Source: Nitrobacteraceae bacterium AZCC 1564
GTDB taxonomy: Bacteria; Pseudomonadota; Alphaproteobacteria; Rhizobiales; Xanthobacteraceae
Direction: 5' to 3'
NCBI GenBank assembly: GCA_036924835.1
Contig: JBAGRR010000001.1
Location: 4,479,001 to 4,543,000 of the forward strand
DNA length: 64,000 nucleotides
Shown here: positions 1 to 64,000 of the stretch, piece after piece
Numbering within the stretch: the first letter of the stretch is position 1
Layout: each line of letters starts with the position of its first letter
The notes under the pieces: generated by a model
Database searches by the model: none
What the model saw: the letters and a program-made list of their open reading frames with translations, nothing else
Told to the model about the DNA's origin: nothing
Made by a program: the position numbers and the translations under genes

Positions 1-201
1 CCGGCCAAAGAAGCGCAAGGCATATTGCGACCACCATTGAAGAAAGCCGATCTGCAGAAGCTCGTGAGTTGCCGTGACCAGCGTGATGATGCCGAGTGTG
101 TGCTCGTTCACCACATGGGTCCACACGATCATCGCGATGAGCTGAAACAGCGGGCCTATGACCTGTGCCGGCATATAAAGAAGTGTGTGTCGCAACAGCA
201 T
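1..201 (-). CDS. Polysaccharide flippase (Wzx-like), N-terminal part, cut by window edge
   Basis: An open frame of 67 codons starts with ATG at 201 and runs off the left edge without a stop. The translated start (MLLRHTLLYMPAQVIGPLF...) has a short basic N-terminus followed by alternating hydrophobic stretches, as in the first two membrane helices of MATE/Wzx-type lipid-linked oligosaccharide flippases. The start lies 2 nt after the stop of the upstream acyltransferase, so it is the next gene of the exopolysaccharide operon. Its expected role is to flip undecaprenyl-PP-linked repeat units across the inner membrane before polymerization. Family assignment is by inference from topology and context, since only the N-terminus is visible. 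Confidence 0.7.
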   Translation of the reverse strand, partial: MLLRHTLLYMPAQVIGPLFQLIAMIVWTHVVNEHTLGIITLVTATHELLQIGFLQWWSQYALRFFGR

Positions 202-203
202 GG

Positions 204-1265
204 TCAGGCTCCCAACCAACGGCAAACGCGCGCGGATGCAACACGGCGAATGATCAACAAGGCGAAGATACTGATCACGGCAGTTGTGGCATAAGTGATT
301 GCAAACTCGATGACAGCGCCGGACGCGCGCAGCGAAAAATGGTCTCTCAGGATCATGATCACGAAGATGTGCCAGAGATAGATGAAGTAACTGCCTGATC
401 CGATCGCCGCCAGGAATTGGCTCCGCGGATGAAGACTGAGCAGCAAGATGGCGATGAGCGCGGCGTAGGCGAAGAACGCTGTTGAATCGTAGTCAGCGGC
501 ATCGCCGATTCCGGCAACCCTGACCGCTGCATAAATGATGTACGCGATCAATGCAGTCACTGTGACCAGAATTCGGCTGTCCCTCAGTGCCAATCCCGCG
601 CTTGAGGTTCCCACGAGTGCTCCCAACGCGACGAAGGAGAACCAGAAGGGAATATCGCGAAGGCGGACTTCCTGCACGAACGACTCGGAGAATCCCCGGT
701 GGAGGAGCAGCGGGTCGAGATAGCTACCTACGACAAGCCCGCCCAGAAGCGAGAGCGCCAGCAGAATGGCCAAGCGCTGCTGCGACTGATGAGAGCCAGC
801 ATCGGATATCCGAAAGATCAGCCAGAGGAAGACCGTGCAGCCGATGTAAACGAAGACATAATAATAGACGAACACATAGGCGAGGACGAAGCGGGCAATG
901 GTTGTCGTGATCCGATGATCCATCGCCGGATTGTGCCAGGCCATGTAGATGTAAGCCGCAACGAATGCGATCGCGTACGGGATCAGGGCTGTCTTGACCC
1001 GTCTCCAGAGCACCACGCGCCCAGACAAGGCAGTCAGATAACCCGAGGCAAAGAGGAAGATCGGGACGCAGGGCCGCAAGGCCGCATCAACGAGCTTTCC
1101 CCAGAGTGGATCGAGCGGCTGTGGCATCGAGTGGATGCCAATCACCATGAGGATCGCAATGCCGCGCATCGTGTCGATACCCAGATCGCGGCCGACGACC
1201 CGGGTCTGCGCGTGCGAACTCTGGATCCAGTCCGCCGATATCTGAGTCTGTGTAGCTGCTGTCAT
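204..1265 (-). CDS. Acyltransferase 3 family membrane protein
   Basis: A 353-residue integral membrane protein with about ten hydrophobic segments. The N-terminal region has the acyltransferase-3 signature: DTMRGIAILMVIGIHS with its conserved His near residue 46, then RPCVPIFLFASGYL. Members move acetyl, succinyl or other acyl groups onto extracytoplasmic sugars. The ATG overlaps the stop of the preceding acyltransferase gene (ATGA), so the two are translationally coupled. In this operon it most likely decorates the exopolysaccharide or its lipid-linked repeat unit. The donor and the acceptor sugar cannot be told from sequence. Confidence 0.85.
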   Translation of the reverse strand: MTAATQTQISADWIQSSHAQTRVVGRDLGIDTMRGIAILMVIGIHSMPQPLDPLWGKLVDAALRPCVPIFLFASGYLTALSGRVVLWRRVKTALIPYAIAFVAAYIYMAWHNPAMDHRITTTIARFVLAYVFVYYYVFVYIGCTVFLWLIFRISDAGSHQSQQRLAILLALSLLGGLVVGSYLDPLLLHRGFSESFVQEVRLRDIPFWFSFVALGALVGTSSAGLALRDSRILVTVTALIAYIIYAAVRVAGIGDAADYDSTAFFAYAALIAILLLSLHPRSQFLAAIGSGSYFIYLWHIFVIMILRDHFSLRASGAVIEFAITYATTAVISIFALLIIRRVASARVCRWLGA

Positions 1266-2359
1266 CGCAATCTCTCCTGCTGGAGAGCTGCCGAAGCCGG
1301 GATGTCACGCGTAACGTTGCGGTCAAAGACGCCGTTGAGATATTTGCGGAGCGGGGTTTCAAAGAAGTGATAGGACAGCATGCTGGTAACAGCGAGCACC
1401 GACACCGCGACCGGCAGCAGCACCAGCTTTCCGCCCGGAACCGCGTGCGCATCCGCGAAGCGTGCGCCGAACGTCAGCACGATGGTCGCGATCGGGATGT
1501 GCAGCATGTAGCAGGAATAGGTGTAGGCAGCCCCGCGATCGAGGTGCAAGCGTGTGAGAAGGCTCGACCGCTGCGCGCTATCGTATTGGACCGCGAGAAC
1601 GGCTATGAGATACACCGCGATCAAGCCTGCCATCTCAGGAAGCAGCCAGCCGAACAGGATGAATCCGGCCAGCGCTGCGACGAGCACACCAGACGCGGCC
1701 GGCCAGCGCGCGATCTCGTGGCGGTAGAGATAACATGCGATTCCGAGGCTAAATCCCGGCAAGGCGCGGAATACGCCGCCTTTGTTGATCCATTCCGCCC
1801 ACGGTCCGGTCCCCGTAGCGTACGCGTAGATGGTGTTGGCAATCATCAAGAGAATGACAAGCGCGGCAACCATCCGCCGGCGCGGTGCGAGAAGCAGCGC
1901 AACGATTGGAAATGCCAGATAGCAGAACATTTCCGCCGACAAGGACCAACTGGGGAAATTGAACGTCAGTCGCTCTCCGTCCAGCGCATGCAGTAGCAGG
2001 AGTTGAGCCGGGATGTCATGAAGGGGATAGCGCGCAGGATTGTCGGTCTTGGCCAATCCAAGATACAGCGCGACGGCGATCACCACATAGAATGCCAGCG
2101 TGGCGAGATGTAGCGGATAGATCCGCGCCAGCCGGCGCCAAAGAAAGCGAAAAACCGCACTTGGTGTCTCGACTTTGCCGAGATATTGGCTGGCGATCAC
2201 AAAGCCGGACACCACGAAGAAAAGATCAACGAACAGATTGAGATGCTGGGTGTGCGCAACCATGAAGCGGCCAGCGGCATGGTCTTTTACATAGTCTGCA
2301 TAATGCAGGACGACGACGGCGCAAGCGGCAATGATCCGCAGGCTGTCAAGATTGTCCAT
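1262..2359 (-). CDS. Acyltransferase 3 family protein (OafA/ExoZ-like)
   Basis: About 365 residues from the ATG at 2359. This start has AAGGA five bases upstream; a TTG seven codons earlier is also open but lacks a good ribosome site. Typical acyltransferase-3 motifs are present: LDSLRIIAACAVVVLHY near the N-terminus, FVDLFFVVSGFVIA in the second helix, and the RR-x-R-x-YP motif (WRRLARIYPLH). It is a multi-span inner-membrane enzyme that O-acylates polysaccharides. It is paired with a second, divergent acyltransferase that overlaps its stop codon, suggesting two different acyl decorations of the same polymer. The substrate is unknown. Confidence 0.87.
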   Translation of the reverse strand: MDNLDSLRIIAACAVVVLHYADYVKDHAAGRFMVAHTQHLNLFVDLFFVVSGFVIASQYLGKVETPSAVFRFLWRRLARIYPLHLATLAFYVVIAVALYLGLAKTDNPARYPLHDIPAQLLLLHALDGERLTFNFPSWSLSAEMFCYLAFPIVALLLAPRRRMVAALVILLMIANTIYAYATGTGPWAEWINKGGVFRALPGFSLGIACYLYRHEIARWPAASGVLVAALAGFILFGWLLPEMAGLIAVYLIAVLAVQYDSAQRSSLLTRLHLDRGAAYTYSCYMLHIPIATIVLTFGARFADAHAVPGGKLVLLPVAVSVLAVTSMLSYHFFETPLRKYLNGVFDRNVTRDIPASAALQQERLR

Positions 2360-2461
2360 CGTGTCCTTGTTGGTCTGCAAGAAACGTATCCTTGACTTCT
2401 GTTTCGACGAACGCGGTCAACGAGAACTGGTGGAGGAGGCGAAGGGAGGCTTCCAGAGCGA

Positions 2462-3556
2462 TCAGGATGCGCTCCGATCACTATGGCTTGTTTGTGCAGA
2501 TATCTGTGTCATCTCTGTGGGAGATCGGGACATTCGTCCAATCAGATCGATGACCGCCCTGCGATCGGACGCCGCTAGCGAGTTCCATCGCGCAAGATTT
2601 GTCTCTCCGCGCTCGATATGAGATCTACGCCAGTCGCTCTCACCGAGGGCATGGCCGATGATAGCCGCAGCGCGGGCGGGGTCAGCCGGATCAACAAAGA
2701 TTCCTGACTCGCCCAACACTTCCCGGAAGACGGAGTCGTCCGGCGCGACAATCGGTAAGCCGGCATATTGGGCTTCGAGCAGCGGCAGCCCGAGACCTTC
2801 TTCATGTGACGTGCAGATGAAGACGTCTGCCTCGCGAATGATCTGGTTGACGCGCTCTGTGGATTGGTAACCGTGAAGGACGACGCCGGGGCACTGTTCG
2901 AGCACCTGCCAGTCATCTCCCCAACCGCGGCGCCCGACGATGTCGAGCGTTGCGTTGATAAAGCCCTGTTCGCGCAGGGCGGATACGATTTTCGCTGCGG
3001 CCACAAAGTTTTTGCGCGGCTCGACGGTACCCAATGTCACGAGGCGAAGCGATGAGCTTTTGGTTTTTCGTCCGGCGCGGTCACCTGGCTCCAGATTGAA
3101 CACGTTTCTCACTGGAGGCCGGTATAATGTGATTTCGGCATCGGACCGGCAATATTCGAGAAGCTTCCGCTTTGTATCGGCGGAATTCACAAAGAAGCGT
3201 GGATAATTCTGCACGGCGAGCTTGAACGGTGCGGCCATGTAGAGCTTGGCGCGAACATTCAGGTCTTGTCGCCGTGAGATCAGGAAAACATCGTGGATAT
3301 AAGGAAGAACGCGTGATGCGAACGGGCGCAGCAGCGGGCTTGGAGGAAAGCCAGGGCACAACAGGAGGGACGATGAGCCAGCCATCCGCCAGGGCAAGCC
3401 GAATGTCTGGGTCGCGATCATGTCGCGTGTGCCATTCGCCACCACTGGAACAACGTCGAGCGGAGCAAGTGAGGCCGGCGAAAACAGCTCGAGGGTGATG
3501 CGTTCGAGGCCGGTCACATGACGCCCCAGATGCGTATGATCAACGTAAATCGGCAT
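2462..3556 (-). CDS. Glycosyltransferase family 4
   Basis: About 364 residues of GT-B fold type. The C-terminal half carries family-4 landmarks: LGTVEPRKNF (start of the nucleotide-sugar domain), a GRRGWGDD segment, and the donor-site E-x7-E motif in SHEEGLGLPLLEAQYAGLPIVA. It transfers a nucleotide-activated sugar onto the lipid-linked oligosaccharide on the cytoplasmic face. A GTG at 3571 overlaps the upstream stop (GTGA), but the ATG at 3556 begins the family-typical MPIYVDHTHLGRHVTGLERI, so I prefer it. It is the only cytoplasmic glycosyltransferase visible in this part of the operon. Sugar specificity cannot be inferred. Confidence 0.88.
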   Translation of the reverse strand: MPIYVDHTHLGRHVTGLERITLELFSPASLAPLDVVPVVANGTRDMIATQTFGLPWRMAGSSSLLLCPGFPPSPLLRPFASRVLPYIHDVFLISRRQDLNVRAKLYMAAPFKLAVQNYPRFFVNSADTKRKLLEYCRSDAEITLYRPPVRNVFNLEPGDRAGRKTKSSSLRLVTLGTVEPRKNFVAAAKIVSALREQGFINATLDIVGRRGWGDDWQVLEQCPGVVLHGYQSTERVNQIIREADVFICTSHEEGLGLPLLEAQYAGLPIVAPDDSVFREVLGESGIFVDPADPARAAAIIGHALGESDWRRSHIERGETNLARWNSLAASDRRAVIDLIGRMSRSPTEMTQISAQTSHSDRSAS

Positions 3557-3567
3557 GGCTTTTGGCC

Positions 3568-4986
3568 TCACGTCACAGGTGCAAGCTTGGGCGCGGAGCG
3601 AAGCTGCGTCGGTCTAATCGTGAATGCCTGTTCTTTCGGCAGCAGCAGCGTGATCAGAATGATGAACTGTGCGAGCTGAATGTTCTTTGACGAGAAGCTT
3701 ACCGAACTTGCGGCAATCATCAGGATGAGAAGGATGATGGCCCAGATGGTGGGAACCGATCGTTTGATGATTTCGGTAAACAGGCCCATCAATCCCAGAG
3801 TCAGTACTGTCGTGTGAATGATCCCGAACTGGACGATGGACGAAATCCAGAAATTCTCGATGCCGAAATTGAGGCCAAGCTGCGACTGCAGGGCGTTCAC
3901 CCGTACCGGGTTGGGTCCCAGCAGCAGCTCATGCCAGTCGAAGTGCGAGAGAAGATCGAACGTCGCGAAGCGTGCGAGCGCGCTGCCCTTGTCCGATGAA
4001 AATCGCAGCAGCATCTTGTCGAAGATACCAAGGTCGAGCGCGGCGAATACGACGGCACCAGCGGCAAACACAAGGCACATGGCACCAATCACGGCGAGAA
4101 GCGGCTCCCGGCCGCCGCGGAGCATCCGCAACAATTCCCGTGCGGCAAGCAGACCAATCACGGCCAGCACCGTCACCAGCGCAGTCCGGCCGCCAAACGC
4201 CATCAGCGATCCCAGGCAGAACCCGATGAGCGGGACGCGCACTACGAGGGGAGGGCAAAGTGAGGCTCGGAGAACGAGTGCAAGAATATAGGCGGCGATC
4301 AGGCCGGACGCGGTCAGTGGATGGCCGAGCAGGGCCGACGAACGCCACTCTCCTACGACGACAATATCGCCGAGGGTGAGGGGAATAAGCCGGTGGCCTG
4401 AAAAATACTCATAATATCCGATGACAATGTTAAGCAGGATCATCAGGTGCACGGCCCACACCAACGGCTTCTTCTGCTGCGGCGTGAGTTGCCACATCAC
4501 GAGGCACAGCAGAACCGGAAGCAGGAATGTATCAATGATCACCGTGAAGGGGCGCTCTAGAACAATGACCTGAACGAAAAGGAAGGCCCAGCACAAGAGG
4601 TAGGCAATCAGGAGCTTCGATTCCGAGAACATGCGGTCGATTTCGCCAACCGGATTTCCGTTTCGGATCAACAGCAGGAGAAATGCAAGGCAGGTAAAAT
4701 AGGTCGTCGGGTGCAGCTTTTCATAAAAGCCGCCGCCGTTCGTCAGATAGTGAATCTTCCAGTTGGCCAGCATGCCCGCTGAGATCGTCAACGTCGCGAT
4801 GACGGCGAGCAGCATCAATCCGACGATCAGGGTGTCGATAGAGAGGCCGCTTCGCGCCGATGTCGAGTGGACTGGCGGGGACTGGCGATATGTCTTCAGC
4901 GCCGAGTATTTCACGCGCGGCGGCAACACGCGCTGATTGCCAGGGAGCACACGCGCGCGTCCCATGGCTGGGGGATAAGATCTCAT
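3568..4986 (-). CDS. O-antigen ligase/polymerase family (Wzy-like) protein
   Basis: 472 residues, with a positively charged cytoplasmic N-terminus of about 50 residues followed by about eleven hydrophobic segments and a large periplasmic loop in the C-terminal half, the layout of Wzy/WaaL proteins. It sits between the co-polymerase/kinase gene, whose stop it overlaps by ATGA, and a glycosyltransferase. It is therefore most likely the exopolysaccharide polymerase joining repeat units in the periplasm, not a lipid-A ligase. Sequence similarity in this family is low and the assignment rests mainly on topology and gene order. Confidence 0.78.
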   Translation of the reverse strand: MRSYPPAMGRARVLPGNQRVLPPRVKYSALKTYRQSPPVHSTSARSGLSIDTLIVGLMLLAVIATLTISAGMLANWKIHYLTNGGGFYEKLHPTTYFTCLAFLLLLIRNGNPVGEIDRMFSESKLLIAYLLCWAFLFVQVIVLERPFTVIIDTFLLPVLLCLVMWQLTPQQKKPLVWAVHLMILLNIVIGYYEYFSGHRLIPLTLGDIVVVGEWRSSALLGHPLTASGLIAAYILALVLRASLCPPLVVRVPLIGFCLGSLMAFGGRTALVTVLAVIGLLAARELLRMLRGGREPLLAVIGAMCLVFAAGAVVFAALDLGIFDKMLLRFSSDKGSALARFATFDLLSHFDWHELLLGPNPVRVNALQSQLGLNFGIENFWISSIVQFGIIHTTVLTLGLMGLFTEIIKRSVPTIWAIILLILMIAASSVSFSSKNIQLAQFIILITLLLPKEQAFTIRPTQLRSAPKLAPVT

Positions 4987-7307
4987 TCCGCGGCCCCGGG
5001 ATTCAGCGCCGCTGAGCCATAAGGTTTGAGATATGCCGAGCTGCGATAATAGTCGTAGAAACGCAGGCGATTGAGATCGACGCGGGTCAGAACCGTTCCG
5101 AGGATGCGGTCGTACACCGGTCCCAGCAGATTGATGGCGTGCGAGACGACTTCTTCGGGCGTCTGGTCCCAGGCCAGCGTAAGCACGATCCGGTCGGAAA
5201 TTTCAGCGAGGGCTCGGCCATCAACCAGAGGAACCAGAGGCGGCGAGTCGATAATGATCACTTCATATCGCTGACGCAAGTGATCGAGCGTATCGACGAT
5301 CTGTTCGGAGAACATCAATTCGGTAATGATGTCGACATCCTTGATGGCGGGTGATGGCAAAATCGAGAGGCCGGTGCTGCGGTCGAGCAGCAGTGCGCGT
5401 TCCACCGATACCTGTCCGGTGGCGACCTCAAATAAGCCCGCATCCGCATGCGGACACAACGCTCGGGTCAGCGCCGGGTTGCGGAGATCGCCGTCAATAA
5501 GAAGAGTCTTGATTCCGAGGGTGGAAAGCGACAACGCGAGGTTCGCAGCCAGTGTTGTCTTTCCCTCACCATCAAGAGCCGACGTCACGAGAACAACCTT
5601 GACCGGTTGGATTCTCAACGTGCGCTGCAAGGCGAGGCGGACGGAACGTATCGCCTCGGAGAAGAAGGTGCCCGGCTCTTCGAGCGCGTAGCGCATCAGG
5701 GGAGGCTGCAGCGCGGGAGGCAGCAGCCTCGCGCTGCGCGGATCGTAGTGATCAAGCTCTTTGTGCCCACGCTTGGCGCGCGCGGCGAGTTCGCGCGCTC
5801 CGATCAGTGGCACGGCTGCAAGGGCAGGCACACCGGAGATGGATTCCGCCTGCTCAAGTGTCTTGATGCGCCGATCGAGATAATCAGCGAGAAAGGCAAT
5901 CACGCAGCCACCGCCGAGACCCAGCATCAGCGCGAGGCCGAGGATCAGCATGGTCTTGGGCGACGACGGACGGATTGGAACGCTGGCGCGGGTCACGACC
6001 CGCGAATCCGGCATCTCTAGGCTCTCTTGAGCCGAGGTCTCCTTGTAGCGGGCGAGGTAGGATTCATAGAGCGTCCGGTTGGCCTCGGCCTCGCGTTGCA
6101 GCTCATGCAAGCGAACCTGCGCTTGGCCGGACGTTGTCGACACGCCTTGCAGCTTGTCGAGGCTCTGCTGCAAGGAGACTTCGCGCGACTGGGCAACGTC
6201 GTATTCGTGCTGCGTGCTGTCGACGATGCGCTTGATTTCTTCATTGATCAGGCGCTGGGTATCGCGCAGTTGTGCCCGAACATTGGTCACGAGAGGATGG
6301 CGCGGGCCGTATTTGCTGGTGAGGTCAGCCTCACTCTTCGCAATGTCGGCGTACTGCGTGCGGAGCTTGGTGATGATGTCCGAAGAAATCACAGCAGAGA
6401 TGCTGCCGGGATCGCCACCGGATTGGGCCAGTTGCTTGACCTGATCGTATTTGGCCTTTGCTTCCGCGGTTTGGACACGTGCGGCGATCAGCTTGTTGTT
6501 GAGATCGGTGATCTGCTGATCGTTAACCGTCACGCCCTGCGCGACCGAAAGATTGTTGTCGGCGCGGAATTTCTCCACTGCCTGTTCTGAGGCGAGGACG
6601 CGCGACTTCAGCCCTGCGATCTGGCTGTTCAGCCAGCTCGCGGCGATCTTCGTGGCGTCGTACTTGGCGCGAACCTGCTCCTCAAAATATCCATCGGCAA
6701 TCGCGTTGGCGATCTTGGCCGCTTTCTGAGGTTGTTCCGAGCTGACATTGATATCGACAAGGAAGGTCGTTCCCTGCCGCGTCACCTTCATGCGCTTCTG
6801 AAGGATTTCAATAGACCTTGCCCTCGCGGCATCTTCCGGGCTCGCGCCGGATGAGGGGCCGCTGGAGGCGAACAGCAGCTTGATTGGATAGATGATCGGA
6901 TCGAGCAGGCTCGGTTGTGGCGTGAATTCCGGATCCTCAGTGAGCTTCAGCTTCTCAACGACGCGCTGCAGAATGGCGACCGACTGAATGAGAAGCGTCT
7001 GGCTCTCGATGGTCGCGTCATCGGTGCCAAAGTTCGTCAACACCTGCTGAGTTGTATCAACGACATTCGCCCGGCGCGGGTCGACCAGAACCGTTGACGT
7101 CGCGGTATAGCGCGTCGTGGCGACCGTTACATAGGCCAGCGCAAGAGCAACCAGCACCGCCGGCACCGCGGCGAGAATCTTCCAGCGCCGTCGCAGGATG
7201 CGGGCAAGCTCCCGCAGGTCTACCGTGGGCTGCTGCCAGCCTCCGACGGTTGATCCAATGGGGCTATCCGGGAGCTGATGATCGTAGTCAGAACTGCGCT
7301 GTAACAT
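4983..7307 (-). CDS. Polysaccharide co-polymerase fused to tyrosine autokinase (Wzc/ExoP-like)
   Basis: 774 residues, the normal length for a fused Wzc/ExoP protein. The N-terminal Wzz domain begins near residue 28, with a first membrane helix near 45-65, a long periplasmic coiled-coil region and a second helix near 445-470 preceded by a Pro-rich segment (PIRPSSPKT). The cytoplasmic C-terminal BY-kinase has Walker A SALDGEGKTT near residue 573, Walker A' LLIDGDLRNP and a Walker B IIIDSPPL. The last 30 residues carry a Tyr cluster (YDYYRSSAYLKPY) suited to autophosphorylation. It controls chain length and couples polymerase to the outer-membrane channel. The start overlaps the end of the beta-barrel gene by 20 nt. 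Confidence 0.92.
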   Translation of the reverse strand: MLQRSSDYDHQLPDSPIGSTVGGWQQPTVDLRELARILRRRWKILAAVPAVLVALALAYVTVATTRYTATSTVLVDPRRANVVDTTQQVLTNFGTDDATIESQTLLIQSVAILQRVVEKLKLTEDPEFTPQPSLLDPIIYPIKLLFASSGPSSGASPEDAARARSIEILQKRMKVTRQGTTFLVDINVSSEQPQKAAKIANAIADGYFEEQVRAKYDATKIAASWLNSQIAGLKSRVLASEQAVEKFRADNNLSVAQGVTVNDQQITDLNNKLIAARVQTAEAKAKYDQVKQLAQSGGDPGSISAVISSDIITKLRTQYADIAKSEADLTSKYGPRHPLVTNVRAQLRDTQRLINEEIKRIVDSTQHEYDVAQSREVSLQQSLDKLQGVSTTSGQAQVRLHELQREAEANRTLYESYLARYKETSAQESLEMPDSRVVTRASVPIRPSSPKTMLILGLALMLGLGGGCVIAFLADYLDRRIKTLEQAESISGVPALAAVPLIGARELAARAKRGHKELDHYDPRSARLLPPALQPPLMRYALEEPGTFFSEAIRSVRLALQRTLRIQPVKVVLVTSALDGEGKTTLAANLALSLSTLGIKTLLIDGDLRNPALTRALCPHADAGLFEVATGQVSVERALLLDRSTGLSILPSPAIKDVDIITELMFSEQIVDTLDHLRQRYEVIIIDSPPLVPLVDGRALAEISDRIVLTLAWDQTPEEVVSHAINLLGPVYDRILGTVLTRVDLNRLRFYDYYRSSAYLKPYGSAALNPGAAE

Positions 7308-8709
7308 TTATTCCGACCTGATGTTTGTCATAGCTGAAGGTGGGAATATTGCTGTTACGTTCTGAATATCTGTGGAAGAGCGAAATCGCTCCGTATCGAT
7401 TGATAAGATACTTGATGCGCGCATCAGTCGTGGTGACCTTGTCTATGCGCGGTTGTCCAAAAAAGCGGTCGTTCTCATAACCACCTGCAAGAGTAATAAT
7501 GACGTTTCGGCGAAGTTCGTAGTCGACGCCGAGTTGCAATGCGTTCGCCAGGACGCCCGTGGAGCTCGTCTCTGAGGTTTGTGTGACGAGTTGCTCAGCT
7601 TTGAAATGTACGTCGACAAGCGGCGTAGGCCGCCAGGTCAGCATCGCGCGATAGGTCGGTCCTTCGATTGTCCCGATCGTCGGATCGACAAAACGCTGAT
7701 TCACATAGCCGCCGCCGAGCTCGCCGGTGATCAGATTGGTGAAGGCGATGGTGAAGCCCGAAAGCGCCCGATATCCTTGTGAATCGAGCGGCTGGCCAGG
7801 AACCCCCCGAACGTTGCGCTGATTGCCTTCGACGGCGGTAAACCAACCAAGCCTCGGCGAGAATGCATAGTCGACGCGGCCGTGGACCGCATAGATCTGG
7901 CCGTCGCGGCTGTCCTGATTGATGACAGTGCCATCCTGCGCGCGCGTGGATCCGTAGTCGTAGGCGTGGATGGTCGTGCCCAACGACGTCGTGAGACGGT
8001 TGAATTGCTTTCGTACGGTGACATCGCCCGACAGCAGATCGTAGGGGGTCGGTGCGATCGCATTCGCCGGCGAACTGACCGTTCCAACGCCTTCGTTGAG
8101 ATGCGCAACCTGGAAATTGGTGAGAATGGCGAGATCATGGGCGATATCGAACCAGGAATTGCCCTTGATGCTGGCATTGGTCTGATTCAGACTTGAGTTC
8201 TCATTATATACGGTCGACTGCGCATCGAGCTTAAGATCGACGCCGTGCCGCTCCCAAAGCGTATGCGCACGCAGCGACGGTTCGAAGACCGCAGCGAAGT
8301 CTGAAACCTGGTTGGTGTTCGATGAGAAGACGTTGCTGTCGAAGAATCCGCCCGACATCAGCGACGGGTTGAACATCCAGGATCCGGCGCGGATTCCCAC
8401 TGGTTCGTATCCGGGCTGCTGTCGATTTTTCACAGGCATATCCTCGGGTTGAACTTCTTCGCGTGTGGTCGGATCGGTCAGGTCTGGCATCGCGTTCGGT
8501 TCGAACACTTGTTGCGCGTTCCAGGGTGGTGCGACCCGATCAGTCGTCGACGGGATCACCTGTGCATTTGATGGTGACGCAAGGCCAAGCACCAGCGCTG
8601 TCGCCGGCCAGCTTGCGACTCTTAGTCCTCGCAGAAGTGGAGAATCCGCATCTGCTGGTGATGGTCGTTCTCGTATCAAATCCAACATCACTAACGCAGT
8701 ACGCTTCAT
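7288..8709 (-). CDS. Outer-membrane beta-barrel protein of the exopolysaccharide operon
   Basis: 473 residues. After a long N-terminal region a hydrophobic stretch ends in SNAQ, consistent with a Sec signal peptide cleaved near residue 50. The mature part has many alternating amphipathic strands rich in aromatic and glycine residues, and ends in a terminal phenylalanine (VTAQF), the classical outer-membrane assembly signal. It resembles the BBP2-type barrel proteins found beside wza/wzc genes in rhizobia. Its place between the export protein and the co-polymerase, with translational overlap into the latter, suggests a role in secretion or surface anchoring of the polymer. The exact function is not known. 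Confidence 0.8.
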   Translation of the reverse strand: MKRTALVMLDLIRERPSPADADSPLLRGLRVASWPATALVLGLASPSNAQVIPSTTDRVAPPWNAQQVFEPNAMPDLTDPTTREEVQPEDMPVKNRQQPGYEPVGIRAGSWMFNPSLMSGGFFDSNVFSSNTNQVSDFAAVFEPSLRAHTLWERHGVDLKLDAQSTVYNENSSLNQTNASIKGNSWFDIAHDLAILTNFQVAHLNEGVGTVSSPANAIAPTPYDLLSGDVTVRKQFNRLTTSLGTTIHAYDYGSTRAQDGTVINQDSRDGQIYAVHGRVDYAFSPRLGWFTAVEGNQRNVRGVPGQPLDSQGYRALSGFTIAFTNLITGELGGGYVNQRFVDPTIGTIEGPTYRAMLTWRPTPLVDVHFKAEQLVTQTSETSSTGVLANALQLGVDYELRRNVIITLAGGYENDRFFGQPRIDKVTTTDARIKYLINRYGAISLFHRYSERNSNIPTFSYDKHQVGINVTAQF

Positions 8710-9017
8710 TACTCGTCCCTTGCGGGAGACACCTATGTTGGATGGAAACAGCGAACGCCTGATACCTCTCCGTTGCCCCTGAAATCATCACTCTCGCCCA
8801 TAGAGTCAGCAGCGTCGGACTTTTTCTTAGTCAGTCGCTTTGCAGATCTTCATCGCGACGTGGTGTCGGATGTAGATTTGCACTTTAGAATGCGCGACGT
8901 TGCGATTTGTTTCCGCGTCGCAAAATATTACGCATCGCAAAGAGACGAGACTATGGCGGAACAGATAAGATCAGATGTCACAGCTTCAGTTGTGCGTGAG
9001 AGGCATCAGGTGCTGCA
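8710..9017. other. Intergenic region upstream of the beta-barrel gene
   Basis: These 308 bases separate the export-protein gene from the start of the beta-barrel operon. I see no convincing coding sequence. The region between 8900 and 8940 holds three TTGCGA/TCGCAA boxes and an AT-rich patch (AAAATATTA, 8921-8929), so it probably contains a promoter or operator for the minus-strand operon. No confident -35/-10 pair could be assigned. Confidence 0.4.
8900..8940. promoter_or_regulatory. Cluster of TTGCGA/TCGCAA boxes
   Basis: TTGCGA occurs at 8900-8905, and its complement TCGCAA at 8918-8923 and again at 8935-8940; the last two share the longer form CGyATCGCAA/CGCGTCGCAA. They lie upstream of the minus-strand exopolysaccharide genes. 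This is a candidate regulator site only; it matches no operator I recognize. Confidence 0.25.
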
Positions 9018-9602
9018 CTAAAACCAGCGCTCCGGAATTCGAATGTTGTCACCCGGATAAACCAGAACTGGCGCATCAAGCGCATAGACCTCTTCAACTG
9101 TGCTTCCGGAACGGCGCACGTACACTTTGTCTTCGTTGGCGCGGTAAGTGAATCCGCCAGCGCTTGCAACGGCATCGAGCACTGTCATGCCAAGGCGATA
9201 AGGGTATTCGCCGCTCTTCCTAACCTCGCCAAGAATGTAGAAGGGGCGATAGAGCGCAACTTCAACGTTTACATGCGGTTCACGCACGATGCCTTTAGCA
9301 AGAGCACTCGTGATGGCTTGCTCCAGTTGCTTGGTCGTCAGCCCAGAGGCTTTGATACGGCCCGCAAGGGGAATTGAGACATATCCGGTGCTGTCGACAT
9401 CATATTCGCCGGTCACGTCAGCTTCGCCGTACACTTTCACGCGAACTCTGTCCGTTGGGCCAAGAATATAAGTGCGTACCGCGGAACCGGATGTGTCCCT
9501 CGTTCTCGCGTTTGCGCTTATAAGTGCGGCAGAAATGCCATTGAAAGCGACGGCTGCACATACGATGAGCGCAGCAGATTTGCGATGAAGAAAGTACAAC
9601 AT
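9018..9602 (-). CDS. Polysaccharide export outer-membrane protein (Wza/OPX-like)
   Basis: About 194 residues from the ATG at 9602, chosen because GGGGGAGAG lies a few bases upstream; another ATG 15 nt earlier has no such site. A signal peptide (MLYFLHRKSAALIVCAAVAF...) precedes a poly_export domain (YILGPTDRVRVKVYGEADVTGEYDVD...) and an SLBB-type beta-grasp segment (PFYILGEVRKSGEYPY...GMTVLDAVASAGGFTYRA). It is a short OPX protein of ExoF type, without the C-terminal helix domain of E. coli Wza. It would form or gate the outer-membrane exit for the polymer together with the co-polymerase. No clear lipobox Cys is seen at the signal-peptide end. Confidence 0.9.
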   Translation of the reverse strand: MLYFLHRKSAALIVCAAVAFNGISAALISANARTRDTSGSAVRTYILGPTDRVRVKVYGEADVTGEYDVDSTGYVSIPLAGRIKASGLTTKQLEQAITSALAKGIVREPHVNVEVALYRPFYILGEVRKSGEYPYRLGMTVLDAVASAGGFTYRANEDKVYVRRSGSTVEEVYALDAPVLVYPGDNIRIPERWF

Positions 9603-9752
9603 GAGTCTCTCCCCCATGGACTGAAATGTCGCAGTGATGTCCCCAGTTTCGGGCGGGATGATAGTCGAGCAAACAAGGCAAAAGAATGTGAGGGCGAGTT
9701 CCAGTGTGTCACCACTGTCGACTTCGTGCGTCGAAAAAGTGTCAAACCGGGA

Positions 9753-10487
9753 TCAAAGTATGACGATACGATCACCCTCGATGGCAATGCATGTCAGAAC
9801 GCCGGTTCTCCATGCTCCTGTATCGATGTTGATCCTGTTTTGAAAAATTTCTGCATGGTCGACCGGAGTATGGCCATGCACGACAATCTTGCCGTGATCC
9901 AGCGTCGAGTTGAGGAATTCGTCGCGGATCCAGAATAGATCTTCTGTTTGTTGGTGTTCGATGGAAATGCCTGGCTTGATGCCGGCGTGAACGAAGAGAA
10001 AGTCACCACAGGTGAAGCTGTTGCGAAGGCAGCGGAGGAACAATTGATGCGTGCGAGGGAACGCGTGCAACAGCGACTGCTGCAAGTCATAAGGCGAAGC
10101 TTTGAACTGAGAGTAGAAGATCCCGTAGGACGCAAGGGTATGTAGCGCTCCTAATTGTATCCAGTGATCGATGACGGCGGGATCGTAGAAGAACGTTTCG
10201 AGAAATGTTTCATGGTTGCCGCGCAGACAGATGGCGTGTTGCCTCACCATGCGAACCGCAAGTTGGTCGATCACACCTTTCGAGTCGGGGCCGCGATCGA
10301 TGTAATCGCCGAGATAAACTTCCTGCACATATCTGACGGGTCTGCGCCGAAGGTCGTCATCAATACGCTCGGTAATCTCGTTCAACAGGTCGGCACGACC
10401 ATGGATATCTCCAACCGCGTAGATACGCGTATCCGGTGGTGTCGAAGCGGATGTAGGCTTTTGAATGAGTGTGGGGGTCGGGCGCAT
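9753..10487 (-). CDS. PPP-family metallophosphoesterase (serine/threonine phosphatase-like)
   Basis: 244 residues with the full PPP metal-site series: GDIHG at residues 26-30, GDYIDRG at 60-66, GNHE at 90-93, an HAG motif (FVHAGIKPG) and a terminal HGH (VVHGHTPVDH). It is a two-metal phosphoesterase, probably a protein or small-phosphate-ester phosphatase in the cytoplasm. Homologues of this size often lie in rhizobial exopolysaccharide loci, where a regulatory role is plausible but unproven here. The start codon lies only 8 nt from a long hairpin repeat (10495-10573), so any native promoter lies inside or beyond that repeat. Confidence 0.88.
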   Translation of the reverse strand: MRPTPTLIQKPTSASTPPDTRIYAVGDIHGRADLLNEITERIDDDLRRRPVRYVQEVYLGDYIDRGPDSKGVIDQLAVRMVRQHAICLRGNHETFLETFFYDPAVIDHWIQLGALHTLASYGIFYSQFKASPYDLQQSLLHAFPRTHQLFLRCLRNSFTCGDFLFVHAGIKPGISIEHQQTEDLFWIRDEFLNSTLDHGKIVVHGHTPVDHAEIFQNRINIDTGAWRTGVLTCIAIEGDRIVIL

Positions 10488-10494
10488 AGGCTCT

Positions 10495-10573
10495 CTAGTG
10501 TGGCGTCTCGCAATTGCCGATCACTCTTGCAGCTCGTCTCTTATCGGCAATTGCGAGACGGAAGCCACACTAG
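10495..10573. repeat. Long hairpin element E1 (CTAG-ended family)
   Basis: Outer arms CTAGTGTGGC (10495-10504) and GCCACACTAG (10564-10573) and inner 17-bp arms (10505-10521 with 10543-10559, core GCAATTGCC) pair perfectly. Four unpaired bases GGAA (10560-10563) lie on the right side, and the loop is 21 nt. It is first member of a pair with E2, separated by a 13-nt spacer, and abuts the phosphatase start codon. Confidence 0.9.
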
Positions 10574-10586
10574 CTTTTTGATTCTG

Positions 10587-10661
10587 CTAGTGTCCTTTCA
10601 TCTCCGAATAACCGCGCGAGCGTGCTGCAAATGGGGCGGTTATTCGGAGATGGGACACTAG
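10587..10661. repeat. Long hairpin element E2 (CTAG-ended family)
   Basis: Outer arms CTAGTGTCC (10587-10595) and GGACACTAG (10653-10661); inner 17-bp arms 10599-10615 with 10636-10652 (CATCTCCGAATAACCGC). Three unpaired T (10596-10598) lie on the left arm, and the loop is 20 nt. Second member of the pair with E1. Confidence 0.9.
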
Positions 10662-10783
10662 GAGCTGAGGTGGGCGTACCAGACGACCCCAAGATGTCGT
10701 CGGTCAACAAACATCAAGAGCATACCTGATGATTGTGGCGGGCAAAGATGCCGCCCTCACTGAATGTCATAAAAAATCGAATG

Positions 10784-11047
10784 TCAGAAGAAAATCACCC
10801 GGATTGCGATGATGATGCCGATCCACGCCACCACATTCGCCAGGATGAGCCCATTTCTCAGCCGGCGATTGGAACTTTCGGCTGGCACCGATAATGGAGG
10901 GATGTTCGCGTGCTCAGCGATCATCAATGGCTCCGCCGAAGGCTGACGTGACGAATGCGAATCGTCACGCGCCGTGTTGTCGATCTTTTGCAGCCTGACA
11001 ATCATCTGATGGCTCGATAAGAGCTGAAGCATTGATGCTCGGAACAC
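10784..11047 (-). CDS. Small hypothetical membrane protein
   Basis: An 87-residue reading frame with a polar N-terminal two thirds and a C-terminal hydrophobic segment (NGLILANVVAWIGIIIAIRV) that could span the inner membrane once, ending in IFF. I recognize no family. It stands alone between hairpin elements and the divergent sugar-transferase gene. The tail-anchor layout and lack of a better frame in this stretch favour a real gene, but codon evidence is weak. Starts at residue 6 or 15 are also possible. Confidence 0.4.
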   Translation of the reverse strand: MFRASMLQLLSSHQMIVRLQKIDNTARDDSHSSRQPSAEPLMIAEHANIPPLSVPAESSNRRLRNGLILANVVAWIGIIIAIRVIFF

Positions 11048-11432
11048 GAGCCTACAAGTTATGGTTTAGCTTTTAGTGAACAACACTTCCAAAAATTTCA
11101 TCGCCAACCGGCGCGTGGTTACCAACGATGCACCTCTTCGATTTGATAAGCGACTCCATTTTTCAAAGTTGTCACCGTTTGTGATTATGCATGGCAGCGT
11201 CGACAAAAGCGCAGCGCATTATTGCGGCAATCGACCTAAGCATCTTTGATCACAAAGCTATTCTGCGTCGCACAATTGTCGTGTAACTGAATCGCTATCT
11301 ACATGCGCGAACTTTCCTTTTTCGCGCCTAAATTCGCACAAAACTTTAGGAAAACTTTAAGTGCGGAGTACGGATGGCGTCTTACTGGTAATTTGTCTCT
11401 CGCTGATGCGAGATAGTGAATTGCTCACGTGA
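11048..11432. other. AT-rich upstream region of the sugar-transferase gene
   Basis: This 385-base stretch has no convincing gene. It is clearly richer in A+T than its surroundings and holds an 11-bp tandem repeat, AAAACTTTAGG followed by AAAACTTTAAG (11340-11361), about 70 bases before the sugar-transferase start. It probably contains the promoter of the plus-strand exopolysaccharide genes. Confidence 0.45.
11340..11361 (+). promoter_or_regulatory. Tandem 11-bp direct repeat upstream of sugar transferase
   Basis: AAAACTTTAGG (11340-11350) is followed at once by AAAACTTTAAG (11351-11361). Two near-identical 11-mers place equal bases one helical turn apart, as expected for a pair of direct-repeat regulator sites. 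No known operator is recognized. Confidence 0.3.
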
Positions 11433-12254
11433 ATGCTGATTGCTCCGAGTGCGTTGGGTTCCATCCGGCGGAATGCCGCAATTCAGCAGAGAGCAAAAGC
11501 TATGGCTTCAGTGACAGCGCGTTTTGTTCAGGACAACAACGCAACGTTGTGGAAGGGCTCGCGGTTCATCTCCGTGCGTCCTGTTGAGAATGCGGGAAGC
11601 AGCACTGTCTACCGCAACCGTCGCGCCGTCGAGGTTCCTCATAGCGAGCCCGCTTCTTCAATCAGCAAGCGTGTATTCGACGTCCTTGCCGCAGGCAGCG
11701 CGCTCTTGTTCTTTGCTCCGCTCTTTATTGCAATTGCAGTAGCGATCAAGACAACTTCGCGCGGGCCGGTGTTCTTCCGGCAGAAGCGATACGGGTATCG
11801 CAATCGGGTCTTCACGATCTACAAGTTCCGCTCGATGTACACGTCTCTTGGCGATACCACAGGTGTGCAGCAGACGGTGAAGGGGGATGCACGCATCACA
11901 CCGGTCGGCCGCATCCTTCGCAACACGAGCCTCGATGAGATCCCTCAGCTCATCAATGTCGTGAAGGGCGACATGTCCCTCGTCGGTCCGCGCCCGCATG
12001 TTCCGGGAATGCTGGCCGCCAGTATCATCTATGAGGATCTCGTACCGTACTACTTCCAGCGTCACGCGGCCCGGCCCGGCATTACCGGACTTGCGCAGGT
12101 GAGCGGTTGCCGCGGCAGCACAGCGGATGCACGTCTCGCGATTGCGAGGATCAACTACGATCTCGACTACATCGAGAAGTGGTCGCTGCGGATGGACATC
12201 TCCATCATCATGAAAACGGTACGGCGTGAATTTCTGTCCGGCAACGGGTCCTAG
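11433..12254 (+). CDS. Undecaprenyl-phosphate sugar-1-phosphate transferase (initiating exopolysaccharide transferase)
   Basis: 273 residues of the bacterial sugar-transferase (PHPT) family. A hydrophobic helix near residues 86-106 precedes the catalytic domain with GPVFFRQKRYG, YKFRSMY, the RITPVGRILRNTSLDEIPQL segment, VGPRPH and RPGITGLAQVSG. It moves a sugar-1-phosphate to undecaprenyl phosphate, the first step of repeat-unit assembly. It is short, like monotopic PglC/ExoY-type enzymes, without the multi-span N-terminus of WbaP. The start is uncertain: an in-frame ATG at 11502 is preceded by AGAGAG and would also serve. It is divergent from the rest of the polymer genes. Confidence 0.92.
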   Translation: MLIAPSALGSIRRNAAIQQRAKAMASVTARFVQDNNATLWKGSRFISVRPVENAGSSTVYRNRRAVEVPHSEPASSISKRVFDVLAAGSALLFFAPLFIAIAVAIKTTSRGPVFFRQKRYGYRNRVFTIYKFRSMYTSLGDTTGVQQTVKGDARITPVGRILRNTSLDEIPQLINVVKGDMSLVGPRPHVPGMLAASIIYEDLVPYYFQRHAARPGITGLAQVSGCRGSTADARLAIARINYDLDYIEKWSLRMDISIIMKTVRREFLSGNGS

Positions 12255-12312
12255 GCTGTCTTTTTCTTTCTGAATTTTCCTGAATTTTCGGTCGTCATCA
12301 GGGAGGACAGCC

Positions 12313-13104
12313 ATGAATGCTGTGCGACAGGCTAAGAACATGCTCAAAGAGGCGTTTCCGTCACTCTGGCTGCAGTGGCATCTCATGCACCGGCCGAAGA
12401 CGGCGGAAATCGAGTTGTCGTTCCTGCATAAGATCATTCCAAAAGATGCACTGACTGTTGATGTCGGTGCAAATTGCGGCCTTTACACCCGCGAGCTGGC
12501 GCGCCTTTCGAAGAACGTCCATGCGTTCGAGCCGTCGCGGCAGATGGCGGCTGTGCTGCGGCAGACATCGGCTGCGAATGTGGAGGTCCACGAGGTGGCT
12601 TTGTCTGATCGCGAGGGGCAGGCAGAGCTGCTCATTCCGCAAGGAGAGCAAGGAGCCGTTCACGGCCTTGCGTCGCTTGAACCGCAAGTCGTGCAGACGG
12701 CCGAGTCATGCGTCGCTCTCAATGTGCCCATGGCGCGGCTCGATGCTCTGGTTCAAGACGACGTGGCGTTTGTCAAAGTCGATGTCGAGGGGCACGAATT
12801 GAACGTACTCAACGGCGCCGTTGAATTGATCGAGCGAAGCCGTCCGATATTCCTGGTTGAAGCAGAGGACCGGCATCGAGAAGGGGCAACAGCCTCGGTT
12901 TTCGAATTTTTCGATAACCACGGTTATGATGGCTTCTTCATTGAGGACGGCGACATCATGGCTGTCGAGGAGTTCGACGCCAGAATCTTCCAGGACCCGA
13001 CGTCATTGCTGCCGAATGGCGGACGCAAAGCCGGCCGCGCCTACATCAACAACTTCTTTTTCTTCCCAGCCAATATGGATGGCCTGGCGATCCTGAGCGC
13101 CTAA
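12313..13104 (+). CDS. FkbM-family methyltransferase
   Basis: 263 residues, with a ribosome site GGGAGG before the ATG. The SAM-binding motif I is VDVGANCGLYTRELA near residue 50, followed by HAFEPSRQM, and the FkbM signature VKVDVEGHELNVLNGA lies near residue 155. FkbM proteins O-methylate sugars or small molecules. Placed 58 nt after the initiating sugar transferase, it probably methylates a sugar of the exopolysaccharide. The acceptor is not inferable. A strong hairpin terminator follows. Confidence 0.88.
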   Translation: MNAVRQAKNMLKEAFPSLWLQWHLMHRPKTAEIELSFLHKIIPKDALTVDVGANCGLYTRELARLSKNVHAFEPSRQMAAVLRQTSAANVEVHEVALSDREGQAELLIPQGEQGAVHGLASLEPQVVQTAESCVALNVPMARLDALVQDDVAFVKVDVEGHELNVLNGAVELIERSRPIFLVEAEDRHREGATASVFEFFDNHGYDGFFIEDGDIMAVEEFDARIFQDPTSLLPNGGRKAGRAYINNFFFFPANMDGLAILSA

Positions 13105-13123
13105 TTCCCTTCGCTTGTCTGCC

Positions 13124-13160
13124 AATCGCGGACGTGCATCAAGGCGCGTCCGCGATTTCT
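13124..13160. terminator. Bidirectional terminator between convergent genes
   Basis: An 11-bp perfect stem (AATCGCGGACG at 13124-13134, complement at 13147-13157) with a 12-nt loop is followed by TTCTGTAT. It lies between the converging methyltransferase (ends 13104) and formamidase (ends 13170), so it can stop both transcripts. The T-run is poor, so termination strength is uncertain. Confidence 0.65.
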
Positions 13161-13169
13161 GTATGCGAG

Positions 13170-14147
13170 TTAGCCGCCTGCGACTGACTTCGCGATCATG
13201 CAGTGAATGCCCTTGGAGCCATTCACCGTCTGTGTCACGCGAAGGTCGGCGGCAAGGCTGCACAAGGTATATGCATCCTCACGAGAGAGTTTGGCGGTTT
13301 CTCCCAACAGCACAATCATCTCGCGAAGCGCTCGGATCGCGCATTGATCGAGATCTGGGTCCATCGCCATCGTTATATAATGTGTCGGCGTCTCTGCCCG
13401 AGGATAGGTAAAGCGTAAATCCTTGCGCAGCCTGAATGCGAAACGACCCTGCAGTGCGGTCTCAATCGCTGTAACGCAGACTTCGCCATCGCCCTGAACC
13501 GCATGGCCGTCGCCGCAGGAGAACAGCGCGCCGGGAACGAAAACCGGAAGATAGAGCTTCGCGCCGGGCAACAGCTCCTTGTTGTCGAGATTTCCTCCCA
13601 TGGCTCGCGGAACGAGAGACGTAATCCGGCCCCACGCAGGCGGAGGCGCCACGCCCATGACTCCAAAGAACGGTGAGAGCGGCAGATCGAGGCCCCACGG
13701 CAGGCGGCCGACCATGTGTTTCTGATCAAGTGGAATGTTGAGCAGCCGCAGTTCGTGAAAATCATCAGGCAGCGTGCCGCTGAGGGGCCGGATCATATTC
13801 CACCCCCAGTCCTGTCGAAGCTTGATGTCCAAAATTTCGATCTCCAGGACATCGCCCGGCTCCGCGCCTTCCACCGCAATCGGGCCGGTCAAGATGTGCC
13901 CGGGCAACATCCGCTCGTTCTTCTCGTGGATCTCATAGATTTCCGGTGGAATGAAAAACTTATTTCTATCGGGCAGCATGTCCGGCCCGCCGCTCACCGT
14001 ATCGATGGTGACTTCATCGCCGCTTGCGATGGTGAGAGCCGGCTTCAGTTTTGATTCGAAAAAGCCCCAGTGACAGTTTTCAGAGCTGGCGCGAAGATGA
14101 TGATGGGCCACGATGAATTTCCGTTGGAGGGAGGGGAGGCAGGTCAA
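13170..14147 (-). CDS. Acetamidase/formamidase family amidohydrolase
   Basis: 325 residues of the FmdA/AmdA fold. Landmarks include HWGFFES near residue 26, GDEVTIDTVSGGPD, a GHILTGPIAVEGAEPGDVLEI segment, and ALFSCGDGHAVQGDGEV with its conserved acidic and His residues. These enzymes release ammonia from short amides such as formamide or acetamide in the cytoplasm. No amide porin or regulator sits beside it. It is transcribed alone, downstream of the Sel1 protein and with 84 nt between them. Confidence 0.88.
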   Translation of the reverse strand: MTCLPSLQRKFIVAHHHLRASSENCHWGFFESKLKPALTIASGDEVTIDTVSGGPDMLPDRNKFFIPPEIYEIHEKNERMLPGHILTGPIAVEGAEPGDVLEIEILDIKLRQDWGWNMIRPLSGTLPDDFHELRLLNIPLDQKHMVGRLPWGLDLPLSPFFGVMGVAPPPAWGRITSLVPRAMGGNLDNKELLPGAKLYLPVFVPGALFSCGDGHAVQGDGEVCVTAIETALQGRFAFRLRKDLRFTYPRAETPTHYITMAMDPDLDQCAIRALREMIVLLGETAKLSREDAYTLCSLAADLRVTQTVNGSKGIHCMIAKSVAGG

Positions 14148-14231
14148 AATAGGGGTTCTGTATACGCCGGACGTCAGCCTTCTAACATCGGGATGGCGGA
14201 TTCGCCGACGGACGCGAGAGGTGGACCATTA

Positions 14232-15080
14232 TTATTCAGCCGGAGCGTCAGCGCTGGCAAGTTTGACCACGCGTGCGTCCGCATAGCTTGCCATCTCGCG
14301 CAGCCGCGGTTCGGGATGCTCTGACAGCACTTTTGCCATCTCGCGACAGAGCTCCACATGCGACTGGTCGATGGCCAAGCGAAGCCAGGGCAGGGCGTCG
14401 TCAACCATGCCCCGTTCGATGAAAACTTGAGCGTAGCTGTATTGTCCCCGGAAATCGCCCGCTTCAGCCGAGCGGCGAAACCATTGGATGGCCTCGGCCA
14501 AATCTTGCGTGCATCCCCAGCCGTTCTCGTAGCAGCGTCCGACCATGTTGAGGGATTTGACGTGCCCTTGCTCGACGGCCCTCACAAAGAGGCGAAATGC
14601 CTCATCCGCGTCCCGAGCAACGCCTTTACCTTCGAGCATGAGGCATCCGAGATTGAAGCGTGCCCAGTCAGACGACTTAGCCGCCGCCTCGCGATAGTGT
14701 TCGGCGGCTTTGCCAAAATCGACAGGCGTGCCCCAGCCTAGCTCATGGCATCGGCCCAGCAGGTTGATCGCATCGGCACGCTTGCTCAGTGCTGCGATGC
14801 CGAACCAGCGGAAGGCAGCCTCAGGATCACGGGCGGTGCCGATGCCGTCCAGCAGCATCTGCGCCCAATGAAGCTGCGCATCGATATTTCCGTAAGTCGC
14901 TGCCGCATAGATCCAGCGTGCAGCTTCAATCGGATCCTTCGAGAGAATCACGTCCCATTCTTCCTTGCTCAGGTTCTCAAGCTGGCTGAGGTAAATCGTC
15001 TCGTCAGAAATTTTTTTTGAGTGCTTTCGCTTTGCAAAAAGTTTTGAGGGCAAAGAAAGCAAGGATCGGATGGCGCGCAT
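14232..15080 (-). CDS. Sel1-repeat (tetratricopeptide-like) protein
   Basis: 282 residues. At least five Sel1-like repeats of about 36 residues run from roughly 55 to 255, with typical elements A-x-x-x-YGNIDAQLHWAQMLLDG, AINLLGRCHELGWGT, ARFNLGCLMLEGKGVARD, SLNMVGRCYENGWG and GQYSYAQVF. Such alpha-solenoids serve as protein-binding scaffolds in signalling or envelope processes. The N-terminus is basic and has no clear signal peptide, so it is probably cytoplasmic. The partner is unknown. Confidence 0.85.
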   Translation of the reverse strand: MRAIRSLLSLPSKLFAKRKHSKKISDETIYLSQLENLSKEEWDVILSKDPIEAARWIYAAATYGNIDAQLHWAQMLLDGIGTARDPEAAFRWFGIAALSKRADAINLLGRCHELGWGTPVDFGKAAEHYREAAAKSSDWARFNLGCLMLEGKGVARDADEAFRLFVRAVEQGHVKSLNMVGRCYENGWGCTQDLAEAIQWFRRSAEAGDFRGQYSYAQVFIERGMVDDALPWLRLAIDQSHVELCREMAKVLSEHPEPRLREMASYADARVVKLASADAPAE

Positions 15081-15303
15081 AAAGGTCCTTTATCTCAGCT
15101 CAGGCCAGCCACGCTGATGATGCTTTAACACATTGAGTGCGTGAGCGATTACCAAAGTCTTCGTTCGCATTCTTCAAATCAGACCACTTGGTCATTCCGA
15201 TGCTTCTTACGTTGTTCGCTTCTCTCGTTGCTACTGCATTGCACGATATTTGATGCATTGCCTCTAAACTCACCGTTGGTTGCACAACCTTTCCGCGCCC
15301 AGT

Positions 15304-15330
15304 TAACTAGATAACTGGTAGACTAGTTAT
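15304..15330 (+). promoter_or_regulatory. FadR/GntR-type operator before the binding-protein operon
   Basis: ATAACTGGTAGACTAGTTAT (15311-15330) is a near-perfect palindrome with the core T-N-GT-N2-AC-N-A, close to the TNGTNNNACNA consensus known for the FadR subgroup of GntR regulators. A second dyad, TAACTAG (15304-15310) with CTAGTTA (15323-15329), overlaps it. It lies just before the ribosome site of the 15353 start. The GntR protein encoded at 21220-21951 is the obvious candidate ligand-controlled repressor; that link is inferred. Confidence 0.6.
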
Positions 15331-15352
15331 GCCGGATTTACTGGAGGGTGCT

Positions 15353-16417
15353 ATGGCGATCTTCGGCCGACATCTGTGTCTTTTGCTGCTGTTTGTTCTG
15401 TTCAGCGTGCTGCCTGCGTCCGCGCAAACCAAGATTCGATACCTGCTGACATCACCAACGCCGAATGTCGCGGAGGCCGCGCATTCTTCCGTTCCGGACA
15501 AACTTGGCTACTGGAAAGGCGCTGGGCTCGACGTCGAGATCAAGCCATTCGCTGGTTCTACCGGCGCCACGCAGGTCGTGATCTCCGGCAGTGCCGAGTT
15601 CACCATGGCAAGTCCCGAGGCGTTGCTCGTCGGCCGTCAGGAAGGCGCTAATATCAAGGGCGTCTACAATCACACGCGTGAATCGATCTATACGATCGCT
15701 GTTCTCAAGGACAGTCCGATCAAGAAGCTCGAGGATCTCAAGGGCAAGACGATCGGTGTCGTCAGTCTCTCCAGCGGTGCGACCGCTGTTGCGAAAGCCA
15801 TGCTGCGCGGTGTCGGCTTTGATCCCGAAAAGGATGTGAAGTGGCTGCCGATCGGCCTCGGTCCGCAGTCGGCCAATGCGCTCAAGTCCAATCAGGTCGA
15901 TGCGATTGCAATGTGGGACTGGGCCTACGCAATCCTCGAAAACTCAGGCTTCCAGTTCAGGCAGTTTGAAACGCCGGCGACGTCGAAGCTTTTGGCCCTT
16001 ATGCTGATCACCAACGGGGATTTCCTGAAAGCCAATCCCGGCGCAGACATGAAGTTCGCGCAAGGCATTGCCAAGGGCGTGCTGTTTACGCTGACCAATC
16101 CCGAAGCCGCCGTGCGTATTCACTGGGAGAAGTATCCCGCTTCCAAGCCAACGAATATTCCTGAAGCTCAGGCGTTGAAGGAGGCAGTGCACGTGCTGCA
16201 GGCACGTCTTGCGAAGTACCGGCTTGAAGGACGAGCCGATCCACGCTTTGGCGCCTTCACCCGCGATGAGTGGACGTCGACCCAGAACTTCTTCTTCGAT
16301 GTCGGAGTCATCAAGAATAAGCCTGATGTCGGCGAATACTACACCAACGACCTTATCGACCAGGTGAACAATTTCGATAAGGCGGCCATCATCAAGCAGG
16401 CGGAATCCTATAAATGA
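15353..16417 (+). CDS. ABC transporter substrate-binding protein (NMT1/SsuA-like)
   Basis: 354 residues from the ATG at 15353, which has GGAGGG six bases upstream; an earlier in-frame ATG at 15329 lies inside the operator palindrome and is less likely. A Sec signal peptide ends at ASAQ. The mature protein has the NMT1/SsuA fold, with KIRYLLTSP, GSTGATQVVISGSAEFTMASPE, DLKGKTIGVVSLSSGA and VDAIAMWDWAYA. Homologues bind sulfonates, nitrate, pyrimidines or aromatic acids. Its stop overlaps the ATPase start. A second close paralogue lies at 23692. The ligand is probably an organic acid, given the CoA-enzyme genes downstream. Confidence 0.9.
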   Translation: MAIFGRHLCLLLLFVLFSVLPASAQTKIRYLLTSPTPNVAEAAHSSVPDKLGYWKGAGLDVEIKPFAGSTGATQVVISGSAEFTMASPEALLVGRQEGANIKGVYNHTRESIYTIAVLKDSPIKKLEDLKGKTIGVVSLSSGATAVAKAMLRGVGFDPEKDVKWLPIGLGPQSANALKSNQVDAIAMWDWAYAILENSGFQFRQFETPATSKLLALMLITNGDFLKANPGADMKFAQGIAKGVLFTLTNPEAAVRIHWEKYPASKPTNIPEAQALKEAVHVLQARLAKYRLEGRADPRFGAFTRDEWTSTQNFFFDVGVIKNKPDVGEYYTNDLIDQVNNFDKAAIIKQAESYK

Positions 16418-17202
16418 GTGCATCGGTGCGCCCGCTGATTGATGTTTGTGACGTTCGAAAGCAATTCCGCTCCCGATCAGGGACGTTCCTGCAGGCGCTT
16501 TCGGACACGTCACTGGCCATTCAGCCCAAGCAGTTTGTTTGCATTGTCGGGCCGTCCGGCTGTGGCAAGAGTACGCTGTTGCGCATGATTGCCGGTCTCG
16601 AAACAGCATCGAGTGGGAAGATCCTGATCGACGGCGTTCCGGTTTTGAGCCCGCGCCGGGATATCGGGCTGGTGTTTCAGAGCCCGGTCATGCTGCCATG
16701 GCGGACCATCCTCAAGAACGTGCTGGTCCCAGCCGAGGTCATGAAAAGCGATCCGGCGGCGTCGCTGCAGCGCGCGCACGATCTGCTCAAGCTGGTCGGT
16801 CTCGAAGGATTCGGCGATCGCTATCCGGATGAGCTGTCGGGCGGTATGCGTCAGCGCGCGGCAATTGCGCGCGCTCTGATGCATGATCCTGAGATCCTGC
16901 TGATGGACGAGCCGTTCGGTGCGCTGGACGCTCTCACCCGTGAGGTCATGAATCTCGAATTGCTGCGGATCTGGCAGTCGAGCATGAAGACCGTCGTCCT
17001 CGTCACGCACTCGATCGAGGAAGCGCTGCTGCTCTCCGACAAGGTGGCGGTATTCGCGCCGCGGCCGGGATTCGTCCGCGACTTGCTCGATGTACCGATC
17101 GCGCGGCCGCGATCAGCAGCCACACGCTCCGATCCGACATTCATCAGCCTTGCTGAAAAACTACGCGGCTACTTCGAGGCAGAGACGGCACATGCAGGTT
17201 GA
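16414..17202 (+). CDS. ABC transporter ATP-binding protein (SsuB/TauB-like)
   Basis: 262 residues with Walker A GPSGCGKST near residue 47, Q-loop VFQSPVMLPWRTI, signature LSGGMRQRAAIARAL, Walker B ILLMDEPFGALDALT and switch His in VLVTHSIEEALLL. This is the standard nucleotide-binding subunit of nitrate/sulfonate/taurine-type importers. It overlaps the binding-protein stop (ATGA) and the permease start by 11 nt, so the three genes form one importer operon at the inner membrane. Confidence 0.94.
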   Translation: MSASVRPLIDVCDVRKQFRSRSGTFLQALSDTSLAIQPKQFVCIVGPSGCGKSTLLRMIAGLETASSGKILIDGVPVLSPRRDIGLVFQSPVMLPWRTILKNVLVPAEVMKSDPAASLQRAHDLLKLVGLEGFGDRYPDELSGGMRQRAAIARALMHDPEILLMDEPFGALDALTREVMNLELLRIWQSSMKTVVLVTHSIEEALLLSDKVAVFAPRPGFVRDLLDVPIARPRSAATRSDPTFISLAEKLRGYFEAETAHAG

Positions 17203-18010
17203 GAAGGACAGCGAGAAGAACGCACGGACGGCGGCGCTGTTCGCCCGGTACGCTCCGCCCGTGGTGGGTGGAATTGTTCTGCTACTAGCCTGGGAGTTCA
17301 TTCCCGCATTCTTCAATGTCTCAAAGCTTTTGCTGCCTCCGCCCTCGGCCGTCGTGCGCGCGCTTTGGGTGATCTATGACCGGGGGCTTCTGGTCGATAA
17401 CTTCCTGATCACGCTGGCTGAAGCCCTGCTGGGGTTTGCCATTGGATCGATCACCGCCATCTTCTTCGCGTTCATCGTGACGCGCTCTCTCATCCTTGAG
17501 CGGACATTGATGCCTTATCTTGTGGGGCTTCAGGCGCTTCCCAAAGTCGCGCTCGCGCCACTGATCGTGGTCTGGGTAGGCATCGGAATCGAATCGAAGA
17601 TCCTGATCGCCGCGATCATTTCGTTCTTCCCGGTGCTCATCAATGCCATTGTCGGCTTCTCGACTGTCGAGGCTGAAAAGCTCGATCTGATGCGCTCGCT
17701 GGTTGCCTCAGGCTGGCAGAAATTCCGCATCGTGATCTTTCCGAACTCGCTTCCTTTCATCTTTGCCGGTCTGAACGTCGCGATCGTGCTCAGCATCACC
17801 GGCGCGCTGGTGGGCGAATTCATCGGCGCTGACCGTGGGCTCGGCAACCTGCTGATGCAGCTCAACTACAATATGGACATCTCGGGCATGTTTGCGGTGC
17901 TCGTCGTGCTCGCGCTGCTCGGCATCATTCTCTATGCGCTCGTACGCTTTCTCCACGTTCGTTTCGTGTTCTGGGCCAAGCCGGACAATTTACGTTCCGG
18001 CTCTAACTAA
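17192..18010 (+). CDS. ABC transporter permease (SsuC/TauC-like)
   Basis: 272 residues starting at the ATG at 17192, inside the end of the ATPase gene; longer in-frame starts would overlap that gene by over 100 nt. Six or so hydrophobic segments and the permease EAA-like loop (EAEKLDLMRSLVASGWQKFRIVIFPNSLPFIFAG) identify a BPD_transp_1 subunit. The segment LLLPPPSAVVRAL near the N-terminus is typical of SsuC/TauC proteins. It forms the transmembrane channel with the ATPase and the binding proteins at 15353 and perhaps 23692. Confidence 0.93.
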   Translation: MQVEKDSEKNARTAALFARYAPPVVGGIVLLLAWEFIPAFFNVSKLLLPPPSAVVRALWVIYDRGLLVDNFLITLAEALLGFAIGSITAIFFAFIVTRSLILERTLMPYLVGLQALPKVALAPLIVVWVGIGIESKILIAAIISFFPVLINAIVGFSTVEAEKLDLMRSLVASGWQKFRIVIFPNSLPFIFAGLNVAIVLSITGALVGEFIGADRGLGNLLMQLNYNMDISGMFAVLVVLALLGIILYALVRFLHVRFVFWAKPDNLRSGSN

Positions 18011-18037
18011 CCTGTTTCCAACTGGAAGGAGTCTACC

Positions 18038-18823
18038 TTGTCAGAGTCTCTCGTCCGTCTTGAAAAGCGCGGTGCTATTTCCATCATCACGCTCGATAAT
18101 CCGCCAGTGAATGCGGCATCAACGAAGCTGATGAACGCGCTGCATGCGCGGCTCGACGAAGTCGAGCGCGACAAGGAAGCGCGCTGCGTCATCCTCACCG
18201 GTGCGGGCGAGAAGGCATTCTGCGCTGGAGGTGACCTGCGGGAAGAAAAGGATTTCGGCAGCCCGGAAGCCTCGAAAGCGTTCCGCGCGCTGGGTCGGAA
18301 AACGCTCAATCGCCTCGAACTGTTTCCGATTCCGATCGTAGCGGCGATTCACGGCTACTGCATCGGCGGCGGTACAGCCATCGGATGGGCCTGCGATATC
18401 CGTCTTGCTGCAGACAATACGGTATTTCGCGCGGGCGATGCGTATATCGGAATGGTGCCGAGCTGGGGCATGGGCCTGACGCGCCTGCCGCGTTATGTCG
18501 GCCGTAATCGTGCCCTCGACATCCTGCTGCTGGGGCAGGATTTCGATGCCAAGACCGCCTATGACTTCGGTCTCGTGACGCGCGTGGTGAAAAAAGAAGA
18601 CCTTGCGAAGGAAGCCATGAGCGTCGCCGAGCGTATTGCCACGGCATCGCCGACGGCGATCAAGGCGACGCGTGATGCCATCGCCTTCAACTCGCGAGAG
18701 ACCTGGAAGGACATGGTCGATTTCGAAATCGAGATTTGCGAGAAGGTCTTTGCCCATCCCGACGCGCATGAAGGACCGAAGGCATTCTCCGAAAAGCGCA
18801 AGCCAAAGTTCGGAGCCCTTTGA
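18038..18823 (+). CDS. Enoyl-CoA hydratase/isomerase family protein
   Basis: 261 residues of the crotonase fold, starting with TTG at 18038 behind GGAAGGA. The oxyanion-hole segments are GAGEKAFCAGGDLRE near residue 58 and HGYCIGGGTAIGWACDIRLA near residue 105. The usual hydratase acid GMVPSWGMGLTRLPR follows. It hydrates or isomerizes an enoyl-CoA. Position between the transporter and an acyl-CoA synthetase, with a TGATG overlap to the latter, suggests it acts on the CoA ester of the imported acid. The exact substrate is open. Confidence 0.9.
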   Translation: MSESLVRLEKRGAISIITLDNPPVNAASTKLMNALHARLDEVERDKEARCVILTGAGEKAFCAGGDLREEKDFGSPEASKAFRALGRKTLNRLELFPIPIVAAIHGYCIGGGTAIGWACDIRLAADNTVFRAGDAYIGMVPSWGMGLTRLPRYVGRNRALDILLLGQDFDAKTAYDFGLVTRVVKKEDLAKEAMSVAERIATASPTAIKATRDAIAFNSRETWKDMVDFEIEICEKVFAHPDAHEGPKAFSEKRKPKFGAL

Positions 18824-20937
18824 TGGGTGTTCAAAGCCTGCTCAGGCCAAAATCAATTGCCATTGTCGGAGCCTCGGAAAAGGTCGGCCCCGGATTCAAC
18901 GCGGTCAAAGCGCTCGAATTCGTGGGCTACGAAGGAGAGGTTTATCTCGTCAACCCGCGCTCTCCCGAGCTCTTCGGTCGGCGCACCTATGCGTCGCTGG
19001 ATGATATCCCGGGAAACGTTGACGCCATTTTCGTCGCGGTAGGCGCCGAGGCGGTCGTTGACGTTGCCAAGCAGGCGGTTCGCAAGGGCGCAGGCGCCAT
19101 GGCGATCCTGTCGAGCGGCTTCGGCGAGACGGAGGATGGCAAGGTGGCCCAGCAGGCTTTGGTTGATATTGCGGAAGCCAACGACATCGCTGTGTGCGGG
19201 CCGAACTGCCTTGGCTTGCTGAATTTCGTCGGACGTGCTGCGTTGTTCGGCACGTCCTTGCCTGATGACGTCAAGCGCGGCGGTGTTGCGGCGATTGTTC
19301 AAAGCGGCTCCGTGGGCATCGCGTTGCTCAACTCAGCCAGAGGCGTCGGCTTCAGCTATCTCATCACCACGGGGAACGAAGCCGTCACTTCTGCGGCTGA
19401 TTACATCGATGCGGTGATCGATGATCCGAACGTCACGACGATTCTGGTGTTCGCCGAGCAGATCAAGAAGCCGGCGGCATTCATGAAGGCGTTGCGGCGC
19501 GCCCGTGAGGTTGGCAAGCCCGTGATTGTTCTCAAGAGCGGCCGCTCGCAATCGGGCAAGGCGGCGGTCATGGCCCACACCGGCGCCATTGCAGGAAGCG
19601 ATGAGGCTTGTGATGCGGCGCTGCTTGCGGCTGGCGCGATGCAGGTTCATTCGATCGATGAATTGATCGAGACGGCACTGCTCGCTTCGAGCATCCGTGC
19701 GCGCCCGACGGCGACCCAGATTGGCGGTCTGTCTCTCTCAGGAGGTGAGATCGCGCTAGTGCTGGACGCTGCTGAAGAACTTGGCGTGGAGTTTGCGCCG
19801 CTCGGCTCGGCGAAGCCGAAGGTGAAAGAGCTGCTTCCGCCGTTCGCACACCTGTCCAATCCGTTGGACCTGACTTGGGCCGGGCTTTACGATCCGGCCG
19901 TCGCGCGGGATTGCGCACATGCGATCGCGTCGCAGACCGATGTGGGCATGCTTGTGTTGATCCAGGACGCACCAAGCCGGCTTGGTGTCCAGCAGGCGAC
20001 CCGCTATTCGAAATTGCTTGAAGCAGTTGCAAGCGGTGCCGCAGCGGCCAACACGCCGGTGGTGGCGTTGTCGAACGTATCGGACCAGCCTCATGCCGCA
20101 CTTCAGGAGGTCGCGGACAAGGTCGGAATTCCCTATCTGCGCGGGACACGAGTGGGGCTCTCCGCCATCTCTCACTACTTGAGATGGTCGGCGAACTCGG
20201 TGCGTGCACCCGCCGCGGATTCAGCGAGCGCGGCGCGCCTCGCCAAATCCGGTCTTGACCTGGTGCCGTCACACCGTTTGGCGGCCGAGCATGAAGCGCG
20301 CGACGTGCTCAAGAGTTACGGTGTCGAAGGACCGCGTGAAACTTTTGCGACGTCGGTGAATGAGGCTGTCGCGGCCGCGGAAGAGATCGGTTTCCCGATT
20401 GTGCTGAAGGGGCTTGTTGAGAACATGGTTCACAAGTCCGACGCCGGGCTTGTGAAGGTCGGTCTCACTTCGGCTGAGGCCGTCCGAAGCGCGGCTGAGG
20501 CGATGCTGGTGTCCGCCGCCAAGGTGGAAGGCAAATTTCTTGGCTTCCTGGTTCAACGGAAGGTCTCTTCGCTTGGCGAAATCTTTATCGGCGCAAGAGT
20601 CGATGCCGATTTCGGTCCGTTGATCGTCGTTGGTGCAGGCGGCGTTCAAGTCGAGCTCTATAAGGATGTGGCCATCCGGCTTGCGCCGATCGATGAAGAT
20701 GCGGCGAGAGAAGCCATCGCCTCGACAAAGGTTGCACAGCTTCTGGGTGGTTTTCGCGGAGCACCCGCGGGCGACATCCAGGCTGTGGCCCGGACAGTCA
20801 GTGCACTGTCGCGATTCATGGCGGACTTTTCCGATCGGATTCATGAGATCGAGATCAATCCGCTCGCTGTGCTGGAAAATGGAAAGGGTTGTGTTGCCCT
20901 GGACTGCGTGCTGATTCCGAAAGGGCACGCGCACTAG
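18823..20937 (+). CDS. ADP-forming acyl-CoA synthetase (acetate--CoA ligase family)
   Basis: About 704 residues in the order CoA-binding Rossmann domain (1-130, SIAIVGASEKVGPGFNAVKA), succinyl-CoA-synthetase-like domain (150-290, IVQSGSVGIALLNSA) with the phospho-His-like motif AHTGAIAGSDEA near residue 250, a linker domain, and a C-terminal ATP-grasp domain (from about 480: FPIVLKGLVENMVHKSDAGLVKVGL). It activates a carboxylic acid with CoA. It starts one base into the stop of the hydratase gene. Its TAG stop is formed by the CTAG end of repeat E3, so the last residues may differ from relatives. No acetyltransferase domain is fused. Confidence 0.9.
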   Translation: MGVQSLLRPKSIAIVGASEKVGPGFNAVKALEFVGYEGEVYLVNPRSPELFGRRTYASLDDIPGNVDAIFVAVGAEAVVDVAKQAVRKGAGAMAILSSGFGETEDGKVAQQALVDIAEANDIAVCGPNCLGLLNFVGRAALFGTSLPDDVKRGGVAAIVQSGSVGIALLNSARGVGFSYLITTGNEAVTSAADYIDAVIDDPNVTTILVFAEQIKKPAAFMKALRRAREVGKPVIVLKSGRSQSGKAAVMAHTGAIAGSDEACDAALLAAGAMQVHSIDELIETALLASSIRARPTATQIGGLSLSGGEIALVLDAAEELGVEFAPLGSAKPKVKELLPPFAHLSNPLDLTWAGLYDPAVARDCAHAIASQTDVGMLVLIQDAPSRLGVQQATRYSKLLEAVASGAAAANTPVVALSNVSDQPHAALQEVADKVGIPYLRGTRVGLSAISHYLRWSANSVRAPAADSASAARLAKSGLDLVPSHRLAAEHEARDVLKSYGVEGPRETFATSVNEAVAAAEEIGFPIVLKGLVENMVHKSDAGLVKVGLTSAEAVRSAAEAMLVSAAKVEGKFLGFLVQRKVSSLGEIFIGARVDADFGPLIVVGAGGVQVELYKDVAIRLAPIDEDAAREAIASTKVAQLLGGFRGAPAGDIQAVARTVSALSRFMADFSDRIHEIEINPLAVLENGKGCVALDCVLIPKGHAH

Positions 20938-20977
20938 AGCAAATTCGGTTCTGATTGAATCAGAACCGAAGCTCTAG
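20934..20977. repeat. Short-loop hairpin E3, left end of a GCTCTAG repeat
   Basis: CTAGAGC (20934-20940) pairs with GCTCTAG (20971-20977), and a 12-bp inner stem TTCGGTTCTGAT/ATCAGAACCGAA (20944-20955, 20959-20970) has a 3-nt loop. Downstream GCGTTTTC (20992-20999) is complementary to GAAAACGC at 21193-21200, which ends in GCTCTAG (21199-21205). The whole 20934-21205 unit resembles an interspersed repeat I recall from rhizobial genomes, here interrupted by E4 and E5. Confidence 0.8.
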
Positions 20978-21011
20978 ACTCTTGTTTTGACGCGTTTTCT
21001 TCACGGGAATG

Positions 21012-21086
21012 AGTGGAGCGGATTTGACGTTCGCACCCTGCTTACTGCGAGGTTGTAATGCGAACGTCAAATCCTAAAGCTCCACT
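21012..21086. repeat. Long hairpin element E4
   Basis: Outer arms AGTGGAGC (21012-21019) and GCTCCACT (21079-21086), inner 15-bp arms GGATTTGACGTTCGC (21020-21034) and 21060-21074, with TAAA unpaired on the right arm and a 25-nt loop. The terminal CT/AG of the family consensus is lost on both sides. Pairs with E5 across a 15-nt spacer. Confidence 0.87.
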
Positions 21087-21101
21087 TAAATCATAGATTT
21101 G

Positions 21102-21177
21102 CTAGTGGTCCTTTGATTTGAGCGTTCGCAACAATGCTTGCTGAGATGGGAGGCGAACGTTCAAATCGGACCACTAG
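21102..21177. repeat. Long hairpin element E5
   Basis: Outer arms CTAGTGGTCC (21102-21111) and GGACCACTAG (21168-21177), TTT bulge on the left (21112-21114), inner 15-bp arms 21115-21129 and 21153-21167 with one mismatch, and a 23-nt loop. It ends 42 nt before the GntR start codon. Confidence 0.9.
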
Positions 21178-21219
21178 GTAGCCACTTCGCTCGAAAACGC
21201 TCTAGACCGGACTTGAGGA

Positions 21220-21951
21220 ATGATAGGCAGCACTTTGAACAACGATCTCGGGAGGGCAGGGCAGGCCTATCGCGAGATCAAGCGTCGCATTACGGAGCTG
21301 GTTTACAACCCGGGCGACAAGTTGTCCGAAGTCCGGATTGCCAACGAACTCGGGTTTGGCCGCTCGCCGGTGCGGACCGCATTTTCTCGGCTTCAGAGCG
21401 AAGGCTGGATCGAGATCTCGCCGCAGAGTGGCACTTTCGTCCGCGGTCTTTCGGATACCGAGATTACGGAGATTCTGGAGACACGGCTTGTTCTGGAATC
21501 CTATCTTGCCGGCCGCGCTGCCAAGAAGATTACCGATGCTGAACTGGCCAATCTTCGCGCTGCCTTTGTGGTCTTTGGTGAAAGGGTCGCCAGCGACAAG
21601 CTGGACGACTACCTCGAACTCGATCTTCAATTTCATCTCGCGATCTATAAAGCGGCCGGCAACCAGCTCATCACGGGGATCCTGACCAACCTGATCGACA
21701 AGATCTGTTGGATCAGGCGGGGCAGCGCCAATTCACCAAACCGGATTCAGGATGCATTTGGTGAAATTCTCGCGGTGCTCGAGGCGCTCGAAGCGCGTAA
21801 TGAGAAAGCAGCTTCTGCTGCGATGCGAAAGCACATCCAGTCAACACTCGATTTCAGAAAACGTGGCGAAACCTCGAATGGCGAGCGTCCTTTGCACGCG
21901 CGGCAAGAGTCTCAGGCGACGCTGAAGAAGATTGCAAGGTCTCGAAAGTAA
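21220..21951 (+). CDS. GntR-family transcriptional regulator (FadR/FCD subgroup)
   Basis: 243 residues. An N-terminal winged helix (residues 8-75: YREIKRRITELVYNPGDKLSEVRIANELGFGRSPVRTAFSRLQSEGWIEISPQSGTF) is followed by an all-helical FCD ligand domain with the metal-type positions LELDLQFHLAIYKAAGN. FCD regulators answer to small organic acids. It sits between the transporter/acyl-CoA operon and the thiamine-diphosphate gene, which starts 8 nt after it. A FadR-type palindrome at 15311-15330 is a likely target. Its own promoter region is filled by repeats E3-E5. Confidence 0.9.
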   Translation: MIGSTLNNDLGRAGQAYREIKRRITELVYNPGDKLSEVRIANELGFGRSPVRTAFSRLQSEGWIEISPQSGTFVRGLSDTEITEILETRLVLESYLAGRAAKKITDAELANLRAAFVVFGERVASDKLDDYLELDLQFHLAIYKAAGNQLITGILTNLIDKICWIRRGSANSPNRIQDAFGEILAVLEALEARNEKAASAAMRKHIQSTLDFRKRGETSNGERPLHARQESQATLKKIARSRK

Positions 21952-21959
21952 GGAGCATT

Positions 21960-23657
21960 ATGACCACGCCTCCAAGTACTGCAGAAATCTTCCTTCGTTC
22001 GCTAGGCCGGCTCGGCGTCGAGTATATTTTTGGTAACGCTGGTACCGATGCGGCGCCAATCATTGAAGCGTATGCACGGTGTGGGATGGACGGCGGCGAG
22101 AGTTTGCCCGTTCCTGTTCTGGCAACTCACGAAAATCTAGCGCTTACGATGGCTCATGGCTACGCGATGGTATCCGGGAAGCTCCCTGCTGCCTTTGTCC
22201 ATGTGAGCGTAGGTACTGCGAACGCTGTGTGCCCTATCATGAATGCAGCGCGAGAGAATGTTCCTATTCTCCTCAGCGCGGGGAGGACGCCGATATATGA
22301 GGACGATCGCGTCGGCTCGCGCGACTCTTATATCCATTGGGGGCAGGAGATGTTTGATCAGGCATCTTTGCTGCGTGAGTTCGTAAAGTGGGACTACGAA
22401 CTACGTGGACCTGCCCAGGTCGAAACCGTTGTGCAGCGGGCCGTGAGTATAGCTATGTCCGAGCCGCGCGGACCGGTTTACCTTTCCTTGCCTCGTGAGG
22501 TTTTGGCAGAGCCGATGCCTGCGGGGTACGACGCTGCTAAGTCGTCCTCGCTTGCCCGAGCGCTTCCGTCACGACCATCCGCCGAAGGCATCAGAGCTGC
22601 GGCCGACATACTCTCCACTGCGCAAAAACCGTTGATCATTGCGGGGAATAGCGGCCGTGATCCAAGCGCGGTCGCTGAACTCGTTGCATTCGCGGAAGAC
22701 TTTCAGATTCCTGTCGTTCAGCATCGCCCCCGCTATATGCAGTTTCCGTCGGAGCACCCATTAAATCTTGGCTACGAGCCGGCAGGCCTCGTAGAGCAAG
22801 CAGACGCAATCCTGGTGCTTGATTGCGACGTGCCATGGATTCCGAAGCTTTCACCGCTACGGCCGGATTGTCGGGTCATTCACGCGGGTCCGGATCCGCT
22901 ATTTGGCGCGATCCCGATCCGTGGCTTTCAGTGCGACCTCGCACTAACGTGCAATATCGATGCGCTTCTGATCGATCTGACGTCAGAAATGGAAAGACGT
23001 ACCGCCGATCTTTCGAGCCGGCGAGCGTGGTTGCAGGGAGAAAGCAAGAAACGGAAGGAAAATCGCGCGTCCAAACTTGCAAGCGCTAGCGCAATGCACC
23101 CGATACACCCCGCGTGGGTCAGCCATTGTATCGAACAGGTCAAAGGCGATGCGATCCTCGTCAACGAATATACGCTGATGCTGGATCACTGCAGTTTTAA
23201 CGAGCCAGGAAGCTATTTCGGATCGAGCTCCGCTTCTGGTTTAGGCTGGGGCATGGGAGCGGCACTGGGAGCCAAGCTCGCTGAACCCGATAGCCTGGTG
23301 ATCGCGACACTGGGCGATGGCGCTTATCTCTTCGCCAACCCAGTGGCTGGGCACTATGCCTCGCATCAACATAAGCTGCCGGTGCTCTTCGTCATCTTCA
23401 ATAACGGTATGTGGGACGCGGTTCGCCAAGCTACGATTAAGGTCTACCCGGATGGTGGGGCATCCACAGCCAACAGGCACGTACTGACGGAGCTCGACGG
23501 CCTACCGGCATTCGAGCAGGTCTGCATCGCGGCGGGAGGATATGGTGAACGCGTCGAGAATGCTGCGGATCTACCCGCTGCGCTCGAACGGGCGCTGAAT
23601 GCGGTGCGAAACGAAAAACGCCAAGCCTTGCTCAACGTCATCTGCCAACCCCGTTGA
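21960..23657 (+). CDS. Thiamine-diphosphate-dependent enzyme (acetolactate synthase-like decarboxylase)
   Basis: 565 residues with the three domains of the ThDP decarboxylase family. The catalytic Glu lies in ATHENLALTMAHGYA near residue 57, and the cofactor motif GDGAYLFANP...NNGMW (GDG-x-N) near residues 450-485. It probably decarboxylates or ligates a 2-oxo acid or an oxalyl-type CoA ester; benzoylformate-decarboxylase-like chemistry is possible, but residues fixing substrate are not recognized. AAGGAGC precedes the ATG. The gene and the following one use visibly more A/T-ending codons than their neighbours, suggesting separate ancestry. Confidence 0.85.
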   Translation: MTTPPSTAEIFLRSLGRLGVEYIFGNAGTDAAPIIEAYARCGMDGGESLPVPVLATHENLALTMAHGYAMVSGKLPAAFVHVSVGTANAVCPIMNAARENVPILLSAGRTPIYEDDRVGSRDSYIHWGQEMFDQASLLREFVKWDYELRGPAQVETVVQRAVSIAMSEPRGPVYLSLPREVLAEPMPAGYDAAKSSSLARALPSRPSAEGIRAAADILSTAQKPLIIAGNSGRDPSAVAELVAFAEDFQIPVVQHRPRYMQFPSEHPLNLGYEPAGLVEQADAILVLDCDVPWIPKLSPLRPDCRVIHAGPDPLFGAIPIRGFQCDLALTCNIDALLIDLTSEMERRTADLSSRRAWLQGESKKRKENRASKLASASAMHPIHPAWVSHCIEQVKGDAILVNEYTLMLDHCSFNEPGSYFGSSSASGLGWGMGAALGAKLAEPDSLVIATLGDGAYLFANPVAGHYASHQHKLPVLFVIFNNGMWDAVRQATIKVYPDGGASTANRHVLTELDGLPAFEQVCIAAGGYGERVENAADLPAALERALNAVRNEKRQALLNVICQPR

Positions 23658-23691
23658 AACTGAGCATCACGATGGAAGAGAGGGATCTTAA

Positions 23692-24765
23692 ATGAAACTG
23701 TCGCGTCGCCATTTTATTGCGTCAGGTGCAGCGTTACCCTTCGCAATCCAATCAAGATCTACGCAGGCAGCAACGACCAAGATTCGCTATCTTCTGACCT
23801 CGCCGGTGCCGGACGTGGCATCGGCAGTTCATGCATCGATTCCAAAGGCGCTGGGATACTGGAATGCGTCGGGAATCGATGTGGAGGTCGCGCCGTTCAG
23901 CGGATCGAGCGGGGCTACCCAGGTCGTGCTTTCTGGCCGCGCAGACTTTACCATGGCGAGCCCCGAGCCGCTGCTGGCCGCCAAACAAGAGGGGGCGGAG
24001 CTCCTTGCTGTCTATAACCATACGCGGGAAGCAATCTATGACATCGCCGTAGAGGAATCTTCGCCAATCCAAAAGCTGGAAGACCTTAAGGGCAAAACGA
24101 TTGGTGTCACCAACCTAAGCAGCGGTGCATACCCGTTCGCGAAAGCGATGCTATCGACAGCCGGTATTGATCCCGACAAAGACGTAAAATGGTTTCCCGT
24201 CGGATTGGGGCCACAAACCGCTAATTTCTTGCAATCCAAGCAGATCGATGCGCTCGCCCTGTGGGACTATGCTTACGCCATTCTTGAAAATCTCGGATTC
24301 AAGTTTCGTCATTTTACGACACCGGAAATGTCGTCGCTCCTCTCTTTTATGTTGGTTGGTAACGAAGCTTTTGTAGCCAAGAATCCAGAAGCGACCATGA
24401 AGATGGCGCAAGGCATAGCGAAGTCCGTGATCTTCACGCGAACGAACCCGGAAGCCGCTGTACGGCTGCACTGGAAGGCATTTCCAGCAACAAAGCCGAC
24501 CAACGTTCCGGAAGATGTGGCGCTAAAGCACGCTGTACATGTCTTAAATTCGCGGCTCGACAAGTATCGCATCGAAGGCCGAAAGACGCCGAAGTGGGGC
24601 TTCTTTGAAAAGGAAGATTGGGAGAATACGCAGAACTTTTATGAGAAGATCGGGTTCATCAAAAAGAAGGTCGACGTTAATCACTATTACACAAATCGCT
24701 TCGTTGAGAAGATCGCCGATTTCGATCCCAACGAAATTATTGCCAGCGCAAAATCCTTCAAGTGA
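23692..24765 (+). CDS. ABC transporter substrate-binding protein, paralogue of the 15353 gene
   Basis: 357 residues with a twin-arginine type signal (LSRRHFIASGAALPF...STQA). The mature sequence follows the 15353 protein almost segment by segment: KIRYLLTSPVPDVA, GSSGATQVVLSGRADFTMASPEPLL, VYNHTREAIYDIAV, DLKGKTIGVTNLSSGAYPFAKAML, IDALALWDYAYAILE. By eye over half of residues are equal. It has no permease or ATPase of its own and probably feeds the 16414-18010 transporter. Notably the first copy uses a Sec-like signal while this one looks like a Tat signal. Confidence 0.88.
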   Translation: MKLSRRHFIASGAALPFAIQSRSTQAATTKIRYLLTSPVPDVASAVHASIPKALGYWNASGIDVEVAPFSGSSGATQVVLSGRADFTMASPEPLLAAKQEGAELLAVYNHTREAIYDIAVEESSPIQKLEDLKGKTIGVTNLSSGAYPFAKAMLSTAGIDPDKDVKWFPVGLGPQTANFLQSKQIDALALWDYAYAILENLGFKFRHFTTPEMSSLLSFMLVGNEAFVAKNPEATMKMAQGIAKSVIFTRTNPEAAVRLHWKAFPATKPTNVPEDVALKHAVHVLNSRLDKYRIEGRKTPKWGFFEKEDWENTQNFYEKIGFIKKKVDVNHYYTNRFVEKIADFDPNEIIASAKSFK

Positions 24766-24850
24766 CTTCAAAGGTGGGCGACTGAATGCCTTGAAAGCTC
24801 GCGCAAGCCTCCTCGCCTGCTGAGTGTGTCATAACAATGATCTGCTGAAT

Positions 24851-24880
24851 TTCAGGAACCATCCAGCGGGCGGTCCTGAA
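24851..24880. terminator. Terminator-like hairpin between convergent genes
   Basis: TTCAGGAACC (24851-24860) pairs with GGTCCTGAA (24872-24880) with one bulged A and an 11-nt loop. It lies between the converging binding-protein gene (ends 24765) and cation-efflux gene (ends 24912). There is no long T-run, so it is a candidate only. Confidence 0.4.
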
Positions 24881-24911
24881 TCATTGGCCTCGTTTAGAGA
24901 AGAGGGCCGAC

Positions 24912-25862
24912 CTAAACAATGTGTTCAGGCGCCAACGCGCATTCTGACGAGGGGGCCGTTTCGACCTGAATCGTCGTGTGATGAATTCCGAAATTTTCCC
25001 GGAGCTGCTGGGAGATTTCGAAGAGGAACGCATCGCCCGGCTGGCCGCTGGGCATGACCAGATGGCACGTCAGCGCAATCTCCGTTGTGCTCATCGGCCA
25101 GATATGAAGATCGTGAACTTGAACCACGCCTGAACGCTGACCGAGATAGTTTCGCACGGCAGCGGGATCGATCGCCATGGGCACTGCGCTCAGCGACATC
25201 GCCATGCTTTCGCGCAGCAAGCTCCATGTGCCCCAAACGATGACCGCGACGATCACGAGGCTTGTCATGGGATCGAGCCAGAGCCAGCCGGTGGCCATGA
25301 TTGCAAAGCCTGCAACGACAACACCGGCTGATACGGCGGCATCGGCTGCCATATGCAGATAAGCCCCGCGAATGTTGAGATCATTCTTGCGCCCGGAAGC
25401 AAACAGCCAGGCGGTAACGCCGTTGATGACGATACCAATTGCGGCGACTGCAATGACCGTGAGTTCTGCAACGGGTTGTGGATTGAAGAGGCGCAGGATC
25501 GCTTCCCAGGCGATCGCGCCGACAGCCAGCAGCAGAAAAACGGCATTGAATAATGCGGCGAGGATTGAAGAGCCGCGAAGTCCGTACGTATAGCGCGGCG
25601 AGGGAGGTCGTTTGGATAGGATCACTGCAATCCAGGCGACCACCAGTCCGAGCACATCGGACAGGTTATGGCCGGCATCGGCGATCAAGGCCATCGAGTT
25701 GCTGAGATAGCCGAAGATGGCTTCAGCTACGACGAAAGCCGTATTCAGACCTATTCCAATGGCAAAGGCTGTACCGAAATTTGCAGGGGCATGGACGTGG
25801 CCGCCTGGACCATGGTCATGGCTCGCGTGGCTGTGACCGGCGTGGTCATGCGAATGCGTCAT
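24912..25862 (-). CDS. Cation diffusion facilitator (CzcD/ZitB-like zinc efflux)
   Basis: 316 residues from the ATG at 25862, which starts the His-rich segment THSHDHAGHSHASHDHGPGGHVH; a start 25 codons earlier is open but adds a non-conserved tail. Six membrane helices follow. The transport-site motifs are ADAGHNLSD in helix 2 and HMAADAAVSAG in helix 5, the DxxxD/HxxxD pattern of Zn/Cd/Co exporters. The C-terminal cytoplasmic domain contains VHDLHIWPMSTTEIALTCH. It exports divalent metal in exchange for protons. No metal regulator is adjacent. Confidence 0.92.
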   Translation of the reverse strand: MTHSHDHAGHSHASHDHGPGGHVHAPANFGTAFAIGIGLNTAFVVAEAIFGYLSNSMALIADAGHNLSDVLGLVVAWIAVILSKRPPSPRYTYGLRGSSILAALFNAVFLLLAVGAIAWEAILRLFNPQPVAELTVIAVAAIGIVINGVTAWLFASGRKNDLNIRGAYLHMAADAAVSAGVVVAGFAIMATGWLWLDPMTSLVIVAVIVWGTWSLLRESMAMSLSAVPMAIDPAAVRNYLGQRSGVVQVHDLHIWPMSTTEIALTCHLVMPSGQPGDAFLFEISQQLRENFGIHHTTIQVETAPSSECALAPEHIV

Positions 25863-26091
25863 GAGCGTCTCTTGGTCTGGCAGTCGGGTAGCGTTGTGCT
25901 GCCAGATATGTCTTGCCTGCGGAGTGAATACTATCACGCTCGTGTGGTTCAGAAGTTCGCTGGAGGGACTACGGGTTTAGTCATGAAAGAATTGCAATTT
26001 ACGGGACGTTATCCATTTTCGGCTATGGAATGGCCTAAGGCCGGAGCATCCCGGTCATTTTTGTATGAGTGGTTCGTTTTGGGGGATTGCG

Positions 26092-28152
26092 ATGGGCTGG
26101 TTGATGGGCTGGTTCAAGGGTGCTGGGGCACCGAAGCAGACAAGGGTGGGCTTGCTTTCAAACCTGAGGTTTCGAGCAAAAATCATGCTCGGCTTTGCTG
26201 TCGTGCTTGGCATTTCCGCCATCAACATGGGCGTTGCGTATTTCGGCTTTGAACGCATTTCGACCGGCGTACAATCCTACCAGGGCATCGTGGCGGAGAC
26301 AGACGGCGCTCGTGATATCGACCGCGAATTGACGGCCTATCAGTTGCTTGCCCGCTACTATGCGGTCACCGGCGCAGAGGCGGATGAAAAAGCGGCTCGC
26401 GCGGCGGAAGCACAGCTTGGCAAGGCAATTGAGCGCGCAGCAAAAGTCGCGAGCGGCGAAAACCGCGAAAAGATCCAGAGGCTGTCTGAAAAGTTCAACG
26501 AGTTCGCCAAGCTGTTCGCAAACGTCGTTCAGCTCAAGAACGAGAACGCGTCCCTTGCATCGAACCAGTTGCTGCGGGTCGGAAACACCTTGCGGTACAA
26601 GTTTGATGACCTTGCAGACACCGCGGTTCTTGCCGGTCTGGATGTCCTGCAGTCAACCGTGAAAGAGCTTGCGACACAGTCGGCAGCAATTACTGCGACT
26701 GTCAGCAACTTCGTCGCCAGACCCGAGAGGGCCGTGGCAAGCAGTGCATCTGCCCGCATGCAGATGCTCAAGAACAGCATTGCGTCGGTGAATGTCGGGG
26801 ATAGCAAGCTGGCTCCCAAGGTCAAGGAGATCACCGAACAGCTTAGTGCCTATCAGGCCAGTTTCGGAAAGTTCGTTGAGAATACGGCGACCGTCGATGA
26901 GCTGACGGCGAAGATGAATGATGCAGCCGCGGCAATCACCCAGGAGGCGCAGACCGTCAAGGAAGGGCTCTTTGCCCGGCAGACCAAGCTCGCAAGCGAA
27001 TCCGCGTCGGCGGCGCACAACACTGGAAACTTCGTCACGTATCTCGGTCTCGGTGGTCTCGTTCTCGGAGCCATCCTCGCGATGACGCTCGGAGCCGGTA
27101 TTTCGCGTCCGATGGTCGGCATGTGTGCCGCGATGCGCGAACTCGCAGGCGGAAATTTCGACGTCGTTCTGCCCGGGCTTGGCCGCAAGGATGAGATCGG
27201 CGAGATGGCCAGCGCCGTGGAAGAGTTCAAGACACGTGCAATCGAGCGGGCGGAACGCGATGCGGCGGAACGTGAGGCTCAAAACAAGGCCGCCAGCGAT
27301 GTCCGAAGCGCAGAGCTTCGTCGGTTTGCGGACAATTTCGAACAGGCCGTCGGTAGCATCGTGTCGAGCGTTTCGTCATCGGCCAGCCAGCTCGAAACTT
27401 CTGCGACGACGATGACGCGAACAGTCGAAGCGGCCCAGGAACTGTCGGGCAGGGTGGCCGGCGCGTCCGAAGAGGCCTCGGCCAACGTCCAGTCGGTTGC
27501 GGCTGCAACGGAAGAGCTGTCGACGTCGGTTCATGAGATCGGACGGCAGGTCAAGGAATCCAGCCGTATTGCCGCGGAAGCAGTCGCTCAGGCTGAACAG
27601 ACCGACGCGCGGATTATGAAGCTATCGCATGCAGCCCAGCAGATCGGTGAAGTGGTCAAGCTGATCACCGCCATTGCCGAGCAGACCAACCTGCTGGCGC
27701 TGAATGCAACGATCGAAGCCGCCAGAGCTGGTGAAGCCGGACGCGGGTTCGCCGTCGTGGCATCGGAAGTCAAATCGCTTGCGAGTCAGACCGCTAAAGC
27801 AACCGACGAGATCTCGTCTCATATCGCCGGGATGCAGAATGCGACCCAGGAGTCGGTTGCCGCGATCAAGGAGATCGGACAGACCATCGGTCAGATTTCG
27901 AAGATTGCTGGCAATATCGCGGCGTCCATCGAACAGCAAAGCTCGGCCACACAAGAGATCTCCAAGAACGTGCAAAGCGCGGCTGCCGGCACCCACGAGA
28001 TTGCCGAAAGCATCTCGGAGGTGAACCGCGGCACGAGCGAGACCGGCATCGCCTCAGGCGAGGTGCTGAACTCGGCCCAAACGCTTGCTGTGGAAAGCAC
28101 GCGGCTTCGTCAGGAGCTTGATCGCTTCATGGCGAATATCCGCGCAGCCTGA
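26092..28152 (+). CDS. Methyl-accepting chemotaxis protein
   Basis: About 686 residues from the ATG at 26092, preceded by GGGGGA; an ATG at 26065 is in frame but has no ribosome site. Membrane helices lie near 31-52 and 313-337, with a helical periplasmic sensor domain between them of 4HB/HBM type. A HAMP domain follows ([35 protein letters not shown]), and the signalling hairpin tip lies near 525-560 ([29 protein letters not shown]). No CheR-binding pentapeptide is seen at the C-terminus. The ligand is unknown; its setting among uptake systems suggests an organic acid. Confidence 0.92.
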
Positions 28153-28161
28153 CGATACCTG

Positions 28162-28186
28162 ACGCCGGGCCTTTGATGCCCGGCGT
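28162..28186 (+). terminator. Hairpin terminator after chemoreceptor gene
   Basis: ACGCCGGGC (28162-28170) and GCCCGGCGT (28178-28186) form a perfect 9-bp GC-rich stem with a 7-nt loop, 10 nt after the chemoreceptor stop. The following bases GTCCGGCGTTCTG lack a U-tract, so it may need help to terminate. Confidence 0.5.
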
Positions 28187-28326
28187 GTCCGGCGTTCTGC
28201 CGGTGGATGCATCAAAGTAAATGTGCTTATACCTGGAACGTCGCCGGCCTGCCGGCGGCGTTTCGGGCGTTCGCGATGTGGCTTCCTGCCTCTGACTGGC
28301 GTCCTTGGTCAACAGAGCGGGGTCGC

Positions 28327-29229
28327 ATGGATAAAGTCGTCGGTGTTGTCGGCATTGGAATTATGGGCACGGCCATGGCGCGCAATTTGCGCCAGGCGGG
28401 TTTCATGGTTGTCGGATATGACCCGGTTCCCGCCGCGTGCGCACGTTTGCAGGAGACGGGTGGCCAGGTGCTGAGCTCCCCGCGCGCGGTGGCGGAAGCA
28501 GCTCCAATTATTCTGATGTCGCTTCCGAATGCGGGGGCACTGACGGACACCATCAGTGGTGCTGACGGCATCGCCGGTGCGGCCGGGACGGGCCAGATCG
28601 TCATCGAATGTTCGACGCTGCCGATGGATATCAAGCGCGCCGCCCTCGATGCCATGGAGAAGGGCGGCAAGATCCTGCTCGATTGTCCGATCAGCGGCAC
28701 GGGCGCCCAAGCCGTCAACAAGGACCTGGTCATTCTCGGCAGCGGCGACAAGGCGGCATTCGACCGCTGTGCCGATATCTTCGCCGGCATGTCGCGCGTT
28801 CAGCACTATCTCGGGCCCTTCGGCCACGGCAGCGTAATGAAGTATATCGCCAATCATCTCGTCACGATCCATAACGTGGCGGCGGCGGAAGCGATGGTGC
28901 TCGGCATGAAAGCCGGGATCGATCCGGGCGTTGTCTACAACACGCTTGCCGACAGCGCGGGAACGTCGCGCATGTTCCAGATGCGCGGGCCTTTGATGCG
29001 CGATGAAAACTACGATGTGCCGACGGCAACGATCCGGATGCAGCTCAAGGACATCTCCATCATCGACGCTTTTGCAGCCGATCTTGATTGTGCCTTGCCG
29101 GTCTATGCCGCGGCGTCCCAGATCTATCACGCCGGTGCCGCGCTCGGGCGCAGGGAGCAGGACACGGCCGCCGTCTGTGCCGTGCTCGAGACAATGCACG
29201 GATTCGACCGGAAGAAGCCTGCGTCGTAA
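28327..29229 (+). CDS. NAD(P)-dependent beta-hydroxyacid dehydrogenase (3-hydroxyisobutyrate dehydrogenase family)
   Basis: 300 residues from the ATG at 28327; a longer frame from 28207 adds 40 residues before the Rossmann start and is unlikely. The nucleotide fold begins at once with VVGVVGIGIMGTAMARNLRQAGF. The substrate motif is LLDCPISGTGAQAVNKDL near residue 118, and the catalytic Lys lies in GSVMKYIANHLVTIHNVAAAEAM near residue 170. Members oxidize 3-hydroxyisobutyrate, tartronate semialdehyde (reduction) or similar acids. It precedes the BKACE gene by 59 nt and may act on the same route. Confidence 0.88.
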   Translation: MDKVVGVVGIGIMGTAMARNLRQAGFMVVGYDPVPAACARLQETGGQVLSSPRAVAEAAPIILMSLPNAGALTDTISGADGIAGAAGTGQIVIECSTLPMDIKRAALDAMEKGGKILLDCPISGTGAQAVNKDLVILGSGDKAAFDRCADIFAGMSRVQHYLGPFGHGSVMKYIANHLVTIHNVAAAEAMVLGMKAGIDPGVVYNTLADSAGTSRMFQMRGPLMRDENYDVPTATIRMQLKDISIIDAFAADLDCALPVYAAASQIYHAGAALGRREQDTAAVCAVLETMHGFDRKKPAS

Positions 29230-29288
29230 CGCGCAAGGCTTCTCAACCAATCTCATCCTGATTTTATAGCTTATGGAGACAAGCCAAT

Positions 29289-30122
29289 ATGGCTGATCTG
29301 GCAATCATGGTCGCGCCGAACGGCGCTCGTAAAGGCCATGCTGACCACCCCAATCTTCCGATCACCATCGAAGCCACGGTGAAGGATGCGCTCGAATGCC
29401 AGGCCGCTGGTGCACAAGCCATTCACCTGCATGTGCGTGACGATCAGGGCAGGCACACACTCGATGCATCGCGTTACCTCGTGGCAACGGATGCGGTGCG
29501 GAAAGCGGCGGGGCCGGACTTTCCCGTTCAAATCACCACTGAAGCCGTGGGCATGTTCAAGCCGCATGAGCAAATTGCCGTCGTCAAGGCCGTGAAGCCA
29601 GAGGCTGTCAGCATCGCGACGAAGGAGTTGATTCCGGATGCGAGTGAGGAGGCTGCGGCTGCGGAGCTCTACCGCTGGGCTTACGATAACAAGATCGCCG
29701 TGCAGCACATCGTCTACGCGGCAAAGGAGTTCGATCATCTGCTCGATCTGATGAAGCGCGGCATTGTTCCGGGAGAACGCCATTCGGTCATCTTTCCGCT
29801 CGGACGCTATGCGAGCGATCAGGAAAGTGACCCGGCGGAACTCGTGCCGTTCGTCGCCAAGGTTCAGGACAGTGGCGGCGCGGCTCGGTTCGATTGGTGG
29901 GTCTGCGCGTTCGGGGCGTCGGAAACGTCGTCGCTAGTCGCTACCGCAGCACTCGGTGGGCATTGCCGCATCGGCTTTGAGAACAGCTTCATCAATTCCG
30001 ATGGCAGCCGGGCGGCAAGCAATGCGGAACGTATCAAGGACCTGTGCGCTGGGCTCCACGGCATCCGCCGGTCGCGTTCCTCGCGGGCTAATATCATGCG
30101 GGCGCTTGGCAAGCCTGACTAG
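29289..30122 (+). CDS. BKACE-family beta-keto acid cleavage enzyme (3-keto-5-aminohexanoate cleavage-like)
   Basis: 277 residues of the DUF849/BKACE TIM barrel. The zinc-type motif QAIHLHVRDDQGRHTLD lies near residue 44, then a conserved FPVQITTEAVGMF, a strand with AVSIATKEL, and a late GHCRIGFENSF. BKACE enzymes condense a beta-keto acid with acetyl-CoA, releasing acetoacetate and a new CoA ester. The acid is usually set by residues I cannot rank here. GGAGAC precedes the start. The TAG stop is provided by the CTAG end of repeat E6. Confidence 0.88.
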   Translation: MADLAIMVAPNGARKGHADHPNLPITIEATVKDALECQAAGAQAIHLHVRDDQGRHTLDASRYLVATDAVRKAAGPDFPVQITTEAVGMFKPHEQIAVVKAVKPEAVSIATKELIPDASEEAAAAELYRWAYDNKIAVQHIVYAAKEFDHLLDLMKRGIVPGERHSVIFPLGRYASDQESDPAELVPFVAKVQDSGGAARFDWWVCAFGASETSSLVATAALGGHCRIGFENSFINSDGSRAASNAERIKDLCAGLHGIRRSRSSRANIMRALGKPD

Positions 30123-30194
30123 TGGTTCGATTCTAACATTTGCTTCCCGTTTCCGCGGATGCCTTTGCAAATGTTAGAATCAAAGAACCACTAG
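30119..30194. repeat. Long hairpin element E6
   Basis: Outer arms CTAGTGGTTC (30119-30128) and GAACCACTAG (30185-30194), inner 15-bp arms GATTCTAACATTTGC (30129-30143) and 30167-30181, AAA bulge on the right (30182-30184), loop 23 nt. The first CTAG contains the stop codon of the BKACE gene. Confidence 0.92.
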
Positions 30195-30207
30195 CAAATA
30201 TAAGCTG

Positions 30208-30286
30208 CTAGTGGAGCTTAGGATTTGACATTCGCCGAATGAACCCGCTGCGAGCCCGGTAGCGAATGTCAAATCCGCTCCACTAG
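30208..30286. repeat. Long hairpin element E7
   Basis: Outer arms CTAGTGGAGC (30208-30217) and GCTCCACTAG (30277-30286), TTA bulge on the left (30218-30220), inner 15-bp arms GGATTTGACATTCGC (30221-30235) and 30262-30276, loop 26 nt. The stem closely matches E4. Pairs with E6 across a 13-nt spacer. Confidence 0.92.
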
Positions 30287-30411
30287 GGTAAGGTGAATCA
30301 AGCCTTTCTGAACGTGCACAAAAATTGAGCTGATGGCCGGCAATGTGCCGCACGAAGTTTGTGCGGTGCATCGTTGGCCATTTTGCTTGCATTCCCGTCT
30401 GTATCGCATTA

Positions 30412-30427
30412 TTTATCAGGTGATAAA
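30412..30427. promoter_or_regulatory. Operator palindrome TTTATCA-GG-TGATAAA
   Basis: A 14-of-16 symmetric site 36 bp before the VOC start codon. Its core TTATC-N4-GATAA recurs at 46480-46493 and, with one mismatch, at 37721-37734, each time before an operon start. The TetR protein at the end of this operon (32783-33484) is the simplest candidate to bind it. Confidence 0.6.
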
Positions 30428-30462
30428 ATAAGCGATGTCCGCTAACGTCTGGGAGTGCAGGT

Positions 30463-30972
30463 ATGAAAGTCCTCGGCTTTAATCATCTGTCTATTGGTGC
30501 CAAAGATCTCGAAGAGTCGTCGCGCTTTTATCAGACCGTGCTGGGCATGGAGCTCATTCCGACTTACAATTTCGGTTTCAAAACCAAATATCTTCGCTGC
30601 GGTAATTTGCAGCTTCATCTGTTTGAACTTGAAGACAGTGTTCCCGTTTATCAACATTTCGCGGTCGACGTGGACGATTTCCATGCGATTTACGAGAAGG
30701 CAAAAGCCCTCGGCGTCCTTGATTCCAAGGCGTTCCGTAATCCGGTGAATGAGTTGCCGGATGGTTGCGTGCAGATGTACCTGCGCGATCCCGCAGGCAA
30801 CCTGGTCGAGATTGATTGGCCTGATGTGACGACGCTCGACCGTTCACGGATTCCGGAAATGAAGCTTTTGTCCGAGTTCGCCACGCAGGACGATGAGGGG
30901 CTGAAGGCGTCTCTTTATCTCGACCGTCCGCAGATGAAGCCGGACCTTGCGAAAAAGAACGCTGCGCGCTGA
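30463..30972 (+). CDS. VOC-family (glyoxalase/bleomycin resistance/extradiol-type) protein
   Basis: 169 residues with one VOC module of about 125 residues: GFNHLSIGAKDLEESSRFYQTVLGM at the N-terminus (metal His at residue 6), LQLHLFELED with a second His, VDVDDFHAIYEKAKALG, and YLRDPAGNLVEIDWPD with the C-terminal metal Glu. The family includes glyoxalases, fosfomycin-resistance enzymes and ring-cleaving dioxygenases. GGGAGTGCAGG precedes the ATG. It opens an operon with a two-component flavin monooxygenase and a TetR regulator, so a lyase or dioxygenase step on a hydroxylated substrate is plausible. Confidence 0.85.
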   Translation: MKVLGFNHLSIGAKDLEESSRFYQTVLGMELIPTYNFGFKTKYLRCGNLQLHLFELEDSVPVYQHFAVDVDDFHAIYEKAKALGVLDSKAFRNPVNELPDGCVQMYLRDPAGNLVEIDWPDVTTLDRSRIPEMKLLSEFATQDDEGLKASLYLDRPQMKPDLAKKNAAR

Positions 30973-30989
30973 GGCTCAAGGAGAGGCTG

Positions 30990-32216
30990 ATGTCAGGGAC
31001 CATTCATAAGCTCGATCTCGATCGGCGCTCAAGCGGCCAAGACGCCGCATATGCCGAAATGCTCGAGCGCGCCCACGCCCTCGTTCCGAAGCTGCGTGAA
31101 CGGGCTTCCGTCACCGAAGAGATGCGGCGGCTGCCGCCCGAGACCGAGCGCGAGCTTCACGACGCCGGGCTGTTCCGCATTCTCCAGCCCAAGCGTGTCG
31201 GCGGATCGGAATTTGATTACGTGGCACTGGTGGATTTCGCTGACGTCATTGCGTTGGCCGATGCTTCAGTTGCCTGGAACCTCGTCAATCTTGCGAGTCA
31301 TCACTGGATGCTCGGCATGTTCGACAAGCGTGCGCAGGACCTGATCTGGAACGAGGACGTCAATACGCTCATCGCGTCGTCCTTCATTTTCCCGGCAGGC
31401 CGCGCCAAGAAGGTCGCAGGCGGTTACACCCTCTCGGGCCGCTGGCCGTTCTCGTCGGGCGTCAACTCCAGCACCTGGAATATGCTTGCCGGCATCGTCT
31501 CATCCGATGACGATGCGGATGGCGTCGAGTACCGCATCTTCCTCCTCAAGCAGGATGATTACAGGATCATCGACACCTGGAATTCGACGGGCCTGAGGGG
31601 CACGGGATCGAACGACGTCGAAGCCAAGGACGTGTTCGTTCCGGATCACATGACGCTGGCGGTGCGGGATGTCGCTGGCGGCCCGACGCCGGGAAGCGCC
31701 GTGAATCCCGGCGCTCTCTACGCATTGCCTGTGTTCGCACTGTTTGCCTTCGTTCTGTCAGGCGCAGGCCTTGGCAACGCCCAGGCCTGTCTCGACGATT
31801 ATGTCGATATCGCGAAACATCGCGCCTCGACCTACAACCGCGCCAAGCTTGGCGATTTGCAGACGACGCAGATCAAGATCGCTGAAGCCTCGGCCAAGAT
31901 CGACGCGGCGCGGATGATCATGCGCCGCACGTGTATCGATGCCATGGCGGATGCGCGGCGGGGGTACATTCCCAAGCTTCCCGAGAAAACGCGTTATCGG
32001 CGCGACGGCGCTTTCAGCGTCAATCTTTGCACCGAAGCAGTTTCGCTGCTGTTTGCGGCCAGCGGTGCGCGCGGGCTTTACACGATTGGCGCGCTCCAGC
32101 GCCAATTCCGCGATGCACATGCCATCAACGCGCACATCGCCTTCAGCTTCGATGCGGCAGGAACGAATTATGGCCGCGTGGCGCTCGATCTTCCCTCCGA
32201 AAACCTGACGTTGTGA
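30990..32216 (+). CDS. Flavin-dependent monooxygenase, acyl-CoA dehydrogenase fold (HsaA/DszC-like)
   Basis: 408 residues of acyl-CoA-dehydrogenase fold, but of the oxygenase branch: LFRILQPKRVGGSEFDYVALVDFADVIALADASVAWNLVNLASHHWML near residues 65-110, SGRWPFSSGVNSSTWN near residue 150, and a C-terminal HN...AHIAFSFDAAGTNYGRVALDL. There is no CoA-type catalytic Glu that I can recognize. Such proteins use reduced FMN/FAD from a partner to hydroxylate aromatics or oxidize N or S atoms. The next gene encodes that partner reductase. It starts 17 nt after the VOC gene. Confidence 0.86.
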   Translation: MSGTIHKLDLDRRSSGQDAAYAEMLERAHALVPKLRERASVTEEMRRLPPETERELHDAGLFRILQPKRVGGSEFDYVALVDFADVIALADASVAWNLVNLASHHWMLGMFDKRAQDLIWNEDVNTLIASSFIFPAGRAKKVAGGYTLSGRWPFSSGVNSSTWNMLAGIVSSDDDADGVEYRIFLLKQDDYRIIDTWNSTGLRGTGSNDVEAKDVFVPDHMTLAVRDVAGGPTPGSAVNPGALYALPVFALFAFVLSGAGLGNAQACLDDYVDIAKHRASTYNRAKLGDLQTTQIKIAEASAKIDAARMIMRRTCIDAMADARRGYIPKLPEKTRYRRDGAFSVNLCTEAVSLLFAASGARGLYTIGALQRQFRDAHAINAHIAFSFDAAGTNYGRVALDLPSENLTL

Positions 32217-32227
32217 GGGCGCAGCGG

Positions 32228-32767
32228 ATGGCAGTAAAACCCCAACATCCGACCGAACATGGAAACGAACTGGCGAGCGATAGCTCGTCGATCGATCCGA
32301 GGGATTTCCGCAACGCGCTGGGGTCTTACGCAACAGGTGTGACCGTGATCACCGCCGCCGCGGAGGACGGCACACTGGCGGGGCTCACCTGCAATTCCTT
32401 TGCCTCGGTGTCACTCAACCCGCCGCTGGTGCTCTGGAGCCTCGTGACCTATTCGCCAAGCATGAGCGTTTTCCAGAACGCGAGCCATTTCGCGATCAAT
32501 GTTCTGGGGGCGTCCCAGCAGGCGCTCGCCAGGCAGTTTGCAACCCCGTCCGACGACAAGTTCGCCGGGGTGAGCTGGCGGCCGGGTCTGGGCAATGCGC
32601 CGGTGCTGGCCAACGCGGTTGCAACATTCGAATGCCGCAACGCCGACCGTTATTACGGGGGCGACCACGTAATTTTTCTTGGTGCTGTCGAAAGCTATGC
32701 TTACAACCGTACCGAACCGCTGCTGTTCGCGCAGGGCAGGTTCGGGCACTTTCTTTCCGGGGCATAA
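32228..32767 (+). CDS. Flavin reductase (HpaC/RutF-like)
   Basis: 179 residues from the ATG at 32228; earlier in-frame starts would overlap the monooxygenase by nearly 300 nt. The flavin_reduct domain is clear: DPRDFRNALGSYATGVTVITA, GLTCNSFASVSLNPPLVLWSL, FAINVLGASQQALARQFA and VIFLGAVESYAYNRTEPLLFAQGRFGHF. It reduces FMN or FAD with NAD(P)H and passes it to the oxygenase encoded just upstream. The pair forms a classical two-component monooxygenase. Confidence 0.92.
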   Translation: MAVKPQHPTEHGNELASDSSSIDPRDFRNALGSYATGVTVITAAAEDGTLAGLTCNSFASVSLNPPLVLWSLVTYSPSMSVFQNASHFAINVLGASQQALARQFATPSDDKFAGVSWRPGLGNAPVLANAVATFECRNADRYYGGDHVIFLGAVESYAYNRTEPLLFAQGRFGHFLSGA

Positions 32768-32782
32768 CTTCAACAGGTCTTT

Positions 32783-33484
32783 ATGAAAAAGAAACCATCG
32801 TCGACAGTTGCGCGTGTCAAACAGAAACGACTTTCGCCGGAAGACCGGCGCCAGGAGTTCGTGCGCAAGGCGACGGAGTTCTTTTCGGAGGAGGGCTTTA
32901 ACGGCGGCACCCGCGAACTGGCCCGCCGCCTTGGCGTGACCCAGCCGCTGCTCTATCGCTACTTCCCGAGCAAGGAAGAGCTAATCAAGGAGGTCTATAA
33001 CAAGGTCTACCTTGAGCCGCTCGAGAACGGCTGGGAGAAACTGCTCACCGACCGGTCCCGACCGATCCGGGATCGGCTGGTACAGTTTTACGAGAACTAT
33101 ACCGACGTGATCTTCAGCCGGAAGTGGCTGCGGATCTATCTGTTCTCAGGTCTGAAGGGCCTGGACATCAACCGTTGGTATGTCGGCGTGGTGCGCGACA
33201 AGATCCTCACTCGCATCATCAAGGAATGCCGGCACGAAGCGGGGCTACCAGCACAGAGCAAGCCTTCGGCAGCCGAGCTGGAAATGGCGTGGGTCTTCCA
33301 CGGCGGTATCTTCTATTACGGCGTGCGTCGCTTCATCTACGAGATGCCCGCGCTGCAGGACAAGCACGAGGTCATCGCCAACGCGGTCGACGGCTATCTG
33401 GCCTCGTTTCCGCGTGTAAACGAAAACGGGACCAAACGCACCGTTGCGAAATCAAATCGCCTCAATGCAGCCGCTGACCGCTGA
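32783..33484 (+). CDS. TetR-family transcriptional regulator
   Basis: 233 residues. After a basic start (MKKKPSSTVARVKQKR) the TetR helix-turn-helix runs over residues 20-70: RRQEFVRKATEFFSEEGFNGGTRELARRLGVTQPLLYRYFPSKEELIKEVY. The remaining helical domain would bind the inducer. It ends the VOC/monooxygenase operon and overlaps the 3' end of the opposite Gfo/Idh gene by 33 nt. It is the best candidate for the TTATC-N4-GATAA sites at 30412, 37721 and 46480. Confidence 0.9.
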   Translation: MKKKPSSTVARVKQKRLSPEDRRQEFVRKATEFFSEEGFNGGTRELARRLGVTQPLLYRYFPSKEELIKEVYNKVYLEPLENGWEKLLTDRSRPIRDRLVQFYENYTDVIFSRKWLRIYLFSGLKGLDINRWYVGVVRDKILTRIIKECRHEAGLPAQSKPSAAELEMAWVFHGGIFYYGVRRFIYEMPALQDKHEVIANAVDGYLASFPRVNENGTKRTVAKSNRLNAAADR

Positions 33485-34441
33485 CCTCTGGATCGCCTCG
33501 AACGTCCGCACATTCGCAAGCATCTGCTCGTAAGGCACGGGATACTGTCCCTTGCCCTGTGCTGCGCGGCCAAACGCTTCCAGATTATCGCGTACAGCCG
33601 GATGAGGCTGATAGTACGCCGTCTCCGGAGCCTTATCGCGAAGAACGCGTGTCACATCCCAGCCGGTCGGATTTTCAGGATGGGTCCGGTCGCGGATTTC
33701 CATCCAGCCTTTCGAGCCCAATAGCGCCAGACGGCCCATAAACGGCGTCGCCAGCACAGCATTCAGCGTGGCCGTCGCGCCGCTCTGGAAGCCGATGGTG
33801 ATTGAGAGCGTATCACCATTGGCGAAGTGACTGCCAAGCGTGGCGAGCCGCGCCCAGACATGGGTCGGCTTGCCGAGCATCGAAATCGACAGATCAACCA
33901 GGTGAATGCCGGTGGCGGACAGGGGGCCGGCCGGGTTCACTTCCTTCGACAGGCGCCAGTTATCAGCGGGCAGGTTGAGGAATTTGTCCTGGCTGAAGTT
34001 TCCTTCGAGCACGAGTGCATTGCCGAATTCACCGTCAGCGAGGCGCTTCTGCATTTCGATGACAGCCGGCTCAAAGCGGCGTTCGTGGCCGATGGCAAGC
34101 TGCACCTTCGCCTGATGGACGGCGCCGATGGCACGTTCTGCGTCGGCCGCGGTGGTGCACAGCGGTTTCTCGCAGAACACGTGCCGCCCGGCCTTCGCGG
34201 CGGCTTCGATTTGTCCGGCATGATGGTCCTGCGGCGTGCACAGGATGACAGCCTCGATGTCCTTCCGCGCCAGCGCGTCTTCAAAACGCGGTGCGGTTTC
34301 AAGGCCAAGTTCTGCGGCCTTGGCGCGCATCGGTTCGAGAGGATCAATGCCCAGCACAGGCTTGATGACGTCGCTTGAGGCGAGGCTGCGGGCAATGGTT
34401 TGTCCCCACCAACCCAGCCCGATGATAGCGGCCCGGATCAT
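33452..34441 (-). CDS. Gfo/Idh/MocA-family oxidoreductase
   Basis: 329 residues. The Rossmann motif opens the protein (RAAIIGLGWWGQTIARSLASS), the EKPLCTT motif with its conserved Lys lies near residue 93, and the C-terminal alpha/beta domain follows with GIHLVDLSISMLG near residue 178. Members reduce or oxidize sugars, inositols or other hydroxy compounds with NAD(P). It is first of three minus-strand genes counted from the left (with the deacetylase and the LLM oxidoreductase). The substrate is unknown. The 3' end overlaps the TetR gene. Confidence 0.88.
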   Translation of the reverse strand: MIRAAIIGLGWWGQTIARSLASSDVIKPVLGIDPLEPMRAKAAELGLETAPRFEDALARKDIEAVILCTPQDHHAGQIEAAAKAGRHVFCEKPLCTTAADAERAIGAVHQAKVQLAIGHERRFEPAVIEMQKRLADGEFGNALVLEGNFSQDKFLNLPADNWRLSKEVNPAGPLSATGIHLVDLSISMLGKPTHVWARLATLGSHFANGDTLSITIGFQSGATATLNAVLATPFMGRLALLGSKGWMEIRDRTHPENPTGWDVTRVLRDKAPETAYYQPHPAVRDNLEAFGRAAQGKGQYPVPYEQMLANVRTFEAIQRSAVSGCIEAI

Positions 34442-34464
34442 GTCTTTAATACTCCACCGGAAAA

Positions 34465-35340
34465 TTATGCCTTGGCCATCTGGCCGCGATACCAGTCGCC
34501 GATCTCGCTCGCGGTCATCAGCGCGACGCCGTCATGACTGATGACGTAATCGAGAAGCTGTTCGAGATATTTGATCCGGTGTGGCACGCCTGTGATGTAG
34601 GGGTGGATCGAAATCGCCATGACGCGGGCGTTGTCATTGCCTTCGAGATAAAGCCGGTCGAACTGATCCATGCTCCGCCGCAGGAATTGATCCGACGGCA
34701 TGTGGTGCAGGGCATGCACGACGATATCGTTGGTCTCGACGGTGTAGGGAATCGTGGTGATCGTGCCGTGCGGCGTTGCGACGTCCTGCGGCAGATCATC
34801 GATCACCCAGTCCGCGACATATTCAACGCCGTTGAGGCGAAGTAGATCGAGCGTGTCTTCCGTCTCCGTGAGGCCGGGGCTTTCCCATGACCGCACAGGC
34901 TTGCCCGCGAATTTCGCGATGGTGTCGACCGCGCGCTTGATGGCATCGCCCTGATTTTCCACCTTGTGCATGGGGCCTTGCAGGAAGCCGTGGCCCATGA
35001 ACTCGAAACCCGCCTCGCGGGCGGCTGCCGCGACGCGGGGATATGAATTGCAGACGTTGCCGTTGATGGCGAGCGTGGTCGGAACATTCCTGTCGGTCAG
35101 GGCCTTCATCTGCCGCCAGAAGCCGGCGCGCATTCCGTATTCATGCCATGACCAGTTCGGCACGTCGGGCAGCAGCGGCTGCCCCATCGGTGGACTGAGC
35201 ACCGTGCGTGGCATGGCGTTTTCGATCCGCCATTCCTCAACGTTGAGGATCACCCAGACGGCAAGCTTCTTGCCGCCTGGAAGAGTCAATTTGGGACGAT
35301 CGATCAGGGCTTGATAGGGAATGCGATCAGAGAGGGCCAA
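34465..35340 (-). CDS. Polysaccharide-deacetylase family (PuuE/allantoinase-like) hydrolase
   Basis: 291 residues of the NodB-type carbohydrate esterase 4 fold, but of the amidohydrolase branch related to PuuE allantoinases: WVILNVEEWRIE near the N-terminus (where NodB enzymes have DDG), WSWHEYGMRAGFWRQMKALTDRNVPTTLAINGNV, EFMGHGFLQGPM, and ESPGLTETEDTLDLL. It lacks a signal peptide, so it acts in the cytoplasm, probably on a C-N bond of a small molecule rather than on a polysaccharide. Such genes often accompany LLM monooxygenases in catabolic loci. Confidence 0.85.
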   Translation of the reverse strand: MALSDRIPYQALIDRPKLTLPGGKKLAVWVILNVEEWRIENAMPRTVLSPPMGQPLLPDVPNWSWHEYGMRAGFWRQMKALTDRNVPTTLAINGNVCNSYPRVAAAAREAGFEFMGHGFLQGPMHKVENQGDAIKRAVDTIAKFAGKPVRSWESPGLTETEDTLDLLRLNGVEYVADWVIDDLPQDVATPHGTITTIPYTVETNDIVVHALHHMPSDQFLRRSMDQFDRLYLEGNDNARVMAISIHPYITGVPHRIKYLEQLLDYVISHDGVALMTASEIGDWYRGQMAKA

Positions 35341-35364
35341 GGGAAATTCCTGTTGTTCTTGTCA

Positions 35365-36471
35365 TTACTCCGCGGCTTTAACCTGCTTGGGCGAACCGGC
35401 GTTGACCAGCGGCAGAACCTTTTCCGCCATCATGATCATGGATTTGCGTCCAAGATCCCGGTCTTTCCAATCCTTGCCAGCGTAAAGCAGCGTGCCAAAT
35501 GTGCCGACTTCCTCCTGGAAGGCAAGTATCTGATCGGCGACGCTGTCCGGCGTTCCGTAGATGATCAGCTTTTCGCAGATCATTTCCAACGTCACTTCAT
35601 CGTCAGGCTGATCGCGACGCGTCTTAAAGAGTTCGATGCGTCCGTTCTTTTTCAGTTTTGTGAACAGAGAGCGGTAGTAGTTCACATAAGGACCGTTAGG
35701 GTCCATCGCGTAGGCCTTGGCGGTCGCGGCATCGTTGGCCACGAATACGCTCTTGGCCACGCGCCAGTTGGCAGGGTCCGCAGCGCGGTTGCCGCGTTCA
35801 CAGCCTTCGACATATTTCGGCCAGTGGCTCTTCACCCACGCCGGCATCAGGAAGTTCGCGGAGATTGGATCCCATCCGCGGATGGCGGCTTCAGTGACGC
35901 CCTTGGAAAAGGGCGCAACGGCGGTGACAACAATCGGAGGATGCGGGCGCTGCAATGGGCGAGGGATGTAGCCCTGACCGATCTCCGGCATCTGCGTCCG
36001 CTCGGTGGACACCGTCCAGTATTTGCCGCGCAGGTTATACGGTGGTTCGCCCGACCAGATGTTGAGCACGTGATTGATGGCTTCGACGAACATCTCGTTG
36101 CGGTTGGCATCGAGGTTGCCGAACAGTTCTGCGTCCGACAGCAATCCGCCGGGGCTGATGCCGAAGATGAAGCGGCCGTCGAGCATGTGGTCGAGCATTG
36201 CGATATTGGCAGCGATGGCAGCCGGATGTTGGTTCGGCATGTTGACCGTGCCGGTTCCAAGCTTGATCTGCTTGGTGGCCGCAGCGATCCAGGCGAGGAA
36301 CGTAACGCAGGACGTGATGTTCTCGGCTTTATCCGTGACGTGTTCGCCGACATAGGCCTCAGTGAAACCCAGCTCGTCCGCCAGCATGAAGGCTTCGCGA
36401 TCTTCCGCCAAGGTCTGACGCCAGTCCTTGTCGAGCGGATGGATCGGCATGGTGAAGAAGCCAAGTTTCAT
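35365..36471 (-). CDS. LLM-class flavin-dependent oxidoreductase (luciferase-like monooxygenase)
   Basis: 368 residues of bacterial-luciferase fold: KLGFFTMPIHP at the N-terminus, AFMLADELGFTEAYVGEHVTD near residue 38, IKLGTGTVNMPNQHP near residue 75, and LDGRFIFGISPGGLLSD near residue 105. These enzymes use reduced flavin for hydroxylation, Baeyer-Villiger oxidation or ring opening. It is the promoter-proximal gene of the minus-strand set and is divergent from the LysR gene across 107 nt, which suggests LysR control. It could take flavin from the reductase at 32228. Confidence 0.88.
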   Translation of the reverse strand: MKLGFFTMPIHPLDKDWRQTLAEDREAFMLADELGFTEAYVGEHVTDKAENITSCVTFLAWIAAATKQIKLGTGTVNMPNQHPAAIAANIAMLDHMLDGRFIFGISPGGLLSDAELFGNLDANRNEMFVEAINHVLNIWSGEPPYNLRGKYWTVSTERTQMPEIGQGYIPRPLQRPHPPIVVTAVAPFSKGVTEAAIRGWDPISANFLMPAWVKSHWPKYVEGCERGNRAADPANWRVAKSVFVANDAATAKAYAMDPNGPYVNYYRSLFTKLKKNGRIELFKTRRDQPDDEVTLEMICEKLIIYGTPDSVADQILAFQEEVGTFGTLLYAGKDWKDRDLGRKSMIMMAEKVLPLVNAGSPKQVKAAE

Positions 36472-36578
36472 AGTGCATTTCCCACGTTGAGTACCTGTCA
36501 GCCCAAGAGTAGCGATTGTGAGCTATTAGAAAAATGATTATTCTTACTTGTTCGCATTATAAAAATTGATGGCAAAAT

Positions 36579-37520
36579 ATGGTCTCGCTGCGCCAGATCA
36601 ACTCCTTCGTCGCCGTGTACGAGGAGGGCTCGTTCACCTTGGCAGCCGCGCGCGAGGGAGCGACGCAGTCCGGGATCTCGCAGCACATCAAGCAGCTCGA
36701 GTCCGAACTTGCGGTGATGCTGTTCGAGCGAAACGGGCGGGATGTCGAGCCGACGCTGGCGGGCAAAACCTATTACCGTGAATGCGTCGAGGTGCTGAAG
36801 AAGCTGGAAGCCGCCCAACAAAGCGTTGCCGTTAATCGGATCCACGGCGCTATCCGGGTTGGCCTGATGCCGACCTTTACCCGATCGATCCTTGCTCCGG
36901 CGCTGGACAAATTTCTTAACTCCGCGCCGGGATCGGAGATCAGCGTCACCGAGGCTTACTCCGGCGTTCTCACGGATATGATCCTGAAAGGCGACCTGGA
37001 CTTTGCCGTGGTGCCGGCTTTCGAAGGCGCGGTCGGCATATCGCACCGTCTTCTCGCGCGCGATCGGGAGATGCTCGTCCGCGCCAGGAAAGGCAAGCGC
37101 AGCCGCCACGACCTAACGCCGGTGAAATTGTCGGAGGCTGGTCCGCTGAAGGTGGTGTTGCCGGGCCTCCAGAATACGCGCCGCCGCAATATCGAGACTT
37201 ACTTCGCAACCAACGGCGTCACCATCGCGCAACGGCTAGAGCTCGATGCCATGATGGGTACGCTGCAATTTGTCGCAGCGAGCGACTGGGTCGCCATTCT
37301 TCCGTTCCTGATGATGGCATCGGACTTCGACAGTGGCGAGTTCGATGTCAGGCCGTTGGAAGATCCGCCTTTCTTTTCCGAGTTCGTTTTGATTGAACCC
37401 GCGCGGAAAGTGATGTCGCCGGCCGCGGCGCTCTTTGCCGACATCCTCAAAACCGAAGCTGAGCAGACACAACGGATCTTTCGCGAACGCTTCGGCGCAT
37501 CAAACACTTCCCGAAAATAG
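36579..37520 (+). CDS. LysR-family transcriptional regulator
   Basis: 313 residues. The winged helix-turn-helix occupies residues 2-62 (LRQINSFVAVYEEGSFTLAAAREGATQSGISQHIKQLESELAVMLFERNGRDVEPT), followed by the two-lobed effector domain (IRVGLMPTFTRSILAPAL...). It is divergent from the LLM monooxygenase gene, the usual arrangement for a LysR activator and its target. The 107-bp divergent region is AT-rich, but I could not settle a single T-N11-A site. Confidence 0.9.
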   Translation: MVSLRQINSFVAVYEEGSFTLAAAREGATQSGISQHIKQLESELAVMLFERNGRDVEPTLAGKTYYRECVEVLKKLEAAQQSVAVNRIHGAIRVGLMPTFTRSILAPALDKFLNSAPGSEISVTEAYSGVLTDMILKGDLDFAVVPAFEGAVGISHRLLARDREMLVRARKGKRSRHDLTPVKLSEAGPLKVVLPGLQNTRRRNIETYFATNGVTIAQRLELDAMMGTLQFVAASDWVAILPFLMMASDFDSGEFDVRPLEDPPFFSEFVLIEPARKVMSPAAALFADILKTEAEQTQRIFRERFGASNTSRK

Positions 37521-37533
37521 CTACCCCCAAAAA

Positions 37534-37553
37534 AAGACCGACGGGTCTCTTTT
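37534..37553 (+). terminator. Intrinsic terminator after LysR gene
   Basis: A 5-bp stem AGACC (37535-37539) / GGTCT (37544-37548) is flanked upstream by seven A and downstream by CTTTT. The A-tract and T-tract make it readable from either strand. It lies 14 nt after the LysR stop. Confidence 0.5.
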
Positions 37554-37720
37554 CATGGTGCAGTGCGGCAACTTTCAAATTGGTAATTTGTCGCAGAGCA
37601 TTCATGGAGATAATTTGCTTTGAATCCCTGCAAGTTGCGTCGCGCGGGCAATGCGGCAAACCGTTCGTTTGTCATTCGTGATTCATTCATCGTATCGGCG
37701 TTTGGAGCCGGATCACGAAA

Positions 37721-37734
37721 TAATCGTTCGATAA
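37721..37734. promoter_or_regulatory. Operator palindrome TAATCGTTCGATAA
   Basis: Symmetric except for one position and the central TT. It shares ATCGTTCGATAAA with the site at 46480-46493 and fits TTATC-N4-GATAA with one mismatch. It ends six bases before the -35 box of the promoter at 37741, so it may serve either a repressor or an activator. Confidence 0.55.
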
Positions 37735-37740
37735 ACAAGC

Positions 37741-37769
37741 TTGACCTTTTGGGTCCGGCACCGTCTAAT
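37741..37769 (+). promoter_or_regulatory. Sigma-70 type promoter of the molybdenum hydroxylase operon
   Basis: TTGACC (37741-37746) and TCTAAT (37764-37769) are separated by 17 bases, each one base off the consensus. The first gene starts at 37820 with GGGAGG upstream. A palindromic site lies directly upstream of the -35 box. Confidence 0.55.
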
Positions 37770-37819
37770 CCGCGCCGAAGCCCTGAGAGTTAATAACGAG
37801 GCGAGGGAGGCCTGCCGGA

Positions 37820-38701
37820 ATGAAAGCTTCGGCTTTCAGCTATACGCGTGCATCGAGCGTTACCGACGCTTTGAAGCTGCTTGCACAGTATGGCGACGAC
37901 GCAAAGGTTCTGTCCGGCGGGCAGAGCCTGATGCCGGCGTTGAACCTGCGGCTGTCTGCTCCTGCCTGGATTGTCGATATCGGCGCGATCCCGGAATTGC
38001 GGGGCGTCTCCGTTTCCGGCCAAATCCTGCGGATCGGCGCATTGACGCGCCACGTCGACATCCTCAAGTCGCCCGAGATCACGCAACATGCACCGCTCCT
38101 AAGTGAAGCAATGACGCATGTCGCGCACCCCGCGATCCGCAATAAAGGCACGCTGGGCGGCAACCTGGCGCATGCTGATCCTGCCTCGGAAATGCCGGCC
38201 TGCGTCATTGCGCTCGATGCGACGATCGTTGTTCAGGGACAATCCGGCGAGCGGCGCATTCCAGCAGCCGACTTTTTCACCGGGATTTACGAGACCGTAC
38301 TTGCGCCGGGCGAACTGCTGGTAGCAGTCGAGATGCCGGTGAAACGGCCGCATTCCGCGCATTTCTTTCATGAATACGCCCGGCGAAAAGGCGATTACGC
38401 CATGGTTGGCCTCGGGGCGTCCGCCGTTCTTGATGGAGATATGTTTGCCGAGCTTCGCCTCGGCTTCTTTGCTGTTGGCGAGAAGCCGTTGCTGGCGACG
38501 GCCTCAAAGCATCTCATCGGCAAGCCGGTGACCGCCGCCGTGCTGGCGGAGGCGCAGGCTGCGCTTGATGACGAACTTGATCCGCAGGAGGATCAGCAGG
38601 CGACAGCCGGCATGCGCCGTTACCTTGCGCGTCAGCTGATGGCGCGATGCGTCGCGGATATGCTTGGCCGTCCGGAGCTCAACGCAGGAACGGCGGTATG
38701 A
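37820..38701 (+). CDS. Molybdenum hydroxylase FAD-binding (medium) subunit, CoxM-like
   Basis: 293 residues of the FAD-binding PCMH domain. FAD-contact motifs are SGGQSLMPALNLRL near residue 32 (the AGGxSLxP pattern) and GTLGGNLAHADPASEMP near residue 112 (TxGG). The C-terminal part is the CO-dehydrogenase flavoprotein C domain. It passes electrons from the iron-sulfur subunit to an acceptor. Start of a three-gene hydroxylase set; its stop overlaps the next start (ATGA). Confidence 0.93.
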   Translation: MKASAFSYTRASSVTDALKLLAQYGDDAKVLSGGQSLMPALNLRLSAPAWIVDIGAIPELRGVSVSGQILRIGALTRHVDILKSPEITQHAPLLSEAMTHVAHPAIRNKGTLGGNLAHADPASEMPACVIALDATIVVQGQSGERRIPAADFFTGIYETVLAPGELLVAVEMPVKRPHSAHFFHEYARRKGDYAMVGLGASAVLDGDMFAELRLGFFAVGEKPLLATASKHLIGKPVTAAVLAEAQAALDDELDPQEDQQATAGMRRYLARQLMARCVADMLGRPELNAGTAV

Positions 38702-39183
38702 CAACTCCGGTCGCGATCTCGCTCACGGTGAACGGCGAGCGCGTTGATGCGCACGTCCTCCCGCGGCTCAATCTTGCGGACTTCCTCCGCGAACAGCTCA
38801 ATCTTACCGGTACGCACGTTGGTTGCGAGCATGGCGTTTGCGGTGCGTGCACCATCCGCGTCAACGGCGACATTATACGTTCCTGCCTGCTGCTGGCCGT
38901 TCAGGCGGAGAATGCCACTGTGGAGACGATCGAGGGATTGTCCGACAGCGGCGAGATTGCCGATCTTCAGGCGGCATTTCGCGAGCGCAACGCACTGCAG
39001 TGCGGCTACTGCACGCCCGGCATGTTGATGGCGGCGCAGGACATTCTGGTGCAGGATCTCGATGCGGACCGCGAACAGATTCGTGAGCATCTCTCCGGCA
39101 ATTACTGCCGCTGTACCGGCTACCATGCGATCATCGACGCTGTGGAAGCGACGGCGAAGGCCAGAAAGGCGTTGCGGCGATGA
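38698..39183 (+). CDS. Molybdenum hydroxylase [2Fe-2S] (small) subunit, CoxS-like
   Basis: 161 residues from the ATG at 38698. Two [2Fe-2S] clusters are complete: plant-type Cys43, Cys48, Cys51, Cys63 (CEHGVCGACTIRVNGDIIRSC) and the four-helix type Cys102, Cys105, Cys137, Cys139 (CGYC...CRC). It relays electrons from molybdenum to FAD. A longer frame from 38647 would overlap the preceding gene by 55 nt and is unlikely. Overlaps the large-subunit start by ATGA. Confidence 0.94.
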   Translation: MTTPVAISLTVNGERVDAHVLPRLNLADFLREQLNLTGTHVGCEHGVCGACTIRVNGDIIRSCLLLAVQAENATVETIEGLSDSGEIADLQAAFRERNALQCGYCTPGMLMAAQDILVQDLDADREQIREHLSGNYCRCTGYHAIIDAVEATAKARKALRR

Positions 39184-41570
39184 GCAATTCCGATCTGCGG
39201 CCCGGCCTGTCAGTGCTGGACCGTCCGAATTCCTATATCGGCAAGACCGTTCCCAGGCCCAATCTCGAGCGGCTCACGCAGGGACGCGGTGAATACGTCA
39301 GCGACATGGCGCTGCCGCGGATGGCGCATGTCGTTTATCTGCGTTCACCTTATGCGCACGCCAAGATTCTCGGCATCGACGCCACTGAGGCGAAGAAGAT
39401 GCCGGGCGTCATCGCAGTGGTGACTGGCGCGGAGCTGGCCAAGGTGATCTCGCCGTGGGTCGGCGTTCTTTCGCATCTGAAGGGACTGAAGTCAGCGCCG
39501 CAGCACGCCATCGCAGTCGATCGTGCGTGCTGGCAGGGCGAGGCGGTCGCGGCTATCGTCGCGACAAGCCGTGCCCTGGCCGAGGACGCGGCCGAGCGGG
39601 TCATCGTCGATTACGAAGAACTGGTGCCGGTCACAAACATGCGTACCGCGCTCGATCCCGAGACGCCAGTCATCCATGATGTTCTTGGCGACAATCTCGC
39701 CTTCGAGCGCAATCTTGATGCAGGCGCTGTTGATCAGGCGTTTGCGAATTCGGATGAGGTGGTCGAGGCGGAATTCGTATTCGGCCGCCATACCGGCGTG
39801 ACGCTCGAGCCACGCGCCGTGCTTGCGGACTGGAATCCCGGTAACGAGCGGCTGACGATTTATCTCGGCACGCAAGCGCCGCATATGGTGCAGAACATTG
39901 CAGCCAAGCACCTGGAGCTCGACGAGGCTCAGGTTCGGGTGGTCTGCAAGGACGTCGGCGGATCTTTCGGCATCAAGGTCCATATCTACGCTGATGAGAT
40001 GGCAACCTGCGCGCTGTCGAAGCTGCTGCGTCGTCCGATCAAGTTCGTTGCGGATCGCATTGAAAGCTTCAACACCGATATTCACGCGCGCGATCACGTC
40101 TGCAAGGGCCGCATTGGCGTCAGCAAGGACGGCACGATCAACGCGTTCGAGATCGATGACCTGACGGGCATCGGTCCGTATTCGATGTATCCGCGTACCA
40201 GCGCAATCGAAGCCAATCAGGTGGTCAATCTGGTGGGTGGTCCCTATACGACACCAAATTATCGCGCCCGCGCGCGTGTCGTGTTCCAGAACAAGAACGT
40301 CACCTGCCAGTACCGCGCGGTTGGCCACCCGATTGCGTGTTCGGTGACCGAAGGGCTGGTGGATCTTGCCGCGCGGCGGATCGGCATGGATCCGGTCGAA
40401 ATCCGCCGCCGCAATCTGATCCGAGACGACGCTTATCCTTGCGGTTCGCCGTCGGGCTTGAGGTTCGAGGCGCTCTCGCATCACGCATCCCTCGACAAGT
40501 TGATGTCGATGATGAACTACGATGCGCTGCGAGCCGAGCAGGCGGAATTGCGCAAACGTGGCATCTATCGCGGGATCGGAATTGCCAGCTTCATCGAAGT
40601 GACCAATCCGAGCGCTGCATTCTACGGTGTCGGCGGCGCGCGGATCTCTTCTCAAGATGGCGTCGCTGTACGCCTGGACGCGACCGGTCGCGTGATTTGC
40701 CAGACCAGCCTCACCGAGCAGGGCCAAGGCTCGGAATCGCTGACGGCGCAGATCGTTGGCAGCGTGCTCGGCGTCTCGATGGAGCGCGTGCGCGTTATTC
40801 TCGGCGACACCGACAACACACCCTACGGCGGCGGCACTTGGGCCTCGCGTGGTGCAGGCATTGGTGGCGAGGCGGCGCTACAGGCGGCCAAGGTTCTGCG
40901 CAAGAACATTCTCGATGTGGCCGCTGCCATCCTGCAGTCGAAGCCGGAGGCGCTGGATATCGTCGACAACTCTGTCGTCGACGTCGAAGGCGGTCAGCAG
41001 CGCATCGAACTGAACGAACTGGCGCGGATCGTTTACTTCCGCCCCGACACGCTGCCGCCGGGTTTCCAGCCTGAACTGATGGCCACACGTCATTATGTGC
41101 CGCGTGAGTATGCATTCGCCTTCACTAACGGCGTTCAGGCCTCATGGCTCGAAGTTGATGTGCAGTCGGGCTTCGTCAAGCTGCTGAAGCATTGGGTGGT
41201 GGAGGACTGCGGCACGGTCATCAACCCGCAGCTCGTGGACGAACAGATCCGCGGCGGTGTGGTGCAGGGATTGGGGGCCGCACTATATGAACACTGCATC
41301 TATGATGAGCGCGGACAGCTGACCAACGCCAACATGGCAGATTACCTGGTGCCGATGGCGGGCGAGATGCCGGACATCGCAGTTGGCCATGTCATTTCCC
41401 CGACGCTCGAATCAGAGCTAGGTGCAAAGGGGGCCGGGGAGGCAGGGACAGCTGGCGCTGCAGCGGTGGTGACCAACGGCGTCAATGATGCGCTGTCTCC
41501 GTTCGGCGTCGAGATCACCGAAATCCCGTTGACACCACGGGTCATTTTGACTGCGCTTGGTCGCATCTAA
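39180..41570 (+). CDS. Molybdenum hydroxylase molybdopterin-binding (large) subunit, xanthine-dehydrogenase family
   Basis: 796 residues with both aldehyde-oxidase/xanthine-dehydrogenase halves (N-terminal a/b hammerhead from about residue 35, Mo-binding domain after about 180). The catalytic base is Glu754 in GAKGAGEAG. The active-site loop near residue 378 reads YRAVGHPIA, where typical family members have YRGAGRPEA and CO dehydrogenase has the Cys-Ser-Phe-Arg loop; so it is not a CO dehydrogenase. It hydroxylates an aromatic, N-heteroaromatic or aldehyde substrate using water. A Liv-type importer follows 46 nt later, suggesting shared substrate. Confidence 0.92.
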   Translation: MSNSDLRPGLSVLDRPNSYIGKTVPRPNLERLTQGRGEYVSDMALPRMAHVVYLRSPYAHAKILGIDATEAKKMPGVIAVVTGAELAKVISPWVGVLSHLKGLKSAPQHAIAVDRACWQGEAVAAIVATSRALAEDAAERVIVDYEELVPVTNMRTALDPETPVIHDVLGDNLAFERNLDAGAVDQAFANSDEVVEAEFVFGRHTGVTLEPRAVLADWNPGNERLTIYLGTQAPHMVQNIAAKHLELDEAQVRVVCKDVGGSFGIKVHIYADEMATCALSKLLRRPIKFVADRIESFNTDIHARDHVCKGRIGVSKDGTINAFEIDDLTGIGPYSMYPRTSAIEANQVVNLVGGPYTTPNYRARARVVFQNKNVTCQYRAVGHPIACSVTEGLVDLAARRIGMDPVEIRRRNLIRDDAYPCGSPSGLRFEALSHHASLDKLMSMMNYDALRAEQAELRKRGIYRGIGIASFIEVTNPSAAFYGVGGARISSQDGVAVRLDATGRVICQTSLTEQGQGSESLTAQIVGSVLGVSMERVRVILGDTDNTPYGGGTWASRGAGIGGEAALQAAKVLRKNILDVAAAILQSKPEALDIVDNSVVDVEGGQQRIELNELARIVYFRPDTLPPGFQPELMATRHYVPREYAFAFTNGVQASWLEVDVQSGFVKLLKHWVVEDCGTVINPQLVDEQIRGGVVQGLGAALYEHCIYDERGQLTNANMADYLVPMAGEMPDIAVGHVISPTLESELGAKGAGEAGTAGAAAVVTNGVNDALSPFGVEITEIPLTPRVILTALGRI

Positions 41571-41616
41571 GCGAAGTTTCATAGGACAACGAGCGATTAC
41601 TTACGGAGGAAGATGT

Positions 41617-42867
41617 ATGACGAAAAGAAACGGTTCTAAGCTTATTTCTCGCCGCCGCCTGCTGACGACCGCAAGCGCTGGTGCCGTCCTTGCGGCATCG
41701 CCGTTCCGCATCAATCTGCTTCAGGCGCAGGAAGCCACCATCAAGGTCGGTTTCCCCGTTCCGCTCACCGGCCCCTACGGCACCGAGGCGCAGGATCAGG
41801 TGCGTGCCGCGCAGGTTGCCATCGAAGAGTTCAACGAAGGCGGCGGTCTGAACGGCCGCAAGGCTGAACTGCTGGTCCGTGACGACAAGCTCAATCCAGG
41901 TGAAGCCGCCACCCGCACGCTTGAACTGATCGAAAAGGAGAAGGTCAACTTCGTCGTCGGCAGCCTCTCGGCCGCTGTGCAGCTCGCGGTGAACAACATC
42001 ACCAAAGAGCGCAAGGTCATTTTCAACTCCATCAGCCAGTCCGACACCATCAACGAAGCTTCGGACTTCAGCCGTTATACCTTCCACGAAGCGCTCAACC
42101 CGCACCTCACAGCAGGCGCCGTTGGCCGTTACGCTTTCCCGAAGTTTGGCAAGAAGGTTGCGTTCCTCACCGCTGACTACGCCTACGGCCACGAAATGGT
42201 CCGCGGCTTCCAGGCGGCGGGCAAAGCCTTCGGCGTCGAAACGTTGGTCGATATTCGTCACCCGCTCGGCATGACGGACTTCTCGGCGCTGCTGCCGCGT
42301 ATCCAGGCGCTCAAGCCTGACATTCTCTGCATCAGCAACTTCGGCCGCGACCAGCAGATCGCTCTGAAGCAGGCCACCGACTTCGGCATGAAGAAGTCGA
42401 TGAAGATCGTTGCTCCGGTCCTGCTTTACACCGGCCGCGTCGCGGCCGGCGCGCAGGCGTTCGATGGCGTCATCGGCGGCACCTCGTATTACTGGGGCAT
42501 CGAAGACAAGATCGCGTCGGCGAAGGCGTTCAACGACCGCTTCCGCAAGATGCATAGCGGCAAGGTTCCGTCGGACTATGGTGCGCTCGGTTACGGCGGC
42601 GTGCGGACGCTGCTGGAAGGCGCAAAGGCTGCCGGCAGCCTGGATCCGGACAAGGTGATCGAAGCAGTGGAGGCCCTCAAGTACGATTACTACAAGGGCC
42701 CGCAGTACTATCGCAAATGCGATCACCAGTCGGTGCAGTCGGTCCTCATCATCGAGTCGAAGGCGACCCCGCAGAAGGGCGACGCCGACGTGTTTAACGT
42801 TATCGAGACCGAAGCTCCGAACGACGCCAACCTGCGTTCGTGCGAAGCGCTGGGTCACAAAGCCTAA
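41617..42867 (+). CDS. Liv-type ABC transporter substrate-binding protein
   Basis: 416 residues from the ATG at 41617, which has ACGGAGGAAG upstream. A twin-arginine signal (SRRRLLTTASAGAVLAASPF) precedes a Peripla_BP_6 domain: IKVGFPVPLTGPYGTEAQDQ, FVVGSLSAAVQLAVNNI, KKVAFLTADYAYGHEMVRGF. In alphaproteobacteria this family carries aromatic acids and amides as well as branched-chain amino acids. Place after the hydroxylase genes suggests an aromatic or heterocyclic ligand. Export by Tat implies folding in the cytoplasm, which is unusual for this family but known in rhizobia. Confidence 0.92.
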   Translation: MTKRNGSKLISRRRLLTTASAGAVLAASPFRINLLQAQEATIKVGFPVPLTGPYGTEAQDQVRAAQVAIEEFNEGGGLNGRKAELLVRDDKLNPGEAATRTLELIEKEKVNFVVGSLSAAVQLAVNNITKERKVIFNSISQSDTINEASDFSRYTFHEALNPHLTAGAVGRYAFPKFGKKVAFLTADYAYGHEMVRGFQAAGKAFGVETLVDIRHPLGMTDFSALLPRIQALKPDILCISNFGRDQQIALKQATDFGMKKSMKIVAPVLLYTGRVAAGAQAFDGVIGGTSYYWGIEDKIASAKAFNDRFRKMHSGKVPSDYGALGYGGVRTLLEGAKAAGSLDPDKVIEAVEALKYDYYKGPQYYRKCDHQSVQSVLIIESKATPQKGDADVFNVIETEAPNDANLRSCEALGHKA

Positions 42868-42877
42868 AGCTGAAAGG

Positions 42878-42900
42878 CGCGCGTCCCTCGCGGACGCGCG
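42878..42900 (+). terminator. Hairpin between binding-protein and permease genes
   Basis: CGCGCGTCC (42878-42886) and GGACGCGCG (42892-42900) form a perfect 9-bp stem with a 5-nt loop, 11 nt after the binding-protein stop. No U-tract follows. It probably stabilizes or partly terminates the mRNA so that binding protein is made in excess over the membrane subunits. Confidence 0.6.
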
Positions 42901-42918
42901 TCACATCTGGAGATATCT

Positions 42919-43803
42919 ATGGCCGGCCTGAGTTTTGATCTTCTTGCGCTGCAGCTGTTCACGGGCGTGGCGCTCGGTGCGATCTACGTGCTGTTTGCGA
43001 TCGGTTTGTCGCTGATCTTCGGCATGTTGACCGTGGTGAACTTCGCACACGGTGCGTTCTTTATGGTCGGAGCTTATGTCGGCCTTTTCCTTGTTTCGTT
43101 GGGAGGCAACTTCTGGCTTTGCCTGGTTGCCGTGCCGCTGATTGTCGGCACCATCGGTCTCGTGGTCGAACGTTTCCTGATCCGGCCGCTGTATGGACGC
43201 GGCATCGACTATCCATTGCTGCTGACGTTCGGCCTCAGCTACGTGATGGTGGAATTGGTCCGCATCGCATTCGGCAAGAGCGGCTATCCGTTCGACACGC
43301 CTGAACTGCTGCAGGGTGCCGTCAACATCGGCATCGGTTACTTCCCGCTCTATCGCCTGTTCATCATCGGTGTGGCGGTCGCCGTGCTGCTGGGGCTCTG
43401 GCTGTTCCTTGAGCGCACGAGCTTCGGTCTCATCATCCGCGCCGGCGCCCGCGATCCGCAGATTGTGCGCGTGCTGGGCGTCAATGTTGCGCGGGTCTGG
43501 CTGTTTGTCTTCGGGATCGGCACCGGCATCGCGGCGCTCGCCGGTCTTCTCGCGGCACCACTGCAGGGCGTCATTCCGGAAATGGGATCGACCATTCTGG
43601 CCGAAGCCTTCGTCGTCACCGTGGTCGGCGGCATGGGGTCGATCGGTGGTGCGGTTATCGCAGGTCTTCTGGTGGGCGTGGTCGTCAGCATGACGTCGCT
43701 CTTCGCCCCGGAGATGGCCAAGGTTTCAATCTTTGCCTTGATGGCAATTGTTCTCCTCATCCGTCCGCAAGGCTTCTTCGGCCGCGCCGGACTCATGAGC
43801 TGA
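42919..43803 (+). CDS. Liv-type ABC transporter permease (LivH family)
   Basis: 294 residues, about eight membrane helices. Family segments include GAIYVLFAIGLSLIFGMLTVVNFAHGAFFMVGAY near the N-terminus and EAFVVTVVGGMGSIGGAVIAGLLVG near residue 230. TGGAGA precedes the ATG. It forms the inner-membrane channel with the LivM-type subunit in the next gene. Confidence 0.94.
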   Translation: MAGLSFDLLALQLFTGVALGAIYVLFAIGLSLIFGMLTVVNFAHGAFFMVGAYVGLFLVSLGGNFWLCLVAVPLIVGTIGLVVERFLIRPLYGRGIDYPLLLTFGLSYVMVELVRIAFGKSGYPFDTPELLQGAVNIGIGYFPLYRLFIIGVAVAVLLGLWLFLERTSFGLIIRAGARDPQIVRVLGVNVARVWLFVFGIGTGIAALAGLLAAPLQGVIPEMGSTILAEAFVVTVVGGMGSIGGAVIAGLLVGVVVSMTSLFAPEMAKVSIFALMAIVLLIRPQGFFGRAGLMS

Positions 43804-43818
43804 GCCGAGTATTAGACA

Positions 43819-44805
43819 ATGAACGAGGTTTCTCAGACTTTGACGCAGCCGGGCACCGCGCAAACCAACTGGTTCGAGTTCGCCAAGCGCCACCGCTCGC
43901 TGCTGGCCAGCATTTTCGTGCTGGTGTTTCCGCTGATCATGCCGTTCACCGCGCTGGCGGTGAACATCCTGATCTATGGTCTTTATGCACTCGGCTTCAA
44001 TCTGCTGTTCGGTTATCTCGGCCTGCTGTCATTCGGACACGCAGCCCTGTTCGGAACAGGAGCCTATCTCGCCGGCATTGCGATCGTGCATTTCGCGTTG
44101 CCCTGGTACGCAGCCATTGCCATCGGCGTTCTCGGTGGTGTTGTGATGGCCGCAGCCATCGGCGGCCTGGCGATCCGCACCCGCGGCATCTACTTCGCCA
44201 TGGTGACGATGGCTCTGTCGCAGTGCGTCTACTACCTGTTCTATCAGGCGGTTGACTGGACCGGCGGTGAAAACGGCTTGCGCGGCATCAACGTGCGCGA
44301 CATCAACATCTTCGGCCTGAAGTTCGACTTCATCGACCCGATGACGCGTTATTATGTCGTCGCTGCATTCGTCATCCTCGCTTTCTTCGTGCTGTCGCGA
44401 ATCCTGGCGTCGCCGTTCGGTGCCGTCATCGAGGCTGTGCGCGAGAATGAGGCGAGGGCGCGTGCCTCGGGCTATAACGTGATGCTGACTCGTCTTGTCA
44501 CGTTCATTCTGTCAGGCGCCTTCTGCGGTCTTGCGGGTGCACTGGCGGCCTTGCATCTCTCCATCGTTCCGATCGAGATCATGCACTACGAGACCTCCGG
44601 CATGGCGGTGATGATGTCACTGTTGGGTGGCATGGGAACGTTCTTCGGCCCGTTCGTCGGCGCGGCGGTGTACCTGCTGCTGGAAAACCTGGTCTCGCTG
44701 TGGACCGTGCACTGGCAGTTGATCGTCGGCGCGATCTTCGTGATCTGCGTCCTGTTCTTCCCCGCCGGAATCTGGGGAACCATTTTGAAGCGGATGAAGC
44801 AATGA
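43819..44805 (+). CDS. Liv-type ABC transporter permease (LivM family)
   Basis: 328 residues, with a polar N-terminus of about 30 residues followed by about nine membrane helices. LivM landmarks are LYALGFNLLFGYLGLLSFGHAALFGTGAYLAG and the conserved loop AVRENEARARASGYNV near residue 215. It starts 15 nt after the LivH-type gene and its stop overlaps the ATPase start (ATGA). Confidence 0.94.
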   Translation: MNEVSQTLTQPGTAQTNWFEFAKRHRSLLASIFVLVFPLIMPFTALAVNILIYGLYALGFNLLFGYLGLLSFGHAALFGTGAYLAGIAIVHFALPWYAAIAIGVLGGVVMAAAIGGLAIRTRGIYFAMVTMALSQCVYYLFYQAVDWTGGENGLRGINVRDINIFGLKFDFIDPMTRYYVVAAFVILAFFVLSRILASPFGAVIEAVRENEARARASGYNVMLTRLVTFILSGAFCGLAGALAALHLSIVPIEIMHYETSGMAVMMSLLGGMGTFFGPFVGAAVYLLLENLVSLWTVHWQLIVGAIFVICVLFFPAGIWGTILKRMKQ

Positions 44806-45572
44806 CGGCCTCAGCAAATCAGTCTTCGCAGGTGATCCTGCGAACTAACGGTGTGAGCAAGTCGTTCGGCAAGTTCAAGGCCCTCACCAACATCTCCGCG
44901 GAATTCCACCGCGGAGCGATCACCTCGATCATCGGTCCGAACGGCGCTGGCAAGAGCACCTACTTCAATGTGTTGTCGGGCGCGTTCCCTCCGTCATCGG
45001 GCAAGGTCGAGTTCGAAGGGCGTGACGTGACGAACGTCCCGCAGCACAAATTTGCGCATATGGGCATCGCCAAGTCGTTCCAGATCACGAACGTCTTTCC
45101 GTTTCTGACGACGCATGAAAACGTTCGCGTTGGTCTGCAGGCGTTTGTTTCGCGTTTCGATATATGGCGTCCCCGCGCCAAGCTGCCTGGTCTGGCCGAG
45201 AAGGCGGACGAGTTGCTTGCACTCGTTGGGCTTTGGGACCGGCGCGAACGGCTCGCCAAGGAGCTGGCGCATGGCGAACAGCGCGCGCTGGAAATTGGCA
45301 TGGCGCTGGCCGCCAATCCGCGGCTGCTCCTGCTCGATGAGCCGACCGCGGGCATGAGCCCTGAAGAGACGCGCGTGATGATGGATCTCATCGTCAAGCT
45401 CGCGAAGGAACGAACCGTCATTCTGGTCGAACACAAGATGAAACTGGTGATGGGAATCAGCGACCGCATTCTGGTTCTTCATCACGGGGAATTGCTTGCA
45501 CAAGGCACGCCAGCCGAAGTACGTCAGAACGACCAGGTCAAGCGCGTCTATCTTGGCCAGCGGGAGCACTGA
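44802..45572 (+). CDS. Liv-type ABC transporter ATP-binding protein (LivG family)
   Basis: 256 residues from the ATG at 44802; a longer frame would overlap the permease by over 100 nt. Walker A GPNGAGKST near residue 46, Q-loop SFQITNVFPFLTTHENV, the LivG-type signature LAHGEQRALEIGMAL, Walker B LLLLDEPTAGMSPEE and switch His in ILVEHKMKLVM. It drives import together with the second ATPase 4 nt downstream. Confidence 0.95.
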   Translation: MTASANQSSQVILRTNGVSKSFGKFKALTNISAEFHRGAITSIIGPNGAGKSTYFNVLSGAFPPSSGKVEFEGRDVTNVPQHKFAHMGIAKSFQITNVFPFLTTHENVRVGLQAFVSRFDIWRPRAKLPGLAEKADELLALVGLWDRRERLAKELAHGEQRALEIGMALAANPRLLLLDEPTAGMSPEETRVMMDLIVKLAKERTVILVEHKMKLVMGISDRILVLHHGELLAQGTPAEVRQNDQVKRVYLGQREH

Positions 45573-45576
45573 AGCA

Positions 45577-46281
45577 ATGTTGCGCGTCGAAAATCTCAAT
45601 GCCTGGTACGGTGCCAGCCATGTGCTTCAGGACATCAACTTCGAAGTCAAACAGGGCGAGATCGTCTGTCTGATCGGCCGCAATGGCGCCGGCAAGACCA
45701 CGACACTGCGCTCTATCATCGGCCTGCTCGACAAGACGAGCGGGAAGGTGGAGTTCAAGGGAAAGCAGGTGCTGGGCCAGCCCGCTCACATTCGCTTCGG
45801 CCTTGGACTTGCTTACGTGCCGGAAGAGCGCCGCATCGTGCAGGGACTGACTGTGCGCGAGAACCTGCGTCTCGGTCTTGTCGCATCACCTGACAAGAAG
45901 AATGAGGCTCGGCTGATCGACGAGATCGCGGAGATCTTCCCGCGCCTGAAAGAGCGTCTCGATCAGGAAGCGGTCACAATGTCCGGCGGCGAGCAACAGA
46001 TGCTTGCCATCGCGCGTGCCACGATCTCGAAGCCAAGTCTCATCATGCTCGATGAGCCGTCAGAGGGCATCATGCCGGTGCTGGTCGACGAAATGTTCGA
46101 GCTGTTCGGCAAGATGAAGTCGCAAGGCACGACCATTCTTCTGGTGGAGCAGAACGTCGAATTGGCGCTCGGCATCGCCGACCGCGCCTACGTGCTGGAT
46201 CAGGGCTCTATCGTTCACCATGACACCGCAACCGCGTTGCTTGCCGACGAGGAAGTCAAGGAGCGTTACTGCTCGGTCTGA
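45577..46281 (+). CDS. Liv-type ABC transporter ATP-binding protein (LivF family)
   Basis: 234 residues from the ATG at 45577. Walker A GRNGAGKTT near residue 36, LivF segment LGLAYVPEERRIVQGLTVRENL, signature MSGGEQQMLAIARA, Walker B LIMLDEPSEGIMPV and switch LLVEQNVELAL. It completes a five-gene importer. Pair E8/E9 of the hairpin family begins 14 nt after its stop. Confidence 0.95.
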   Translation: MLRVENLNAWYGASHVLQDINFEVKQGEIVCLIGRNGAGKTTTLRSIIGLLDKTSGKVEFKGKQVLGQPAHIRFGLGLAYVPEERRIVQGLTVRENLRLGLVASPDKKNEARLIDEIAEIFPRLKERLDQEAVTMSGGEQQMLAIARATISKPSLIMLDEPSEGIMPVLVDEMFELFGKMKSQGTTILLVEQNVELALGIADRAYVLDQGSIVHHDTATALLADEEVKERYCSV

Positions 46282-46294
46282 GCGAAGCCGGCGG

Positions 46295-46368
46295 CCAGTG
46301 TCCCGAGTCCGAAGTTCGCCTCGTGTTGTGCCAGCTTCGTTGCGAACTTCGGAATCGAAGGACACTGG
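46295..46368. repeat. Long hairpin element E8 with covaried ends
   Basis: Outer arms CCAGTGTCC (46295-46303) and GGACACTGG (46360-46368), inner 16-bp arms 46304-46319 and 46342-46357 with one mismatch, AA bulge on the right, loop 22 nt. Both ends differ from the family CTAG by one base each (CCAG and CTGG) and still pair. Confidence 0.9.
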
Positions 46369-46380
46369 CAAATTGTTGAT

Positions 46381-46458
46381 CTAGTGTGGCTTGGGTTCAG
46401 AAGTCCGCATGCCAGACTCGCCGCACGAATGATGCGGACTTCTGAACTGCCACACTAG
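46381..46458. repeat. Long hairpin element E9
   Basis: Outer arms CTAGTGTGGC (46381-46390) and GCCACACTAG (46449-46458), inner 16-bp arms GTTCAGAAGTCCGCAT (46395-46410) and 46432-46447, TTGG unpaired on the left opposite one T, loop 21 nt. Nearly identical to E11, including the loop. Pairs with E8 across a 12-nt spacer. Confidence 0.92.
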
Positions 46459-46479
46459 CGCCGCCTTGCGCCGTTTAAA

Positions 46480-46493
46480 TTATCGTTCGATAA
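46480..46493. promoter_or_regulatory. Operator palindrome TTATCG-TT-CGATAA
   Basis: A symmetric site (apart from the central TT) ending 17 bp before the cyclase-family start codon. It would overlap the -10 region of a weak promoter with TTGCGC at 46466-46471 and GATAAA at 46489-46494 (17-bp spacing). Same core as sites at 30412 and 37721, consistent with a repressor shared by three operons. Confidence 0.6.
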
Positions 46494-46510
46494 ATAAAAG
46501 AGGATCGAAA

Positions 46511-47461
46511 ATGAAAGTCGACAGAGCTGCAATCTATGAAGCCGCCAAGAAGCTCTCCAACTGGGGGCGCTGGGGCGCGGATGACCAGATCGGAACGCTC
46601 AACAACGTGTCGCCGGAAGACGTCATCAACGCCGGCAAGCTGATCAAGAAGGGCAAGGTGTTTGCCCTCGGCCTTGACCTCAAGCAGCCAATCCAATCCG
46701 GTCTGTTCGGGGGCCGCTGGAATCCCATCCACACCATGCTCGCGACCGGCACCGACGCCGCAGCCGGGAACCAGGACGTTCCGTCGCCGTATCTGCGCTA
46801 CGCGGACGACGCGATCAACATGCCTTGCCAAGCTTCGACCCAGTGGGACGCGCTCTGCCACATCTTCCTCGACGACAAGATGTACAATGGCTACGACGCG
46901 AAGCTGGTTGATGCGCGCGGCGCGAAGAAGCTTGGCATCGAGCACGTCCGCAACAAGATGGCAGGCCGCGGCGTTCTCTTGGATATTGCACGCTTCAAGG
47001 GCGTGGAGTCGCTCGATGATGGTTACGCGATCACCAATGCCGACCTTGATGCCTGCGCCAAGCAGCAGGGCGTTGAAATCCGCAAGGGCGACTTCGTGAT
47101 CGTCCGCACTGGCCATCAGGAGCGCTGCCTGAAGAAGAAGGACTGGAGCGGTTATGCCGGCGGTGACGCACCGGGCCTCGCATTCGAGACCTGCTACTGG
47201 ATCCGCGAACACGACATCGCCGCGATCTGCTCCGACACTTGGGGCTGCGAAGTGCGTCCGAACGAAACCAACGAAGCCAACCAGCCCTGGCACTGGGTCG
47301 TGATCCCGGCAATCGGCATCTCGATGGGTGAAATCTTCTATGTGAAGGAGCTCGCCGAAGACTGTGCGCAGGATAAGGTCTACGAATTCTTCTTCACGGC
47401 GCCGCCGCTGCATCTGCCGGGTGCGGCTGGTTCGCCGATCAATCCTCAGGCCATCAAATAA
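46511..47461 (+). CDS. Cyclase-family metal-dependent amidohydrolase (kynurenine formamidase/isatin hydrolase relatives)
   Basis: 316 residues from the ATG at 46511 behind AGAGGATC. The family metal motif appears as STQWDALCHIFLDDKMYNG near residue 118, a variant of the HxGTHxDxPxH site in which the first His is replaced, as in the larger cyclase subgroup. Later family segments are GVLLDIARFKG, GDFVIVRTGHQER and a C-terminal HWVVIPAIGISMGEIFYVKELA. These enzymes hydrolyse amide or lactam bonds such as N-formylkynurenine or isatin. It is the first gene of an operon with a histidinol-dehydrogenase-like enzyme and an SDR. Confidence 0.85.
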   Translation: MKVDRAAIYEAAKKLSNWGRWGADDQIGTLNNVSPEDVINAGKLIKKGKVFALGLDLKQPIQSGLFGGRWNPIHTMLATGTDAAAGNQDVPSPYLRYADDAINMPCQASTQWDALCHIFLDDKMYNGYDAKLVDARGAKKLGIEHVRNKMAGRGVLLDIARFKGVESLDDGYAITNADLDACAKQQGVEIRKGDFVIVRTGHQERCLKKKDWSGYAGGDAPGLAFETCYWIREHDIAAICSDTWGCEVRPNETNEANQPWHWVVIPAIGISMGEIFYVKELAEDCAQDKVYEFFFTAPPLHLPGAAGSPINPQAIK

Positions 47462-47476
47462 TCGCGGAGAACAACA

Positions 47477-48784
47477 ATGGCGAAATTTCTGAAACGCGGC
47501 CGCGACGCCGCACAGCGGGCCGAGGACGACACCAAAGTCCGCAACACAGTGGAAGGCATTCTTGCCGACATCGAGAAGCGCGGCGATGCCGTGGTGCGCG
47601 AACTGTCGGTGAAGTTCGACCAGTGGGACCGCAAGGACTATCGGCTCACTGACGCCGAGATCAAGGACTGTGTGTCACAGCTCTCGCAGCGGAACATTGA
47701 GGACATCAAGTTCGCGCAGGAGCAGGTGCGCAACTTTGCGCAGCACCAGCGCGAGTCAATGAAGGACATCGAGGTTGAGACGCTGCCAGGTGTCGTGCTT
47801 GGCCACAAGAACATTCCGGTCAACTCGGTCGGCTGCTACGTGCCGGGCGGCAAGTATCCGCTGCTGGCGTCCGCGCATATGTCGGTGATCACCGCGAAGG
47901 TGGCGGGCGTTCCGCGCATCATCACCTGCGCCCCGCCGTTCCAGGGCAAGCCTGCACCGGCCATCGTTGCCGCTCAGCACCTCGCAGGTGCCGACGTGAT
48001 CTACTGTCTTGGCGGCATTCAGGCGGTCGGCGCAATGGCGCTCGGCACTGAGACGATCGCACCGGTTGACATGCTCGTCGGTCCTGGCAACGCTTTCGTC
48101 GCAGAAGCCAAGCGTCAGCTTTACGGCCGCGTTGGCATCGACCTGTTCGCGGGCCCGACGGAAACGCTGGTGATCGCGGACGAGACCGTCGACGGTGAGA
48201 TGTGCGCCACCGACCTGTTGGGCCAGGCTGAACACGGTCCGAATTCTCCCGCCGTGCTGCTGACCAACTCCGAGAAGCTGGCCCGTGAAACCATGGCCGA
48301 GATCGAACGCCTTCTGAAGATCTTGCCGACCGGCGCGATTGCTGCCAAGGCATGGGAGGACTACGGCGAAGTCATCGTTTGCGACTCCGAAGAGGAAATG
48401 GTGAAGGAAGCGGACCGCATTGCCTCAGAGCACGTGCAGGTCATGACCCGCGATCCGGATTACTTCCTCAAGAACATGACCAACTACGGTGCACTGTTCC
48501 TTGGACCGCGCACCAACGTCGCTTACGGCGACAAGGTCATCGGCACCAACCACACGCTGCCCACCAATAAAGCGGCGCGTTACACCGGCGGCCTGTGGGT
48601 CGGCAAGTTCCTCAAGACCGTGACCTACCAGCGTGTCTTGACCGATGAAGCATCCGCCAAGATCGGCGAGTACTGCTCGCGGCTGTGCATGCTCGAAGGT
48701 TTTGCGGGCCATGCTGAACAGGCCAATGTCCGTGTGCGCCGCTACGGTGGACGCAACGTGCCCTACGCGAGTGCCGCGGAATGA
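47477..48784 (+). CDS. Histidinol-dehydrogenase family alcohol dehydrogenase
   Basis: 435 residues. All zinc ligands and catalytic residues of HisD can be aligned: Gln250 and His253 (QAEHG), Glu318-His319 (SEHVQ), Asp352, His359 (TNHTLPT) and His412 (GHAEQANVR). The family also includes HpsN sulfopropanediol dehydrogenase, and a catabolic operon argues against histidine biosynthesis. It would oxidize a primary alcohol to a carboxylate in two NAD-dependent steps. CGGAGA precedes the start, 15 nt after the cyclase gene; the SDR start overlaps its stop (ATGA). Confidence 0.88.
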
Positions 48785-49554
48785 GCGTGCAGCCGCTACC
48801 GAAAACGCCGGCTTTCCGGCTCGACGGGCGGCGGGCTCTCGTCACGGGGGCGGGCCGGGGAATCGGTCTCGCCGCCGCGGCGGCGCTGGCGGAGGCGGGA
48901 GCGCATGTGACGCTCTGCGCCCGCACGGCCAGCGAAATTGAGGAGGCGTCTGCGGCATTGCGCGCCAAGGACTTGTCGTCCGACACGCTTGCCCTCGACG
49001 TCACCGACGTCGCGGCGTTCCGTGCCGCGATCGACGGGCGCGAGCCTTACGATATCTTTGTCAATAACGCCGGCACCAACAAGCCCAATCCCTTCACCGA
49101 AGTGCCGGTGGAGGATTTTGATCTGGTCATGAACCTCAACGTGCGCGCGGCTTATTTCGCGGCACAGTCGATTGCCCGGCGGATGATCGCCGCCGGAAGG
49201 CCTGGCTCGATCATCAACATGTCCTCGCAAATGGGACATGTCGGTGGCGTGAACCGCTCACTCTATTGCGCATCCAAGTGGGCGATGGAGGGATTCTCGA
49301 AGGCGATGGCGATTGACCTCGCGCCGAAAGGCATTCGCGTCAACACGCTGTGCCCCACCTTCATCGAAACGCCGATGACGAAGCCGTTCTTCGAGAATGT
49401 CGCGTTCAAGCAAAGCGTGCTGTCGAAGATCAAACTCGGACGTCTCGGCACCGTTGAGGATCTAATGGGTGCGATCGTCTTCCTCGCCAGCGATGCGTCG
49501 TCGCTGATGACGGGATCATCGCTCGTGATGGATGGCGGTTGGACCGCCGACTGA
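48781..49554 (+). CDS. Short-chain dehydrogenase/reductase (SDR)
   Basis: 257 residues of classical SDR type: cofactor motif [19 protein letters not shown] near residue 23, NNAGTNKP near residue 95, and active-site Tyr162-x3-Lys166 (YCASK) with Ser about 13 residues before. It reduces or oxidizes a hydroxy/keto group with NAD(P). Translationally coupled to the histidinol-dehydrogenase-like gene. Ends the operon 17 nt from the converging DMT transporter gene. Confidence 0.92.
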
Positions 49555-49571
49555 CACTTCAATAACGCGCG

Positions 49572-50462
49572 TCACGCTTTTGCATCTGCCAAAGGCGTGC
49601 GCGTCTTTTTCAGGTTGAGCAGGTTTCCGGTCAGGATCAGCGCCGCACCTGCAATGGTGGCGAGATCGAGCCGCTCCGCATAGAGCAGCCAGCCAACCGT
49701 CGCGCTGAGCGGAACGCGCAGGAAATCCATCGGCACGACCACGGTCGCATCCGCGAAGCGCATCGCCTGCGTCATGCAATAATGCGAATAGCTTCCGAAG
49801 AATGCGATCACGAGGATCCACGGCCAAAGATGCGCCGAAGGCCAGTGCCAGACATAAAGAGCGGGCAGCAATCCGATGGCCGATTGGATGATCAACATCC
49901 AGAACGTGATCGCAACGCCGGAATCGGTTCGGGTCAATGATTTGACCATGACAACGGATGCGCCGAAGCCCATCGCCACAGCGAGCATCAGCAATTGCCC
50001 GGGACTGACCTGCGCGGCGCCGGGCTGGACGATGATCACCACGCCGACGAGCCCAAGAACGATCGCGAGAATCTTGAACGCATTCAGGCGTTCGCCGATG
50101 AAGGAGACCGCAAGCAACGCGGTCCAGATCGGCATCGTGAATTCAATGGCGACCACCTGAGCGAGCGGAATCATCGTCAGCGCCAGAAACCAGCCATACT
50201 GCGCGGCGTAGTGAACGGCGTTGCGGCCGATATGTAGGAACGGGCGCGCCGTCTTCATGCTCGCGAAACCGCCATTCCACCGGACCAGCGGGTAGAGCAT
50301 CACAAGGCCGATCGTCGATCGCAGCTCCATGAGCTGGAAAACGTCGAGCTCGCGCGTGATCTCACGGCCGGCGATCATGAGACAGAGCATCGACAGGAGC
50401 CAGCCGGACATCCAGGCGGCTGCCTTCGCATTGGAAGGGGGCAGTGTCGTAATTTGGGTCAA
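49572..50462 (-). CDS. DMT-superfamily transporter (EamA, RhaT-like)
   Basis: About 296 residues, with ten hydrophobic segments forming two EamA repeats (ELRSTIGLVMLYPLVRW... and ...SLTRTDSGVAITFWML), the usual length for the family. The frame is open back to an ATG at 50654, but that codon lies in the loop of a terminator hairpin (50643-50668) and the extra 64 residues look random. I therefore choose the TTG at 50462, five bases after AGGTG. It probably exports or imports a small metabolite. A start at ATG 50411 would remove part of the first helix. Confidence 0.8.
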   Translation of the reverse strand: MTQITTLPPSNAKAAAWMSGWLLSMLCLMIAGREITRELDVFQLMELRSTIGLVMLYPLVRWNGGFASMKTARPFLHIGRNAVHYAAQYGWFLALTMIPLAQVVAIEFTMPIWTALLAVSFIGERLNAFKILAIVLGLVGVVIIVQPGAAQVSPGQLLMLAVAMGFGASVVMVKSLTRTDSGVAITFWMLIIQSAIGLLPALYVWHWPSAHLWPWILVIAFFGSYSHYCMTQAMRFADATVVVPMDFLRVPLSATVGWLLYAERLDLATIAGAALILTGNLLNLKKTRTPLADAKA

Positions 50463-50642
50463 CGGCACACCTGCAATGTGATGCACCGTAAAACGGGCTG
50501 CGCGAATGGCGCGAGAACTGCTCCGTGGGAGCAAGCCAAGAGAGCCGGGTAGCGGTTCGACAAAGGCTTGAACATATCCGTCGCCGATATCAGGCCCGTC
50601 AGGGCCAATGGGGTTAACGCTCAGGCCCTCCCGAAACGGAAA

Positions 50643-50668
50643 CAGGCCCCACATAGCTGAGGGGCCTG
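50643..50668 (-). terminator. Intrinsic terminator after the peptide-binding protein gene
   Basis: CAGGCCCC and GGGGCCTG form a perfect 8-bp stem with a 10-nt loop. On the minus strand it is followed by TTTCCGTTT. It lies 57 nt downstream of the stop of the 50725-52344 gene and should end its transcript before the DMT gene. Confidence 0.7.
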
Positions 50669-50724
50669 CTTACGAAATGTGCATGTCCTCCGCAATAAGA
50701 GGATCGTCGTATCAGCTATGGCGT

Positions 50725-52344
50725 TCAGTCAGCCTTGTCGATGTTCCAGAAAACTGGCGTTGCAGGACCATCCACCACGCCGGTCAGATCCTTCCGCCAG
50801 GCGGCTGGCGTAACGTACTGACCGAGGGGCAGATAGAACACCTCATCGTAGGTGTGTTTCTGGATTTCAACGGCCAGCTTCTTCTGTTCTTCGAGCGAGG
50901 TTGCGCGGGCAAATGCATCGCGTAGTTGCTCCATCTTGGCGTCTGTCGGCCATCCGAACCAGCCGCCATTCTTGCCCTTGCCGTTGAGGGTTACGTGAGC
51001 GATCGGATTCAGGATTTCAGGCCCGGCCCAGTTCGTGAAGAACATGTTCCAGCCGCCTTCCTTCGGTGGCTTCTGGCTGGCGCGGCGGGTCACGACGGTT
51101 TGCCAGTCGGTTGACTGCAGGTCGACCTTGAAGCCGGCGTCACGCAGCAACTGAGCGGCGACGACCGGTTGCGCTTTGAGGGTGACGACGTCGGTCGGTG
51201 CCATGATGACGATCGGCGTGCCATCGTAGCCGGATTCGGCCAGTAGCTTCTTGGCTTCCGCCATGCCGTTGCCCTTCACCAAGGACTCTGAACCGACATC
51301 GGTTTCGAACGGACCGCCGCAGCCGAAAATCGCGCCGCAGATCTTGTAGTACTTCGGATTGCCGACGAGCGCGTCGAGCACGTCCTTCTGACGCATTGCC
51401 AGCAGCGCAGCGCGACGCACCTTCACGTTATCGAAGGGTGGATAGAGGAAGTTCATGCGACCGAGAGTCTGGAAGCCGAGCTGGCTCAAAACCTTGATCT
51501 CGATCTCCTTGTCGTTGGCCAATATCGGGACAAGATCGAATGACGGATTCTCTATGAAGTCGATATCGCCGGACTGCAGCGCGTTCACCGCGGTCTGCGC
51601 ATCGGGCATCGTCACCCACTCGACACGGTCGACTTTGACCACCTTGCCACCGGACGTCCAGTTCGGCGGCTCCTTGCGCGGGATGTAGTCCGTGTTCTTG
51701 ACATAAACGGCTTTCACGCCGGGTTGGAATTCAGACTGCACGAACTTGAAAGGACCTGAGCCGATCTGCTCAGGGATTGGTGTGCCTTTCGGCGTGTCCG
51801 CAAGACGCTTCGGCATCATGAACGGAACGAGCGATGATGGCTTGCCGATCGATTCCAGAACGAGACCGTAGGGCTCCTTGAGCTTCAGCGTGATGGTCTT
51901 CGCATCGGTGGCTTCCAGGCTCGCGGTAAAGTCCATGAGCTTCTGGCCCATGCCGTCACTTGCGCCCCATCGCTTCAGCGAAGCAACGCAGTCTTCCGCC
52001 GTGACGGGCTTGCCATCATGCCATTTCAGGCCGTCGCGAAGCGTGAATGTATAAGTGAGTTTGTCGTCGGAGACTTTCCAATCCGCCATCTGCGGCCGGA
52101 TCTTGAAATTCGAATCCGTGGCCAGCAGCGTGTCATAAACCATGTAGCCGTGGTCGCGCGTAATGTACGCGGTGGTGAGCAGCGGATCGATCACGCGCAG
52201 ATCGGAATGCATCACAGCTGTGATCGTCTTGGTCTTTGCCAGCGCCATTGTTGGAAGTGCTGCTGCAGCCGCGAAAAGAACGCCGGGCAGAACCCGCTTG
52301 AGTAACGCCGTGGAAGCCCATCCACGCGATTTGAAAAACATCAT
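50725..52344 (-). CDS. Family-5 peptide/nickel-type ABC transporter substrate-binding protein
   Basis: 539 residues with a Sec signal peptide ending in ALA near residue 36. The SBP_bac_5 signature is present: TFTLRDGLKWHDGKPVTAEDCVASLKRWG near residue 95. The rest follows the Dpp/Opp fold with a late AVEIQKHTYDEVFYLPLGQYVTP. It is divergent from the M20 hydrolase (52743) and the Dpp-type membrane and ATPase genes (54134-57650), which lack a binding protein of their own, so it very likely serves them. The ligand could be a peptide or another amide. Confidence 0.92.
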   Translation of the reverse strand: MMFFKSRGWASTALLKRVLPGVLFAAAAALPTMALAKTKTITAVMHSDLRVIDPLLTTAYITRDHGYMVYDTLLATDSNFKIRPQMADWKVSDDKLTYTFTLRDGLKWHDGKPVTAEDCVASLKRWGASDGMGQKLMDFTASLEATDAKTITLKLKEPYGLVLESIGKPSSLVPFMMPKRLADTPKGTPIPEQIGSGPFKFVQSEFQPGVKAVYVKNTDYIPRKEPPNWTSGGKVVKVDRVEWVTMPDAQTAVNALQSGDIDFIENPSFDLVPILANDKEIEIKVLSQLGFQTLGRMNFLYPPFDNVKVRRAALLAMRQKDVLDALVGNPKYYKICGAIFGCGGPFETDVGSESLVKGNGMAEAKKLLAESGYDGTPIVIMAPTDVVTLKAQPVVAAQLLRDAGFKVDLQSTDWQTVVTRRASQKPPKEGGWNMFFTNWAGPEILNPIAHVTLNGKGKNGGWFGWPTDAKMEQLRDAFARATSLEEQKKLAVEIQKHTYDEVFYLPLGQYVTPAAWRKDLTGVVDGPATPVFWNIDKAD

Positions 52345-52563
52345 GTCGCTCCTGACTTTAAACTGATCACCACGCGATGATTACTTGTGCACTCCGACGA
52401 ATAATTAAGCGTCCTTTGACGAACTAAGCCGTTGTCAGCTTGTCGATTTTTAAGATTTGCATCAAGCGATCGAACCGTCAACGTGGTTTTCATTTTGACT
52501 CAGCGGCCGAACTTGCATCAGATGTGTTGTCCGCATGTCGTGATGCGGTGAGAACAAGAAACG
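52345..52563. other. Divergent upstream region of the peptide-binding protein
   Basis: This part of the 398-base gap between the divergent genes at 52344 and 52743 has no gene I can support. It is AT-rich around 52400-52460 and should hold the promoter of the binding-protein gene; no clear -35/-10 boxes were found. The remaining part is filled by hairpins E10 and E11. Confidence 0.4.
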
Positions 52564-52639
52564 CTAGTGTCCCGATTCCGAAGTTCGCATTATTTCGCTG
52601 CACTCTTCGTTTGCGAACTTCGGGATCGAAGGACACTAG
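52564..52639. repeat. Long hairpin element E10
   Basis: Outer arms CTAGTGTCC (52564-52572) and GGACACTAG (52631-52639), inner 16-bp arms CGATTCCGAAGTTCGC (52573-52588) and 52613-52628 with one G-T type mismatch, AA bulge on the right, loop 24 nt. Stem close to E8 and E12, loop different. Confidence 0.92.
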
Positions 52640-52651
52640 CAAGTTATTAAG

Positions 52652-52729
52652 CTAGTGTGGCTTTGGTTCAGAAGTCCGCATTCCAGACTCGCCGCACGAA
52701 TGATGCGGACTTCTGAACCGCCACACTAG
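52652..52729. repeat. Long hairpin element E11
   Basis: Outer arms CTAGTGTGGC (52652-52661) and GCCACACTAG (52720-52729), TTT bulge on the left, inner 17-bp arms 52665-52681 and 52703-52719, loop 21 nt. It ends directly before the ribosome site AAAGGA of the M20 gene, so it lies in the 5' leader or over its promoter. Nearly identical to E9. Confidence 0.93.
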
Positions 52730-52742
52730 AAAGGAACATCCC

Positions 52743-53876
52743 TTGATCAATGTAGCTTCACTCCCGTTCGACGTTGAAACGATGTTGCAGGGCCTGCGCC
52801 CATGGATCGAATGCGAAAGCCCGACATGGGATGCGGCTGCTGTGGATCGCATGCTCGCACTTGCAGCACGCGATATGGCGATCGCAGGAGCTTCGATCGA
52901 ATGCATTGCGGGTCGCCAAGGCTTCGGTGGATGTGTTCGTGCGCGGTTTCCTCATCCGCGGCAGGGCGAGCCCGGTATTCTGATCGCGGGCCACATGGAC
53001 ACGGTGCATCCGGTCGGCACGCTGCAAAAGCTGCCGTGGCGCCGCGAAGGCAACAAATGCTACGGGCCCGGCATTCTCGATATGAAGGGCGGCAATTTCA
53101 TCTCGCTCGAAGCTATCCGCCAATTGCAAAAGGCAGCGGTTGCGACGCCGTTGCCGATTACCGTCTTGTTCACGCCGGATGAAGAAGTCGGCACGCCGAG
53201 CACGCGCGACGTCATCGAAGCTGAAGCCGCGCGCAACAAATATGTCCTCGTGCCCGAACCTGCGTTCAAGAACGCTGGCGTGACGACGGGCCGTTATGCG
53301 ATTGCCCGTTTCAATCTGGAAGCCGTTGGTAAGCCGAGCCACGCGGGCGCGACGCTCGCCGCGGGACGATCGGCTATTCGTGAGATGGCGAAGCAAATCC
53401 TGACCATCGATGGCATGACGAGCGAAGATTGCACCTTCAGCGTCGGCATTGTGCACGGCGGACAATGGGTGAACTGCGTGTCGTCGGTTTGCCATGGCGA
53501 GGCGCTCAGCATGGCGAAACGTCAGGAAGATCTCGATCGCGGTGTTGAACGTATGCTCGCGCTGTCCGGCACGTCCAATGACGTGACATTCACCGTGACA
53601 CGCGGTGTGACGCGTCCGGTCTGGGAGCCGAGCGCCGGTACCATGGCGCTCTATGAGAAGGCGCGGGCGATTGGAAAGTCACTTGGTCTCGATTTGATCC
53701 ACGGCAGCTCGGGCGGTGGTTCCGACGGCAATTTCACCGGCGCGATGGGAATTCCGACCCTCGACAGCCTGGGTGTTCGCGGAGCCGATTACCACACGCT
53801 CAACGAACACATTGAGGTCGACAGTCTTGTTGAGCGCGGCCGCCTGATGGCCGGACTTCTGGCTACGCTCGATTAA
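52743..53876 (+). CDS. M20-family metallopeptidase (ArgE/CPG2-like)
   Basis: 377 residues starting with TTG at 52743 behind AAAGGAAC. Metal-site motifs: AGHMDTVHPVG (His and the invariant Asp) near residue 85, GPGILDMKGG (bridging Asp) near residue 113, TPDEEVGTPSTR (base Glu-Glu) near residue 147, and a C-terminal HTLNEHIE. A lid domain with KPSHAGATLAAGRSA sits between. It removes an acyl or amino-acid group from an amide in the cytoplasm. It opens the peptide-uptake region and lies opposite the binding protein. Confidence 0.9.
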   Translation: MINVASLPFDVETMLQGLRPWIECESPTWDAAAVDRMLALAARDMAIAGASIECIAGRQGFGGCVRARFPHPRQGEPGILIAGHMDTVHPVGTLQKLPWRREGNKCYGPGILDMKGGNFISLEAIRQLQKAAVATPLPITVLFTPDEEVGTPSTRDVIEAEAARNKYVLVPEPAFKNAGVTTGRYAIARFNLEAVGKPSHAGATLAAGRSAIREMAKQILTIDGMTSEDCTFSVGIVHGGQWVNCVSSVCHGEALSMAKRQEDLDRGVERMLALSGTSNDVTFTVTRGVTRPVWEPSAGTMALYEKARAIGKSLGLDLIHGSSGGGSDGNFTGAMGIPTLDSLGVRGADYHTLNEHIEVDSLVERGRLMAGLLATLD

Positions 53877-53909
53877 GCTGGTCGCCGGTGAGGCTGTTGT
53901 CGAAACCAG

Positions 53910-53933
53910 CAGACTGGCTCGCAGGCCAGTCTG
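53910..53933 (+). terminator. Hairpin terminator after M20 gene
   Basis: CAGACTGGC (53910-53918) and GCCAGTCTG (53925-53933) pair perfectly with a 6-nt loop and are followed by TTGTGC, 33 nt after the M20 stop. It separates the M20 gene from the permease operon. Confidence 0.55.
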
Positions 53934-54009
53934 TTGTGCGCTGCATGCGTGGCACCTCTGCCTTGTGCCCGTGTGGCTTGCGAAACTGGGATTGCTGGCA
54001 CGGGTCTTG

Positions 54010-54024
54010 CTGACAATTTGTCAG
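54010..54024. promoter_or_regulatory. Palindrome CTGACAA-T-TTGTCAG
   Basis: A perfect 15-bp palindrome in the 257-base gap before the permease operon. The TTGTC/GACAA arms recall operators of FCD-type GntR proteins. Candidate operator only. Confidence 0.45.
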
Positions 54025-54080
54025 AGTTCGCAAGCAAAGAGCAGGTGTTAAAGGTGAGTGTGGACGGGCAGAGTCAATTC

Positions 54081-54096
54081 ATTGGCCTCGGCCAAT
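54081..54096. promoter_or_regulatory. Palindrome ATTGGCC-TC-GGCCAAT
   Basis: A 7+2+7 palindrome 37 bp before the ATG of the first permease gene, followed by AGAGG ribosome site. Position suits a repressor site at or after the transcription start. No family assigned. Confidence 0.4.
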
Positions 54097-54133
54097 AGCT
54101 TTCTTAGGGTGGGCGAATAACCGAAGAGGTCCA

Positions 54134-55075
54134 ATGTTCGGATATCTTGTGCGCCGCATATTTGCAGCCATCCCGGTCATGGGTGTGGTTGCGGTGTTTG
54201 TGTTCCTGTTGTTGCGTCTGACACCGGGAGATCCCGCAGCCATTATCGCCGGCGACAATGCGACACCCGAACAGCTTGAGAGAATTCGCACTTCACTGGG
54301 GTTAAACGAGCCGATCTATACCCAGTTCATCACCTGGATCGGCAAGGTGCTCCACGGCGATTTCGGGACCTCGCTGATCTCCAACGTTCCGGTCATGACT
54401 ATGATCGGACAGCGTATCGAACCGACGATCAGTATCGCGTTGTCCACCATCACGCTTGCGATCATCATCGCTGTGCCGCTCGGCGTCATCGCCGCGTGGA
54501 AGCATGGCACCTGGATAGATCGCTTTGTGATGGGTCTTTCGGTTCTCGGCTTTTCCGTGCCGGTGTTCGTCGTCGGGTATGTGCTCATCCAGGTTTTTGC
54601 CATCGATCTGCGGTGGGTGCCGGTGCAGGGCTTTCGCAGCATCACGCGCGGGTTTGGGCCGTTCTTCGAGCGCGCCATCCTGCCGACGCTTGCGCTGTCA
54701 TTCATCTATATCGCGTTGATCGCGCGCATGACGCGGGCATCGATGCTTGATGTGCTCGGCGAAGACTATGTGCGGACCGCGCGGGCGAAGGGCATCGCGG
54801 AACGTGCCGTCCTGCTGAAGCATGCGCTGAGGAATGCCGCCGTTCCGATCATCACGGTGATCGGCACCGGCTTCGCACTTTTGATTTCCGGCGTTGTCGT
54901 GACAGAGAGCGTCTTCAATTTGCCAGGCATCGGGCGGCTGACGGTCGATGCCGTGCTGGCGCGGGACTATCCCGTCATTCAAGCCATGATTCTTTTAACG
55001 AGCGGGCTTTACGTAGCGATCAATCTCTTGATCGACGTCGCCTATACAATCCTTGACCCGAGGATCCGTTACTGA
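54134..55075 (+). CDS. Peptide-type ABC transporter permease (DppB family)
   Basis: 313 residues, six membrane helices. The DppB/OppB signatures are MFGYLVRRIFAAIPVMGVVAVFVFLLLRLTPGDPA at the N-terminus and the permease loop EDYVRTARAKGIAERAVLLKHALRNAAVPIITV near residue 215. AGAGG precedes the ATG. Its stop overlaps the next start (TGATG). It makes the channel for the binding protein at 50725. Confidence 0.94.
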   Translation: MFGYLVRRIFAAIPVMGVVAVFVFLLLRLTPGDPAAIIAGDNATPEQLERIRTSLGLNEPIYTQFITWIGKVLHGDFGTSLISNVPVMTMIGQRIEPTISIALSTITLAIIIAVPLGVIAAWKHGTWIDRFVMGLSVLGFSVPVFVVGYVLIQVFAIDLRWVPVQGFRSITRGFGPFFERAILPTLALSFIYIALIARMTRASMLDVLGEDYVRTARAKGIAERAVLLKHALRNAAVPIITVIGTGFALLISGVVVTESVFNLPGIGRLTVDAVLARDYPVIQAMILLTSGLYVAINLLIDVAYTILDPRIRY

Positions 55076-55968
55076 TGGCGATGGAATCTCTTGAACAGTC
55101 CACGCTCGCTTTTGAAGCCCGGAAACCGGGTTCGAAGCTGAAATTTCTGACGTCGAGCCCGATCATTGCTCTTGCTGCCACATGTCTGGCGCTGGTCATT
55201 GCTGCAGCGGTTTTTGCGCCATGGCTTGCGCCTCATGATCCGCAGCAACTTGCGCCTGCGTTGCGCTTGAAGCCGCCCAGCGAGACTTTTCCGCTCGGCA
55301 CGGATGCTTATGGCCGGGATTTGCTGTCCCGCGTGCTTTATGGCGGGCGGATCTCGCTGGTCATCGGTTTGGGCTCTGCCATCATCAGTATCGCCATCGG
55401 TTTGCTGATCGGGCTTGTGTCCGGCTTCTTCAAATGGGTCGACGCGATCGTCATGCGGATCATGGATGGCTTGATGGCGATCCCCAGCATCCTGCTCGCC
55501 ATTGCGGTGGTGTCGCTGTCAGGCGCGAGTCTCAAGACGGTGCTGGTCGCGATCATCATTCCGGAGATTCCGCGCGTCGTCCGTCTGGTGCGTTCGGTGG
55601 TGCTCTCCGCCCGCGAGGAGCCCTATGTGGAGGCCGCCATCGCCATGGGATCGAGCCTGCCGAAAATCCTGTGGCGGCATGTGATGCCGAACACAATCGC
55701 GCCGTTGATCGTGCAGGGGACTTATATTTGTGCGTCGGCAATCTTGATCGAAGCAATCTTGTCGTTCCTGGGCGCGGGCATCAGTCCCGAGACGGCGACC
55801 TGGGGCAACATCATGGCCGAGGGCCGGGCTTACTTTCAGATCAAGCCGTCCCTGATCTTTTGGCCAGGATTGCTACTGTCGATTTCCATCCTGTCCATCA
55901 ATCTTATCGGTGACGCCACGCGCGATGCGCTCGACCCGCGCATGAAACAGCGGGAGAGCGGCAAGTGA
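55075..55968 (+). CDS. Peptide-type ABC transporter permease (DppC family)
   Basis: 297 residues with a cytoplasmic N-terminus and about six membrane helices. DppC landmarks are PHDPQQLAPALRLKPPSETFPLGTDAYGRDLLSRVLYGGRISL near residue 60 and the loop EEPYVEAAIAMGSSLPKILWRHVMPN near residue 180. Its end overlaps the ATPase start by GTGA. Confidence 0.94.
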   Translation: MAMESLEQSTLAFEARKPGSKLKFLTSSPIIALAATCLALVIAAAVFAPWLAPHDPQQLAPALRLKPPSETFPLGTDAYGRDLLSRVLYGGRISLVIGLGSAIISIAIGLLIGLVSGFFKWVDAIVMRIMDGLMAIPSILLAIAVVSLSGASLKTVLVAIIIPEIPRVVRLVRSVVLSAREEPYVEAAIAMGSSLPKILWRHVMPNTIAPLIVQGTYICASAILIEAILSFLGAGISPETATWGNIMAEGRAYFQIKPSLIFWPGLLLSISILSINLIGDATRDALDPRMKQRESGK

Positions 55969-57650
55969 GTGACGTATCTGGTCAACGGGACGACGTCGTC
56001 CTCGATATCCGCAATCTTGTCGTCGCGCTTGGCAAGAAGCCCGGCAGCCGGCGCATTCTCGACGATATCTCGCTGCAGGTGCGTGCCGGCGAGACGGTGT
56101 GCCTGGTCGGCGAAAGCGGATCAGGCAAGTCTGTTACGTCGCTGACCACCATGGGATTGCTGCCGAAGAAAACGCTGTTTCCCGTTGGCGGCAGCATCAA
56201 GCTCGCAGGCGAGGAAATTCTAACCGCGAGTGACCGGCGTTTGCGCCAGTTGCGCGCAACCACTATGGCGATGATCTTTCAGGAGCCGATGACGGCCCTG
56301 AACCCCGTCGTGCACGTTGGCCGTCAGATCGACGAAGTGTTGCGCACGCATACTTCGTATGATGCACGTGAGAGGCGGCGCCGCATTCTAGAGATGATGG
56401 AGCAGGTGCGTTTGCCGGATGTGGAGCGCATCTTTGCGTCCTTTCCGCATCGGCTGTCCGGCGGTCAGCGCCAGCGCATTATGATCGCGATGGCGCTGAT
56501 CCTCGAGCCTAAGCTGCTGATCGCGGACGAGCCTACGACAGCGCTGGACGTGACGACGCAAAAGCAGATCCTGTCGCTGATCCGCGATCTGCAGAAGGAC
56601 CACGGCACGGCGGTGCTCTTCATCACCCACGATATGGGCGTCGTGGCCGAGATTGCCGATCAAGTCGCCGTCATGCGGCACGGGCACATCGTCGAGGGCG
56701 GGCCGCTCAAATCGGTTCTTGAAAAGCCAGTGCAGGATTACACGCGTAACCTGTTGTCTTCGGTGCCGAGCCTTGTCCCACGTCCACCGCGCCCTGAAGT
56801 TGACGCGCCGGTGGTGCTGGATACGACGGAGCTCGGGATGGTCTATCGCGAGAAGGCGATGTTCGGCCGTGGCCGCGAAGTGCAGGCCGCGCAGGATGTG
56901 ACGCTGACGCTTCGAAAGGGGCGAACGCTCGGCATCGTCGGTGAAAGCGGCTCGGGCAAGTCGACCGTCGCGCGATGTATCGTCCGGCTGATCGATCCGA
57001 CATCGGGTGCGATCCGCCTGATGGGGAATGAAATTTCCTTCCTGTCGCGTCGCCTGCTGCAGCCACATCGCAAGCGCATCCAGATGATTTTTCAGGATCC
57101 GTATCGTTCGCTCAATCCGCGTGTCACGGTCGGCGAAACCATTGCCGAAGGCCCCATCAATTTCGGAACACCGCGCAAGGATGCGCTGAAGCGCGCAGGC
57201 GAGCTGCTCGAGCTGGTCGATCTGCCGGCGGATGCCGTGTCGCGTTATCCACATCAGTTTTCCGGCGGGCAGCGGCAACGCATCGCCATTGCGCGCGCGC
57301 TGGCGATGGACCCCGACGTGCTGGTGGCTGACGAGGCAGTATCCGCACTCGACGTCTCAGTACAGGCGCAGGTGCTCGATCTGCTTGACGATGTGCAGAA
57401 ACGTCTCGGCATCGCCATTCTGTTCATCACCCACGATCTTCGCGTTGCGGCGCAGATTTGCGACGACGTTATGGTGATGCAGCACGGCAAGATCGTCGAG
57501 CAGGGACCCGCAGCGGACATTCTGACCAGTCCACAACAGGCATACACGCGACAATTATTGGACGCAGCCCCGGGCAGGGACTGGGACTTTGCCAATTTTC
57601 GGCCTATTGTCGGCGTCTCGCCGCAAGGACCATCCGCTTCCGCGATGTGA
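55965..57650 (+). CDS. Fused double ATP-binding protein of the peptide ABC transporter (DppD-DppF)
   Basis: 561 residues joining two complete nucleotide-binding domains. The first has Walker A GESGSGKS near residue 50, signature [15 protein letters not shown] and Walker [14 protein letters not shown]; the second has Walker [10 protein letters not shown] near residue 327, signature [15 protein letters not shown] and Walker [14 protein letters not shown]. Each is followed by the oligopeptide-type C-terminal extension ([27 protein letters not shown]). GTG start. Fusion of D and F subunits is common in proteobacterial glutathione and peptide importers (GsiA type). Confidence 0.95.
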
Positions 57651-57668
57651 ATTCAGGCAAATATAAAG

Positions 57669-59222
57669 ATGACCCGCATCGCTGTTGGTGGATTTCTCCA
57701 CGAGACCAATACCTTTGCGCCGACAAAGGCCACGTACCAGGACTTCGTGAACGGCGGCGGCTGGCCCGCGATGTCCAAAGGGGCAGAGCTGCTGAAGGCC
57801 ACGCACAATATCAATGTCGGCATGTCCGGCTTCGTGGCTGAGGCCGAGAAGGCGGGCTGGGAACTGGTGCCGACCGTCTGGTGCGCCGCAAGTCCTTCCG
57901 CGCATGTGCGCGAGGATGCCTATGAGTGCGTCGCCGCAATGATCGTCGACGGCATTGCCGCCGCAGGCGATCTCGACGGTGTCTATCTCGATCTGCACGG
58001 CGCGATGGTCACAGAGCATCTCGATGACGGTGAGGGTGAAATCCTGGCGCGCGTGCGCAAGGTGATTGGTATGGATCTGGCGCTGGTGGTCAGCCTCGAT
58101 CTTCATGCCAACGTCACACCGGCCATGGTGGAGCATGCGGATGCGCTGATCGCATACCGCACCTATCCGCACATCGACATGGCCGACACCGGCCGCGCGG
58201 CTGCGCGGCACATGGCGTTGCTGCTGCGATCTCGTCAGCGCTTTGCGAAAGCTTTCCGGCAATTGCCCTTCCTGATGCCGATCAGCTGGCAATGCACCGA
58301 CATCGAGCCATGCAAGAGCATCTACAAAAGGCTTGCAGCGCTTGAGTCCGAGAATGTCCCGACGCTCTCTTTCGCGCCGGGTTTTCCAGCGGCGGACTTC
58401 CCCGATTGTGCACCTGCCGTTTTTGCTTACGGAAAGACCCAGGCCGATGCGGATGCGGCTGCTGATACCATTGCGGCGCTCGTCGCATCTCACGAAACCG
58501 ACTTCGACGGACGGATTTTCACACCGGATGAAGGCGTGCGCCACGCTATGAACGTTGCGATGCGTGCGCGTAAGCCCGTCGTCATTGCCGATACGCAGGA
58601 CAATCCCGGAGCAGGCGGTGACTCAGATACCACGGGCATGCTTCGTGCGCTGCTGTCCAATGGCGCGACGAAGGCCGCCATTGGCGTGATCGTCGATCCG
58701 GAATCGGCTGATGCCGCTCACGCCGCGGGGAAGGGCAAGACCATCACACTCGCGCTGGGTGGCAAGTCCGGCATTCCAGGCGATGCGCCGTTTCAAGGCG
58801 ACTTCATCGTTGAAACGCTTTCGGATGGCCGCTTCATTGCGCCGGGACCTTATTTCGGCGGCAGTCAGATGGATCTTGGTCGCTCGGCTTGCCTGCGCAT
58901 TGGTGATGTTCGGATCGTCGTCGGATCGCGCAAGGCGCAGCTTGCCGATCAGGCGATGTTCCGTTTCGTCGGGATCGAGCCAACCGAGCAGTCGATCCTT
59001 GTCAACAAAAGCTCGGTGCACTTCCGTGCCGACTTCGATCCGATCGCGGAGGAGATCATCGTCTGCGCCGCGCCCGGAGCAATGCCGGCCGACACCGCGG
59101 CTTTGCCGTGGACGCGGCTGCGTCCGCACATGCGTATCAAGCCGAATGGTCCGACATTCGCTGAAATCAGTAAAACCTCAAAAACTTGCAACGACAGAAC
59201 GGGATCGCCCACCCATGCCTAA
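57669..59222 (+). CDS. M81-family metallopeptidase (microcystinase C/MlrC-like)
   Basis: 517 residues of the two-domain MlrC family: GGFLHETNTFAPTKATYQDF at the N-terminus, GVYLDLHGAMVTEHLDDGEGE near residue 105, SLDLHANVTPAMVEHADALIAYRTYPHIDMADTG near residue 140 with the likely zinc residues, and a C-terminal domain from about residue 300 (DTQDNPGAGGDSDTTGMLRALL). MlrC cuts linear peptides from microcystin breakdown, but most relatives have other, unknown amide substrates. It follows the ABC transporter by 18 nt and overlaps the next M20 gene by 8 nt, forming an uptake-and-hydrolysis unit. Confidence 0.9.
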   Translation: MTRIAVGGFLHETNTFAPTKATYQDFVNGGGWPAMSKGAELLKATHNINVGMSGFVAEAEKAGWELVPTVWCAASPSAHVREDAYECVAAMIVDGIAAAGDLDGVYLDLHGAMVTEHLDDGEGEILARVRKVIGMDLALVVSLDLHANVTPAMVEHADALIAYRTYPHIDMADTGRAAARHMALLLRSRQRFAKAFRQLPFLMPISWQCTDIEPCKSIYKRLAALESENVPTLSFAPGFPAADFPDCAPAVFAYGKTQADADAAADTIAALVASHETDFDGRIFTPDEGVRHAMNVAMRARKPVVIADTQDNPGAGGDSDTTGMLRALLSNGATKAAIGVIVDPESADAAHAAGKGKTITLALGGKSGIPGDAPFQGDFIVETLSDGRFIAPGPYFGGSQMDLGRSACLRIGDVRIVVGSRKAQLADQAMFRFVGIEPTEQSILVNKSSVHFRADFDPIAEEIIVCAAPGAMPADTAALPWTRLRPHMRIKPNGPTFAEISKTSKTCNDRTGSPTHA

Positions 59223-60384
59223 TATCGAATTGATCGACAGCTACGCCGACGAGCTCACCGCCATTCGCCGTGACATTCACGCGCATCCTGAGATTGGTTT
59301 CGAAGAGCATCGCACATCGGGCATCGTCGCCGAGAAGCTGCAGCAGTGGGGCATTGAAGTGCATCGCGGCCTCGGCGGCACTGGCGTTGTCGGTCTCTTG
59401 AAGGGCAAGGGTAATGGCACCAAGCGCATCGGTCTTCGCGCCGATATGGATGCGCTGCCGATGGAAGAGAAAACCAACCTGAAGTGGCGTTCGACCATTC
59501 CGAACCGTTTCCATGGCTGCGGCCATGACGGTCACACCACCATTCTGCTCGGCACAGCGCGCTATCTTGCCGAGACGCGCAACTTCGACGGCACCGTGGC
59601 TTTCATCTTCCAGCCGGCGGAGGAAGGTCTCGGCGGCGCCCGCGCCATGCTGAACGATGGTTTGTTCGACAAGTTTCCGTGCGATGAAGTCTACGGACTC
59701 CACAATGCGCCGGACCTCGATCCGCGTCAGGTCGCGATCTTCCCAGGCCCGGGCATGGCAGGCGCCGATTTCTTCGACATCACGATCACCGGCTACGGCA
59801 GCCACGGCGCGATGCCGGAGCGATCGAAGGACCCGGTGGTGATCGCCATGACGCTGGGCCAGGCGCTGCAGTCCATCGTCAGCCGCAACGTCGATCCGCT
59901 GCAGTCGGCGGTGCTGTCGATCACGCAGATCCATGCGGGCTCTGCCTACAATGTGATTCCGAACGAAGCGAAGCTTGCGGGCACCGTCCGTGCGTTCTCG
60001 GATGTTGTGCGCAATCAGATCCGCGACCGCATGCGCACGATTGCAGCAGGTATGGCGGCGGCGTTCCAGGTCGAGATCAATGTCGATATCCGCGACATCT
60101 TCTCGGTGCTGATCAATCACGAAGAGCATTCGGCAGCGGTGGCCGATGTCGCGCGCGAGATCGTTGGCAACGAGAACGTGCTGACCGCGTCACGGCCGAA
60201 GATGGGCAGCGAGGATTTCGCCGACATGCTGCTCGCGGTGCCGGGGGCGTATTTCTGGCTCGGCCACGAGGGCTCTGTCCCCGTGCATAACCCGGGCTTC
60301 GTTCTCGACGATGCCATCCTGCCGGTGGGCGCCAGCCTGTTCTCGCGGATCATCGAGACCCGCCTGCCGTTGGCTGCGGCTTAA
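59215..60384 (+). CDS. M20D-family amidohydrolase (hippurate hydrolase/IAA-amino acid hydrolase-like)
   Basis: 389 residues from the ATG at 59215; the frame is open much further upstream but only within the M81 gene. Motifs of the M20D group: DIHAHPEIGFEEHRTS near residue 19, RADMDALPM, GCGHDGHTT (metal Cys-x-His-Asp-x-His) near residue 102, FIFQPAEEGLGGARAM near residue 133, and ITGYGSHGAMPERSKDPV in the lid domain. Members cleave N-acyl amino acids such as hippurate or indoleacetyl-amino acids. Last gene of the transporter operon. Confidence 0.93.
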   Translation: MPNIELIDSYADELTAIRRDIHAHPEIGFEEHRTSGIVAEKLQQWGIEVHRGLGGTGVVGLLKGKGNGTKRIGLRADMDALPMEEKTNLKWRSTIPNRFHGCGHDGHTTILLGTARYLAETRNFDGTVAFIFQPAEEGLGGARAMLNDGLFDKFPCDEVYGLHNAPDLDPRQVAIFPGPGMAGADFFDITITGYGSHGAMPERSKDPVVIAMTLGQALQSIVSRNVDPLQSAVLSITQIHAGSAYNVIPNEAKLAGTVRAFSDVVRNQIRDRMRTIAAGMAAAFQVEINVDIRDIFSVLINHEEHSAAVADVAREIVGNENVLTASRPKMGSEDFADMLLAVPGAYFWLGHEGSVPVHNPGFVLDDAILPVGASLFSRIIETRLPLAAA

Positions 60385-60414
60385 CATCTATCGACGATGT
60401 ACCGGCGTTCGCGG

Positions 60415-61272
60415 TTAGCGGGGGCCGGTGATCCGTTCCGCGAGTTGCCGCACGAGTGTTGTCATCCGGCCTGATGGCGAACTCAACGCGTCCATGATCG
60501 TGAAGTGGTTCGCGCCTGGAATTTCCTCATAGACGACGGGCAGACCATGCCGTGCGCGATGCGCGGCAAAGTCCGCGGACTGCTTGCGCAGCAGCGGCAG
60601 TTCGCTGCTTCCAGCGATGATGGCGACAGGCTTGTCCGCGCCGCCCGGCTGTTTAATGGGCGAGTTGCGGTCGGCCATGGCTTTGTCGAGGCGAAGCTTC
60701 TCGTTGAGATACGTGTACTGGATCGGCTCCAGGTCGTAGATGCCGCTGATCAGAAGCCCCGCCTTGATCCGCGGATGCCCCAGCATCATGGACGACAGAT
60801 GTCCGCCGGCTGACCAGCCCGAGACGATGATGCGGTCGGGATCGCCGCCGAGTGCAGCTAATTCGGTGGCGAGGAAATCGATGCTGGTGCGAACCTGACT
60901 GACAATCTCGTCAAGCGTCGCATCGGGCGCGAGCGTATAGCCCACGAAGGCGACGTTGATGCCGTGCGCCATCGGGCCTGCCGCGCAGAAGGTGAAGGTC
61001 TCTTTCGCACGCGCCTGCCAATAGCCGCCATGGATGAAGACCAGCGTGGGGCCTTTGACGCCCGCGTTCAGAAAGTCGATGCGATTGCGCTCGCGAGGAC
61101 CGTAGCGAAGATCGAGATGCTGTGAATAGCGCGCTCGCATGTCGGCCGAGAGCCGCTCCCATCCGGAGAGAATAGCTGGCGAGTCCGCCACCGCATTGCT
61201 GTTGTTGAAACCGGCGTCGCGATCGTCCTGGGACAGGGAGCGCCAGTCCGGCGCGTCAATGGGCGCATTCAT
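60415..61272 (-). CDS. Alpha/beta hydrolase (kynurenine formamidase/BD-FAE-like)
   Basis: 285 residues from the ATG at 61272; a TTG start at 61335 would add 21 poorly conserved residues next to a repeat. Oxyanion motif FIHGGYWQ near residue 85, nucleophile GWSAGGHLSS near residue 152, acid and His near the end (EIPGANHFTIMDAL). This HGG-W plus GxSAGG form is seen in arylformamidases and small esterases. It converges on the M20D gene across 30 nt. The role may be amide or ester hydrolysis in the same pathway. Confidence 0.87.
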   Translation of the reverse strand: MNAPIDAPDWRSLSQDDRDAGFNNSNAVADSPAILSGWERLSADMRARYSQHLDLRYGPRERNRIDFLNAGVKGPTLVFIHGGYWQARAKETFTFCAAGPMAHGINVAFVGYTLAPDATLDEIVSQVRTSIDFLATELAALGGDPDRIIVSGWSAGGHLSSMMLGHPRIKAGLLISGIYDLEPIQYTYLNEKLRLDKAMADRNSPIKQPGGADKPVAIIAGSSELPLLRKQSADFAAHRARHGLPVVYEEIPGANHFTIMDALSSPSGRMTTLVRQLAERITGPR

Positions 61273-61335
61273 AAGATCAATCCGAGCAAGCGTGTGATGT
61301 GGTCGGATGATTGCAGTTACTGCGCGCTGCCGCAA

Positions 61336-61411
61336 CTAGTGTCCCGATTCCGAAGTTCGCACAGGCTTGCGGCTTGCTCGGATGCGAACTTCGGAATCAA
61401 AGGGACACTAG
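61336..61411. repeat. Long hairpin element E12
   Basis: Outer arms CTAGTGTCCC (61336-61345) and GGGACACTAG (61402-61411), inner 15-bp arms GATTCCGAAGTTCGC (61346-61360) and 61384-61398, AAA bulge on the right, loop 23 nt. Pairs with E13 across a 13-nt spacer. Confidence 0.93.
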
Positions 61412-61424
61412 CAAGCTTATGATT

Positions 61425-61502
61425 CTAGTGCCGCTTTTGGATTTGAAGTTCTTCATCGAGCTTGCGGCTTCACCCGGAAGAACTTCAAATCCGCGGCACT
61501 AG
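61425..61502. repeat. Long hairpin element E13
   Basis: Outer arms CTAGTGCCGC (61425-61434) and GCGGCACTAG (61493-61502), TTTT bulge on the left, inner 16-bp arms GGATTTGAAGTTCTTC (61439-61454) and 61477-61492, loop 22 nt. Its last CTAG is also the first CTAG of E14. Confidence 0.92.
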
Positions 61503-61573
61503 TGTGGTGGTTCAGAAGTTCGCCCGTTTTTTCCTGCGAGTCCTTCCAGCGAACTTCTGAACCACCACACTAG
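61499..61573. repeat. Long hairpin element E14, uninterrupted 25-bp arms
   Basis: Perfect 25-bp arms at 61499-61523 and 61549-61573 with no bulge, ends CTAGTGTGGTGG and CCACCACACTAG, loop 25 nt. It shares one CTAG with E13. A degenerate right half of another copy (GACTTTGGATTC...GGGGACACTAG) follows at about 61599-61622. Confidence 0.92.
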
Positions 61574-61631
61574 AACGGCACGCGCTGCCCGATGGGGCGG
61601 ACTTTGGATTCGGGGACACTAGCGGGAGTAG

Positions 61632-62876
61632 TTACTCGCGCAGCGCAGGAATCACGAGAAACGGGATCATGCCCAGGATCACGCTGACCAACGCGAATGC
61701 CAGCAGGGCATCGTAACTGCCGGTAAAATCGTGTATCAGGCCACCACTCCATGAGCCGAGCGCCGAACCCAGCCCACTGCCGATTGAAATCGTGCCGAAA
61801 ATGGTGCCGACGCGCTTGCCACGAAAGATCTTCATCGCGGTTGCGCTGATCAACGGACCGCGCGAGCCGAGCATGCTGCCGAAGCAGACGACGAAGCCTG
61901 TCAGTAGCCAGATGTTCGGATGTCGCTGCAGCAGCCAGAGCATCCCGATGCCGATGATCGATATGGCGTAGCTCAGCAACACCGAGCGTCGCCGGCCGAT
62001 CACGCCGTCGAGCCAGGTGACGGAGAGCATGCCAAAAAGGAGGACAACGCCGCTGAAACCCCACGCCGTGGCCGCCTGAAGAGGTTCGAAACCGGAATCC
62101 ACCAGATAGGCGACGACCTGCGCGGAAATGGCGAACATGCCAATGGCCGTAAAGAAGAAGGTCGAGAACAGCGCCCAGAAGGCATGGTGGCGCATGGCGC
62201 TGAGCAATGTCCAGCCTTCGTCGATCAGGTCTTCGGCTACGGTCTTGGCGAGGGTCGGCGATCCGGCCGAGAACAGTTTCCAGGGCAACAGCAGCAATGG
62301 CACCAGCAAGAACAATGTCGTGCCGCCGAAGACTTCATAAACTTCCCGCCAGCCCAGCTTGTCGATCAGCACTTGTGACAGCGGCAACAGGATCAGCACG
62401 CCGGCACCCATGGCTGAATAGACCACGGCCATCGCGGTGGAGAGTTTGGGGCCGAACCAGCGCCCGAGCATGATCGAATTCGGCACATTGCCCAGGCAGG
62501 CCGCGCCCAGTCCGGCACAAAGCCCGAGGCTCACCTGAAACTGCCAGAGCTTTTGCGAATAAGCCGCGGCGAGAAAAGCGCCGCCAAACAAGAAAAGACC
62601 GAGTGAATAGACCGTCCGGGGGCCTGAGTGATCGAACAGCCGGCCGACGAACGGGGCAGCAAGCCCGGTAGTCAGGGCGGCGAAAGAATAGATCGAAATA
62701 ACCTGAGCGCGGTCCCAACCGAAACCCTGCGTGATCGGCAGCAGAAACACCGTGAAGGTTTCATTCAGCCCGCGCCCGAGCATCGAGAGCATGAAACAAA
62801 GGGCGAGGACGTAGAGCGCAGTGGTGGCGTGCTTTTTTGCGAAGCTCGTCGGAGAAGTCTGATCCATGGAGATCAT
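61632..62876 (-). CDS. Major facilitator superfamily transporter
   Basis: About 414 residues from the ATG at 62876; a TTG three codons earlier and an ATG three codons later are also in frame. Twelve hydrophobic segments, with the MFS loop between helices 2 and 3 appearing as FVGRLFDHSGPRTVYSLG and a second-half loop SVTWLDGVIGRRRSVLLSY. The N-terminal segment LGRGLNETFTVFLLPITQGFGW resembles oxalate:formate-antiporter-like (OFA/monocarboxylate) MFS members. It may carry a carboxylate linked to the neighbouring tartrate-dehydrogenase-like gene. Confidence 0.9.
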   Translation of the reverse strand: MISMDQTSPTSFAKKHATTALYVLALCFMLSMLGRGLNETFTVFLLPITQGFGWDRAQVISIYSFAALTTGLAAPFVGRLFDHSGPRTVYSLGLFLFGGAFLAAAYSQKLWQFQVSLGLCAGLGAACLGNVPNSIMLGRWFGPKLSTAMAVVYSAMGAGVLILLPLSQVLIDKLGWREVYEVFGGTTLFLLVPLLLLPWKLFSAGSPTLAKTVAEDLIDEGWTLLSAMRHHAFWALFSTFFFTAIGMFAISAQVVAYLVDSGFEPLQAATAWGFSGVVLLFGMLSVTWLDGVIGRRRSVLLSYAISIIGIGMLWLLQRHPNIWLLTGFVVCFGSMLGSRGPLISATAMKIFRGKRVGTIFGTISIGSGLGSALGSWSGGLIHDFTGSYDALLAFALVSVILGMIPFLVIPALRE

Positions 62877-62963
62877 GAACCCCAATTCCGATGCAAAGAG
62901 CAGGTGCAGTTTGCGAATGAGCCTATGCAGTCAGGTGGGGGCGTCCCTGAGGAGTTGCGCGTA

Positions 62964-63665
62964 TCAGAGATGCTTCATGCCGAACTGCTCCAGCAGGGGC
63001 AGGAGTTCGTCGCGGGCCCGCCGCCTATGGAGCTGGGCATGGTTGCATGCCAGCGCCGCGTCGCCGCTCTTGATGGCCGCGACGATCGACTGATGTTCCT
63101 TGATGGATTTGGTCGGCTTGGCGCGCAGGCGCAGGGTCATCATGCGGGCGCGGTGCGATTGGTCCATGATGGTGTGGACGAGGCGGGCGAGGCGTGCATT
63201 GCCGCTGCGGTCAATCAGCAAGCGATGAAACCGGTCATCCGCTCGCGCCCAGACATCGAGTTCCTCACGCTGCAAGGCTGTCTTCATCTCGGCGTTGATG
63301 CCCTCGAGTTCGGCCACGATCGGACGCCGCATTTGCGTGTCCATCGAGGCGATCAGCTCGGCGGCCATTCCTTCAAGCGCGATAATGACGTCGTATACCT
63401 CGCGCATGTCGTCCGGCGACAGCGCCAGGACGACCACCCCGCGTTTGGGAAGAATGCGGACCAATCCTTCTTCCTGCAGCCGGATCAGCGCCTCATGAAC
63501 CGGTGTCCGGCTCATGCCGAGCCGAAGCGCGATTTCCTGTTCTGATCCCTGATAGCCGGGGGCGAAGACATTGTCGCGAATGGCGTCCTTCATCGCCCGA
63601 TAGGCATCGGAAACGAGCGAAGGAGCCTTTGGGGAGGGCGAATCCGGCGATTTCAAAAGACTCAT
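62964..63665 (-). CDS. GntR-family transcriptional regulator (FCD subgroup)
   Basis: 233 residues; AGGAG precedes the ATG. Winged helix over residues 18-85 (SDAYRAMKDAIRDNVFAPGYQGSEQEIALRLGMSRTPVHEALIRLQEEGLVRILPKRGVVV) and an FCD helical domain with DDRFHRLLIDRSGNARL near residue 145 and a final CNHAQLHRRRARDEL. It is divergent from the tartrate-dehydrogenase-like gene at 63847 and probably controls it; dyads at 63721-63757 lie in the gap. Confidence 0.92.
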   Translation of the reverse strand: MSLLKSPDSPSPKAPSLVSDAYRAMKDAIRDNVFAPGYQGSEQEIALRLGMSRTPVHEALIRLQEEGLVRILPKRGVVVLALSPDDMREVYDVIIALEGMAAELIASMDTQMRRPIVAELEGINAEMKTALQREELDVWARADDRFHRLLIDRSGNARLARLVHTIMDQSHRARMMTLRLRAKPTKSIKEHQSIVAAIKSGDAALACNHAQLHRRRARDELLPLLEQFGMKHL

Positions 63666-63720
63666 GCCTCACTCCTACCCGAATGCCGCCAAAGCGCAAA
63701 TTGCCGCGCAAGCGTTCAGA

Positions 63721-63757
63721 TGATCTTGACATCCGTGTATGCTTCCATGGAAGATCA
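63721..63757. promoter_or_regulatory. Nested dyads in the GntR/dehydrogenase divergent region
   Basis: TGATCTT (63721-63727) pairs with AAGATCA (63751-63757), and CTTCCATGGAAG (63742-63753) is a perfect 12-bp palindrome overlapping the right arm. A TTGACA hexamer sits at 63726-63731. These are candidate operator and promoter elements for the divergent pair. Confidence 0.4.
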
Positions 63758-63846
63758 AATGCATCAAGCTGCTGAAGGCCGGATCGGCGCGGGCCGGTCT
63801 CGCCTCTTGCGGCGCTCCATGCTTTCGACTGATCGGACGGTTTAAC

Positions 63847-64000
63847 GTGAAAACCTATCGAATTGCTGCCATTCCCGGAGATGGTATTGGCTCAGAAGTC
63901 ATCTCCGCGGGTGTGGAAGCGCTGACCGCCTGCGCCAAGCGTGATGGCGGATTTGCCTTCACCTTCGACCATTTCGATTGGGGATCGGAACGCTACAAGA
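63847..64000 (+). CDS. Isocitrate/isopropylmalate dehydrogenase family protein, tartrate dehydrogenase-like, N-terminal part
   Basis: Fifty-one codons from a GTG at 63847 to the window end without a stop. The start YRIAAIPGDGIGSEVISAGVE has the family GDGIG phosphate-loop motif, and FDWGSERY a little later fits the tartrate/malate dehydrogenase (TtuC/DmlA) branch better than LeuB. The enzyme would oxidatively decarboxylate or oxidize a hydroxy-dicarboxylate with NAD. It is divergent from the GntR regulator. Only the N-terminus is visible, so the branch is provisional. Confidence 0.8.
   Translation, partial: MKTYRIAAIPGDGIGSEVISAGVEALTACAKRDGGFAFTFDHFDWGSERYK

Follow-up and report, generated by a model that had tools for sequence, protein, structure and literature searches.

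The IS630-derived MITEs RUP, Correia/NEMIS, and Nezha are small, non-autonomous, high-copy elements that take TA as their target and are bounded by simple terminal inverted repeats, and the Rhizobium-specific intergenic mosaic elements (RIME) follow a two-palindrome plan. In the accessible part of their description, RIME are intergenic repeats of rhizobia (PMC2573895). IS630-family insertions duplicate TA, as stated in the available passages of another source, whose reference list includes a title according to which IS630 prefers the TA in 5′-CTAG-3′ (PMC2170065). Elements of the REP/BIME/REPIN group, with their GTAG and CGTC repeats, occur as inverted hairpin pairs, often heterodimers, in many copies; in the excerpted account, REP stems measure 5–13 bp and one end is tagged (PMC3733652).

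The present study concerns a repeat family in the genome of Nitrobacteraceae bacterium AZCC 1564, a single contig of 5,994,409 bases, of which bases 4,479,001–4,543,000 (64 kb, referred to here as the window) were the starting point. Its members are about 168 bp long and consist of two hairpins with stems of about 25 bp, with CTAG at both ends. Like the REP group, they are inverted hairpin pairs in many copies, but they differ from the REPs as excerpted in stem length, in having CTAG at both ends, and in lacking a RAYT. They differ from RUP, Correia/NEMIS, and Nezha in that their two hairpins, with polarized bulges, are built from four end-like copies. The likeness to RIME is one of description, and no described family with the twin-hairpin plan was found in the literature searched. 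Because the ends of the element resemble those of known IS630-type insertion sequences (ISs), we consider it probable that the element is a non-autonomous MITE of the IS630/Tc1-mariner type that moves as a pair.

Results

Twin-Hairpin Elements in the Window

A preliminary description of the window had listed 14 hairpins, mostly in pairs, with outer arms, inner arms, loops of 20–26 nt, and short spacers. The hairpins lie where it placed them and are built as it stated, and six pairs were confirmed. All features in the window are given without strand. The element at 30119–30286 (hairpins E6–E7) is complete and scores 148.0 bits with a covariance model of the pair. Its first hairpin (30119–30194) has an outer arm of the GTTC type and an AAA bulge on the right arm; after a 13-nt spacer, the second (30208–30286) is of the GAGC type and has a TTA bulge on the left arm. 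The ORF upstream of this element ends with a stop codon inside the first CTAG. Also complete are E1–E2 at 10495–10661 (127.0 bits), E10–E11 at 52564–52729 (150.7 bits), E8–E9 at 46295–46458 (135.1 bits), where the CTAG foot of hairpin 1 is altered on both arms to CCAG/CTGG, and E12–E13 at 61336–61502 (153.4 bits), whose last CTAG is shared with E14. The element E4–E5 at 21010–21177 (139.3 bits) has a decayed outer foot and lies within another repeat (about 20934–21205).

The list needs correction at E3 and E14. E14 (61499–61573) is bounded by CTAG and has perfect arms of 25 bp, with no bulge and no intact partner; it is probably the remnant of a pair, because it is followed by a right half that has the other arm type and extends to the CTAG at 61619–61622. 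E3 (20934–20977) is not a member of the family and is part of a different repeat, in which a short-loop hairpin (CTAGAGC...GCTCTAG) is followed by a hairpin of GCGTTTTCTTCACGCGAA and ACTTCGCTCGAAAACGC. This second repeat occupies about 20934–21205 in the window and 14560–14663 in stretch L105. Since it encloses a twin-hairpin element at a matching position both in the window and at four other places of the sample (L108, L126, L127, and L138), the composite may have multiplied as such.

Polarity, Arm Types, and Copy Number

Sixty-one stretches of the host genome (1.264 Mb) were scanned with a hairpin finder that required an inner and an outer stem separated by a bulge, which could be on either side. 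The finder is biased toward bulged hairpins, with no preference as to side, and it missed one element (L162) that the covariance model reveals. It returned 240 family hairpins with CTAGTG-like feet, 193 of them clustered; beside most of the other 47, a decayed partner could be made out by eye. Among 95 neighbors 8–16 nt apart, the first hairpin is bulged on its right arm and the second on its left (RL) in 85, and the rest are LL (5), RR (4), or LR (1), with several of these exceptions falling within nested arrays. At loci from other genomes, 73 of 74 distinct neighbors are RL. The pairing and bulge polarity noted in the window thus hold in the larger sample, and copies are not mostly single.

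The bulges mostly read AAA/TAA or TTT/TTA. In the 85 RL pairs of the host, all of which fold as two hairpins, the net insertion in the inner arm (the bulge being inner by definition) is 2–4 nt in both hairpins, mostly 3, and in 84 of them neither outer arm has more than a single unpaired base. A separate scan of the host sample also found 11 long-arm hairpins free of bulges. The two hairpins of a pair differ in arm type in 170 of 172 distinct pairs. By eye, a GCNGC motif is seen in the loops, through which kissing loops might form. At two places (L063:6001–6075 in genome G022, and L105:11551–11624), single hairpins join the outer arm of one hairpin to that of the other, and these are probably deletions between repeated arms.

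Density is 176 hairpins/Mb in 58 stretches (1.204 Mb; L106, L121, and L125, picked for having matches, were set aside), which corresponds to about 1,055 hairpins per genome, or roughly 500 pairs. Across the 1.264 Mb, neither a gene between the hairpins of a pair nor an autonomous hairpin–gene–hairpin copy was seen.

Mobility of the Whole Pair

The two hairpins of a pair move together. Five arrays, found by eye in the first 464 kb, each contain a complete pair nested within another at a CTAG adjoining the spacer, and neighbors have a CTAG in common (L006:2816–3149, L009:18877–19203, L012:3167–3498, L015:5905–6239, and L016:14153–14484). Genome G036 contains near-identical elements with different flanks, and no half elements appear among the matches listed for it (at least 150 matches scored).

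Orthologous sites lacking the element, which the preliminary description had named as a sign of mobility, were found, and they retain one CTAG-like site. Relatives of a protein encoded in the window lie at 10 loci, eight of them in Afipia, which points to this genus. The site of the element at 30119–30286 is empty in all eight Afipia loci compared, where the stop codon reads CTAG in five, CTAA in two, and TTAG in one; two further loci, L028 and L029, differ at this site. In a 20-kb region with six elements in the host (L106), the covariance model finds a single element across 20 relatives of the same genus (L162:17932–18096, possibly the counterpart of e6). At e1 of this region, two relatives have a single CTAG, which is the stop of a gene; at e5, one relative has CTCG between colinear flanks; at e2, the flanks of a relative are colinear around TTGA; and at e3, e4, and e6, same-genus loci show no alignment at the junction. 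Insertion at CTAG adds the element plus 4 bp, a gain in which duplication of TA and duplication of CTAG look alike inside CTAG.

Distribution

Searched with the covariance model of the pair (E 0.001), 35 of 61 genomes contain the element: the host, all 28 others of its genus, 6 of 8 from the same family, and 0 of 24 from other families. A wider draw at E 1e-6 gave matches in 51 of 297 Hyphomicrobiales genomes; these represent 27 of 123 genera and, by hand count, 17 families. Plasmids of Martelella, Aminobacter, Bradyrhizobium, and Rhizobium carry matches of 72–74% identity, and a search of phage records with two elements gave no match. Pattern scans of viral contigs returned 31 and 5 contigs. 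In all five viral-classed contigs of the second scan (L196–L200), the covariance model matches elements or parts of them, and a hairpin scan shows the twin-hairpin build in L196 and L199; these contigs may be host fragments.

Resemblance to the Ends of IS630-Family Insertion Sequences

The terminal 32 bp at the right end of an element in genome G182 are 93.8% identical, at an E value of only 9e-4, to the corresponding end of IS630-family ISs carried by rhizobial plasmids, with CTAG in register. The ISs are those of Rhizobium jaguaris, Sinorhizobium meliloti, and Agrobacterium vitis, and four of the six among the matches listed carry an IS630-family transposase label. Three transposases tested reach 231–285 bits, where NCBIfam sets its IS630 cut-off at 100. 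When the best-matching ends were chosen on TA alone, CTAG was present at both ends in 14 of 17 IS630 loci; L245 and L246 have it at both ends, and L247 has it at the right end only.

The outer arms as a group are much closer to IS ends than the controls are. Compared with 27 ends of 14 IS630-family ISs (17 loci less L258, L263, and L288), the mean best match over 24 positions is 16.95 for Y arms (n = 119) and 14.03 for Z arms (n = 104), against 9.34 for other CTAG sites (n = 824, excluding those followed by TG) and 9.58 and 9.61 for shuffled arms; as the arms are interrelated, these counts are not independent. Y arms favor the right end of the IS by 92 to 14, whereas Z arms lean to it slightly, by 44 to 27 (means 13.8 and 13.6); L251 was also left out of this comparison, and six pairs entered it twice; the tally of arm types given above is without repeats. 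The best end matches, in genomes G117 (L214; 23 of 24) and G182 (L210; 22 of 24), exceed those of the host Y arms, which reach at most 20 of 24, and the closest ones come from other genera.

IS630-family ISs such as that of L245 and the ISRj1-like IS of L281 are thus like the element in ends that start with CTAGT, in outer-arm sequence, and in having CTAG at both ends. Unlike the element, they are 1.1–1.2 kb long and encode a transposase, and inspection of five of them (L245–L247, L250, and L253) revealed no hairpin at either end, which leaves the doubling of the element's ends unexplained. Moreover, both ends of L245-type ISs have the same outer bases, whereas the two ends of the element differ there. 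Genome G175 has 10 nearly full-length copies of the L245-type transposase, and all six copies fetched (L250, L261, L269, L273, L276, and L278) are near-identical 1146-bp IS630-family ISs bounded by CTAG, apparently a recent burst. The same genome also has the small elements, which differ from these ISs in the outer 10 bp.

Relatives of the L245 transposase are found in only 11 of 44 element-positive genomes. The host genome yielded no IS630 transposase whose ends match those of the element; there is one DDE_3 fragment and no match to the L245 protein. A MITE population that is old does not strictly need its transposase in the same genome.

Discussion

How such a structure might move can be sketched from its ends and its empty sites. 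We infer that an IS630-family transposase, supplied in trans, would treat the outermost arm on each side as a terminal inverted repeat, excise the element by cut and paste, and insert it at the TA in CTAG, so that duplication of TA rather than of CTAG would give C-TA-[G...C]-TA-G. Each end would have been doubled as an inverted copy, producing the two hairpins. The inner copies, on the spacer side, are those with the A/T-rich insertion of 2–4 nt, from which the outer copies and the IS630 ends are free, and by shifting the spacing this insertion would disable the inner copies as cutting ends and keep the pair together. Because cutting at the inner CTAGs would split off single hairpins, the polarized insertion is most readily interpreted as locking the inner ends. 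Such a lock would account for the polarity, the symmetry about the spacer, and the travel of the pair as a whole; it leaves the unlike end types and the origin of the doubling unaccounted for.

The preliminary description had offered three identities for the hairpins, a non-autonomous mobile element, a protein-binding site, or a paired RNA structure. The first of these is supported by the nested pairs, the empty sites, the near-identical copies with different flanks, and the IS630-like ends, and nothing found calls for either of the others, which might still be secondary effects. That the hairpins are a functional RNA or DNA signal under host selection, such as a bidirectional terminator, an RNA stabilizer, or a protein-binding site, is very improbable. 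The hairpins are strong, 81 of the 85 pairs have no overlap of more than 40 bases with a long ORF, and 15 ends coincide with the stop of a flanking ORF, as would suit such a signal. However, their contexts, judged from ORFs and not curated genes (52 tandem, 16 convergent, 11 divergent, and 2 at an edge), are much like the 525, 137, and 134, respectively, of adjacent ORFs generally, the orthologous sites of relatives lack the element, and no Rfam family exceeds its gathering cut-off in the window. A REPIN- or BIME-like identity, in which a RAYT (Y1 HUH) transposase would mobilize the element by way of single-stranded hairpins that have extrahelical bases, would explain the inverted hairpin pairs, bulges, intergenic sites, high copy number, and separate folding (85 of 85 host RL pairs), all REP-dimer-like features in the parts of the REP account available (PMC3733652). 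Such a partner had been suggested earlier as possible support for mobility, but the host has no match to the Y1 transposase domain PF01797 at E 0.001 or even at E 10 (a threshold applied to six genomes). PF01797 is likewise absent from 32 of 37 genomes with the family, although the same search is positive in Escherichia coli and Caulobacter. The 10 Y1 loci inspected (L091–L100; 8 distinct places, with about 1.5 kb on each side) have no hairpins of the twin-hairpin family, the element has CTAG rather than GTAG, and at both ends, and its orientation to replication is 49 to 36 (p 0.19). This reading thus seems scarcely credible, and a Y1 partner was rejected, the few Y1 matches adjoining GTAG REPs or lacking family hairpins. 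Genome G031 has RAYT-like genes beside GTAG-type REPs (L093 and L097) as well as many twin-hairpin elements, that is, two repeat systems in one genome.

A third alternative keeps the element mobile but makes the hairpin itself, as a cruciform or as single-stranded DNA, the substrate of an unrecognized transposase or integrase, with the likeness to IS630 reflecting ancestry only. In a hand-chosen alignment of 27 pairs from the first sample, RNAalifold gives 47 consensus base pairs, 34 of them with changes on both sides, the outer 3–4 bp vary between classes with pairing kept, and among close hairpins the loops have diverged by 0.12 per site and the stems by about 0.03 (our own arithmetic), all of which would suit such a substrate. 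It would also sit well with the lack of a recurrent companion gene around the elements in 83 partly overlapping loci, each taken with 1.5–8 kb of flank. All-against-all comparisons of ORFs, over these loci and over 40 loci (mostly of low-copy genomes) with the host sample, revealed no recurrent transposase-like gene. ORF clusters were few and broad, in addition to shared neighborhoods, and the largest, in the 83-locus set, includes annotated ABC-transporter ATPases. An rve-type partner (IS3/IS481) was rejected, there being one sub-threshold remnant in the host. Against this alternative, stem changes in close hairpins comprise 321 on a single arm and 97 double changes over 8,249 columns, and the 11 long-arm hairpins noted above are bulge-free. 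Repair of palindromes or a common binding specificity could keep the arms alike without selection for folding, and we regard this alternative as unlikely, if less so than the two just discussed. Covariation does not by itself show that an RNA is involved, because one protein may bind both arms or imperfect palindromes may be repaired.

Collectively, our analyses indicate that the twin-hairpin elements are a real, widespread mobile family, most likely of the IS630 type and non-autonomous, with an unusual build, which reaches a high copy number in a 6-Mb genome where searches for three transposase families yielded two remnants only. They also carry a caution, in that strong covariation of base pairs in an intergenic repeat can stem from transposon ends and does not require an RNA. 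A more far-reaching form of the MITE reading, which we put forward tentatively and hold to be rather doubtful, is that the four end-like copies form two hairpins in which the inner copies are locked by the spacing change of 2–4 nt and the ends are obligately of unlike type, the transposase complex or an extruded cruciform pairing unlike structured ends. If this is true, then obligate pairing of unlike structured ends would be a new way to define the ends of a transposon, and one used across an order. The family also provides a natural test of how a Tc1/mariner end becomes active or silent, through the insertion of 2–4 nt, and of the reason for ends of unlike type.
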